The translations under genes were made by a program, and so were the position numbers. From an uncultured bacterium (GTDB lineage Bacteria > Babelota > Babeliae > Babelales > CAIQNR01), in assembly GCA_903873255.1 (NCBI GenBank), contig CAIQNR010000018.1, positions 1-39,372 on the forward strand: 39,372 nt of DNA. Direction: 5' to 3'. The notes below the pieces were generated by a model. The model saw only the letters and a program-made list of their open reading frames with translations. It was not told the origin of the DNA and did no database searches. Shown here piece by piece: positions 1 to 39,372 of the stretch; within the stretch, counting starts at the first letter, position 1; every line of letters begins with the position of its first letter.

Positions 1-2
1 AT

Positions 3-284
3 CATGTTCTGGGGGGTGCAATATCTCCACTTGATGGTATTGGGCCGGAAGACCTTTCTATCGAAAAATTGATTATGCGGCTTTCTCCTGTTGTTAAAGA
101 AATTATTTTAGCAACAAATCAGACTCCAGAAGGAGAGGCAACGGCCGCCTATATTGCAAGAAAACTTAAAGATACAGAATACAAAGTGTCGTGTTTAGCT
201 CGTGGAATACCAGTTGGTTCCAGTATCGAATTAATGGATAAATTAACCGTTTATAAAGCGCTTTCAGAAAGAAGGCCATTTTAA
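3..284 (+). CDS. recR: Recombination protein RecR, C-terminal part (partial at window start)
   Basis: The frame is open from base 3, and the ORF track only picks it up at an internal Met. The translation begins HVLGGAISPLDGIGPEDL, which is the characteristic RecR Toprim-region motif, and continues through an NQTPEGEATAAYIA block to the C-terminal GIPVGSSIELMD segment typical of RecR. RecR acts with RecO (and RecF) to load RecA on gapped single-stranded DNA. The N-terminal helix-hairpin-helix and zinc-finger parts lie upstream of the window. The stop is followed after 16 bases by the GTG of the aminopeptidase gene, so the two are probably co-transcribed. Identification is from the motif only, but the motif is distinctive. 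Confidence 0.93.
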   Translation, partial: HVLGGAISPLDGIGPEDLSIEKLIMRLSPVVKEIILATNQTPEGEATAAYIARKLKDTEYKVSCLARGIPVGSSIELMDKLTVYKALSERRPF

Positions 285-300
285 CTAAAAGGAGGAATCG

Positions 301-1650
301 GTGATCAAATTATCACTTGATGAATGTACTCAAAGAATTAAACGCCGATCAGCTCTTAAAGCACTTATTACAAGTGCGCATCCTGATAAAAAAGGGGTAA
401 TTATTATAGGTGCTGACAATGAACGTCAGCGAGAAGCTTTTTACCAAGATAGTACTTTTTTTTATTATGTTGGTCTTGAAGAGCCAAGTGTTGTTTTTTA
501 TCAACATTTAGAGAGCGATCCTGTTTTATATGAGCCTGATTATGGCACAAATCGTTTAGTATGGGTTTCTGGGGCATATGATGCTGCTTATCTTGATCAT
601 TTAGGTATTACAGAAAGTATTCCTTTGGGGCAAAAAGTTTCTGGATATGCACTTGATGCATTTTCACCGGTAGGTCATTATCAAAATTTAATTGATGCAA
701 TTACTCATGCTTTGGCACGTGGAGAGTATCTTTTTATTCCGGTGAAGGATGTTGCTGATGATTGTCGCTTTTTGATTGAAAAATTGGCACAACATATTCC
801 TGGTATGAGAGAAAAGGTTATAGATATTAGTGCTTATAGCGCTACGCTTCGTAGAAAAAAAGAGCAGCAAGAGCTTGAATATATGTATAAGGCGATAGAA
901 ATTACCGCGATAGCTCAAGAAGCAGCAGCGGGAGTTATTCAGCCAGGCAAAAGAGAGTCGGATGCTCATGCTGCAATTAACTATATTTTTACTGAAGGTC
1001 AAGCAGTACCTGCATTTGCAAGCATTGTAGGATCAGGTAAAAACAGCACGGTTATGCATTATGTGGCAAATGACCAGGTGATGAATCAAGGTGATGTGGT
1101 GGTTGTTGATATTGGGGCATCGTACAAAAGATATTGTGCAGATGTTTCCCGTACGTATCCTGTTTCTGGGGTTTTTACTCAGCGCCAAAAAGAAATTTAT
1201 GACATTGTTTTAGAAACTCAAGAATATATTGCGGTGCGTGCAAAACCGGGTATGTGGCTTAATAATGCTGATGAACCAAGTAAATCGTTAAACCATTTAA
1301 CTCGTGAGTATCTTAAAGAGCGAGGTGGGTATGACAAGTACTTTCCTCACGGTATAGGACACTTTGTGGGTCTTGATGTGCATGACGTAGGCGATAGTAA
1401 AATTCCTCTTGCTATAGGCGATATTATTACGATTGAGCCTGGTATTTATATCCCTGAGGAGCGACTTGGTATCAGAATTGAAGATATGTATTGGATTGTA
1501 GAGGGTGAAGCGGTTTGCTTAAGTGATGGTTTTCCAAAGACAACTATCGAGATCGAGGAGCTTATGCGCCATGCAACCTCAAAAGAGCAAGAAGTGGCAC
1601 CAATAAATATGCATGATAATTTTTTGCCAGAGTTTGACGTAGAAAATTAA
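301..1650 (+). CDS. pepP: Xaa-Pro aminopeptidase (aminopeptidase P, M24B)
   Basis: A cytosolic metallopeptidase that removes an N-terminal residue preceding proline. The 449-aa protein has an N-terminal AMP_N-like domain (about residues 1-160, with the conserved FYYVGLEEP and GYALDAF stretches). A C-terminal pita-bread domain follows, and the dinuclear metal ligands are visible: Asp in VVVDIGASYKRYCADVSRTY (two), His in HGIGHFVGLDVHD, Glu in TIEPGIYIPEE and Glu in GIRIEDMYWI. Length fits the family (about 430-450). The start is GTG at 301, chosen because AAAGGAGG lies just upstream. It sits 16 bases after recR, with no own promoter evident. A minus-strand ORF at 688-1002 is a shadow. Confidence 0.93.
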   Translation: MIKLSLDECTQRIKRRSALKALITSAHPDKKGVIIIGADNERQREAFYQDSTFFYYVGLEEPSVVFYQHLESDPVLYEPDYGTNRLVWVSGAYDAAYLDHLGITESIPLGQKVSGYALDAFSPVGHYQNLIDAITHALARGEYLFIPVKDVADDCRFLIEKLAQHIPGMREKVIDISAYSATLRRKKEQQELEYMYKAIEITAIAQEAAAGVIQPGKRESDAHAAINYIFTEGQAVPAFASIVGSGKNSTVMHYVANDQVMNQGDVVVVDIGASYKRYCADVSRTYPVSGVFTQRQKEIYDIVLETQEYIAVRAKPGMWLNNADEPSKSLNHLTREYLKERGGYDKYFPHGIGHFVGLDVHDVGDSKIPLAIGDIITIEPGIYIPEERLGIRIEDMYWIVEGEAVCLSDGFPKTTIEIEELMRHATSKEQEVAPINMHDNFLPEFDVEN

Positions 1651-1700
1651 TGAAGGGTTAAAAATAGGCAGTAGAAATCGATGCGCATTGCATGTTTGAT

Positions 1701-1729
1701 TTGACCAAAATTGATTTTTACCGTAATGT
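1701..1729 (+). promoter_or_regulatory. Candidate sigma70-type promoter for rplM
   Basis: TTGACC (5/6 match to the -35 consensus) is separated by exactly 17 bp from TAATGT, a weak -10 match. It lies in the 146-bp gap between pepP and the chosen rplM start, inside the spurious N-terminal extension of the rplM ORF. Placing transcription initiation here makes that extension untranslated leader. Prediction by eye only. Confidence 0.4.
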
Positions 1730-1796
1730 AAGTCCTAATCCGTTCATTAAAGCTGAGTACATTGAAAATTTAATAGATAGTTTAAGGGTATTTTTC

Positions 1797-2222
1797 ATGA
1801 CTATGAATAAAGCGTTTTTTTTACGCGTAGAAGATCGTCAGCCTAAGTGGCATCTTATTGATGCAAAAGGCAAAGTTTTAGGCAGAGTTGCAACAGAAAT
1901 TGCTGACCTTTTACGTGGTAAGAATAAAGTTACTTATACTCCTCATACAGCAAGCGGCGATTATGTCGTTGTTATTAACGCTGAAAAAGTGGTATTAACT
2001 GGTAACAAAATGGAAGATAAAATGTATGTCCGCGTGAGTGGATGGATGGGTGGTAAAAGAGAAACAGCTGCAAAAGATGTTTTAGCTAAGCACCCAACGC
2101 AACTTATCGAACATGCAGTAAAAGGTATGTTGCCAAAAAACAGATTAACAAAATTTGTTTTCAAATATTTACGTGTATATGTAGGTACAGAACACCCACA
2201 TGAAGCGCAAATAGGCCTATAA
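1797..2222 (+). CDS. rplM: 50S ribosomal protein L13
   Basis: An early-assembling large-subunit protein that binds 23S rRNA. Recognised from KWHLIDAKGKVLGRVATEIA near the N-terminus, GDYVVVINAEKVVLTGNK in the middle, and the HPTQLIEHAVKGMLPKNRL block followed by LRVYVGTEHPHEAQ at the end. I start it at 1797 rather than the ORF-track start at 1692. The chosen ATG has AAGGG eight bases upstream, and the resulting 141 aa is the normal L13 length. The extra 35 residues of the longer ORF resemble nothing in L13 and have no ribosome binding site. The usual downstream partner rpsI (S9) is missing here: a terminator follows instead. Confidence 0.96.
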   Translation: MTMNKAFFLRVEDRQPKWHLIDAKGKVLGRVATEIADLLRGKNKVTYTPHTASGDYVVVINAEKVVLTGNKMEDKMYVRVSGWMGGKRETAAKDVLAKHPTQLIEHAVKGMLPKNRLTKFVFKYLRVYVGTEHPHEAQIGL

Positions 2223-2252
2223 GTTTTATAAAAAAACTAGTGATCTAAAATC

Positions 2253-2286
2253 AAAGACCCTTGAGTAAAATCAGGGGTCTTTTTTT
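2253..2286 (+). terminator. Rho-independent terminator after rplM
   Basis: A 12-bp stem AAAGACCCTTGA / TCAGGGGTCTTT (one G-T wobble) with a 6-base loop GTAAAA, running directly into a T tract. It lies 30 bases after the rplM stop and ends the recR-pepP-rplM transcription unit. Confidence 0.9.
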
Positions 2287-2304
2287 GTGTCAAAAATAAG
2301 CTTC

Positions 2305-2506
2305 TAATGCAAGGTTTAGGTAAATTTTTTTTCGAAAGTATTGATTTCATCGGTTTAGAGTTGGTAAGTTTATAGTAATAAGTTGATGCGTTGTCTTTTT
2401 AGGCCATTTTAAAAATGAGAGGTTTTAAGGATGAAGAAAGTTTTACGTCTTATAGTGCTGATGTCTGTTGGCGCAGTTCAATCAAGTGATAGTCTAGATG
2501 ATACAA
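2305..2506 (+). repeat. Direct repeat copy 1: upstream region plus signal peptide
   Basis: Matches 3025-3226 over 202 bp with five mismatches and no gaps, at a constant offset of 720 bp. It covers the whole leader (starting TAATGCAAGGTTTAGG), the ribosome binding region and the first 25 codons of the downstream gene, and then identity stops abruptly. This copy has an ATG start at 2431. A -10-like TATAGT at 2371-2376 lies inside the repeat, but I see no good -35 for it. Confidence 0.95.
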
Positions 2507-3027
2507 TTCAGAATAATGCTCAAATTCAATCAGTAAATGAAAATAATAGTTCTAATGATGCCGATAGTTTAGCTGCTGCATCGTCAAAAAGAGAAGAAGC
2601 AAATAAAACTCTTAATAATTTTATTTTGTATTTTCAAAATACCATTAAATGGTCTGTGGATCATGGGAAAATTCCGGCAGGGACTCAAAAAGGACTTTCC
2701 TTCAATTCTAGGATCATTGGTTATAATAATTGCTACCAACATCTTATATCCAAAGTAAACGAGGCTTTTGCAGCGATTGCACAGATGATTAATTATAAAG
2801 GTAATAATGAAAATGATAAAAATATGTTAGTCGATACGGCGTATTACGCAATTAAATCAATAAATTTTGAGCTTCCCAATGAAAACAAGGATGAGTTTAG
2901 ATGGATTTCGGAAAGCAGTCCTTTTAACAGAATCTCACAAGAAAGGGTTTTTGAAGGCACCTCATATAAAAATATTAAATGCCTTAAAGTTAGTTTAGCA
3001 AATTTTGTCTATAACTATGCGTTATAA
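2431..3027 (+). CDS. Hypothetical secreted protein with signal peptide (repeat-module family)
   Basis: I do not recognise this 198-aa protein. It starts with a short charged N-region and hydrophobic core (MKKVLRLIVLMSVGAVQSS) typical of a Sec signal peptide, with likely cleavage around residues 18-20. The mature part is polar and rich in Asn and Ser, with a low-complexity stretch near residues 28-50 and a likely helical remainder. No catalytic motif or membrane segment is apparent. The start ATG follows GAGAGGTTTTAAGG. Its leader and signal-peptide region is repeated almost exactly after the gene (copy 2), and the repeat begins at this gene's own TAA. It lies between two terminators, which suggests an accessory unit. 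Expression and export are inferred. Confidence 0.7.
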   Translation: MKKVLRLIVLMSVGAVQSSDSLDDTIQNNAQIQSVNENNSSNDADSLAAASSKREEANKTLNNFILYFQNTIKWSVDHGKIPAGTQKGLSFNSRIIGYNNCYQHLISKVNEAFAAIAQMINYKGNNENDKNMLVDTAYYAIKSINFELPNENKDEFRWISESSPFNRISQERVFEGTSYKNIKCLKVSLANFVYNYAL

Positions 3028-3226
3028 TGCAAGGTTTAGGTAGATTTTTTTTCGAAAGTATTCATTTCATCGGTTTAGAGTTGGTAAGTTTATAGTAATA
3101 AGTTGATGCGTTGTCTTTTTAGGCCATTTTAAAAATGAGAGGTTTTAAGGCTCAAGAAAGTTTTACGTCTTATAGTGCTGATGTCTGTTGGCGCAGTTCA
3201 ATCAGGTGATAGTCTAGATGATACAA
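3025..3226 (+). repeat. Direct repeat copy 2: same upstream region plus signal peptide, start codon lost
   Basis: A 202-bp near-identical copy of 2305-2506. The five differences are at 3043, 3063, 3151, 3153 and 3205. Two of the five fall in the start codon, turning ATG into CTC at 3151-3153. Its first three bases are the TAA stop of the preceding gene, so the duplicated unit is exactly 720 bp long (2305-3024). Confidence 0.95.
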
Positions 3227-3821
3227 ATTAAATAGAAACAGGCTATCGTGATGCTTTAGCTGTTGAAAATGATTCAGGAGCTGATTTGTTGAACGAAGCA
3301 AATGATTAAAACGATATTTTAAAGAGAACTATAAATAATAAAATAGATGAGACGGCGAGTCGCTATACAATGGCGGTTGACAATTACAAAAATGATTGTT
3401 CAAAATTTTGTGAATCTAATCTTCCTAAAGCAAAGATAGATTTACATGCAAATGAGAAACAGCTAGCACAGCGAGCTAAGACGGAACGGGGAGTGTTAAA
3501 AGGGGGTTTTCTATGCATACTTGGGCTTTATCAAGAACAAATCCAGCAACTATTTGTTTTGAGTGTAGAGATAGGTGTTATAATCATACTTACGATCTGG
3601 TTTCTCATATGCAAATATTGGTTGAAAAAATAAAAAATTTAATCAATTTTCCTAATGAAGTAGTAAGTGGTGCTCTGAATTTGGTGCCGGAAATTGATGA
3701 ATTTAGGGATTATTCTGATAGACAGTATTCTTCTGTTTTTACAGTTGAATTAAACCGTCTAAAAAGAGCGGGTGTTGTTTTTTGTAACGAATTGAAGGAT
3801 ATTATATTCAATTGCTTATAG
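3151..3821 (+). pseudogene. Decayed paralogous secreted-protein gene behind repeat copy 2
   Basis: Reading from the CTC that replaces the ATG gives the same signal peptide as the upstream gene (KKVLRLIVLMSVGAVQSGD). The frame then hits TAA at 3229 and again at 3307. The same frame reopens as the track ORF 3370-3633, and an overlapping shifted frame (track ORF 3513-3821) carries on to 3821. The switch probably lies near the AAAAGGGGGTTTT run at about 3498-3510. The start loss, two stops and one frameshift together support a pseudogene. The body shows only faint resemblance to that of the intact gene (both end in a hydrophobic helix-like segment with Cys or Asn), so paralogy beyond the shared 5' module is uncertain. 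Translation of the internal fragments is unproven. Confidence 0.75.
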
Positions 3822-3899
3822 TTCCTTCGTTTAAAAAATCTTTTCAATACCTATGCCGTTAATTTGAATTAAAGTTATTTGAAATATAATAGCAAAATA

Positions 3900-3933
3900 G
3901 TTAAAAAGGGCTCGTTCAGGGCCCTTTTTTAAC
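3900..3933. terminator. Bidirectional terminator between convergent units
   Basis: GTTAAAAAGGGC pairs with GCCCTTTTTTAAC (one bulge), with a loop of about nine bases. The A-run on one side and the T-run on the other allow termination in both directions, which suits its place between the plus-strand pseudogene and the 3' end of minus-strand rseP. Confidence 0.8.
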
Positions 3934-3955
3934 GTCAAAATTCAATTTACATTGC

Positions 3956-5038
3956 TTATGAAAAGAAAATTCTGATGGTGTCTTGGAAAGTTAAGTAAGT
4001 AAACAGTAAGGCAAATAAGCCTAATGCTACATAGCTGATATACGTTTGAATGGTCTCATTAATCGGTTTGCCGATAATTGCCTCGATGGTGTAAATCAGT
4101 ACATGGCCGCCATCAAGGATAGGGAGCGGGATGATATTCAATACTGCAAGTCCGACGTTAATTAGCACTAAAAGCAAGAGTAAAAATGGGATCCCTTTGC
4201 TTGCGCTGTCGATTGCCATGTAGATCATGCCAAGAGGACCAGAAAGATTTTTTGCTGTTTTTTTAACAAAAATACTTTTTATTTGGGCAATGTTTTTAAC
4301 AATAAGCAGGTGCAAAATGGTACCAGCCTGTATAATTGCGTGAGGAAAAGAGACGGGCGCTATGCCTGAAAAAGAGATATGAATACCTAAAGATCCTTTA
4401 AGAGGGTCTTCTTTGTTGGTATCAAATGTGCAAGGGAGTGTGATTTTTTCACCATTTCGTATAATGCCAAGTGATACAGTTTTTTGAGGGTTTTCTGAGA
4501 TTAAAGTAAGCAGTTTTTCTGTGTTTTTCTCAACTGATACTTCATCTATTGAAATGATGGAATCTTGAGCTTTAAGGCCAGCTTTTGCAGCAGCACCATG
4601 AGGAACAATTTGTTCTATAAGATGATCGCCAGATAAAAGAGGGCTTGCTGGGATGCCACGCATAGAAAGACCAAGAAGAAGTAGATATGCAAAAATAAGG
4701 TTAAAGAGCACGCCACCTGAAACAATAATAAGCTTTTGCCAATATTTTTTAGCTTGAATAGTTCTATGGTGCCCGCCAGCAGTTTCGTGATCTTGATTTG
4801 CGGCAACATAGGCTCCTACAGGAAGTGCTGATATACAAAAAGTGGTTTCGCCTATTTTTTTACTATAAATTTTTGGGCCTATTCCTATGGAAAATTCGGG
4901 AATATGAACGTTAAAAAGTTTGGCAAAAATAAAATGGCCAAATTCATGAACGGTCACAACAGTGCCAACACCAAGGATTCCCGCAATGAGGTAGGGAAGT
5001 TTTTGATAGCCAGTAGTGAGTAAATCAATTATATTCAT
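3956..5038 (-). CDS. rseP: Site-2 zinc metalloprotease RseP family (M50B)
   Basis: An intramembrane protease that in known relatives cleaves anti-sigma factors or remnant signal peptides within the inner membrane. The 360-aa protein shows the zinc motif HEFGH at residues 31-35 inside the first membrane segment, the GIGP and SALPVGAYV segment, and one PDZ domain (about residues 125-210, with PHGAAAKAGLKAQDSI). The third metal ligand is in NIIPLPILDGGH (about residue 300). At least three further hydrophobic segments are visible. A single PDZ is shorter than the two-PDZ E. coli enzyme but common elsewhere. AAAGGAC precedes the ATG. It is divergent from rpsL, and no anti-sigma or sigma gene is nearby, so the substrate is unknown. 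Confidence 0.93.
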   Translation of the reverse strand: MNIIDLLTTGYQKLPYLIAGILGVGTVVTVHEFGHFIFAKLFNVHIPEFSIGIGPKIYSKKIGETTFCISALPVGAYVAANQDHETAGGHHRTIQAKKYWQKLIIVSGGVLFNLIFAYLLLLGLSMRGIPASPLLSGDHLIEQIVPHGAAAKAGLKAQDSIISIDEVSVEKNTEKLLTLISENPQKTVSLGIIRNGEKITLPCTFDTNKEDPLKGSLGIHISFSGIAPVSFPHAIIQAGTILHLLIVKNIAQIKSIFVKKTAKNLSGPLGMIYMAIDSASKGIPFLLLLLVLINVGLAVLNIIPLPILDGGHVLIYTIEAIIGKPINETIQTYISYVALGLFALLFTYLTFQDTIRIFFS

Positions 5039-5377
5039 AGAAGTCCTTTTGATTTGTTTTAAAAATAATTACGACTTTGTTAAGGGTACCAATCTTTGTG
5101 GGAGTAGTCTATGTACTATTTTGGCTAAAAAGATGGTTATTTTGATGAGTTGCGATCCCTTTAGAATAAGCATGGGACGATAAAAAAATTGATGGAGATG
5201 ATGTTTCCGGTTATTCTTCTTGAAAAAAATTAGAAAAAGGGTAGAATACCGATTGAACCTTTAACAAAGCTTCGTGTGTGCCCTTCAAGGCAGCGGTCAT
5301 CAAAAGCCCTCCGATTTTTTTAAGGTTTTTTAGATTCTGTGAATTTTAAGGTTAATTTTTATTGCGAATGGGATAGT
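5039..5377. other. Divergent intergenic region rseP / rpsL, including the rpsL leader
   Basis: 339 bp without a credible gene. It holds the rseP ribosome binding site next to 5039, the candidate rpsL promoter at 5220-5247 and a leader of roughly 120 nt before rpsL. The leader has several T-rich tracts and a possible AACCTT (5256-5261) / AAGGTT (5322-5327) pairing. I see no convincing terminator or known leader motif. The GTG-started extension of rpsL (5339) has no ribosome binding site and is treated as leader. Confidence 0.6.
5220..5247 (+). promoter_or_regulatory. Candidate promoter of the 34-gene ribosomal supercluster
   Basis: TTGAAA and TAGAAT (5/6 of the -10 consensus) are separated by 16 bp, and a start site would fall near 5254. 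It is the best sigma70-like pair upstream of rpsL and lies in the only long gap before a 19-kb co-directional gene run. Confidence 0.5.
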
Positions 5378-5761
5378 ATGCCTACAATTAATCAACTCTG
5401 CCGAAATGGAAGAGACAAGGTTAAATATAAATCTAAGAGCCCTGCTCTTAAAGGATGTCCTCAAATTAGAGGTGTCTGTACACGTGTTTTTACAACAACT
5501 CCAAAAAAACCTAACTCAGCTTTACGTAAAGTAGCTCGTGTTAAGTTGACAACTGGAATTGAAGTAACAGCTTATATACCTGGTGAAGGCCATAACTTAC
5601 AGGAACACTCTGTTGTTCTAATTCGTGGTGGTAGAGTAAAAGATTTACCTGGTGTAAAATATCATATTGTTCGTGGTACGCTTGATACTTCTGGTGTTGA
5701 CAAGAGAAGACAATCTCGTTCGCTCTATGGTGCTAAACGACCTAAAAAAGATACTAAGTAA
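5378..5761 (+). CDS. rpsL: 30S ribosomal protein S12
   Basis: A decoding-centre protein of the small subunit. Unmistakable motifs are [12 protein letters not shown] at the N-terminus, [17 protein letters not shown] in the middle, and [24 protein letters not shown] and YGAKRPKK towards the end. The ATG at 5378 (127 aa) gives the normal S12 N-terminus. The 13 extra residues of the track ORF (GTG at 5339) match nothing in S12. The conserved lysines where streptomycin-resistance changes arise appear wild type. It is the first gene of the str segment, and rpsG follows after 11 bases. rpoB and rpoC, often upstream, are not here. Confidence 0.98.
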
Positions 5762-5772
5762 GGATTTGATAC

Positions 5773-6255
5773 ATGCCAAGACGTAAATCAGTAAATTTCA
5801 AACGAGAAATCGGCGTTGATTTAAAGTATAACTCTGAATTGGTTCAGAAGTTTATCAATGTTGTGATGAAAGAAGGCAAAAAATCTATTGCTCGCACTAT
5901 TGTGTATGAAGCGATGGATGGCCTTGTTAAAAAGAATAGCGGTGATATGGATAAGGCTCTTAAGATGTTTTATAAGGCATTTGAGAACGTTGTTCCTACT
6001 ATCGAAGTTAGACCTCGTCGCGTTGGTGGTAGCGTTTACCAAATCCCAGCCGAAGTTCGTCCAGCAAGAGCGAATGCTTTAGGTATTCGTTGGTTAATTA
6101 CCGCTGCAAGAACTCGTGCTGACAAAACCATGGGCAAAAGATTGGCTCAAGAATTACTTGAAGCATATGAAGGCCGTGGAGCTGCTGTTAAGAAAAAAGT
6201 TGATGTTCACAGAATGGCAGAAGCGAACCGTGCATTCTCCCATTATGCATGGTAA
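5773..6255 (+). CDS. rpsG: 30S ribosomal protein S7
   Basis: A primary 16S rRNA-binding protein that organises the small-subunit head. Recognised from MPRRKSVNFKREIGVD, KFINVVMKEGKKSIARTIVYEAMD, the ENVVPTIEVRPRRVGGSVYQIP signature and the WLITAARTRADKTMGKRLAQELLEA region. The 160 aa is in the usual range (about 156), with a normal C-terminus ending ANRAFSHYAW. It lies between rpsL (11-bp gap) and fusA (12-bp gap), the universal str order. In E. coli S7 is the translational repressor of this operon. Whether that holds here cannot be seen. Confidence 0.98.
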   Translation: MPRRKSVNFKREIGVDLKYNSELVQKFINVVMKEGKKSIARTIVYEAMDGLVKKNSGDMDKALKMFYKAFENVVPTIEVRPRRVGGSVYQIPAEVRPARANALGIRWLITAARTRADKTMGKRLAQELLEAYEGRGAAVKKKVDVHRMAEANRAFSHYAW

Positions 6256-6267
6256 GGTAGGAAACTT

Positions 6268-8340
6268 ATGAGCGCTGATTTACGTAAATTTAGAAATATA
6301 GGTATTGCTGCTCATATTGACGCTGGCAAGACTACTGTTACTGAACGTATTCTTTTCTATACTGGTGTTTCCCATAAAATTGGGGAAGTTCACGAAGGTG
6401 AAGCTGTTATGGACTGGATGGAACAAGAAAGAGAACGAGGGATTACAATCCAATCGGCTGCTATTTCTTGTTCATGGAAAGGTTACCACGTTAACATTAT
6501 CGACACTCCTGGTCACGTAGACTTTACTATTGAAGTAGGTCGTTCATTACGTGTTCTTGATGGTATGGTTTCTGTTTTTTGTGGTGTAGCTGGCGTTCAG
6601 CCGCAGTCAGAAACGGTGTGGAAGCAAGCGACTCGTTACAATGTTCCATCTATTATTTTTGTAAATAAGATGGATCGTATTGGTGCTGATTATTTCAAAG
6701 TGATCAAAGATGTTAATGAACGTCTCAATGGTAACGCTTTGGCTATGCAAATACCTGTTGGTTCAGAAGAAAATTTTAAAGGTCTCGTTGACGTTTTATC
6801 TAATAAAATGGTTCTTTACGGCGATGACAAAGGTGTTGAATCTAATTGGATCGACACTCCTGCAGAGTACGCTGATCAAGTAGTTGAATTGCGTGATGCA
6901 ATAATTGCACGAGCTGCTGATTTTGACGATGCTCTAGCAGAAAAATATTTAGATGGTAAAGAAATAGCTATTGATGAAATAAAAGCAGCTCTTCGTAAGG
7001 GTGTTTTACAACGTCAAGTATTTCCTGCTTTTTGTGGTACAGCATTCAAGAACAAAGGTATTCAACCTATGCTTGATGCTGTTATTGACTATTTACCGTG
7101 TCCTTTGGATCTTCCGCCAGTAGTTGGTGAAAATCCTGATACAGGTAAAGAAGAAACAAGAGCAGCGGATGCATCAGCTCCATTTGCGGGCCTTGCATTT
7201 AAAATTATGACAGATCCATTTGTGGGTGTTTTATCATATGTTCGTGTGTATTCAGGTAGCTTATCTGCTGGTTCTTATGTATTAAATTCTACAACTGGTA
7301 GCAAAGAACGAGTAAGTCGCTTAGTCAGAATGCATTCAAACAAGCGTGAAGAAATTCAATCAGTTGAAGCGGGTGATATTGTTGCATTAGTTGGTCTTAA
7401 AGATATTAAGACTGGTGATACAGTAACAGATATTAAATTCCCTATTTTGCTTGAAAACATTGATGTTCCAATTCCTGTTATTTCTGCTTCTGTTGAGCCT
7501 AAAGCAAAAGGTGATTATGAAAAAATGATCACTGCTTTAAGAAAAATGACTCAAGAAGATCCTTCATTTAAATTGAATTATAATGAGGAAACTGGTCAAA
7601 CAGTTATCGCAGGTATGGGTGAGCTTCATCTTGAAATTCAAGTTGATCGCTTACGACGTGAACATAAAGTTGATGTTGAGCAAGGTAAGTTACAGGTTGC
7701 TTATAAAGAAACCATTCAAAAATCAGTTGATATTGAAGGTAAGTATATTAAGCAATCAGGTGGACGCGGTCAATACGGTCACGTTTGGTTAAAACTTGAA
7801 CCTCTAGAAAGAGGCAAGGGTTTTGAATTTGAAAACAAAGTTGTGGGTGGTACAATTCCAAGAGAATATATCCCTGCAATTCAAAAAGGTCTTGAAGAAG
7901 CTATTACAACAGGTATTCTTGGTGGATATCCAGTTGTTGATATCAAAGCTTCTGTGTATGATGGTTCTTATCACGATGTCGACTCATCAGAAATGGCGTT
8001 TAAGGTTGCAGCTTCTATGGCGTTAAAGTCAGGTATGAAGATTGCAAATCCAACGTTGCTTGAGCCTATAATGAAGGTTGAAGTGGACACACCAGATGAG
8101 TACGTCGGGGATGTTATGGGTGACCTTAACTCTCGTCGTGGTAGAATTCTTGGTATGGAAGAAAAAGGTAAGGGACAGCAGGTTATACGCGCAGAAGTTC
8201 CTCTTAATGAAATGTTAGGTGGATATTCAACTACGCTTCGTTCCTTAAGTAAGGGCCGCGCTAGTTACTCAATGGAATTTGAGTGCTACCGTGAAATGCC
8301 TAAGAATGTAGAAGAAGAAGTTTTAGGAAAAAATAAATAG
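6268..8340 (+). CDS. fusA: Elongation factor G
   Basis: The translocation GTPase. The 690-aa protein has the full EF-G layout: P-loop [17 protein letters not shown] near residue 15, switch I ending [15 protein letters not shown]3 [13 protein letters not shown]4 [10 protein letters not shown] and the G' insertion. Domain II follows ([19 protein letters not shown]), then domain III. Domain IV shows [15 protein letters not shown] and [18 protein letters not shown], and domain V shows [23 protein letters not shown]. Length is normal. Overlapping ORFs in this interval are shadows. A 30-bp gap separates it from tuf. No second EF-G is visible in the window. Confidence 0.99.
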
Positions 8341-8370
8341 TGCTTTCTAGCGATTTCAGGAGTATTTGCT

Positions 8371-9555
8371 ATGGCAAAAGACATATTTGAACGTAATAAA
8401 CCGCACGTTAATATTGGTACTATTGGTCACGTTGACCATGGTAAAACCACATTAACTGCGGCAATTACTAAGGTTTTGTCAGATAGAGGTTTAGCTGATT
8501 TTAAAGCGTTCGATCAAATCGATAACGCTCCAGAAGAAAAGGCGCGTGGTATTACCATCGCAACCTCTCACGTTGAGTATGAGACAGATAAACGTCACTA
8601 TGCGCACGTTGACTGTCCTGGTCACGCTGACTACGTAAAAAACATGATTACTGGTGCGGCTCAAATGGATGGTGCAATTCTTGTTGTATCAGCTGCGGAC
8701 GGCCCTATGCCACAAACTCGTGAGCATATTCTTCTTGCGAAGAACATCGGTGTTCCTGCATTAGTAGTCTTCTTGAACAAAGTAGATATGGTTGATGACC
8801 CTGATATGGTGGATATGGTTGAAGAAGAAATTCGTGACCTTCTTAAGAAGTACGATTTCCCTGGCGACACAATTCCAGTTATCAAAGGATCAGCTCTTCA
8901 AGCATTGCAAGGTATTCCTGCAGGCGTTGAATCTATTAATAAGTTAATGGATGCTGTTGATGCGTCTATTCCAGATCCTATCCGTGATATTGACAAGCCA
9001 TTCTTGATGCCAGTTGAAGGTGTATTTACGATTTCAGGTCGTGGTACTGTTGCAACCGGTAGAATTGAACGTGGTAAAGTTAAGACCGGTGAAGATGTTG
9101 AAATTATTGGTTTTGGTAAAACCTTTAAAACAACTGTTACTGGTGTTGAAATGTTTAGAAAAACATTAGACAACGGTCAAGCTGGTGATAACGTAGGTCT
9201 TCTCCTCCGTGGTATTAAAAAAGAAGATATTGAACGTGGTATGGTTATTGTCAAACCGGGCAGTATCACTCCACATAGAAAGTTCAAAGCTGAAATTTAC
9301 GTTTTAACTAAAGATGAAGGTGGCCGTCACAGTCCATTCTTCTCTGGGTACCGTCCTCAGTTCTATCTTAGAACTACAGACGTTACAGGCGTTGTAACAC
9401 TTGAAGCTGGGCGTGAAATGGTTATGCCTGGTGACAACGTGTGTGTCGAAGTTGAATTGATAGCACCGATTGCTATGGAAAAAGATCTCCACTTCTCTAT
9501 TCGTGAAGGTGGTAGAACTGTAGGTTCCGGTGTTGTTTCAGAGATCATACAATAA
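8371..9555 (+). CDS. tuf: Elongation factor Tu
   Basis: The GTPase that brings aminoacyl-tRNA to the ribosome. 394 aa: P-loop GHVDHGKTT at 19-27, switch I ending [17 protein letters not shown]3 [12 protein letters not shown] (catalytic His85), G4 NKVDM at 136-140, the GSAL motif, and beta-barrel domains II ([15 protein letters not shown]) and III (ending [10 protein letters not shown]). SD-like CAGGAG precedes the ATG. Two positions known from E. coli kirromycin-resistance studies differ from the usual residue: N125 (E. coli Q124) and S376 (E. coli A375). Y161 and the GG of the DEGGRH segment are conserved. Single copy within this window. Confidence 0.99.
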
Positions 9556-9567
9556 GGTTTAAGTTAG

Positions 9568-9873
9568 ATGAAAAAATCTAAAATTCGTTTGACTCTTAAG
9601 TCCTATGATCATCAATTGTTAGATAAGGCTGTTAAAACAATTTGTTTGACAGCTAAAAGGACGGGTGCACAGCTTGTGGGCCCGGTTCCTATGCCTAATA
9701 GAAAGAAGTGCTTTACAGTTCTTCGTTCTCCTCATATCGATAAAGAATCGAGAGAGCAGTTTGAATTAACAACTCATTGCCGCATTTTAGACATAGTTTC
9801 TCCGTCTGATCAAACAATGGATGCGTTAATGAAGTTAAGCATTTCGTCCGGTGTTGATGTTGAGATTAAATAA
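9568..9873 (+). CDS. rpsJ: 30S ribosomal protein S10
   Basis: A small-subunit head protein and NusE transcription-elongation partner in relatives. The 101-aa protein shows [18 protein letters not shown] at the N-terminus, the [29 protein letters not shown] core and [19 protein letters not shown] near the end, all diagnostic for S10. The 12-bp spacing from tuf fuses the str and S10 segments with no promoter or terminator visible between them. Preceding TAAGG serves as ribosome binding site. Confidence 0.98.
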
Positions 9874-9894
9874 GTAAGTGAAGGAAGGCTCTTC

Positions 9895-10515
9895 ATGGTA
9901 GGTGGTTTTTGGGGAAAAAAGCTCGGTATGACTCAGCTTTTTTCCGATAACAAGGTCGTCCCTGTGACTGTTATAGACGTTTCTTCTTGGTTTATTACTG
10001 ATGTAAAAACCAAAGAAAGAGATGGTTACTGTGCAGTTCAGGTAGGACGCGTAAGAAAACGTTTTGAGCAGGAAACCTTCGCTCCTGCATGGTTACAAGA
10101 TAAAAAGAAATTCTTTCTTTTTGTTCGTGAAATTCCTGTGCAGCAAGTAGCAGAAAATATTGTTATCGGCGCTCAAGCAGATTTTTATAATCTGTTTGCA
10201 GAAGGCGAAGTTATTAATGTTACTGGGGTTACCAAAGGGTGTGGATTTGCTGGTGTAGTTCGTCGTCATGGTTTTGCTGGTGGACGTAGTAGTCACGGTA
10301 GCATGATGGGTAATCGTCCAGGATCTATTGGATTCATTGGTAAGAGCGGTAAGGTTATTAAGGGCAAAGCATTGCCTGGTCATATGGGTGTCGATAAAGT
10401 TACAATGCGTAATCTTCAAATGGTAAAAATTTTGCAAGAACAACGTGCTGTAGCTGTTAGAGGATCAGTGCCTGGTAAAGCTGGATCATTAGTTTTTGTA
10501 CGCAAGGCAGGATAA
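9895..10515 (+). CDS. rplC: 50S ribosomal protein L3
   Basis: A primary 23S rRNA-binding protein near the peptidyl-transferase centre. 206 aa with the FWGKKLGMTQLF start, the NVTGVTKGCGFAGVVRRHGF block, SHGSMMGNRPGSIGF and GHMGVDKVTMRNLQMVKI. The E. coli Gln that PrmB methylates (in PGSIGQ) is Phe here, so that modification is not expected. The ATG at 9895 follows GTGAAGGAAGG, a strong ribosome binding site. Second gene of the S10 segment, three bases before rplD. Confidence 0.97.
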   Translation: MVGGFWGKKLGMTQLFSDNKVVPVTVIDVSSWFITDVKTKERDGYCAVQVGRVRKRFEQETFAPAWLQDKKKFFLFVREIPVQQVAENIVIGAQADFYNLFAEGEVINVTGVTKGCGFAGVVRRHGFAGGRSSHGSMMGNRPGSIGFIGKSGKVIKGKALPGHMGVDKVTMRNLQMVKILQEQRAVAVRGSVPGKAGSLVFVRKAG

Positions 10516-10518
10516 AAC

Positions 10519-11172
10519 ATGACAAACAAGAAAATAATCCAAGTTAATCCAACTAATGGAACTGTTCTTTGCGCACAAGACTTAGGTATTGTAGCTGTTG
10601 ATAAAGAACATTACGGTTCTCCGAAGAATTTTTCTGTAGCTGTTCGAGTTTTATTACAAAACTGGCGTCAAGGCACAGTTGCTTGTAAAAATAGAAGTCA
10701 AGTTTCAGGGTCTAATAGAAAACCTTGGAAGCAAAAAGGAACTGGTCGTGCTCGTGCTGGTGCTGTTACTTCTCCTATATGGAGAGGCGGCGGTATTGTC
10801 TTTGGACCACAAGCACGCGTAAGAAGTCTTCGAGTTTCTAAAAAACTTTGGAAAGTCGTTGCTTTGGAATTGTTACATAAAGTTCTCAACAACCAAAGAT
10901 TATTGGCGGTTGATTGGGCTTTAGAAACAGATAGACCGAATACTAAGCAAGCATATGTAGCATTGAAAAATGCAGGAATTGCAGGTGTGCAAATTAATGT
11001 TTTCCTTAATCCTCAAGATGGTAAAACAGTTGCTTCATTTGTAAATATTCCTAATGTTCGTGTTGTTTATATGGATGCTCCTAATGCATACGATTTATCT
11101 GATGCACAGTATTGGGTAGTATTTAAAAATAATATGGACGCCTTTAAGAAGATGGTGATGCAATGGACATAA
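10519..11172 (+). CDS. rplD: 50S ribosomal protein L4 (L4/L1e family)
   Basis: An exit-tunnel protein of the large subunit. 217 aa. The conserved region [20 protein letters not shown], then [23 protein letters not shown] and [26 protein letters not shown], identifies it. The positively charged loop that lines the tunnel is within the [11 protein letters not shown] stretch. The 3' end overlaps rplW by 10 bases, implying translational coupling. In E. coli L4 autoregulates the S10 operon. No comparable leader structure was identified here, since rpsJ follows tuf directly. Confidence 0.96.
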
Positions 11173-11516
11173 AAATTTATGATATTATCAAAGGCCCTAT
11201 AGTTACCAACAAGGCTTACAAGATTAATAGTGCATTTAATAAACTTGTTCTTGAAGTTCATATGCATGCTAATAAGCCTTTGGTAAAAGAAGCTTTAGAA
11301 AAATTATTTGAGGTAAAGGTTGATACGGTTAGAATATTAATTCGTAAGCCAAAATTACGTTTAGTTAATAGACGACCTGTTACTGGAAAATATTCTAAAA
11401 AAGCTATAGTGACTCTTAAAAAGGGTTACTCTTTAGACATGTTCAAACAATCAGAAATTAGCAGCGCTGCGCGAGGATATGCAGGAAAAGCTGTAGCAAA
11501 GGTTGAACAGGAGTAA
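11163..11516 (+). CDS. rplW: 50S ribosomal protein L23
   Basis: An exit-tunnel rim protein and docking site for trigger factor and SRP in known ribosomes. 117 aa, with [15 protein letters not shown] at the N-terminus, [26 protein letters not shown] in the middle and a basic [28 protein letters not shown] segment. The C-terminal tail of about 25 residues after the conserved core makes it slightly longer than E. coli L23 (100 aa). It starts inside the rplD 3' end and is followed after 6 bases by rplB. Confidence 0.95.
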
Positions 11517-11522
11517 ACGATT

Positions 11523-12353
11523 ATGGCAATTATAACTAGAAAACCAAGAAACCCTTCTTTGCGATTTCAGACATTCTTATCATCTGATGATATTACGCAA
11601 ACAACTCCAGCTAAAGGTTTGGTAGTTGGTCTTAAAAAGAGTGGTGGACGTAACGCTTATGGGCGTATTACGGTTCGTCATCGTGGAGGCGGGGCTCGTA
11701 GAAAATATCGTGTTATTGATTTTTTGAGAAATACTCGTGACATCGAAGGTGTTATTAAGACAGTCGAATACGATCCAAATCGTAACGTTCGTATTGGCTT
11801 AGTTGCATATAAAAATGGTGTTAAAAAGTATATTCTTCTTCCTCTTGGTTTAAAAGTTGGAAGTAAGATATATGCTGGTAACGATGTAGAAGCAAAACCA
11901 GGTAACGCTATGCCTTTAAAAGGTATACCTGTAGGTTTTACTATTCATAATGTGGAAGTCAAACCAGGATCAGGCGGTACTTTTGCTCGTAGCGCAGGAA
12001 CTTCAGTTCAGCTTATGGCGAAGACAGAAGAACATGCAACATTACGTATGCCTTCTGGAGAAATCCGTATGGTACATCTTAATTGTTGGGCTACTATCGG
12101 TGAGCTTGGCAATGCTGATTACAAAAATATCACATGGGGTAAAGCTGGTAGAACAAGACATCTAGGATTTAGATCATCTGTTCGTGGTATGGCTATGAAC
12201 CCTGTTGACCATCCTCATGGTGGTGGTGAAGGCCGTTCTAAGTCAGGATCACATCCACAATCTCCATGGGGTAAAGGATGTAAGGGTACAAGAACGCGTA
12301 AGCGCAAAGACCCTCTGATTTTGAAGAGACGGAAGTCAAAAAAAGATAAATAA
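11523..12353 (+). CDS. rplB: 50S ribosomal protein L2
   Basis: A large-subunit core protein needed for subunit association and peptidyl-transferase activity. 276 aa, normal for bacteria. Diagnostic parts are NPSLRFQT near the start, the GGGARRKYRVIDF block, GTFARSAGTSVQLMAK, and the highly conserved C-terminal MNPVDHPHGGGEGRS with its functionally important histidine, then a basic tail. Minus-strand ORF 12238-12540 and plus-strand 11950-12165 are shadows. Confidence 0.99.
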   Translation: MAIITRKPRNPSLRFQTFLSSDDITQTTPAKGLVVGLKKSGGRNAYGRITVRHRGGGARRKYRVIDFLRNTRDIEGVIKTVEYDPNRNVRIGLVAYKNGVKKYILLPLGLKVGSKIYAGNDVEAKPGNAMPLKGIPVGFTIHNVEVKPGSGGTFARSAGTSVQLMAKTEEHATLRMPSGEIRMVHLNCWATIGELGNADYKNITWGKAGRTRHLGFRSSVRGMAMNPVDHPHGGGEGRSKSGSHPQSPWGKGCKGTRTRKRKDPLILKRRKSKKDK

Positions 12354-12376
12354 TCAATAGTGGAAGATAGTGAGCT

Positions 12377-12661
12377 ATGAGTCGTTCAACGAGAAAAGGT
12401 CCTTTTGTAGATGTCTCTCTGGTACAAAAAATCCAGAAGGCAAAAGCAGATAAAAAAAACGAAGCGGTTAAGACCTGGTCCCGCAGAAGCATGGTGATTC
12501 CTGAATTTATTGGGCATACTATTGCAATCCATAATGGCAAGAAATTTGTTTCAGTATTTATTACTGAAGATATGGTAGGCCATTACCTAGGTGAGTTTTC
12601 TCCAACGAGAACATTCCGATTGCATAGTGGTCAGCGTAAAGCTGGGGTTGCTCAAAAGTAG
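12377..12661 (+). CDS. rpsS: 30S ribosomal protein S19
   Basis: A small-subunit head protein contacting the A-site side. The 94-aa protein begins [19 protein letters not shown] and contains [47 protein letters not shown] in shorter recognisable blocks, the standard S19 pattern. Length matches the family (about 92). It lies in the canonical rplB-rpsS-rplV order, 23 bases after rplB. Confidence 0.98.
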
Positions 12662-12712
12662 TAATTAGGATACACTAGAGAGCAAATTATAATAATGAAT
12701 TTGAGGCTATAT

Positions 12713-13069
12713 ATGCAATTTAAAGCAAATGCGAAACAAATTCCTATTTCTCCTTACAAATTACGTGCCCTTGTTGACGTAGTTCGTGGGAAGAATGCAT
12801 TGTTTGCTTTACAGTGGCTTGCAACGCAGTCTTTACGACGTGTTCAACCTATCAAAAAGGTTATAGAGTCAGCTGTAGCAAACGCTAAAGATCTAAAAGG
12901 AATTGAAAAACAGGATCTTTGGCTAAAAGATATTCGTGTGGATCAAGGCAGAATATTCCAATATTTTAAGCCTGGTTCATTTGGACGAGCTGCTGCCCAG
13001 CGCAGAAGATTCAGTCATATTAGTGTGGTGTTAGAATCTAAAGAACAACAACCAGCTAGAGAGGCTTAG
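12713..13069 (+). CDS. rplV: 50S ribosomal protein L22
   Basis: An exit-tunnel protein of the large subunit. The core ISPYKLRALVDVVRGKNALFAL, the VIESAVANAKDL segment and the beta-hairpin region ending GRAAAQRRRFSHISVVL identify it. The track ORF starts at 12695, but I prefer the ATG at 12713. It has TGAGG at 12702-12706, six bases upstream, and gives 118 aa starting MQFKANAKQ, close to the family N-terminus, whereas the upstream ATG has no ribosome binding site. A single base separates its stop from the GTG of rpsC. Confidence 0.95.
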   Translation: MQFKANAKQIPISPYKLRALVDVVRGKNALFALQWLATQSLRRVQPIKKVIESAVANAKDLKGIEKQDLWLKDIRVDQGRIFQYFKPGSFGRAAAQRRRFSHISVVLESKEQQPAREA

Positions 13070-13070
13070 T

Positions 13071-13703
13071 GTGGGACAAAAGGTAAATCCAAAAGGATTC
13101 AGAATTGGGGTTTATAGAGATTGGGATGCCCGTTGGTTTGCTCGTGATGGGTATGGCGATCAGCTTTTAGAAGACTTGGCAATACGTAAATTTGTAAATC
13201 AAAAATTACGCAGTGCAGAAGTTGCTCGTGTTGAAATTGAAAAAGCTGGCGATAGCGTTCGAGTGATTATTCATTCGGGTCGTCCGGGTATTGTAATTGG
13301 TAAAAAAGGTCAAGATATTGATACGTTGCGCAAAGATATTGCAAAGCTTATCAAAAAAAATGCGGTTGAGGTTTCTGTTCAAGAAGTTAAAGCCCCAGAT
13401 CTTGATGCTACACTAGTTGCTAAGAGTATTGCAGAACAATTAGAAAAACGTTCAAGCTACAAAAAAGCTATGAAAAGAGCTTCATTATCTGCTTCAAAAG
13501 CAGGTGCTCGTGGTATGAAAGTTTGTTGTTCTGGTCGTTTAAATGGTGCTGAAATTGCACGCTCTGAATGGCTTCGTGTTGGCTCTGTTCCTTTACATAC
13601 TCTCCGTGCAGACATTGATTATGGTTTTGCAGAGGCAAATACTACTTATGGCAAGATTGGTGTCAAAGTATGGATTAGCCGTGGTGACTATCAGCTTGCA
13701 TAA
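13071..13703 (+). CDS. rpsC: 30S ribosomal protein S3
   Basis: A small-subunit protein at the mRNA entry site. 210 aa, with MGQKVNPKGFRIG at the N-terminus, a type II KH domain (VIIHSGRPGIVIGKKGQDID, about residues 64-83) and the C-terminal GARGMKVCCSGRLNGAEIARSEW block, ending near DYGFAEANTTYGKIGVKVWI. The start is GTG, overlapping nothing but only one base after rplV, with AGAGAGGC as ribosome binding site. The C-terminal extension after VWI is short. Confidence 0.98.
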   Translation: MGQKVNPKGFRIGVYRDWDARWFARDGYGDQLLEDLAIRKFVNQKLRSAEVARVEIEKAGDSVRVIIHSGRPGIVIGKKGQDIDTLRKDIAKLIKKNAVEVSVQEVKAPDLDATLVAKSIAEQLEKRSSYKKAMKRASLSASKAGARGMKVCCSGRLNGAEIARSEWLRVGSVPLHTLRADIDYGFAEANTTYGKIGVKVWISRGDYQLA

Positions 13704-13721
13704 GACGAAGAGAGATACAAT

Positions 13722-14180
13722 ATGTTGATGCCAAAAAAGACTAAATATAGAAAGCAACAGCGTGGTTCACGTAAGGGGCTTTCAAAGGGGTGCCGTACCG
13801 TTGCGTTTGGTGAATATGGGCTTGAAGTTGTTGATCCAGCATGGGTTACAGCACAGCAAATAGAATCAATTCGTGTTACGATGGCAAGAAAGTTGAAGAA
13901 AGAAGGAACCTTCTTTTTAAGACTTTTTCCAGACAAGCCTGTTACTAAAAAGCCTGCAGAAACTCGTATGGGTAAGGGAAAAGGAAATCCTGAAGTATGG
14001 GTTGCTGTAGCAAAACGCGGTAGAGTAATTTGTGAATTAGGTGGTGTTACTGAAGCAAATGCACGTTTAATATTTGGAATTGTGAAATCAAAACTTCCTA
14101 TGAAGACAAAATTTGTTAAACGAGAACTGCAAGTTCAGGTAGAACAACAAATTCAAAATGAACAAGAGGTTATGCAATGA
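13722..14180 (+). CDS. rplP: 50S ribosomal protein L16
   Basis: A large-subunit protein near the A-site tRNA. MPKKTKYRKQQRGSRKG starts the family homology (from the third residue), followed by FGEYGLEVVDPAWVTAQQIE, RLFPDKPVTKKPAETRMGKGKG and PEVWVAVAKRGRVICEL. At 152 aa it is slightly longer than usual (about 137) because of a Gln/Glu-rich tail. Two in-frame ATGs at 13722 and 13728 are possible starts, and the first sits at better distance from GAAGAGAG. Its stop overlaps the rpmC start (ATGA). Confidence 0.97.
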   Translation: MLMPKKTKYRKQQRGSRKGLSKGCRTVAFGEYGLEVVDPAWVTAQQIESIRVTMARKLKKEGTFFLRLFPDKPVTKKPAETRMGKGKGNPEVWVAVAKRGRVICELGGVTEANARLIFGIVKSKLPMKTKFVKRELQVQVEQQIQNEQEVMQ

Positions 14181-14395
14181 AATCAAATATTAACGAAGAA
14201 TTAAAGAATTTATCTTCAGATGAGTTAGAGCTAAGAATAGATGATTGGAGACGCCAATTATTGGGTCTTCGTTTAAGTTCGGTGACTTCTCATGTTAAAG
14301 ATTATTCTCAGTTCAAAAAAATACGTAGAAATATTGCCAGAGGCTTAACTTTGCTTGGGCAAAAGTGTGATGATTGCGTTTGCGATAGCAAATAG
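14177..14395 (+). CDS. rpmC: 50S ribosomal protein L29
   Basis: A small helical large-subunit protein near the exit tunnel. The 72-aa ORF shows the L29 pattern: ELKNLSSDELELRIDDWRRQL then a second helix FKKIRRNIARGLTLL, with the position and size expected between rplP and rpsQ. A four-base overlap with rplP implies coupled translation. The C-terminus carries an unusual Cys-containing tail (CDDCVCD), a possible metal-binding or merely drifting extension. Confidence 0.9.
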   Translation: MKSNINEELKNLSSDELELRIDDWRRQLLGLRLSSVTSHVKDYSQFKKIRRNIARGLTLLGQKCDDCVCDSK

Positions 14396-14407
14396 GGAAG
14401 AAATTTG

Positions 14408-14704
14408 ATGGATACGCAAAATAAAAATAAACGTTTATTTGTAGGGGAAGTTCTTTCCGACAAAATGGATAAGACTGTGGTAGTCTCTGTAGAGAGAGTA
14501 TTCAGACATCCTATGTTTGGAAAAGTTCTTAAAGAAAAGAAAACGTATAAAGTTCATGATCCGAAAGAACAGGCATCTGTTGGGGATATTGTTGAATTTT
14601 ATGAAGGTCGTCCTGTTTCAAAAACTAAGTATATGTATCTTACTCGTGTAGTAAAAAATGCAGTGCTTGAAGCAAGTGATGCAACATCTAAGGATCAATT
14701 ATGA
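14408..14704 (+). CDS. rpsQ: 30S ribosomal protein S17
   Basis: A primary 16S rRNA-binding protein. The OB-fold motifs are clear: [20 protein letters not shown], then [19 protein letters not shown] and [22 protein letters not shown] start it at the ATG at 14408. The track uses the TTG three bases earlier. AGGGAAG lies at a good distance from the ATG. At 98 aa it has short extra tails compared with the usual 84. Its 3' end overlaps rplN by four bases. Confidence 0.96.
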
Positions 14705-15078
14705 TACAAAAACAATCATACCTTCAGGTAGCAGATAATTCGGGCGCTAAAGAAATGCAATGTATCAGTATCATTGGAAGTACCAGAAAGCGTTATGCGT
14801 ATTTGGGTGACCTTATAAAATGTGCTGTTAAGAAAGCAACTCCTGGCGGTACTGTTAAGAAAAGTGATGTTGTTACAGCAGTGATTGTAAGAACAAAAAA
14901 AGAGTTTCGTCGTGAAGATGGAACTTACATTAGATTCGGTGAAAATGCTGCAGTAATCATTAAAGATGGTGAGCCTGTAGCTACTCGTATATTTGGACCT
15001 ATCGCACGTGAATTACGTGCTCGTAAGGATTATGTCGGGTATCCGAAGATTATCTCTTTGGCTCCGGAAGTTTTATAG
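14701..15078 (+). CDS. rplN: 50S ribosomal protein L14
   Basis: A large-subunit protein at the subunit interface, forming bridge B8 and the binding site for silencing factor RsfS in relatives. The 125-aa sequence has [58 protein letters not shown] and [12 protein letters not shown], ending SLAPEVL. All are standard. A three-residue insertion before the terminal SLAPEVL block makes it slightly longer than the common 122. It opens the spc segment and overlaps rpsQ by four bases. Confidence 0.98.
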
Positions 15079-15100
15079 GACGTAAGGATAGAAAACTATT

Positions 15101-15412
15101 ATGATGCGCATAAAAAAACACGACAAAGTTGTCGTAATTTCCGGTAAAGATAAAGGCAAAGAGGGAGAAGTTATAGCCCTGTTGCTGAAAAAAGAAAAAG
15201 TTAAGGTACAGGGTGTTGGTATTGTTACAAGGCACGTAAAAGCTCGTCAAAAGGGTGAAGTTTCTGCTATTAGAAAAGAAGAATCTTTCATATACCTTGC
15301 TAAGGTGATGCCTATTTGCCCTGCATGTAAAAAACCTTCTCGTGTTGGTAGTAAGCAGCTAGAAGATGGAACTCGCGTAAGAGTTTGTGGTCGTTGTAAA
15401 GAAGTTATGTAA
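15101..15412 (+). CDS. rplX: 50S ribosomal protein L24 with zinc-ribbon motif
   Basis: An assembly-initiator protein of the large subunit. The KOW motif is at the N-terminus (KKHDKVVVISGKDKGKEGEV), then VKVQGVGIVTRHVKA. The C-terminal half carries two Cys pairs, ICPACKKPSRVG and VRVCGRCKEVM, the zinc-ribbon version seen in many bacteria. 103 aa. Tandem ATGs at 15101 and 15104 leave the exact start open. AAGGA is upstream. Gap of 11 bases to rplE. Confidence 0.97.
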   Translation: MMRIKKHDKVVVISGKDKGKEGEVIALLLKKEKVKVQGVGIVTRHVKARQKGEVSAIRKEESFIYLAKVMPICPACKKPSRVGSKQLEDGTRVRVCGRCKEVM

Positions 15413-15423
15413 GGGTATAAAAA

Positions 15424-15984
15424 ATGGCAAAAGCTCGATTGAATGAACTGTATACCTCAAAGCTACGTGCAGATCTTCAAAAAAAGTTGTCTTTGGACAA
15501 TGTTATGGAAGTTCCACGTGTTACTAAAATAGTAGTAAACGTAGGTGTTAAGGAAGCTGTTAGTGATAGTAGAATTCTTCAGCATGTTGCAAAGGTTGTT
15601 GCAGCGATTACAGGTCAATTACCAGTTCAAACTCATGCAAAAAAATCTATTGCTGGATTTAAAATTCGTGAAGGTATGCCATTAGGTGTAATGGTTACTT
15701 TACGTAAAAGAAATATGTATGAGTTTCTTGATCGCCTTATCAATGTAGCACTACCAAACGTTCGTGATTTTCGCGGTGTTTCTGCAAAATTAGATCGTAG
15801 AGGTAATTACAATCTTGGTATTAAGGAATGGACAGTATTTCCTGAAGCTGGTTCTGAAGTAGGAAATAAAGTATATGGTATGAACATTACTATTTGTACA
15901 AGTACAGATAATGATCAACATGCAAGTACTCTGCTTGAATCTTTCAATATGCCGTTTCGTTCAAATGTTAAAGAAAAAAAATAA
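15424..15984 (+). CDS. rplE: 50S ribosomal protein L5
   Basis: A 5S rRNA-binding protein of the central protuberance. 186 aa with VMEVPRVTKIVVNVGVKEAV near the start, AAITGQLPVQTHAKKSIAGFKIREGMPLG in the middle, and RDFRGVSAKLDRRGNYNLGIKEW then GMNITICTSTDNDQHASTLL towards the end, the standard L5 landmarks. Length is normal (about 180). Canonical order rplX-rplE-rpsN. Confidence 0.98.
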   Translation: MAKARLNELYTSKLRADLQKKLSLDNVMEVPRVTKIVVNVGVKEAVSDSRILQHVAKVVAAITGQLPVQTHAKKSIAGFKIREGMPLGVMVTLRKRNMYEFLDRLINVALPNVRDFRGVSAKLDRRGNYNLGIKEWTVFPEAGSEVGNKVYGMNITICTSTDNDQHASTLLESFNMPFRSNVKEKK

Positions 15985-15997
15985 TTTAGGTTGATGT

Positions 15998-16303
15998 ATG
16001 GCAAAAAAATCTTCAATAGTAAAAAATGAGCGTCGCAAGCGATTGGTCCTTCAGTACAAAGAAAGAAGAGAACAACTTAAAGCGATAGTAAAAAATGCAT
16101 CTCTTCCGTTACAAGAACGATTAGAAGCGCAAGCAAAATTATCAGCTCTTCCAAAGAATTCTAGTCCTGTAAGAGTGAGAAATCGATGTGCATTGACAGG
16201 TCGTGCTCGCGGTTATATGGGTATGTTTAAGCTTTCACGTATTAAGTTTCGTGAATTGGCTTTGGATGGTGTTTTGCCTGGGGTTAAAAAAACAAGTTGG
16301 TAA
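15998..16303 (+). CDS. rpsN: 30S ribosomal protein S14, long zinc-free form
   Basis: A small-subunit head protein. At 101 aa it has the length of the E. coli-type protein, and the short zinc form's paired CxxC motifs are absent, leaving one Cys in [21 protein letters not shown]. The N-terminal half ([20 protein letters not shown]) and the terminal GVKKTSW are diagnostic. So here the long zinc-free S14 coexists with a zinc-type L36. Position between rplE and rpsH is canonical. Confidence 0.97.
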
Positions 16304-16329
16304 TCAACTTTGTATAAGGAACAATAAGT

Positions 16330-16731
16330 ATGTCAATTGATTCTATTGGTAATTTTTTGACCATTATAAGAAATGGTATTATGGCTTCAAAGCCATTTGT
16401 CATTGCTCCACATTCAAAAATGAGTGTTGAGTTAATGCGTATTTTAAAAGAAGAAGGCTTCATTAAAAATTTTGAAGTAGATTTAACAGATCCAGTTATT
16501 AAGAAAATAAAAGTTGTACTAAAATATGTTCAAGGTGAATCTGTGATTCATAAAATTGTTCGTGTAAGTACACCTGGTAGAAGAGTTTATTCAAAGGTCA
16601 AAAACGTTAAGCCAGTTGTTGGTGGTTTTGGTATTTCGATTCTTTCTACAAATCGTGGATTAATGACTGATAAGCAAGCCAAAGAGCCGCAATTAGGTCT
16701 TGGTGGTGAAGTTATCTGCAAGGTTTGGTAG
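16330..16731 (+). CDS. rpsH: 30S ribosomal protein S8
   Basis: A primary 16S rRNA-binding protein. The 133-aa protein shows SIGNFLTIIRNGIMASKPFVIAPHSKMS, the KEEGFIKNFEV segment, and the C-terminal RRVYSKVKNV, GISILSTNRGLMTDKQAKEPQLGGE-type region (here with GLGGEVICKVW). All expected landmarks and normal length. In E. coli S8 represses the spc operon, but no target mimic was recognised here. Confidence 0.96.
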   Translation: MSIDSIGNFLTIIRNGIMASKPFVIAPHSKMSVELMRILKEEGFIKNFEVDLTDPVIKKIKVVLKYVQGESVIHKIVRVSTPGRRVYSKVKNVKPVVGGFGISILSTNRGLMTDKQAKEPQLGLGGEVICKVW

Positions 16732-16740
16732 GGAAAAATT

Positions 16741-17280
16741 ATGTCAAAAATTGGAAGAAAACCGATAAAACTTAACAGTGTAGCTGTTGAAGTTAAAGGA
16801 CAAGAAATTCATTACAAAGGCCAATTTGCTTCTGGTGTTCACAGTATACCAGCAGAGCTTGGTGTTGTTCTTAATTCTGATACAATTGCTTTAGTTGTAG
16901 CAATAGCAAATAGAGATACCAATCGTTTATGGGGTCTCCATAGAGCTTTATTGGCTTCAAAAATTGATGGTGCTTTTAAACCATTTGAAAAACAAGTGAA
17001 AATTACTGGGTTAGGTTATAAAGCAATACCTCAAGGTAAAAAAATAGAATTTTCACTTGGGTATAGTCATAAGATTTATTTTGACTTGCCTGAAGGTGTA
17101 ACAGTTGAAACAGATAAAACTGGTCAATTGGTAACTGTAAAATCTTCGGATAAGCAGTTAATGGGTGAGGTTTGTGGAAAATTTAGACGATTGAGACCTA
17201 CAGAACCTTACAAAGGAACAGGTGTTCTTGTTGCTGGCGATCTTTTCATTAAGAAAGCTGGTAAGGGTAAGGGTAAATAA
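16741..17280 (+). CDS. rplF: 50S ribosomal protein L6
   Basis: A large-subunit protein near the factor-binding site. 179 aa, with MSKIGRKPIKL at the start, LWGLHRALLASKIDGAFKPFEKQVKITGLGYKA in blocks in the middle, and RRLRPTEPYKGTGV before a Lys/Gly-rich tail. Two L6 alpha-beta repeats are evident. The length is usual. Ten bases after rpsH. Confidence 0.98.
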   Translation: MSKIGRKPIKLNSVAVEVKGQEIHYKGQFASGVHSIPAELGVVLNSDTIALVVAIANRDTNRLWGLHRALLASKIDGAFKPFEKQVKITGLGYKAIPQGKKIEFSLGYSHKIYFDLPEGVTVETDKTGQLVTVKSSDKQLMGEVCGKFRRLRPTEPYKGTGVLVAGDLFIKKAGKGKGK

Positions 17281-17319
17281 TCAATTGTTTAGGTATGGTC
17301 TAAGTTAGAGGAACAAAAC

Positions 17320-17676
17320 GTGTCAGTTCAACGTAAAATTGAAAAACAAAAAGTAAGAAGAGCTCATTCTGTGCGTGCTAAATTGCGCAGAAATAGTTCT
17401 CTTCCACGAGTTTCTATTTTTAGAAGCCTTAATGAAATCTATGCGCAAGTTATAGATGATGCACAACACGCGACTCTTGTAAGTACTTCTTCTTTAGTGA
17501 TGAAGAATTTAGAAGGTTCAAAAACAGATGTTGCGCGTGCTGTTGGTTTAGAATTAGCGAAATTAGCCTTAGAAAAGGGTATTACGCGAGCAGCGTTTGA
17601 TAGAGGTAGATTCTTATATCACGGACGAGTTAAAGCTTTGGCAGAAGGACTTCGTGAAGGTGGCTTGCAAATTTAG
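17320..17676 (+). CDS. rplR: 50S ribosomal protein L18
   Basis: A 5S rRNA-binding protein. The start is GTG at 17320 with TTAGAGGAAC upstream. The 118-aa protein shows RAHSVRAKLRRNSSLPRVSIFRSLNEIYAQVIDD in blocks, then VARAVGLELAKLALEKGI and the C-terminal FDRGRFLYHGRVKALAEGLREGGL signature. Length is normal. It sits in the canonical rplF-rplR-rpsE order. Confidence 0.97.
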   Translation: MSVQRKIEKQKVRRAHSVRAKLRRNSSLPRVSIFRSLNEIYAQVIDDAQHATLVSTSSLVMKNLEGSKTDVARAVGLELAKLALEKGITRAAFDRGRFLYHGRVKALAEGLREGGLQI

Positions 17677-17691
17677 TGTAATAGGTCAAAA

Positions 17692-18240
17692 ATGAAAAAT
17701 GTAACCGAATTCAATAAAGAAGAACTTTCAAAAGAACAATCAGCTAATTGGGTTGATTGTGTCATTAACGTTCGAAGAGTAACTAAAGTAACTAAAGGCG
17801 GAAAAAGATTTTCTTTCTCAGCTTTAGTTGTTTCAGGTGATCAAAAAGGACGCGTTGGTCTTGCTCAAGGTAAAAGTCGTGAAGTATCTGCTGCAATTGC
17901 TAAAGCAACAAATAGAGCTCGTAAAAACCTTGTAGAAATTCCATTGCGTGGCTCAACTATTCCTTACAATGTTAAGGGAAAGCATGGAGCAAGCAAAGTT
18001 ATTATGTGTTCAGCTTCAAAGGGTACCGGTCTTATCGCTGGTGGCGCAGTCCGTTTAATTATGGAAGCACTTGGAGTTAAAGATATTTTAACAAAATCTT
18101 TAGGTTCATCTAATCGTAATAATACAGTTAAAGCAGCGCTTAATGCGTTGTCACAACTAAGATCTGCACAAACAATTGAAAAATTACGTGGCAGAACTAT
18201 CGATCAAATCATGAAAGGCAGCCATGAACGGTCTAAGTAA
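17692..18240 (+). CDS. rpsE: 30S ribosomal protein S5
   Basis: A small-subunit protein involved in decoding fidelity and mRNA entry. 182 aa: an acidic N-terminal extension, then CVINVRRVTKVTKGGKRFSFSALVV (double-stranded-RNA-binding-like domain), the GLAQGKSREVSAAIAKA segment, TIPYNVKGKHGASKVIM, and GGAVRLIMEALGVKDILTKSLGS. It overlaps rplO by 17 bases. Most bacteria have rpmD (L30) between rpsE and rplO. Here there is no room for it. Confidence 0.98.
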   Translation: MKNVTEFNKEELSKEQSANWVDCVINVRRVTKVTKGGKRFSFSALVVSGDQKGRVGLAQGKSREVSAAIAKATNRARKNLVEIPLRGSTIPYNVKGKHGASKVIMCSASKGTGLIAGGAVRLIMEALGVKDILTKSLGSSNRNNTVKAALNALSQLRSAQTIEKLRGRTIDQIMKGSHERSK

Positions 18241-18673
18241 TAGAGTTGAAATTACAGAAAAACGCAAACGTATTGGTCGCGGTGGTAGCCGTGGAGGTAC
18301 TTCTGGTAAAGGTAACAAAGGGCAAAAAGCTCGTTCCGGTGCTGGAAGAAAAATTTCTGCGGGATTTGAAGGCGGACAAATGCCTTTGCATCGTAGATTG
18401 CCAAAACGTGGGTTTAAAAATACTCGATTTGCAACTGTAGTAGAAATTATCAATTTGGAACAATTAGAAAGATTTTTTGTTGAAGGCGATCAAGTCAACA
18501 GAATCTCTTTAATCGAAAAAGGTTTGCTTACTAGAAATAGTGGGCCAGTAAAATTGTTGGGTAAAGGCGAACTTTCTAAAAAGCTCATCGTAACAGTTGA
18601 TGCTTGCAGTGAATCTGCTTTGGAAATAGTTAAAGGCCGTGGTGGTGAGGTTAATTTAATAAAAGAGGCGTGA
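18224..18673 (+). CDS. rplO: 50S ribosomal protein L15
   Basis: A large-subunit assembly protein. The Gly/Arg-rich N-terminal part (RKRIGRGGSRGGTSGKGNKGQKARSG in pieces), FEGGQMPLHRRLPKRGF and the C-terminal LLGKGELSKKLIVTVDACS region identify it. The 149-aa length is normal. The ATG at 18224 lies inside the 3' end of rpsE (17-base overlap), with AAAGGCAG as ribosome binding site. The usual N-terminal KLHEL-type residues are replaced by MNGLSNRVEI. Other ORFs across this stretch are shadows. Confidence 0.96.
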   Translation: MNGLSNRVEITEKRKRIGRGGSRGGTSGKGNKGQKARSGAGRKISAGFEGGQMPLHRRLPKRGFKNTRFATVVEIINLEQLERFFVEGDQVNRISLIEKGLLTRNSGPVKLLGKGELSKKLIVTVDACSESALEIVKGRGGEVNLIKEA

Positions 18674-18677
18674 AACA

Positions 18678-19994
18678 GTGATCAATCTACGAAACTTCAA
18701 GAACATTTTTTCTGTTCCTGAATTAAGAAGAAAAATAGCATTTACGCTTGGTGTCTTGATTGTGTATCGCATTGGTTCTTATATACCTGTCATAGGTGTT
18801 GACGTAAATAAGCTCCATGATTTTATGCAACAATCAAGTAAATTGAGTGGATTGCTCTCTTATTTGGATATTTTTTCCGGGGGTGCACTTGCTCAATGTA
18901 CGTTATTTGCTTTAAGCGTTGGACCGTATATTACGGCTTCGATTTTTATGCAAATTTTGGGACATTCTATTCCTGAATTGGAACAGCTTCTTAAGGAAGG
19001 CGACTATGGAAGACGCCTTGTTAATCAGTATACTCGTTATTTAGCTCTTGGGTTAAGCATTCTTTATAGTTCTGCGTATGCAGGGTTTTTAGAATCTAAT
19101 GGGTTAGTGATTTCGCCAGGTTGGACGTTCCGTTTCGTATTTATCCTTTCACTCTCTGTTGGCTGTATGGCTGTAATATGGCTTGGTGAACAGATTCAAT
19201 TATTTGGTATTGGCGGTGGAAGTTCTATGATTATTTTTGCAGGTATTGTTGGAAGACTTCCTGACAATGTGCTTAGAACTATTCACGCAGTCCAAACTTC
19301 TCGTTTAGATAGTGTAATTGCAATACTTATTTGGGTATTTTTAATAGCCATAGTTTCATGCATTATTCTTCTTGAACGTGGTGACAGAAAGATACCTGTT
19401 CAATATGCCCGTCGTGTTATTGGTAATAGAGTATATGGTGGACAAAATACCTATATTCCTTTCAAAATTAATAATGCGGGTGTTATTCCGGCTATTTTTA
19501 CAACATCAGTATTAGGATTTATAGTGGGCGCATTTGGAGTTTTATCCAGATGGTTTAAGCCTTTCTCATATGTTGTAGATAAACTTGCTTGGACTGGTGT
19601 TTTATACAACGTATTACAATTAATTTTTATTGTATTTTTCTATTTCTTGTACACTTCTTTCTCGTTTGATCCAGTTGAGATTGCTGATAATATTAAGAAA
19701 AGTGGTGGTTTTGTACCGGGATTAAGACCTGGTAAAAAAACAGCTGAGTTCTTTGATCATGTTTTGACAAGATTAGGCTTAGTAGGAGCTGTGTATTTAG
19801 GTATATTAGCATTGTTACCAAATCTTATGGCAGCAACTTTAAATATGCCTTTTATGATAAGCGGTACATCATTACTTATTATGGTAGGTGTTGCTCTTGA
19901 TACATCTGCTCAAGTTGAATCACATTTAATTGAGCATAATTATGAAGGGTTTTTGTCTGCAGGTAGGTTAAAAAAGCGAGGATCATCGAGTTGA
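18678..19994 (+). CDS. secY: Preprotein translocase subunit SecY
   Basis: The channel subunit of the Sec translocon in the inner membrane. 438 aa with about ten hydrophobic segments. Landmarks are the ELRRKIAFTLGVLIVYRIGSYIPV start, the plug region FSGGALAQCTLFALSVGPYITASI, GIGGGSSMIIFAGIVGRLP, the cytosolic loop with ARRVIGNRVYGGQNTYIPFKINNAGVIP, and PGLRPGKKTAEF near the end. The start is GTG at 18678, four bases after rplO. The 3' end overlaps the adk TTG start. It is presumably used by the many signal-peptide proteins in this window. Confidence 0.98.
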   Translation: MINLRNFKNIFSVPELRRKIAFTLGVLIVYRIGSYIPVIGVDVNKLHDFMQQSSKLSGLLSYLDIFSGGALAQCTLFALSVGPYITASIFMQILGHSIPELEQLLKEGDYGRRLVNQYTRYLALGLSILYSSAYAGFLESNGLVISPGWTFRFVFILSLSVGCMAVIWLGEQIQLFGIGGGSSMIIFAGIVGRLPDNVLRTIHAVQTSRLDSVIAILIWVFLIAIVSCIILLERGDRKIPVQYARRVIGNRVYGGQNTYIPFKINNAGVIPAIFTTSVLGFIVGAFGVLSRWFKPFSYVVDKLAWTGVLYNVLQLIFIVFFYFLYTSFSFDPVEIADNIKKSGGFVPGLRPGKKTAEFFDHVLTRLGLVGAVYLGILALLPNLMAATLNMPFMISGTSLLIMVGVALDTSAQVESHLIEHNYEGFLSAGRLKKRGSSS

Positions 19995-20677
19995 GCAGCA
20001 TTAGACAAATCATTATATTTTTAGGTGCTCCTGGTTCTGGTAAAGGTACTTTATCTAGAATGTGCGTAGATAAGCTTGATTGGAAGCAACTTTCAACCGG
20101 GGATTTATGCAGACAGCATGTGCAGGCTGGAACAGAAATTGGTAAGGAAATAGATTTTACTCTGAAATCTGGTACACTTGTACGTGATTCTGTGATCATT
20201 GACATGGTTGCTCAGTGGCTTGCTACGCAAGTACAGGACGCTGATAGCGTTATCTTAGATGGCTTTCCAAGAACAGTCGTTCAAGCACGTAGCTTTATAG
20301 CAATGATGGATGGTTCTTTTGAAAATGTTACATTAAAAGTGTATCAACTCATTGTTCCAGATTCTGAAATTGTTAAGCGTTTGTCATCTCGAGTGGTTTG
20401 CTCTAATAAAGAATGTCAGGCTATTTATTCTGAACGGTTATTAGGCTCATCCGAGTGGCACACTAAAAAGTGTGATGTTTGTGGACATAGCTTGGTTAAG
20501 CGCAATGACGACACAGTTGAAAAAATACATGCTCGATTAGTTAATTATCATCATCATATAGAACAGTTATTGGAGTACTATAGAAATATTGGATGCCAAG
20601 TAATTGATATCAATGCTGATGTCCCTACTGAGGAAATTTTTCAAGAAATTTTGTATTATGAAAGAATCACTCAATGA
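19991..20677 (+). CDS. adk: Adenylate kinase with zinc-type LID
   Basis: Interconverts ATP + AMP and 2 ADP in the cytosol. 228 aa: Walker A GAPGSGKGT at 12-20, the AMP-binding segment STGDLCR, LDGFPRTVVQA at about 89-99, and a long LID with Cys at 137, 142, 161 and 164 (CSNKEC then CDVC), consistent with a structural zinc although the first pair has four residues between the Cys rather than two. Then KRNDDTVEKIHARL. The start is TTG, overlapping the secY TGA. No ATG exists near the required N-terminus. Canonical secY-adk-map context. Confidence 0.95.
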   Translation: MSSIRQIIIFLGAPGSGKGTLSRMCVDKLDWKQLSTGDLCRQHVQAGTEIGKEIDFTLKSGTLVRDSVIIDMVAQWLATQVQDADSVILDGFPRTVVQARSFIAMMDGSFENVTLKVYQLIVPDSEIVKRLSSRVVCSNKECQAIYSERLLGSSEWHTKKCDVCGHSLVKRNDDTVEKIHARLVNYHHHIEQLLEYYRNIGCQVIDINADVPTEEIFQEILYYERITQ

Positions 20678-21441
20678 TTTTGATTAAGAACAAAATGGCT
20701 TTTACAAAAATGGAAACAGCGGGGCAGTTGTTAGCGAGTATATTTGAAGATATTAAAATAGTTATTACACCTGGTATTTCAACGTATGAAATAGACAGCT
20801 GGTTTGCACAACAATTGAAATCTAAAGGTCTCACTTCTGAAATGAAGGGGTATGCTGGTTATAAATATGTAACATGTGTGTCTCTTAATGATGAAGTTGT
20901 TCATGGAGTACCGTCAAAACACAAGGTTTTACAATCGAAAGATCTTGTAAAGATAGATGTGTGTGCTTCATGGAAAGGATATTGTGCAGATATGGCGAGA
21001 TGTTTTTTTGTTGATGAGCCTACGAGTGCTCAAGCAGAGAAATTAGTCATGATAGCTCAAGCATCTTTAGATAAAGGAATAGCTCAAGCTGTTCCTGGAA
21101 ATAGATTAGGTGATATCTCTGCGGCTATTCAAAAAGAAGTTGAGAATAATGGTTTTGGGGTAGTTCGTGATTTTGCAGGACATGGCATAGGTAAATCTAT
21201 GCATGAAGAGCCTGAGCTTTTAAATTATGGATTTGCTGGTCAAGGGCCCGTTCTTAGAGAAGGCATGGCTATTGCTCTTGAGCCGATGATTACAGTTGGT
21301 TCATACGAAGTTTATGTTACTGAGGATGAGTGGACAGTGAAAACAGAAGATAAAAGTTTGGCTGCGCATGTAGAAGACACGGTTTTTATTACAGCGCAGG
21401 GTCCGAAAATATTAACAAGGTTAGAAAGTAAGGGGAGGTAA
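20674..21441 (+). CDS. map: Methionine aminopeptidase, type I
   Basis: Removes the initiator methionine from nascent proteins. 255 aa. Metal ligands are visible: Asp in VKIDVCAS, Asp in GYCADMARCFFV, His in AGHGIGKSMHEEP, Glu in ALEPMI and Glu in HVEDTVFI. The substrate-binding His is in NDEVVHGVPS. A Cys follows the first ligand Asp where most enzymes have Gly. The start overlaps the adk stop (ATGA). An in-frame Met at residue 8 is an alternative. N-terminal zinc-finger extensions of some family members are absent. Confidence 0.96.
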   Translation: MILIKNKMAFTKMETAGQLLASIFEDIKIVITPGISTYEIDSWFAQQLKSKGLTSEMKGYAGYKYVTCVSLNDEVVHGVPSKHKVLQSKDLVKIDVCASWKGYCADMARCFFVDEPTSAQAEKLVMIAQASLDKGIAQAVPGNRLGDISAAIQKEVENNGFGVVRDFAGHGIGKSMHEEPELLNYGFAGQGPVLREGMAIALEPMITVGSYEVYVTEDEWTVKTEDKSLAAHVEDTVFITAQGPKILTRLESKGR

Positions 21442-21450
21442 GGAAAAGTT

Positions 21451-21678
21451 ATGAGTAAACAAAAAGAAGATGTTATCCGTATGGATGGCATAGTTCAAGA
21501 AACGTTGCCTAACGCAATGTTTCGTGTTGAAATTGAAGGTGGACATGTTGTTTTAGGGCATGTTTCAGGTAAAATGCGTATGAATTACATTCGTATTTTA
21601 CCGGGAGATAAAGTTGCATTGGAGCTTTCTCCCTACGATTTGAGTCGTGGTAGAATTGTGTTGCGCTATAAGAATTAA
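21451..21678 (+). CDS. infA: Translation initiation factor IF-1
   Basis: Binds the 30S A site during initiation. The 75-aa OB-fold protein has [45 protein letters not shown] in consecutive blocks and ends [10 protein letters not shown], all diagnostic. Three residues longer than E. coli IF-1. Placed between map and rpmJ as in many bacteria. Confidence 0.98.
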
Positions 21679-21698
21679 TGAGCATACAAGGTGAACTG

Positions 21699-21815
21699 AT
21701 GAAAGTAAGAACGTCTGTAAAAAAAATGTGTGGTGACTGTCGAATTGTTCGACGAGGCCGTATTATTCGCGTTATTTGTAAAAAAAGTTTACGACATAAA
21801 CAACGCCAAGGTTAG
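21699..21815 (+). CDS. rpmJ: 50S ribosomal protein L36, zinc-binding form (not in the ORF track)
   Basis: 38 codons, too short for the supplied track. The translation [20 protein letters not shown] followed by [18 protein letters not shown] is a complete L36. The zinc ligands are Cys11, Cys14, Cys27 and His33. It occupies the canonical slot between infA (20-base gap) and rpsM (17-base gap), with AAGGTG as ribosome binding site. It is the zinc form (C+). Confidence 0.97.
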
Positions 21816-21832
21816 TCAGGAGTATAGATACT

Positions 21833-22222
21833 ATGGCACGTATAGAAGGTGTAACATTACCGTACAATAAACGTATAGAATACGGTTTAACGTACGTATT
21901 TGGTATTGGATTGAAAACTTCACAAACGATTCTTCAAAAAGTGAATGTTGATTTCAATACTCGTGTAAAAGATTTGTCTGATGAAGCAGTTGCTGCTATT
22001 CAAAAAGAGATTACGAACAACTACCGAGTTGAAGGTGATTTGAAAAAAGAAATCACTTTGAATATTAGACGTTTGCAAGAAATTGGATCTTATAGAGGTC
22101 TACGTCATAAGAAGGGATTACCTGTTCGTGGTCAAAGAACAAAGACTAATGCTCGTACCAGAAAAGGTCCTCGCAAGTCAGGAAATGTAATAGCTGCTAA
22201 AAAGAAAACTACGAAGAAGTAA
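21833..22222 (+). CDS. rpsM: 30S ribosomal protein S13
   Basis: A small-subunit head protein contacting the P-site tRNA through its C-terminal tail. 129 aa: [26 protein letters not shown], the helix-two-turn-helix region with [53 protein letters not shown] in blocks and a Lys-rich tail. Normal length. First gene of the alpha segment. Confidence 0.98.
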
Positions 22223-22233
22223 GGTAATCTAGA

Positions 22234-22620
22234 ATGGCTTATAAACAAAAATCAAAAAAGCAAAAAAAAGCGCGTATTGAATCTGCTATAGCACACGTTC
22301 AATCATCTTTCAATAATACGCTTGTATCTATCACCACTATGGAAGGTGATGTGTTATTGCGTTGTAGCGCTGGTAAGCTTGGATTTAAAGGTGCTCGTAA
22401 AGGGACTCCTTTTGCAGCTACTCAAATTGGGCTTACATTAGCAAAAGACATGGCTCCACTAGGCATTAAAGTTATAGAAGTTAACTTACAAGGCCCTGGT
22501 GCTGGACGTGACTCTATTGTAAGAGCGTTTCAATCTTCAGGAATCGCAGTTTCTATGTTGAGAGATGTTACACCATTACCTCATAATGGTTGCCGTCCTC
22601 CAAAGAAACGACGAGTGTAA
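22234..22620 (+). CDS. rpsK: 30S ribosomal protein S11
   Basis: A small-subunit platform protein near the E site. The 128-aa protein shows AIAHVQSSFNNTLVSITTMEGDVL, GFKGARKGTPFAATQIG and the C-terminal GPGAGRDSIVRAF, DVTPLPHNGCRPPKKRRV. It is complete and of usual length, 11 bases after rpsM. Confidence 0.98.
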   Translation: MAYKQKSKKQKKARIESAIAHVQSSFNNTLVSITTMEGDVLLRCSAGKLGFKGARKGTPFAATQIGLTLAKDMAPLGIKVIEVNLQGPGAGRDSIVRAFQSSGIAVSMLRDVTPLPHNGCRPPKKRRV

Positions 22621-22644
22621 TTTATAGAGTGCTTTTAGGAAGTT

Positions 22645-23223
22645 ATGAATAAAAAAAATCAAAAAAATTCACCAGTAGAACAAGATTTAGGTACTCGCGC
22701 TGAGCAAAAAGCTGTAAGAGCTTCGAGCAAAAAGTTGTCTGAGTACGGTAAACAGTTACTTGAAAAGCAAAAAGTTAAAAAAATGTACGGTCTTCGTGAA
22801 AAACAATTCCGTCGTTTTTTTAGAGAAGCTTCTCGTCAACAAGGCGCTCCAGGGGAAAATCTCTTGAGCCTTCTTGAACAAAGATTAGATAATATTATCT
22901 ATCGTTTGAAGTTAGCAGTAACTCGTCGTCAAGCAAGACAGATCGTTGTACATGGTCATATTCTTGTAAACGGTAAACGTGTTTACTCTCCTTCATCACT
23001 TGTTCATGTAGGGGATACAGTTTCTTTTGTTGATAATGTTGCATCAAAAACTCAGTTCGTTGAACAAGTTATTGATAAACGTTTGAATATTGGTATCAAA
23101 GTTCCTGAATGGTTAGAGCTTAATAAGCAAGATCGTAAAGGACAAGTACTTCGTCGCCCAGTTAGATCTGATATTCAAGTTCCAATCGAAGAACATATGA
23201 TTGTCGAATTGTATTCTAAATAA
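22645..23223 (+). CDS. rpsD: 30S ribosomal protein S4 with non-canonical N-terminus
   Basis: A primary 16S rRNA-binding protein. From residue 31 onward it is typical: LSEYGKQLLEKQKVKKMYGLREKQFRRFF, then LLSLLEQRLDNIIYRL and the S4 RNA-binding domain TRRQARQIVVHGHILVNGKRV. It ends with IVELYSK. The first 30 residues (MNKKNQKNSPVEQDLGTRAE and onward) bear no resemblance to the usual start (an RYxGP motif, an RREG motif, then PGQHG), and the protein is about 17 residues shorter there. A TAG lies in frame just before the ATG, so no longer start exists. AGGAAG precedes the ATG. Confidence 0.95.
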   Translation: MNKKNQKNSPVEQDLGTRAEQKAVRASSKKLSEYGKQLLEKQKVKKMYGLREKQFRRFFREASRQQGAPGENLLSLLEQRLDNIIYRLKLAVTRRQARQIVVHGHILVNGKRVYSPSSLVHVGDTVSFVDNVASKTQFVEQVIDKRLNIGIKVPEWLELNKQDRKGQVLRRPVRSDIQVPIEEHMIVELYSK

Positions 23224-23271
23224 TTGTAAGTGAAGTATATGGTGTGCGTAATTATGTGTGGGGGATTGTAA

Positions 23272-24369
23272 ATGAATAGAGAATATCAACCGCTTACTAT
23301 TCCACGTGTTACGTGGGATAAAAAGTCCATGACAAGTGGATTTGGTGAATTGACTGCTCAGCCTCTAGAGCCAGGCTTTGGTATGACTTTAGGTAACGCG
23401 CTTCGACGCATCCTTCTTGGGGGTGTTGAAGGTTCAGCGGTAACTTCAGTTATTATCAAAGGGGTAAACAATGAGTTTGCTGTTGTTCCTGGTGTAGTTG
23501 AAGATGCAATGCAGTTATGTTTAAATATTAAACAGATTGTAGTGTCTAGCAAAGATGGCAAACCTGGTAAAATGCGTTTGCATGTTAAAGATGGTGCTAT
23601 TGCTCGTGTAGCAGATATTGTAGCAGATGAAAATCTAGAACTTATCAATACTGACCACGTACTTGCGCATGTAGCTGCTGAAGGTGAACTTGAAATAGAA
23701 TTTTTTGTACAATCTGGTCGTGGGTATAAAACTGCTCAATGGCCTGAAGGTAAAACACTTCAAGAAGATTCAAGAATCTATCTTGATGCTATGTTTTCAC
23801 CAATTACAAAAGTTAGTTTTAACATAGAAAAAACACGTGTTGGTCAGGAAATCGATTACGATAGATTGATTTTACAGATTCATACTAATGGTTCTGCTCA
23901 GCCAACCGATGTTTTTCATTATGCAGTTTCTGTTCTTCGTACTCAATTAGAACACTTCTTGATTACAGGCGAAATTCCATTTAATGAAATTTCTACACCT
24001 CCAAAAGAGGATGTTAAAGTTAAACAAGATCAAGGGATGAACATCCAATTAAAAGGTGTTTCAGTCGATCTTTTACTTAAGCCAATTGATGAATTGGAAC
24101 TTTCAGTTAGAGCTCATAACTGTTTAATGAATGCGAACATAAAACGCATTGTTGACCTTGTGAACCTTTCTGAAGATGATGGCCTTCGTATCAAAAACTT
24201 TGGTCGTAAGTCGCTCAATGAAGTAAAAGAAAGTATGAAAACTTTTGGTCTTTCTTTCGGTATGAATATCAGTGAGGACGATCTTAAGCAAGTAATGCAA
24301 GAACATGGCATTACACCTCCTGAAGAATCATACGATGATGAAGATGATGACAATGATGATCTCGATTAA
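23272..24369 (+). CDS. rpoA: DNA-directed RNA polymerase alpha subunit
   Basis: Scaffold subunit for polymerase assembly, with a C-terminal domain for promoter UP elements and activators. 365 aa: alpha-NTD with GELTAQPLEPGFGMTLGNALRRILL and EGSAVTSVIIKGVNNEF, the SPITKVSFNIEKTRVGQEIDYDRLILQI stretch in blocks, and alpha-CTD with LLLKPIDELELSVRAHNCL and KNFGRKSLNEVKESM. The protein is longer than the E. coli one (329), partly through a very acidic tail (ESYDDEDDDNDDLD). Start ATG 23272; GGGGG lies just upstream. Confidence 0.98.
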   Translation: MNREYQPLTIPRVTWDKKSMTSGFGELTAQPLEPGFGMTLGNALRRILLGGVEGSAVTSVIIKGVNNEFAVVPGVVEDAMQLCLNIKQIVVSSKDGKPGKMRLHVKDGAIARVADIVADENLELINTDHVLAHVAAEGELEIEFFVQSGRGYKTAQWPEGKTLQEDSRIYLDAMFSPITKVSFNIEKTRVGQEIDYDRLILQIHTNGSAQPTDVFHYAVSVLRTQLEHFLITGEIPFNEISTPPKEDVKVKQDQGMNIQLKGVSVDLLLKPIDELELSVRAHNCLMNANIKRIVDLVNLSEDDGLRIKNFGRKSLNEVKESMKTFGLSFGMNISEDDLKQVMQEHGITPPEESYDDEDDDNDDLD

Positions 24370-24381
24370 TAAGGAACAGCG

Positions 24382-24741
24382 ATGAAACATCAAATAAATA
24401 AAAGAAAACTAAACGTAACTCCTTCTCATAGAAAAGCTTTGCTTCGTAACCAAGTAATTCATTTGATTACGTACGGTAGCTTGACCACAACTCGTGCTCG
24501 TGCAAAAGAAGTTCAAAGACTTGCTGAAAAGATTGTTACAAAAGCTCGCGTAGGGAACCATTTCAATGCTCGTAGACAAGTAAAAGCATTGTTACCTTAC
24601 AAAGAAGAAGCATTAACAAAATTGTTTCATGAAATTGCTCCTCGCTATGTCGAAAGAAATGGCGGTTACACTCGCTTAATTCCATTAGGCAAGCGTATCA
24701 GTGATACAGCAACAATTGCAAAACTTGAATGGGTTATGTAA
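24382..24741 (+). CDS. rplQ: 50S ribosomal protein L17
   Basis: A large-subunit protein at the exit-tunnel exterior. 119 aa with RKLNVTPSHRKALLRNQVIHLI, GSLTTTRARAKEVQRLAEKIVTKAR and RNGGYTRLIPLGKRISDTATIAKLEWV in shorter blocks. The L17 tract is complete. It is the last gene of the supercluster and is followed by a strong terminator. Confidence 0.98.
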   Translation: MKHQINKRKLNVTPSHRKALLRNQVIHLITYGSLTTTRARAKEVQRLAEKIVTKARVGNHFNARRQVKALLPYKEEALTKLFHEIAPRYVERNGGYTRLIPLGKRISDTATIAKLEWVM

Positions 24742-24773
24742 GAAGTCTTTTCTTATTTAAACTATCAAAAATT

Positions 24774-24819
24774 AATGAGTCTCTCAGAAATTTACTTTCT
24801 GCCGAGACTCATTTTTTTT
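24774..24819 (+). terminator. Strong terminator closing the ribosomal supercluster
   Basis: AATGAGTCTC pairs perfectly with GAGACTCATT (10 bp), and inside it CAGAAA pairs with TTTCTG, with only T and CC unpaired between the two stems. The hairpin runs into eight Ts. It lies 32 bases past rplQ. Confidence 0.93.
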
Positions 24820-24920
24820 GTCAAGAAGTGTAGTAATAGGAATTGTTTTTTTAGATAAATAAAAACAGTTATTAAAGGTCTAAGTAGATCAGATTTTAAA
24901 AGTTGTAAATATTCAGTTGA

Positions 24921-27605
24921 TTACGCTAGCTCACGAATAGTCACTAGCGAGCCTTGATTTTCTTTTTCAATAATAAAGTGAACGGGGAATTGATCTTTCA
25001 TGGTTGTCAGATGTGAGACAATAATAACTTTTTCAAAGTCATCTTGAATTTTGTAAATCACATCCATGATTCGTGAGAGGCCCTCTTCGTCTTGTGAACC
25101 AAAACCTTCATCTATGATCAGTGTTTGGAGCGATGTTCCTGCGCGGCGAGCAAGTAATTTTGATATAGCAATGCGGAGCGCAAAGTCTATTCTAAAAGCT
25201 TCACCTCCTGAAAACATTTCATACGGACGGATGCCGTTGCTATCTGATATATTAATATCTAGTGTCTCTTTGGTTCCACCTTTTTTTAAGTCGCGTAGTG
25301 ATTCGATAAAAATATGAGTTTGGTTATCCGTTAATTTACTTAAAAGATCATTTGCTTCTTGTTCAATCTCTGGCAATGCATCTTCTATAAGCAGCGCTTG
25401 CAGGCCATCCTTGCCATATGCAGAGGCTACATCAGCATAGTCATGTGCATGTGTTAACAATTCTACTGCTTGTGCTTCATATTTTACTTGTTCTTTTTGT
25501 TGGGTTTGTAATTTTTGAAACGAACTTTCAAGCCCACCTTTTTCTTGTAAAAGTTGAGCTTTAGTTGTTTGAAGCCCTGCTAATTGCTGCAGGTACATTG
25601 CTTCTTGTTGTTTAAGTAGACCCATTTCAGTAGTAAGCGCTGTTTGTTGTGTTGCAATAGCGCGGTATCCAGAGCTTTCTTTATTTCTTTTTTTGATGGA
25701 AACACACAGCTCATGAATCATATGTTTACGTTCTTGTTGAAGGCCAGTTTGTTGTGCAACCATAAACCATTGTTGTTCTTGTTTTTCAATTGTTTGCAGC
25801 TCTGCGCGCAATTTTTCTTGCAATTGTGCATTAGGTAGTACTGTTGCAAGTTCTGTTTCTGTAGTGCGCTTAAGCTCATGTATTTTTTTATACCGTTCAT
25901 CATTTTTTATAGAGGTGACTATTTCTTGATTCATGCGTTCAAGAAGTGTTTGTTCTGCTGTAATGAGAGCTTTTTTTTCTTCCAGTTTTTGTTCAAGCGC
26001 AGATAATTCTTTCTTTTTCTCATCAAAAATACTGTTTTTTTGAGCATGTTCTTGGAGATGAGTATCAATTTTTTTAGATGCTTCAAGTGCTTTGTGTTGA
26101 TCGGTTATAACGCCTTTAATCCAGAGAATAAGCCGTTTAAGTTTTGCAAAACGATGAAGTAAAAATTGATCTTGTGTGGATAATTTATTGATTAAAAAAC
26201 GTTTGCGCGCTTGAGAAACATTTTGTTCGCAAAGCGGACAGCTTGGATTGTTAATGTCATCAATCAATTTTTTCTTGTCGTAAAGATGCTTTAGCTCGTT
26301 ATTAATAATATTTCCAGCATCGATCCATTTTTGATAAAAAAGTTTATAGCGCTCAAAAAATTTTTGCAGTTCTTGGGTGTCGCTAATCAAAAATTGCGCA
26401 GGGGTTTCATTGCGAATTGTTTGTATGGTTGCATCAAGAAGTGCTTGTTCTTGCAGTAGTCGATTGATCTCTTTGTCTGTGTGCGCAATACGGTCTTGTT
26501 GTGTGATAACTTCATGCTTAATGCGTTCAAGATTAATTTTTTTATTTTGCACTGCATCGTGGGTACTTTTTTCAAGCACCGTGATCAGTTCTTGTTCTTG
26601 TTGTTTATAGGTGACAACAAGTGACCTTAGTTCAAGATTTTTTTCGGTTAGCGCTGTTTGCTTTGTAAGTTGTGCGGCAATTTCCTGTTTGCGAGTTTCT
26701 AAATTATCTTTGTCAGGCAGGTGCAAAAGTTGTGCATGATTATGTTTCCATTGAGCAACAAGACTATAAAAGCGTTCTTTCATGGTGGCAGTATCATGCA
26801 ATGTTCTTTTGTATTCAGCTTCTATTAATGCAATTTTTTGTTGTTCTATCGTTATTTTTTCTTTTTCTTGCGCTATGGTTTTAATCGATCGATCGTAACT
26901 GGTTTGTTGAAGATCAAGCTCTTTAAGTGTTGTTTCTACTGTGGTTAGTTTTGCCTGTTCACTTTCCATTGCTAAGCATTCTTGTGCAATATGAAGTGCA
27001 AATTTTTTTGCATACTCAGATTCATTCATTAGTCGTTTTGATTCATCGGCTGCTATTTTGCGTGCTTTTTCATATCGATTAAGACCTAAAATTGAGGCTA
27101 AAACATCTTTGCGATCTTTAGGTGATTTTTTTGAAAATTCATTCGATTGCCCTTGGCGAATAAATGATGAATTGATAAAAGCATCATAATCAACACCCAG
27201 TACTTGATCGATAACTTCCTGTGTTCTGCGGATTGTTTTTTCGGTCAGTGGAACAAAAATATCAGTTTCGGTGTTATAGGTTCCAAAGTCGACATGAGCG
27301 CTTGGTTTTCCATATTTCGTGGAAAATACACGACGTACACGGTAGGTTTGTCCGTTTGATATAAAATCGAGACCGACCATCATTTCTGTTTGTCCAAGAC
27401 GGAGTACCCCTTGATCTGCTTTGGACATGCCACTTGTTTTACGTGCCGACCCCCACAATGCCCAGGTAATTGCATCAAGGAGTGCTGATTTTCCATGTCC
27501 ATTTTTGCCTGATAAACAGATTAATTTATAAGGACGAAAATCGATTGTTTGGATGGTTGGTCCATAACTTAAAAAATTTTGTAAGCGTAACAGTAGTGGG
27601 ATCAT
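24921..27605 (-). CDS. sbcC: SbcC/Rad50-family ATPase (exonuclease subunit)
   Basis: An SMC-like DNA repair ATPase that works with an SbcD/Mre11 nuclease on DNA ends and hairpins. About 894 aa: Walker A GKNGHGKS at 33-40, a FIRQGQ Q-loop near 150, two long coiled-coil arms, a zinc hook CPLC near residue 455 (the centre, as expected), an FSGGEAFRIDFALRIA signature and a Walker B TLIIDEGFGSQD. I prefer the ATG at 27605, with AAGGA upstream and the typical LLRLQNFLSYG start, over the track start at 27626. No sbcD is found in the window. The divergent neighbour is the phosphomutase gene. Confidence 0.92.
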   Translation of the reverse strand: MIPLLLRLQNFLSYGPTIQTIDFRPYKLICLSGKNGHGKSALLDAITWALWGSARKTSGMSKADQGVLRLGQTEMMVGLDFISNGQTYRVRRVFSTKYGKPSAHVDFGTYNTETDIFVPLTEKTIRRTQEVIDQVLGVDYDAFINSSFIRQGQSNEFSKKSPKDRKDVLASILGLNRYEKARKIAADESKRLMNESEYAKKFALHIAQECLAMESEQAKLTTVETTLKELDLQQTSYDRSIKTIAQEKEKITIEQQKIALIEAEYKRTLHDTATMKERFYSLVAQWKHNHAQLLHLPDKDNLETRKQEIAAQLTKQTALTEKNLELRSLVVTYKQQEQELITVLEKSTHDAVQNKKINLERIKHEVITQQDRIAHTDKEINRLLQEQALLDATIQTIRNETPAQFLISDTQELQKFFERYKLFYQKWIDAGNIINNELKHLYDKKKLIDDINNPSCPLCEQNVSQARKRFLINKLSTQDQFLLHRFAKLKRLILWIKGVITDQHKALEASKKIDTHLQEHAQKNSIFDEKKKELSALEQKLEEKKALITAEQTLLERMNQEIVTSIKNDERYKKIHELKRTTETELATVLPNAQLQEKLRAELQTIEKQEQQWFMVAQQTGLQQERKHMIHELCVSIKKRNKESSGYRAIATQQTALTTEMGLLKQQEAMYLQQLAGLQTTKAQLLQEKGGLESSFQKLQTQQKEQVKYEAQAVELLTHAHDYADVASAYGKDGLQALLIEDALPEIEQEANDLLSKLTDNQTHIFIESLRDLKKGGTKETLDINISDSNGIRPYEMFSGGEAFRIDFALRIAISKLLARRAGTSLQTLIIDEGFGSQDEEGLSRIMDVIYKIQDDFEKVIIVSHLTTMKDQFPVHFIIEKENQGSLVTIRELA

Positions 27606-27644
27606 AGTAAAACCATTTCCTTGCATTGTAATGACGGCAGATTT

Positions 27645-27652
27645 AGTATACT
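27645..27652. promoter_or_regulatory. Palindromic -10 element between sbcC and the phosphomutase gene
   Basis: AGTATACT is a perfect palindrome that presents TATACT on both strands, in the 94-bp gap between two divergent genes. On the plus strand TTGTAA lies 15 bp upstream. On the minus strand only a T-rich match is seen at the -35 position. It is plausible as a shared bidirectional promoter, but no transcript data exist here. Confidence 0.4.
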
Positions 27653-27699
27653 ACCAATCAAGAAAGTTAAAAATAAGTAGTCTATGGAGCTTTAGCATT

Positions 27700-29100
27700 A
27701 TGAAAGATCAGATTTTTCGAGCATATGATATTCGTGGAGTGGTAGGGAGTGAATTTGAGATAGATCAAGTCTACGATCTTGGAAGAGCAATCGCTCTGTA
27801 TTTAGAAGAACAAAATCCTACATTGCGTACTGTAGCTATCGGCATGGATGGTAGAACCCATTCTCCTTATATTAAAGAAGAGCTTTCCCGTGCTCTGCGC
27901 ATGAGCGGAATCGATGTTATTTTTATTGGTATTTGTATTACACCCGTTGCCTATTTTGCTGAGTATTGGTTGCCAGTTGATGCCGCACTCATGATTACTG
28001 CATCTCATAATCCAAAAGAGTATAATGGGATTAAAATAACAGCTGGCAAAAAGCCTGTTGCAAGCGAGCAGATTCAAGCAATAAAAAAGTATTATAAAGA
28101 AAAAAAATATATTATTTCCGACATTATTGGCTCCTATATAGAGTATGATTTAGTGACGCAGTATGTCGATTATCTTGTTCGTTTATTCCCACATCTTGTA
28201 GGCAGTTCTTATCCTATGGTATTTGATTGTGGCAATGGAGCCTCGGGACGAATCATGATGCAGCTTGTGCAAAAAATGGAGTGGAATTATGCAACCTTGT
28301 TATACTCACAAGTTGATGGAACTTATCCAAATCACACAGCCGATCCAACAGAGCTTGAAAATATGCAAGATCTATTAGCAGTTATTACTGCGCATAAGAT
28401 TCCTTTTGGTATTGGGTTTGATGGTGATGCTGACCGGATGGGAGTGATTACCGATCAAGGAAAACTTGTCGGAGGTGATGTCCTTCTTTCTGGATGGGCT
28501 CGAGCACTGGGTAGTAAGGTTGGTCAAGGCAATGTAGTGTATGATGCAAAATGTTCTGATGGCCTTTCAGAAATTATTACACAAAGTGGTCTGACTCCTC
28601 TTATTTGTCCGTCAGGTCATTCTTTTATCAAGCAGTCAATGGCTAAAAACAAGGCACTTCTTGCTGGAGAATTAAGCTGTCATTTCTTTTTTCATGATCG
28701 CTATTTTGGGTTTGATGATGGTATTTATGCAGCTTTGCGTTTACTAGAATTAATAACAACGTATACTACATCGTTAGATACCATTCTTTCATTATTTCCA
28801 CGCAGAGAGAGTTCTCCTGAGCTTCGTATTGCATGTAGCTATGCAAGCGACTATGTGGTTGATGGAGTACGGCGGTATTTTGAAGATAAACAGGATCGTA
28901 AAATAACAGAGATTGATGGAATACGCGTAGACACTGAACGTGGGTGGGGATTGTTGCGAGGATCCCATACACAGCCGGTGATCTGTCTACGGTTTGAGGC
29001 ATATACTTCTGATGATTTACAAGAGATCAAAAAAGAATTTATATGTGCGCTTGAACCGTATTTTTCAAAACAATTTCTTGAAAAACAGGTGACATGGTGA
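27700..29100 (+). CDS. Phosphomannomutase/phosphoglucomutase (AlgC/ManB type)
   Basis: Interconverts hexose 6- and 1-phosphates for nucleotide-sugar and cell-surface glycan synthesis. About 466 aa: FRAYDIRGVVG at the start, the phosphoserine loop ITASHNPKEYNGIK near residue 100, metal loop GFDGDADRMG near 245, sugar-binding GELSCHFFFHDRYFGFDDG near 325 and a C-terminal phosphate-binding GWGLLRGSHTQPVICLRFEA. The substrate loop usually reads SGH or SAH. Cys replaces the middle residue here. The ATG at 27700 has GGAG upstream and gives the family N-terminus. The track start (27631) is too early. It overlaps the endonuclease IV gene by 7 bases. Confidence 0.92.
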   Translation: MKDQIFRAYDIRGVVGSEFEIDQVYDLGRAIALYLEEQNPTLRTVAIGMDGRTHSPYIKEELSRALRMSGIDVIFIGICITPVAYFAEYWLPVDAALMITASHNPKEYNGIKITAGKKPVASEQIQAIKKYYKEKKYIISDIIGSYIEYDLVTQYVDYLVRLFPHLVGSSYPMVFDCGNGASGRIMMQLVQKMEWNYATLLYSQVDGTYPNHTADPTELENMQDLLAVITAHKIPFGIGFDGDADRMGVITDQGKLVGGDVLLSGWARALGSKVGQGNVVYDAKCSDGLSEIITQSGLTPLICPSGHSFIKQSMAKNKALLAGELSCHFFFHDRYFGFDDGIYAALRLLELITTYTTSLDTILSLFPRRESSPELRIACSYASDYVVDGVRRYFEDKQDRKITEIDGIRVDTERGWGLLRGSHTQPVICLRFEAYTSDDLQEIKKEFICALEPYFSKQFLEKQVTW

Positions 29101-29924
29101 GAACGATAGGATTGCATTTACGTTTAACAACAACATTATCTGATCTTATAGATAAGGCGATACGTCAAAAAAGTAACGTTATGCAGTGCTTTTTTATTCT
29201 TCAAGAAACACTCAGTTATGTTTCGTTTGAAGAAGGTGAGCTTGAAGCTTGCCGGCAAAAAATTAAAGAAAATTTTAAAGAGGTGTATCTTCATGCTTCT
29301 TATTGGGTAAACCTTGCTGGTATGCGCAATAATGGCTGGAGAACATTCAAACGAGAAGTTGAACTTGCTCGTCAACTTGGATTTTCTCATGTGGTTATTC
29401 ATCCTGGTTCTGCAACCGGTTGTAAAGATCGTCAAGAAGGAATTGTGTATCTTTCTAAAGCACTTAACCGTGCACTAGAAAAATATGATGACATTACCAT
29501 CGTGCTAGAAAACACTGCCCATGGTAAAACTTCTGTTGGCGGTGATTTAGAAGATTTTAGGGCCCTTATGGCATTGATTACAGAACCGCATCGTATTGCA
29601 TTTTGTCTTGATACAGCTCATGCCTATGCGTATGGATATGATGTTAGTACAGTTCAGGGACTGGAAGATTTTATTACATTGGTTGACAGTTGTGTTGGCC
29701 TTGAAAAAGTTAGAGTACTCCATCTTAATGATTCAGAAAAAGAGCTTGGTTCTCGGATCGATAAACATGCAACACCAGGAAAAGGGCGCATTGGGTTAGA
29801 AGCATTACAGCGCTGCATGAATCATCCGAAATTACAGCATGCATCGGTGCTCCTTGAATTACCTGTGTTAGAGGATGCTCAAGAAATAGAATTGCTTGAT
29901 ATGGTTCGTTCTTGGGATAAGTAA
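29094..29924 (+). CDS. nfo: Endonuclease IV (AP endonuclease, family 2)
   Basis: Cleaves DNA at abasic sites in base-excision repair. The 276-aa TIM-barrel protein retains all nine residues expected to bind the three zinc ions: His67, His103, Glu139, Asp173, His176, His210, Asp223, His225 and Glu255, in the motifs LHASYW, VIHPGS, VLENTA, CLDTAHAYAYGYD, LHLNDS, RIDKHATPGKG and LLELP. The N-terminal GSHVS-type motif is altered to GLHLRLT. Length is normal. It overlaps the preceding phosphomutase gene by 7 bases, so the two are translationally coupled despite unrelated roles. Confidence 0.93.
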   Translation: MVRTIGLHLRLTTTLSDLIDKAIRQKSNVMQCFFILQETLSYVSFEEGELEACRQKIKENFKEVYLHASYWVNLAGMRNNGWRTFKREVELARQLGFSHVVIHPGSATGCKDRQEGIVYLSKALNRALEKYDDITIVLENTAHGKTSVGGDLEDFRALMALITEPHRIAFCLDTAHAYAYGYDVSTVQGLEDFITLVDSCVGLEKVRVLHLNDSEKELGSRIDKHATPGKGRIGLEALQRCMNHPKLQHASVLLELPVLEDAQEIELLDMVRSWDK

Positions 29925-29951
29925 AATACCTAGTAAAAAAAAGAGGCAGTT

Positions 29952-30956
29952 ATGATAACAATAGGGCTTAATGGATTTGGAAGAATTGGTAGAAATTTTT
30001 TACGAACCATTTACGACACTCCAGAAACAGTACAAAAGATTCAAGTTGCTGCCATCAATGTTGGGCCAGCAAATCCAAAGTTTATTGCGCATAGTTTTAA
30101 GTACGATACGTTGTTGGGTACCTATCCTGGTGATGTAAAAATTGATGGTAATTTTTTGATTATCAATGGCCATAAAATACGTGTCTATGCTGAACCAAAT
30201 CCTGTAAAAATTCGTTGGGCTGATCATAATGTTGCATGGGTTGTAGAAGCTTCGGGTAAATTTACCAAAGCGCAAGATGCAGCCCTTCATATTCAAGCAG
30301 GAGCTCAGCATGTTCTTATCTCAGCTCCTTCAGATGATGCTGATGTTACTATAATTCTTGGCGTTAATGATCATGAATATACTGGTCAAGCAATTGTTTC
30401 TTTGGGCAGTTGTACTACCAATGCAATTACCCCATTGCTAAAAGTTATCGATCGTCTTTGTATTATTGAATCTGCCTATATGACAACCGTGCATGCCTAT
30501 ACCAATGATCAAGTTTTGCTTGATGTAGATAAATCAGATCCGCGTCGTGCACGCGCAGCTGCTCTTAATATGGTTCCTACAACAACAGGCGCTATGAAAG
30601 TTGTAACTAAAGTGTTACCGCATTTGAAAGATAAAATAGAAGGGTGTGCAATTCGTGTACCGGTTGCTAAAGTTTCACTCATTGATTTAAGTTTTATCGC
30701 AACAATTCCCATCACAAAAGAATTGATTAATACTGCTCTTGAAGATGCAAAACAAACAGATTTAAAAAATATTTTGGATCTTTCTTTTGAACCCCTTGTT
30801 TCATCAGATTTTTATGAAAATGATCATTCAGTTATTATTGATGGCCAGATGACGCAAGTTGTGGGAAGGCTCGGAAAAGTATTTGGGTGGTATGACAATG
30901 AATGGGCATATAGTGTTCGCCTTAAAGATTTTTTGTTGAAATTTGCCGCTAAGTAA
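29952..30956 (+). CDS. gap: Glyceraldehyde-3-phosphate dehydrogenase (class I)
   Basis: Oxidises glyceraldehyde 3-phosphate with phosphate and NAD(P) in glycolysis. 334 aa: nucleotide fold GLNGFGRIGRNFLR, catalytic SCTTNA with Cys154, TVHAYTNDQ with His181, RRARAAALNMVPTTTGAMKVV, and the C-terminal GWYDNEWAYSVRL. After the second strand the usual IND (the Asp that binds the adenosine ribose) reads INVG at 35-38. In the phosphate site the usual PTPNVS reads PVAKVS, and the segment before the catalytic Cys (usually SNASCTTN) reads SLGSCTTN. It starts 27 bases after nfo. Confidence 0.94.
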   Translation: MITIGLNGFGRIGRNFLRTIYDTPETVQKIQVAAINVGPANPKFIAHSFKYDTLLGTYPGDVKIDGNFLIINGHKIRVYAEPNPVKIRWADHNVAWVVEASGKFTKAQDAALHIQAGAQHVLISAPSDDADVTIILGVNDHEYTGQAIVSLGSCTTNAITPLLKVIDRLCIIESAYMTTVHAYTNDQVLLDVDKSDPRRARAAALNMVPTTTGAMKVVTKVLPHLKDKIEGCAIRVPVAKVSLIDLSFIATIPITKELINTALEDAKQTDLKNILDLSFEPLVSSDFYENDHSVIIDGQMTQVVGRLGKVFGWYDNEWAYSVRLKDFLLKFAAK

Positions 30957-30984
30957 ATGCACGTAATTATAAAGGAAGTTATGT

Positions 30985-31935
30985 ATGAAAAAAGTATACA
31001 TGCTGCTAACAATTGCGTTAAGTGATTCATTTCTTGCTGCTAGTAGTTATCGTTCAATAGCTGATGGATCGGCGTCAGCATCATCTGCTTCTTCAGGAGC
31101 AAAAGGTTCAGGTAAATCGAGTAATTTTTACGAAAAATCATCACCTATTGTACCAAAAAAAGGGGTTAAAGAGGATGCTGCACTTGATAAAGATCTGTGT
31201 GCACGGGCAGTGAATACGGTATTTTGTATTACCATGATTAATACAACACAAGAAAAGCTGTTGCTTCGTCATCGTTTACATAATCATTCGGATGTTGTTG
31301 AAGATGGTGAATTGCTGTCTGAAGCTATTTTACAAAAAGATATTTTTTCAGATCAAAAGAGTGTTGATGGGTTGCGTGTTGAATTGCAATTTGACAGAGA
31401 AGTACAAAAAAAATTTCCATGGCTTTTGCCTCGATCGCATGGGGTTAAGAATGCCTGTCTTTCATTAGTTTCAACATTGCTTTTACATGATAAAGACATA
31501 AAAAATAAATTTTTGGTTATGGTAGATGAGCAAGAGCACCCTTTGGTTGCACAGCATAGTGCCGGGCAGGATGCATTTAAGACGGTTATTTTTTCACGGT
31601 TATCGGATAAGTCTGAAATTTCATTGATAGCCTCATCAGATCGTACTTTAGAGGATGATGTAAGCTTGCAAAAAGATGGGTTATATCCACATGCTTTTAT
31701 TATGAATAACGATATAAACTATCATACAGCACAAGGCATAATGGTTACCTTACTACGCACTCATCAAAGTAAATCGCTAGCTAGGAATTTATTACTCCCA
31801 ACACAGATTTATTATCCAATAACCTTTGAGCATAGGTGGAAAACGCCTCTTGATTCTTCAAAAAAATTGGCAGTTTGGCTAGATGATGGAAAAGAGGGTG
31901 TTCCAGAAATTGAAACCTATCAGTGGGCTGAATAG
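30985..31935 (+). CDS. Hypothetical exported protein, Ser/Ala-rich N-terminus
   Basis: Not recognised. The 316-aa protein starts MKKVYMLLTIALSDSFLAASS, a likely Sec signal peptide with cleavage after Ala-18/19. A Ser/Ala/Gly low-complexity linker of about 30 residues follows (SASASSASSGAKGSG), then a globular-looking region of about 260 residues. Features there are a LLRHRLHNH segment, LVMVDEQEHPLV, a VTLLRTHQSKSLARNLLLP stretch, and a C-terminal WKTPLDSSKKLAVWLDDG. No catalytic motif or further membrane helix is seen. AAAGGAAG precedes the ATG. It follows gap by 28 bases and may share its transcript. Confidence 0.7.
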   Translation: MKKVYMLLTIALSDSFLAASSYRSIADGSASASSASSGAKGSGKSSNFYEKSSPIVPKKGVKEDAALDKDLCARAVNTVFCITMINTTQEKLLLRHRLHNHSDVVEDGELLSEAILQKDIFSDQKSVDGLRVELQFDREVQKKFPWLLPRSHGVKNACLSLVSTLLLHDKDIKNKFLVMVDEQEHPLVAQHSAGQDAFKTVIFSRLSDKSEISLIASSDRTLEDDVSLQKDGLYPHAFIMNNDINYHTAQGIMVTLLRTHQSKSLARNLLLPTQIYYPITFEHRWKTPLDSSKKLAVWLDDGKEGVPEIETYQWAE

Positions 31936-32043
31936 TAGGTATTTAAAAAAAATCGGCAATAGAAAACCTATTTTTGATCTTGCAATGATTTTAAAATCCT
32001 TTAATCTTAGTAACAGATCTTTTACATGATTTTAAATATGGTT

Positions 32044-32120
32044 GGGCCCATAGCTCAGTTGGTTAGAGCAATCGGCTCATAACCGAGAGGTCCCAGGTTC
32101 AAGTCCCGGTGGGCCCACCA
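32044..32120 (+). tRNA. tRNA with anticodon CAU (elongator Met or lysidine-type Ile2), CCA encoded
   Basis: A 77-nt cloverleaf: acceptor GGGCCCA / TGGGCCC, D arm with AGCTCAGTTGGTTAGAGC, anticodon loop CTCATAA giving CAT, variable loop AGGTC, T loop TTCAAGT, discriminator A and encoded CCA. Two internal mismatches are visible: A27-G43 at the top of the anticodon stem and A51-C63 in the T stem. C4-G69 and C5-G68 agree with determinants described for TilS-modified tRNA-Ile2, so the Ile2 identity is possible. Anticodon alone cannot decide. The loop and stem pattern excludes initiator tRNA, since G30-C40 and G31-C39 are present but the full three-GC run and the 1-72 mismatch are not. Confidence 0.95.
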
Positions 32121-32141
32121 ACCTCAATATAAGGGAGTACT

Positions 32142-32847
32142 ATGAGTCTTAATCCCCTTCTTAGCCGCTTTATGGATCTTGTAGCATACGACCAAACGGT
32201 CCATGCAATCGAAAACGAGATCGATACACTTCTTGATCAAATCTTTGAATCTGAAGAACAACAAAAAAAAAACAACATTGCTTATAGAAAAAGATCGCCA
32301 TATCGTGCGGGAACTTAAAAAAGATGTTGATAGTCATGAATTGCAGATGAAGGTTCTTGATGAAAAGGTTCGTGCTGCAAAGGCAAAATTAGCTACCGCT
32401 ACCAATGGCCGCGAATATGAGCTGCTAAAAAAAGAATTTGATATAGTTTCCCAAGAACAAAATGCGTTTGAAGACACACTTCTTACTGCATGGAACGCAT
32501 TTGAACATGCTCAAAAAATGCTTCTTCAAAAAGAAGTAACATCTCAAGAATCCAGTGCCAATTTCGCACAAACAATCCTAGAAAAAAATCAGAAGAAAGA
32601 AGAGCTTGAAGCTGCTCTTGCTTTAAAAAACAAAGACCGACTAGAAAAACAACATGGGTTGCCTGAGCAATGGATTACTGATTATGAACGTATGAAGCGA
32701 TCTGTTTCTAATCCTGTTGTGCCGCTCGAAAATGGATCATGTTCAGCATGTTTTGAATCACTTGCAGGGCATGAAATTGCAATACTTGCCCGTAAGCAGT
32801 TGTCTCCGTGTGGTGGATGTTTCCGTTTCTTATTTATTCAGCCCTAA
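32142..32847 (+). pseudogene. C4 zinc-ribbon coiled-coil protein (PF02591-like), frameshifted at an A10 run
   Basis: The true start is the ATG at 32142 with AAGGGAG upstream, 21 bases after the tRNA. It reads MSLNPLLSRFMDLVAYDQTV and onward for about 43 residues. At a run of ten As (32263-32272) the frame must shift. One A fewer would join ...EEQQKK to TTLLIEKDRHIVRELKKDV and the rest of the track ORF (32203-32847), giving about 234 aa. The protein is mostly coiled coil and ends with a Cys4 ribbon (CSACFESLAG, CGGCFRFLF) as in the zf-RING_7 family. Those genes commonly sit by RNase HI, as here. It could be a pseudogene, a sequencing error or a gene rescued by polymerase slippage. Confidence 0.8.
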
Positions 32848-32858
32848 AAGAGCAAAAA

Positions 32859-33392
32859 ATGATGATAGACAAACAACAATCTATTTTTGATGTACCGAGC
32901 GAACTTGCTTTTACCGATGGTCTTGCCGTGGATAAAGTGCATCGCTGGGATATTTTTATTGATGGAGCTTCTCGAGGAAATCCAGGAGATGCTGGTGCTG
33001 GAATTTATATCAAAAAAGATAGAAAGTTTTTTGCAGGACATGGATTTTATTTAGGAAGAAAGACCAATAACGAAGCTGAATATTATGCACTTCTTCTTGC
33101 AATTTTTTTGATTAAATATGAAGCAACATCTCAAGATTCTATTCACATTACTTCAGATTCCCAACTTCTTATTAAACAAATGACCGGTTTATATCGTGTT
33201 AAAAAACTTGAACTCCAACAATTTTATGCTTTAGCAAAAGAAGAAACAATTAATATGGATGTGACCTATCAGCACGTTTTGCGAGAAAATAATACACATG
33301 CCGATGCGCTTGCAAATGAAGGGGTTGATAAGAAAAAATCGCTTCCTCTTAAATTTCTTGCTATGTTACAACGTTATGAAATCTTTATTTAA
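32859..33392 (+). CDS. Ribonuclease HI-like protein
   Basis: Cuts RNA in RNA-DNA hybrids, clearing primers and R-loops. About 177 aa. Conserved acidic residues appear in FIDGASRGNPGDAGAG (Asp), NNEAEYYALLLAI (Glu), HITSDSQLLIKQM (Asp) and NNTHADALANEG (final Asp, with the flanking His), the pattern of the RnhA/RVT_3 family. The track start at 32808 overlaps the upstream gene. I prefer the ATG at 32859 (or 32862), just behind AAAAGAG. An N-terminal extension of about 25 residues precedes the fold. Its 3' end overlaps the SpoIID gene by 17 bases. Confidence 0.9.
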   Translation: MMIDKQQSIFDVPSELAFTDGLAVDKVHRWDIFIDGASRGNPGDAGAGIYIKKDRKFFAGHGFYLGRKTNNEAEYYALLLAIFLIKYEATSQDSIHITSDSQLLIKQMTGLYRVKKLELQQFYALAKEETINMDVTYQHVLRENNTHADALANEGVDKKKSLPLKFLAMLQRYEIFI

Positions 33393-34593
33393 AATATATG
33401 TAATACCGTGTTTGTTTGTTTTTTCATTTTCATTGTCTGCAATGGAAGTGAAAGTTTTGCTTGCCTCTTTTAAAGATGGTGAGTGTGTGCTCAGTGCCCA
33501 AAAAGGGTTTGTGCTTCAAGATCCTGTTTCTCGTAACGGGCTTCAACAAGAAGATGGTCGTAAAAAATTTGCGCTCGAATGCCGTCAAGACGGGGTCTAT
33601 CTTGATGGAAAACGACTTTTTAAAGAAAAAATTATTTTTAAACCCTATGGCGATAGTTGTTCATATGATGGAAACAAGTATTGGGGATATTTTTTAATTA
33701 AGAAGGTGGAAGATAAATACCTTTTAATTAATGTAGTGCCGCTTGAAGAATATGTTCTTTCTGTGTTGAAGACGGAAAGTTTGCCCGGCTGGCCGCTTGA
33801 AATTAATAAAGTCTTTGCAATTATTACTAGAACATATTGTTTGCATCATATTATGCTCTCCTACCAAAAAAAATTGCCCTATCATATTCGTAATTCTAAT
33901 CATCATCAGACCTATCAAGGTATTCATAATTGTTCCATCAGTAAGCAGGCGGTAGATGAAACAAAAGGATTATTTGTCTCCTACAAGGGGATGCCCATAC
34001 TTGCAATGTTCGATTGTTGTTGTGGGGGAATAATTCCAGCCGATATTGAGGGTTCAATTGATTTTAAAAAAGCTCCTTATTTGGGGCGTACTTATGCATG
34101 TACCTATTGTAAAAATGCGCAACCATTCCATTGGTCAGTAAGTTATTCCATTGATGATTTTATTTCATTGATACAAGAAGAAGCTTCTTTTATTGTGCGC
34201 GGTATTAAAAATATTGAAGTGATTGATGAGGACAATGCAGGGCTTGTTAAAAAAATTCTGATTACTACACCAACAGAAGAATTGATGCTAAGTGCCGATC
34301 AGATTTATAGGCTGTCCAGCAAAATACGTAGTTATGCGTATACCATTGCAAAAAAAGGAAAAAAGATTGTTTTTAAAGGTAAAGGGTTTGGACATCATAT
34401 TGGGTTGTGTCAGTGGGGTGCCCGAGAAATGGTTCGCCGTGGTTTTACCTACAAACAGATTCTTTCTTTCTATTATCCCGGAACAGATTTAATGCGTTTT
34501 GTTGATGGCACAGAGCGTTATAATAAAAAAGGTGGCATATGCCAGGATATAAAGGGCATCTTGTCGGAGGTGCAATTGCGTTCTCTTGCATGA
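33376..34593 (+). CDS. SpoIID/LytB-domain exported protein (probable lytic transglycosylase)
   Basis: Relatives of SpoIID cleave or bind peptidoglycan. About 405 aa from the ATG at 33376: MKSLFKIYVIPCLFVFSFSLSA is a clear signal peptide (the track start 33298 adds 26 residues of another frame context). The core has VVPLEEYVLSVLKTESLPGWPLE, where the Glu in KTES aligns with the catalytic Glu of SpoIID, then TRTYCL, and the C-terminal GKGFGHHIGLCQWGAREM and FYYPGTDL. The usual FHS-x-SGG motif reads FDCCCGG, followed by YACTYC: a Cys-rich, possibly zinc-binding variant. Sporulation is not implied, because the domain is widespread. The 3' end overlaps the next gene by 55 bases. Confidence 0.87.
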   Translation: MKSLFKIYVIPCLFVFSFSLSAMEVKVLLASFKDGECVLSAQKGFVLQDPVSRNGLQQEDGRKKFALECRQDGVYLDGKRLFKEKIIFKPYGDSCSYDGNKYWGYFLIKKVEDKYLLINVVPLEEYVLSVLKTESLPGWPLEINKVFAIITRTYCLHHIMLSYQKKLPYHIRNSNHHQTYQGIHNCSISKQAVDETKGLFVSYKGMPILAMFDCCCGGIIPADIEGSIDFKKAPYLGRTYACTYCKNAQPFHWSVSYSIDDFISLIQEEASFIVRGIKNIEVIDEDNAGLVKKILITTPTEELMLSADQIYRLSSKIRSYAYTIAKKGKKIVFKGKGFGHHIGLCQWGAREMVRRGFTYKQILSFYYPGTDLMRFVDGTERYNKKGGICQDIKGILSEVQLRSLA

Positions 34594-34982
34594 TTCTTGT
34601 TTTTAAGTGGTGGCAAAATCCAACGTTTTTTGTTGCGATTCATTATTTTTTTTGTACACTTCTTGGTTCTCTTTTTCCTGATATTGATACAAAAAGCAGG
34701 GGGCAAGGGATCTTTTATCGAGCATTACTTGTTTTTTTAGGAATTTTGCTTTTTCGTGGTTATCAAAATGTATGCATTATTTTAAGTCTTTTAGCGCTTA
34801 CTCCTTTACTTGTTCGGCATCGGGGCTTGTTCCATAAACCATGGTTTTTACTGTGCATACCATTAGGCATTGCATGGTTGTGTTCTTCTTTTGGTCTTGT
34901 TACGGTACCACTTGCTGTTGGATCAGCGTTCTTTTTTATTACTGGTGCATTATCACACATTGCTTTGGATAAAGTATTCTAA
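34539..34982 (+). CDS. YdjM-like membrane-bound metal-dependent hydrolase (DUF457 type)
   Basis: The 147-aa integral membrane protein has about four hydrophobic segments. Motifs are YKGHLVGGA at the start, LLGSLFPDIDTKSRG, VRHRGLFHKPW and a terminal SHIALDKVF. This His/Asp pattern (GH, PDID, HRG-x-xH, SH-x-x-LD) is that of the YdjM / LexA-binding inner-membrane family annotated as metal-dependent hydrolases, whose reaction is unknown. The N-terminal GH motif belongs to the family, so the start at 34539 and the 55-base overlap with the SpoIID gene appear real. Confidence 0.78.
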   Translation: MPGYKGHLVGGAIAFSCMILVFKWWQNPTFFVAIHYFFCTLLGSLFPDIDTKSRGQGIFYRALLVFLGILLFRGYQNVCIILSLLALTPLLVRHRGLFHKPWFLLCIPLGIAWLCSSFGLVTVPLAVGSAFFFITGALSHIALDKVF

Positions 34983-34990
34983 AGATTAAA

Positions 34991-35018
34991 TTGTTAAATT
35001 TTAAGTACGATTTATACT
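34991..35018 (+). promoter_or_regulatory. Candidate promoter for the duplicated-domain membrane protein
   Basis: TTGTTA and TATACT (5/6 match) are separated by 16 bp, ending 43 bp before the ATG at 35062. The next gene but this one (35955) has a similar TATACT-type pair. Confidence 0.5.
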
Positions 35019-35061
35019 GTGTCCAAAGTTGTTAAAATTAAACCTTATGGAAGGAATTTAT

Positions 35062-35796
35062 ATGAAACGTTTATTCGCTATTTTTTTTGTTATTTCATCA
35101 GTAGTAAGTGCTGATGGTGTATGTAAACCTGTAGTTTTAAAAAAAGATTTAAATACTCAGTCAAGAAGATTTGTAAAAGATTTCTATAACAATAAAAAAA
35201 CGGCATTAAAATTTATGTTGGGATCGGTAGGATTGTCATTGGTGAATCAGTGGGTGGTGAGAGATTTGAGCAAAACAAAACAGCTTCCAATTGCATTGGC
35301 TGTAACGATTCCTGCTTACATAGGTTGTAATATTTATTCAGGATATAAATTGAGTTATGCTCAAATTTTAACAGCATATAGCTTGATAGATGATATTAAA
35401 GATGAAGAGTTAGCAAACGATAAATTAATTGGTAATAAATATGATGTAAAGTCAAAAGAGTTTGTAAAAACATTCTGGGCTAATAAAAAAGCTGCATTAT
35501 ATGCATATTTTACATCGATAGGGTTAGGAAGTGCAGCAGCTTTAGTATGGGTAAATCATATTACGAAAACTGCTTCATCTCTAGAATGCATGACATTAGA
35601 ACAAAGAGAAAAATTGAATATAATTTCTCCTGCCGGAGCTGTTTTAGGAATAGCTGCTTTAGGTTCATTGGTATATGGTGGATATAAGCTTGGTTATGCA
35701 CAAATTTTATCAGGGCGTAAACTTGCAAAAGAATTAGATGCAGAAGACGCAGAGCTTGAAGAAAAATTAAAACATGAGTTAGTAGTAACTGCATAA
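35062..35796 (+). CDS. Hypothetical exported/membrane protein with internal tandem duplication
   Basis: Not recognised. 244 aa from the ATG at 35062, chosen for GGAAGGAATTTAT upstream and the signal peptide MKRLFAIFFVISSVVSADG (the track start adds 11 residues with no ribosome binding site). Two copies of one unit follow. Residues 34-117 hold SRRFVKDFYNNKKTALKF, a hydrophobic segment and GYKLSYAQILTAYSL. Residues 131-232 hold SKEFVKTFWANKKAALYA, a hydrophobic segment and GYKLGYAQILSGRKL. Each unit has about two membrane-like helices. The second is roughly 16 residues longer. The C-terminus is acidic/charged. It is a single-gene unit with its own promoter and terminator. Confidence 0.75.
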   Translation: MKRLFAIFFVISSVVSADGVCKPVVLKKDLNTQSRRFVKDFYNNKKTALKFMLGSVGLSLVNQWVVRDLSKTKQLPIALAVTIPAYIGCNIYSGYKLSYAQILTAYSLIDDIKDEELANDKLIGNKYDVKSKEFVKTFWANKKAALYAYFTSIGLGSAAALVWVNHITKTASSLECMTLEQREKLNIISPAGAVLGIAALGSLVYGGYKLGYAQILSGRKLAKELDAEDAELEEKLKHELVVTA

Positions 35797-35821
35797 ATAA
35801 TTTTAAATATAAAACAACTTT

Positions 35822-35851
35822 GAGGTCGTAGAAATACGGCCTCTTTTTTTT
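35822..35851 (+). terminator. Terminator after the duplicated-domain protein
   Basis: GAGGTCGTA pairs with TACGGCCTC (9 bp, one T-G wobble) around a GAAA tetraloop, followed by eight Ts. Confidence 0.92.
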
Positions 35852-35878
35852 GATCAAATAGATAGAGAGTTTGAGAAA

Positions 35879-35906
35879 TTGCATGGGGCTATAAAACGTT
35901 TATACT
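35879..35906 (+). promoter_or_regulatory. Candidate promoter for the 91-aa secreted protein
   Basis: TTGCAT and TATACT with a 16-bp spacer, starting 28 bp after the preceding terminator and ending 49 bp before the ATG. Confidence 0.5.
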
Positions 35907-35954
35907 TATATATGCGTTATTATAAGGTGGATAAATTCTATTTGGAGTGTTGTT

Positions 35955-36230
35955 ATGCAGGATTATAAGAATATTTTCTTTGTAGTATGTTTTTTTTTCT
36001 TTGGTATTGGTAAGGCAAGTGATATGCCTTATGTTCTTGAGCATAATTTGGCTCAAAATATTAAAAATTCATCACGAAAATATTTGGGTCAAAGTAGAAA
36101 AATTAATAAAGGTTCTGGGGGTTGCCATATATGGTATTTAGATCCAATAACGCATCAAGTAACTAGAAAGTTACAGGATGGAACGATAGTTACTTGGTAT
36201 CAAAGAGCTTTATATGCTGATCAAAAATAA
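35955..36230 (+). CDS. Small hypothetical secreted protein
   Basis: Not recognised. 91 aa. The N-terminus has a strongly hydrophobic stretch of Phe and Val (NIFFVVCFFFFGIGKASD), consistent with a signal peptide cleaved near residue 21. The mature peptide of about 70 residues is basic (YLGQSRKINKGSGG) and ends in a compact aromatic segment: CHIWYLDPITHQVTRKLQDG then TIVTWYQRALYADQK. It is a single-gene unit with its own promoter and upstream terminator. GGAGTG precedes the ATG. Small exported orphan proteins like this are a recurring theme in the window. Confidence 0.65.
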   Translation: MQDYKNIFFVVCFFFFGIGKASDMPYVLEHNLAQNIKNSSRKYLGQSRKINKGSGGCHIWYLDPITHQVTRKLQDGTIVTWYQRALYADQK

Positions 36231-36249
36231 AATAAATTAAAAGAAATAA

Positions 36250-36279
36250 TTGAATTGCTCCATTCTGACATGATAAAAT
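36250..36279 (+). promoter_or_regulatory. Candidate promoter with extended -10 for the membrane protein gene
   Basis: TTGAAT and TAAAAT are separated by 18 bp, and the -10 is preceded by TGA, forming an extended -10 (TGATAAAAT). It ends 35 bp before the ATG at 36314. Confidence 0.5.
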
Positions 36280-36313
36280 GACCGCTACATCATTTTTTTA
36301 GGGGAGTAGTATC

Positions 36314-36874
36314 ATGATGCCAATTCTTTCTATAGCGTTATATGGTTTGGGGTTGATGTCCGGTGTCGGCGTTATTATTTACGCTTCATATGCTGGCCTT
36401 ATGTGGTCTTTAGCGCGGCCATTTACATATGGTGCAGCATTTCAGTGGATAGGTTTTGTCTTATTAATGGCGCTTGCTTCAGGCGGAATTTCTTATTTTA
36501 TACCGGATGCCTGGCACTCAATGATGAGCATTGTACTGATCCATTTTGGATGCATGCTCGCTTTTCATGTATTCTTTTTTAAAATTGATGAATTTTTATC
36601 CAGTTATTACCACTATCAAATGTCACCATGGATTTTGCATGCAAGCATTGTATGTATGTATTTTATTCTTTCTATGAATTCAGTTTTACTGGTGACAATA
36701 CATTCTCCGCTCATTGTGCGCATTGGTCATATGGGCATTGAATATCTTACGCGCAGTGCCATTTTGTTTTCACTATTGCTTGAAATTAAACTGCGCAGAA
36801 GTGGTGTGTATACATCGCACAATCAACCAAAAAAAGAACAAGAAGAATATCAGAATTACGACAATCAGTGGTAA
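36314..36874 (+). CDS. Hypothetical integral membrane protein
   Basis: Not recognised. The 186-aa protein is strongly hydrophobic, with about five membrane-spanning segments: ILSIALYGLGLMSGVGVIIY, WIGFVLLMALASGGISYF, SIVLIHFGCMLAFHVFFF, ILHASIVCMYFILSMNSVLL and YLTRSAILFSLLLEI. A short polar, Gln/Glu-rich C-terminal tail follows. The many His and Met residues have no recognised arrangement. Its ATG follows AGGGGAG, a strong ribosome binding site. The gene ends one base before the end of the convergent tatD, so the two 3' ends abut without a terminator that I can see. Confidence 0.7.
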   Translation: MMPILSIALYGLGLMSGVGVIIYASYAGLMWSLARPFTYGAAFQWIGFVLLMALASGGISYFIPDAWHSMMSIVLIHFGCMLAFHVFFFKIDEFLSSYYHYQMSPWILHASIVCMYFILSMNSVLLVTIHSPLIVRIGHMGIEYLTRSAILFSLLLEIKLRRSGVYTSHNQPKKEQEEYQNYDNQW

Positions 36875-37684
36875 TTATTCTATTCTAAAAAGTTCGAGTG
36901 CTGTTTGCGTGGTAGTGCGTCCAACTTCTTCCACTGATATGCCACGCAAATCGGCCAGGGCTTGCGCAATAATTGCAATGTTGGCTGGTACGTTTTGTTT
37001 GCCGCGTAGTGCTTGTGGTGGCAAAAATGGTGCGTCAGTTTCGAGTACTATTTTTTCGAGTGGCACTAAACTAAAAATTTCTCGTAGCGTATTATTTTTT
37101 GGATAGGTAAGAGTTCCACCAATGCCTAGAACAAACCCAAGTTCAAGGGCTTTATTTGCAAAAAGATCGGTTTCAGAAAAACAATGAATAATCCCGCGCG
37201 GATGATCATGTTTGTATTCATCAAGAATCTCAAGAACTTCAGTTCCTGCATCACGGGTATGGATTACAATTGCCACATCAAATTCTAAAGCAAGCTCAAT
37301 TTGTGCTCGGAGGGCGTCGTACTGGCGTTGTTTATGAAAGTCAGGGTAATGGTAATCAAGTCCGATTTCTCCAATGCCGACGATTTGATGAAGTTCTTTT
37401 TCTTTGAGCCATTTTTTATAAGTTTTAATATCATCCATCCAAGATGTTGTAAGATCATTGGGATGTGTTCCAATGGTTGCCCATACATGTTTGAATTGTT
37501 GTGCAATTTTTATGCAATTTTCACTTTCAATAACACTGGTTCCAACATTGATGATGCGTGTGACATGATTACGTTCTGCTTGTTGAATTATTTCTGATGT
37601 TGCAAGAGCAAAATTTTTTTGTAATGGAACATCAAATTCTTTTTTTACGAGCATATTGATGTGGCAATGTGTATCAACAAACAT
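36875..37684 (-). CDS. tatD: TatD-family metal-dependent deoxyribonuclease
   Basis: A TIM-barrel amidohydrolase-fold nuclease with 3'-5' DNase activity, involved in DNA repair or quality control in relatives. About 269 aa: metal motif VDTHCHINM at the N-terminus, GEIGLDYHY, AIVIHTRDA, GIIHCFSE and VLETDAPFLPP, then the family's C-terminal NVPANIAIIAQALADLRG. I start at 37684. AAAGGAATTACT precedes that ATG and gives the standard MFVDTH start, while the track's 19 extra residues (37741) are unlike the family. Confidence 0.93.
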   Translation of the reverse strand: MFVDTHCHINMLVKKEFDVPLQKNFALATSEIIQQAERNHVTRIINVGTSVIESENCIKIAQQFKHVWATIGTHPNDLTTSWMDDIKTYKKWLKEKELHQIVGIGEIGLDYHYPDFHKQRQYDALRAQIELALEFDVAIVIHTRDAGTEVLEILDEYKHDHPRGIIHCFSETDLFANKALELGFVLGIGGTLTYPKNNTLREIFSLVPLEKIVLETDAPFLPPQALRGKQNVPANIAIIAQALADLRGISVEEVGRTTTQTALELFRIE

Positions 37685-37779
37685 AGTAATTCCTTTTCTA
37701 TTCATGATTTTCGAATTCATAATGATGCTATATTGATACATTGTAATTTTTATGTAAATAAATTTATAAACATTTCAAG

Positions 37780-37843
37780 TTGACAAAGGTGTAAAAGAAA
37801 ATACGCTTAAATACACACTCACTTGTTAGTGCATGTGTATAAT
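37780..37843 (+). promoter_or_regulatory. Promoter region of the HU gene with an overlapping inverted repeat
   Basis: A consensus -35 TTGACA lies at 37780-37785 with a poor -10 (TACGCT) 16 bp on. A perfect -10 TATAAT lies at 37838-37843 but lacks a good -35. Between them an inverted repeat spans 37813-37838: ACACACTCACT / AGTGCATGTGT (9 of 11 positions pair) around TGTT, its right arm touching the TATAAT. It is a plausible operator. The true start site cannot be told from sequence. Confidence 0.45.
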
Positions 37844-37906
37844 TGAAAAAAAAGTATGTAATGTAGCAATGCAGTGTTTTAACAATTTTATCTATAAGGA
37901 GGATCA

Positions 37907-38185
37907 ATGAATAAAAATGAATTGATCAATTCTTTGAGTGAAGAAACAACGTTCAGCAAAAAAGATGTAACGCGTGTTCTCGATTCGCTCATTCGTATCA
38001 TAGAAAGAACTCTCAGAAAAGGTGATAAAGTTTCTATCACCGGATTTGGTACCTACTGGGTATCTCGTCGTCCAGCACGTCGTGGTATTAACCCAGCAAC
38101 TAAAGAACGTATTGATTTACCAGAAGTAAGTGTTCCTCGCTTTAAGCCAGGTAAGCATTTACGAGAATTAATTCGTTCAGTGTAA
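37907..38185 (+). CDS. HU/IHF-family DNA-binding protein
   Basis: A small nucleoid-associated protein that bends DNA. 92 aa: MNKNELINSLSEETTFSKKDVTRVLDSLI (helices), the GDKVSITGFGTYWVSRRPAR beta region, the DNA-minor-groove arm RRGINPATKERIDLPEVSV (the RNPxT-type motif reads GINPAT, with the intercalating Pro present) and PRFKPGKHLRELI. The start has an excellent AAGGAGGATCA ribosome binding site. HU versus IHF cannot be decided. Single gene with a promoter region upstream and a terminator downstream. Confidence 0.94.
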   Translation: MNKNELINSLSEETTFSKKDVTRVLDSLIRIIERTLRKGDKVSITGFGTYWVSRRPARRGINPATKERIDLPEVSVPRFKPGKHLRELIRSV

Positions 38186-38241
38186 ATTTTTAGAGTGGTA
38201 GTATTAACTATCCTTTAAAGAAGCACCTTATCATGCATACA

Positions 38242-38275
38242 AAGGACCATTGTAAAAAATGGTCCTTATTTTTTT
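38242..38275 (+). terminator. Terminator after the HU gene
   Basis: AAGGACCATT pairs perfectly with AATGGTCCTT (10 bp) around a six-base loop GTAAAA, followed by TATTTTTTT-like T-rich tail. It lies 56 bases after the stop. Confidence 0.93.
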
Positions 38276-38329
38276 ATCCATTTTTGTGGTAGCGTTATTT
38301 TCATAAGATTTTTTAAAAAGGAGTTTGAC

Positions 38330-39372
38330 ATGAAGATAGTTAAAGTTACAACACTCTGTTTTTTGTTGATGAGCATGCCATATGTTTCTGCTAATTCAGC
38401 TGAATTAAAGGGTACTCCAAGAGGGTTAGTACAAAAGAGAATTTCTCAGCTTGAACATAATGAGCAACTGGCTCAACAAGAAAAATCGGCTCAAGAAAAA
38501 GTTATTAAAAAAACATCCGATACTCTCGTTCAAAATGCTTTAAAACTTGGCATTAAAGAAGCAGCAATAGTTAAAAAGCCTGTTGTTATTAAGCACGAAA
38601 TGTCACTATCTCAAAAATCAGTAACAATGATGCCAGAGCGTAAAGCTCAAGAGCCTGCTGTAATAATTAAAGATTTACAAGAAAATTTAAAAATTTTGAG
38701 TAAGGTTCAAGGAACGAAAGATCGCTTAGCTATGATTCCTAAAATAATAAAAAAATATAATGATTTTCAGAGTGCATTACCAAAAGATGTTGTCTTGACC
38801 AAAGCTCAACAGGATCAAGTTGATGTTGTTTCATTAGAGATAAAATTGAGAAAGTTAGAAATTGAGTCTTTAGGAAATTTAGCTCAAAGAAAGACAATGC
38901 TTGATGATATAGAATCTTCATATTTGAATCTCTCAAAAAAATCACTTGATAATTCTACGCTTGATAAACTTTTAGATATTCATAGAGATTTTATGGCAGA
39001 AAAAATGTTGTATAAAAAAGATAAATATAATCCAGATATTGATAAAATAGATAATAAGAAAATTCTCTATCTAGAACCAACATCTATAATAGAAAAACAA
39101 CAGCTTATTTCTGATAAATCAGTTGATACATTGGTATCGAATATTGTTGAAAAAGAACCATCTAATTTGTTGCATGATGTAAAAGAAACAGTTAAAAATA
39201 AACAAGCATCAGATACGATAAAAAATTTACAAGCGGTTCTTGAAAAGCTTGGTCGCCTAAAAGATGTAGAGTTTATTGCGCATGGCTATAGTTACACTCT
39301 GCTTACAAAAAAAGAACTGATTCAAAAGATTAATGATTATATAGATTTGATACATAAAGAGTCATTAGCTCC
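38330..39372 (+). CDS. Large secreted, helix-rich hypothetical protein (runs off the window)
   Basis: Missing from the ORF track because it has no stop in the window. The ATG at 38330 follows AAAAAGGAGTTTGAC, a near-ideal ribosome binding site, and the frame stays open for at least 347 codons. It starts MKIVKVTTLCFLLMSMPYVSANS, a likely signal peptide. The mature part is rich in Lys, Gln, Glu and Leu with long helical, coiled-coil-like stretches, for example QKRISQLEHNEQLAQQEKSA, IIKDLQENLKILSKVQG and TIKNLQAVLEKLGRLKDV. Only one Cys (in the signal) is seen. I do not recognise a family. A periplasmic or surface coiled-coil protein is the simplest guess. A minus-strand ORF at 38739-38945 is a shadow. 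Confidence 0.75.
   Translation, partial: MKIVKVTTLCFLLMSMPYVSANSAELKGTPRGLVQKRISQLEHNEQLAQQEKSAQEKVIKKTSDTLVQNALKLGIKEAAIVKKPVVIKHEMSLSQKSVTMMPERKAQEPAVIIKDLQENLKILSKVQGTKDRLAMIPKIIKKYNDFQSALPKDVVLTKAQQDQVDVVSLEIKLRKLEIESLGNLAQRKTMLDDIESSYLNLSKKSLDNSTLDKLLDIHRDFMAEKMLYKKDKYNPDIDKIDNKKILYLEPTSIIEKQQLISDKSVDTLVSNIVEKEPSNLLHDVKETVKNKQASDTIKNLQAVLEKLGRLKDVEFIAHGYSYTLLTKKELIQKINDYIDLIHKESLA

Follow-up and report, generated by a model that had tools for sequence, protein, structure and literature searches.

In Mycoplasma bovis, the vsp genes are neighbours whose variable bodies are preceded by a conserved non-coding upstream stretch of 70 bp and a conserved 31-aa signal peptide (PMC3365025). A conserved signal peptide followed by a hypervariable mature peptide is likewise found in the precursors of frog antimicrobial peptides (PMC7106915). 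Among the Dependentiae, 37 tandem duplications are reported in Babela massiliensis (PMC4378268), and 44% of the proteins of Chromulinavorax destructans are reported to carry signal sequences, with enrichment in ORFans (PMC6561590).

The window analyzed here is a whole stretch of 39,372 bp and contains a pair of tandem units in which 126 nt and 25 codons are conserved before divergent bodies, resembling the vsp genes of M. bovis and the vpma genes of M. agalactiae. However, the locus is not a member of the vsp/vpma-type phase-variable lipoprotein loci, because its signal peptide (MKKVLRLIVLMSVGAVQSSD) contains no cysteine and hence no lipobox, and its 5' module exists in only two copies, one of them a pseudogene, instead of a multi-gene array. 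Among the window ORFs, no site-specific (Xer-type) recombinase was recognized by eye, and no inversion signal is known. The frog precursors share with the window pair a conserved export signal and a fast-changing mature part. They are eukaryotic and under positive selection, whereas the window pair is bacterial and includes a pseudogene, and the identity of its non-coding leader and synonymous sites indicates that copying was recent. The locus also resembles the tandem duplicated, secreted ORFan genes of the Dependentiae, but homogenization of 5' ends is not reported in the available text on B. massiliensis or C. destructans (PMC4378268, PMC6561590). The source genome probably belongs to this phylum, judging from its small size, its numerous secreted orphan ORFs and its tandem pairs when compared with the descriptions in these two papers. 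The features of the locus are as follows.

2253..2282, + strand: hairpin resembling an intrinsic terminator at the end of rplM, where the lineage-specific insertion has its left edge
2305..2506, + strand: 202-bp module, copy 1 (126-nt non-coding leader, codons 1-25 and first base of codon 26)
2431..3027, + strand: gene 1, intact; its orphan product of 198 aa has a Sec-type signal peptide (MKKVLRLIVLMSVGAVQS), a helical prediction and no Pfam match
3025..3226, + strand: 202-bp module, copy 2, 97.5% identical to copy 1, start codon changed to CTC
3151..3821, + strand: pseudogene 2, with lost start (CTC at 3151), TAA at 3229 and 3307, a frameshift at about 3480-3633 and its end at TAG 3819-3821
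3513..3821, + strand: residual open frame of pseudogene 2, resembling the C-terminal half of gene 1 (CYNH/CYQH and the last helix)

Direct comparison of 2305-2506 with 3025-3226 showed 197 of 202 positions to be identical, ungapped and at a spacing of 720 bp, with mismatches at 2323, 2343, 2431, 2433 and 2485 (copy 1 numbering). This confirmed the duplication described in an earlier note on this DNA, which had also located the abrupt end of identity within codon 26 and the beginning of copy 2 on the stop codon of gene 1. Both borders were found where it had placed them. In the ORF 2431-3027, the right one (2506/3226) falls on the first base of codon 26, and over a single bin the in-register identity of 92-100% drops there to about 30%; the left border of copy 2, at 3025, is the TAA of gene 1. 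The signal-peptide codons of the pair displayed no synonymous changes (0/14.7 sites) and the 126 non-coding leader bases were 98% identical. Searching the own genome (898,228 bases, 45 contigs) with the module recovered copy 2 at E = 1e-95, far beyond chance, and no third copy, the next best match having E = 0.16; the recurrence that the earlier note had asked about was thus absent from this genome. The exact leader 33-mer had no match among GTDB contigs. A structured RNA in the leader was considered and rejected, as no strong structure (z +0.82) and no Rfam match were detected in the leader.

Gene 1 and pseudogene 2 are a lineage-specific insertion between rplM and the convergent rseP. The gene order M24 peptidase, rplM, convergent rseP, rpsL, rpsG, fusA and tuf is conserved in the family, and the gap between rplM and rseP measures 1,733 bp from stop to stop in the window (2223-3955) versus about 83, 102 and 93 bp in three members of the same family (L042, L044 and L045). 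The fetched flank contained the convergent pair in 22 genomes, and in 13 of these the gap, measured between alignment ends, was below 300 bp. Six of the 22 gaps contained an ORF of about 280-304 aa read as LpxC (the one tested had a Pfam E of 3.5e-78) and three contained small signal-peptide-like ORFs, two of them in L017. The filled gaps were those of L017, L028, L035, L024, L031, L032, L034, L036 and L039. Given these LpxC-like or signal-peptide-like ORFs, the rplM-rseP gap looks like a recurrent landing site in the relatives. Elsewhere in the window, signal-peptide-like ORFs were found at 30985-31935 and 35029-35796, both without Pfam match, and at 38331-39372, where the ORF runs off the contig end.

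The signal peptide of gene 1 was called by eye from the sequence, and the protein is presumably still expressed and exported via Sec. Its structure model was helical and of low confidence (mean pLDDT 58, pTM 0.59), and no PDB match with E <= 0.001 was obtained. No credible relatives of gene 1 were detected in 101 genomes of the phylum, GTDB contigs or viral contigs. Two weak matches were dismissed on reading: one (L007) overlaps an ORF in another frame read as aspartyl-tRNA synthetase, and the other (L005) lies where the sequence looks low in complexity, within a 538-aa ORF or opposite to it. The role of the protein is probably host- or envelope-related.

The earlier note had seen a different gene body behind each copy of the module. 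The second body is not intact, since it lacks a start codon, is interrupted by TAA stops and is frameshifted. Two of the five mismatches fall in the start codon of copy 2, changing ATG to CTC (simple binomial chance about 0.002), and the coding signal leaves frame 0 and continues in frame +2 at some point between about 3480 and 3633. A lost start, in-frame stops and a frameshift in a formerly coding stretch, the marks of a pseudogene, are therefore all present in copy 2. That the region was once a gene is indicated by the open stretches that remain, of 107 and 113 codons (the longest with P = 0.001 versus shuffles), and by codon-position G+C typical of coding sequence. Pseudogene 2 is a former gene, now dead. 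Its C-terminal half as protein (3513-3818) had no relatives in 49 relative genomes, and no other copy of its body DNA was found in the own genome.

Comparison of the two bodies gave a mixed picture. Unrestricted local alignment was not significant (146/1000 shuffles reached the score), nor was the comparison of the N-terminal frame-0 piece of body 2 with gene 1 (0.29-0.33). The ungapped in-register comparison of aa 27-78 gave P = 0.0016. For the C-terminal halves, the null comprised 546 fragments of the translations of other ORFs in the own genome; the semiglobal score was 47 versus a null of 16 +/- 7.2, with 0/546 fragments as high, while the local mode gave a null fraction of 0.02-0.03. The C-terminal parts of both bodies carry CYNH/CYQH and a helix at the matching end, and the units of gene 1 and pseudogene 2 are of comparable lengths. 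To call the bodies essentially unrelated, as had been done earlier, was too strong given the weak colinear similarity in register and at the C-terminus. That they are very diverged paralogues is supported but not proved by these tests, some of which were picked post hoc; pseudogene 2 is probably a diverged paralogue of gene 1.

A survey of 801 kb of the own genome (window included, with small overlaps between stretches) yielded 216 signal-peptide-like ORFs by a mechanical filter. All seven pairs with a strong 5' match (ungapped score of at least 25) were same-strand neighbours within 3 kb, versus none of about 23,000 other pairs (Fisher P = 5e-17, a statistic that ignores genes common to several pairs). 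These seven do not include the window pair, since its copy 2 has no open frame. No similarity between bodies was detected in three of the pairs (L065, L052 and L073); it was weak in L066 and L060, and strong in L058 and L048. Synonymous divergence over codons 2-20, calculated from small counts for the window pair and six of the seven pairs (all except L048), was 0 in the window pair and L066, 0.13-0.14 in L058 and L065, 0.25-0.32 in L052 and L060, and 0.59 in L073. The signal-peptide ends of L065 (7142/7490) and L052 (11642/11968) were 71-84% identical in DNA; those of L065 (G000:C44, 7142-7441 and 7490-8056) reached 84%, in front of bodies of 99 and 188 aa. In the L066 pair, the 5' ends share 96-100% identity between -25 and +75 and are followed by bodies that diverge with insertions. 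This pair (14677 and 14383, - strand, G000:C7) consists of secreted ORFs of 84 and 106 aa, 294 bp apart. The L060 pair (11803-12144 and 12205-12537, G000:C31) consists of tandem secreted ORFs with similar 5' and 3' ends and a divergent middle. A 128-bp repeat, 87% identical, was also observed within a single 425-aa secreted ORF (L051, 9673-9800 and 10006-10133).

Samples of two relatives, G021 and G004, each yielded one such neighbouring pair with matching 5' ends but no body similarity. In 400 kb of E. coli, used as control, 0/24 neighbouring signal-peptide pairs were positive versus 7/110 here, numbers too small for a significant contrast. Low synonymous divergence beside unrecognizable bodies suggests that the 5' ends in such pairs are younger than the bodies. 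The process does recur, with different 5' ends that are shared locally, in at least three to six neighbouring secreted pairs. The idea of antigenic variation or effector diversification, raised in the earlier note, was only partly retained: an antigenic-variation cassette acting across the genome is unsupported, since no further copy of the 202-bp module exists there, whereas part of the diversification idea receives some support from the other pairs.

The explanation we favor, with some reserve, is that the two units are paralogues in tandem, encoding an orphan secreted protein, that local gene conversion or copying of the 5' segment has recently homogenized their 5' ends, and that gene 2 decayed afterwards. 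An identity of 197/202 that includes 126 non-coding bases, beside barely recognizable bodies, supports conversion, which is expected to leave a high-identity tract covering synonymous and non-coding sites as found here. The main rival is a partial 5' duplication, in which illegitimate recombination placed the 202-bp segment before an unrelated frame, joined at the stop codon of gene 1, so that the frame captured an export signal. If the bodies are unrelated, this and not conversion would be the mechanism. The abrupt borders at both sides, the non-significant full-length local alignment of the bodies and the pairs L065 and L052, with similar signal-peptide ends and bodies without detected similarity, are consistent with it. 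However, the bodies are similar in register and C-terminally, body 2 stays in the frame of the signal peptide and the gene lengths are similar, and we consider such a capture unlikely.

Two further explanations appear much less probable still. In ordinary tandem paralogues, purifying selection could hold only the leader and signal peptide and leave the mature part to evolve fast; tandem duplications are frequent in the presumed phylum (PMC4378268), and in the other pairs it is chiefly the stretch between the ribosome-binding site and about codon 20 that is conserved. Selection on the protein does not, however, keep synonymous sites or 126 non-coding bases, least of all in a pseudogene, which makes this reading improbable. 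It is equally hard to credit an assembly artefact that fused two strain variants of one locus. The assembly is a draft, may stem from a metagenome and, being split into 45 contigs, may mix strains, but the copies differ at five positions, no common sequence lies to the left of both for mis-joining, and the flanking gene order is conserved.

Local conversion thus remains our preferred reading, and the earlier proposal of gene conversion limited to the 5' end of fast-diverging paralogues fits best, including the synonymous and non-coding identity. Its alternative proposal, a modular export or expression cassette before variable cargo, was abandoned; with copy 2 dead, the module does not function here as a cassette for new cargo. 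We infer conversion as the mechanism, as well as its direction; the genus of the source genome consists of one genome, with no close relative to polarize the event. In the proposed sequence, a gene for an orphan small secreted protein would have entered between rplM and rseP in this lineage and then duplicated in tandem, and the mature parts of the duplicates would have diverged almost beyond recognition. Later, the 5' end of one copy (leader, ribosome-binding site and signal peptide) would have overwritten that of the other by gene conversion, leaving the 97.5% identical tract that ends in codon 26. Gene 2 would afterwards have lost its start codon and acquired stops and a frameshift, becoming a pseudogene.

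Taken alone, the window locus amounts to a decayed duplicate. Considered jointly, this locus and the other pairs suggest that some export signals in this genome are younger than the proteins they export. We put forward only as a tentative possibility that new or rapidly changing frames in this host-associated lineage are recurrently equipped for export by local copying, in which a gene receives the ribosome-binding site and signal-peptide end of its neighbour. If true, local copying of 5' ends would be a bacterial route to new secreted proteins, and younger export signals would bear on how parasites with small genomes keep making species-specific secreted proteins.
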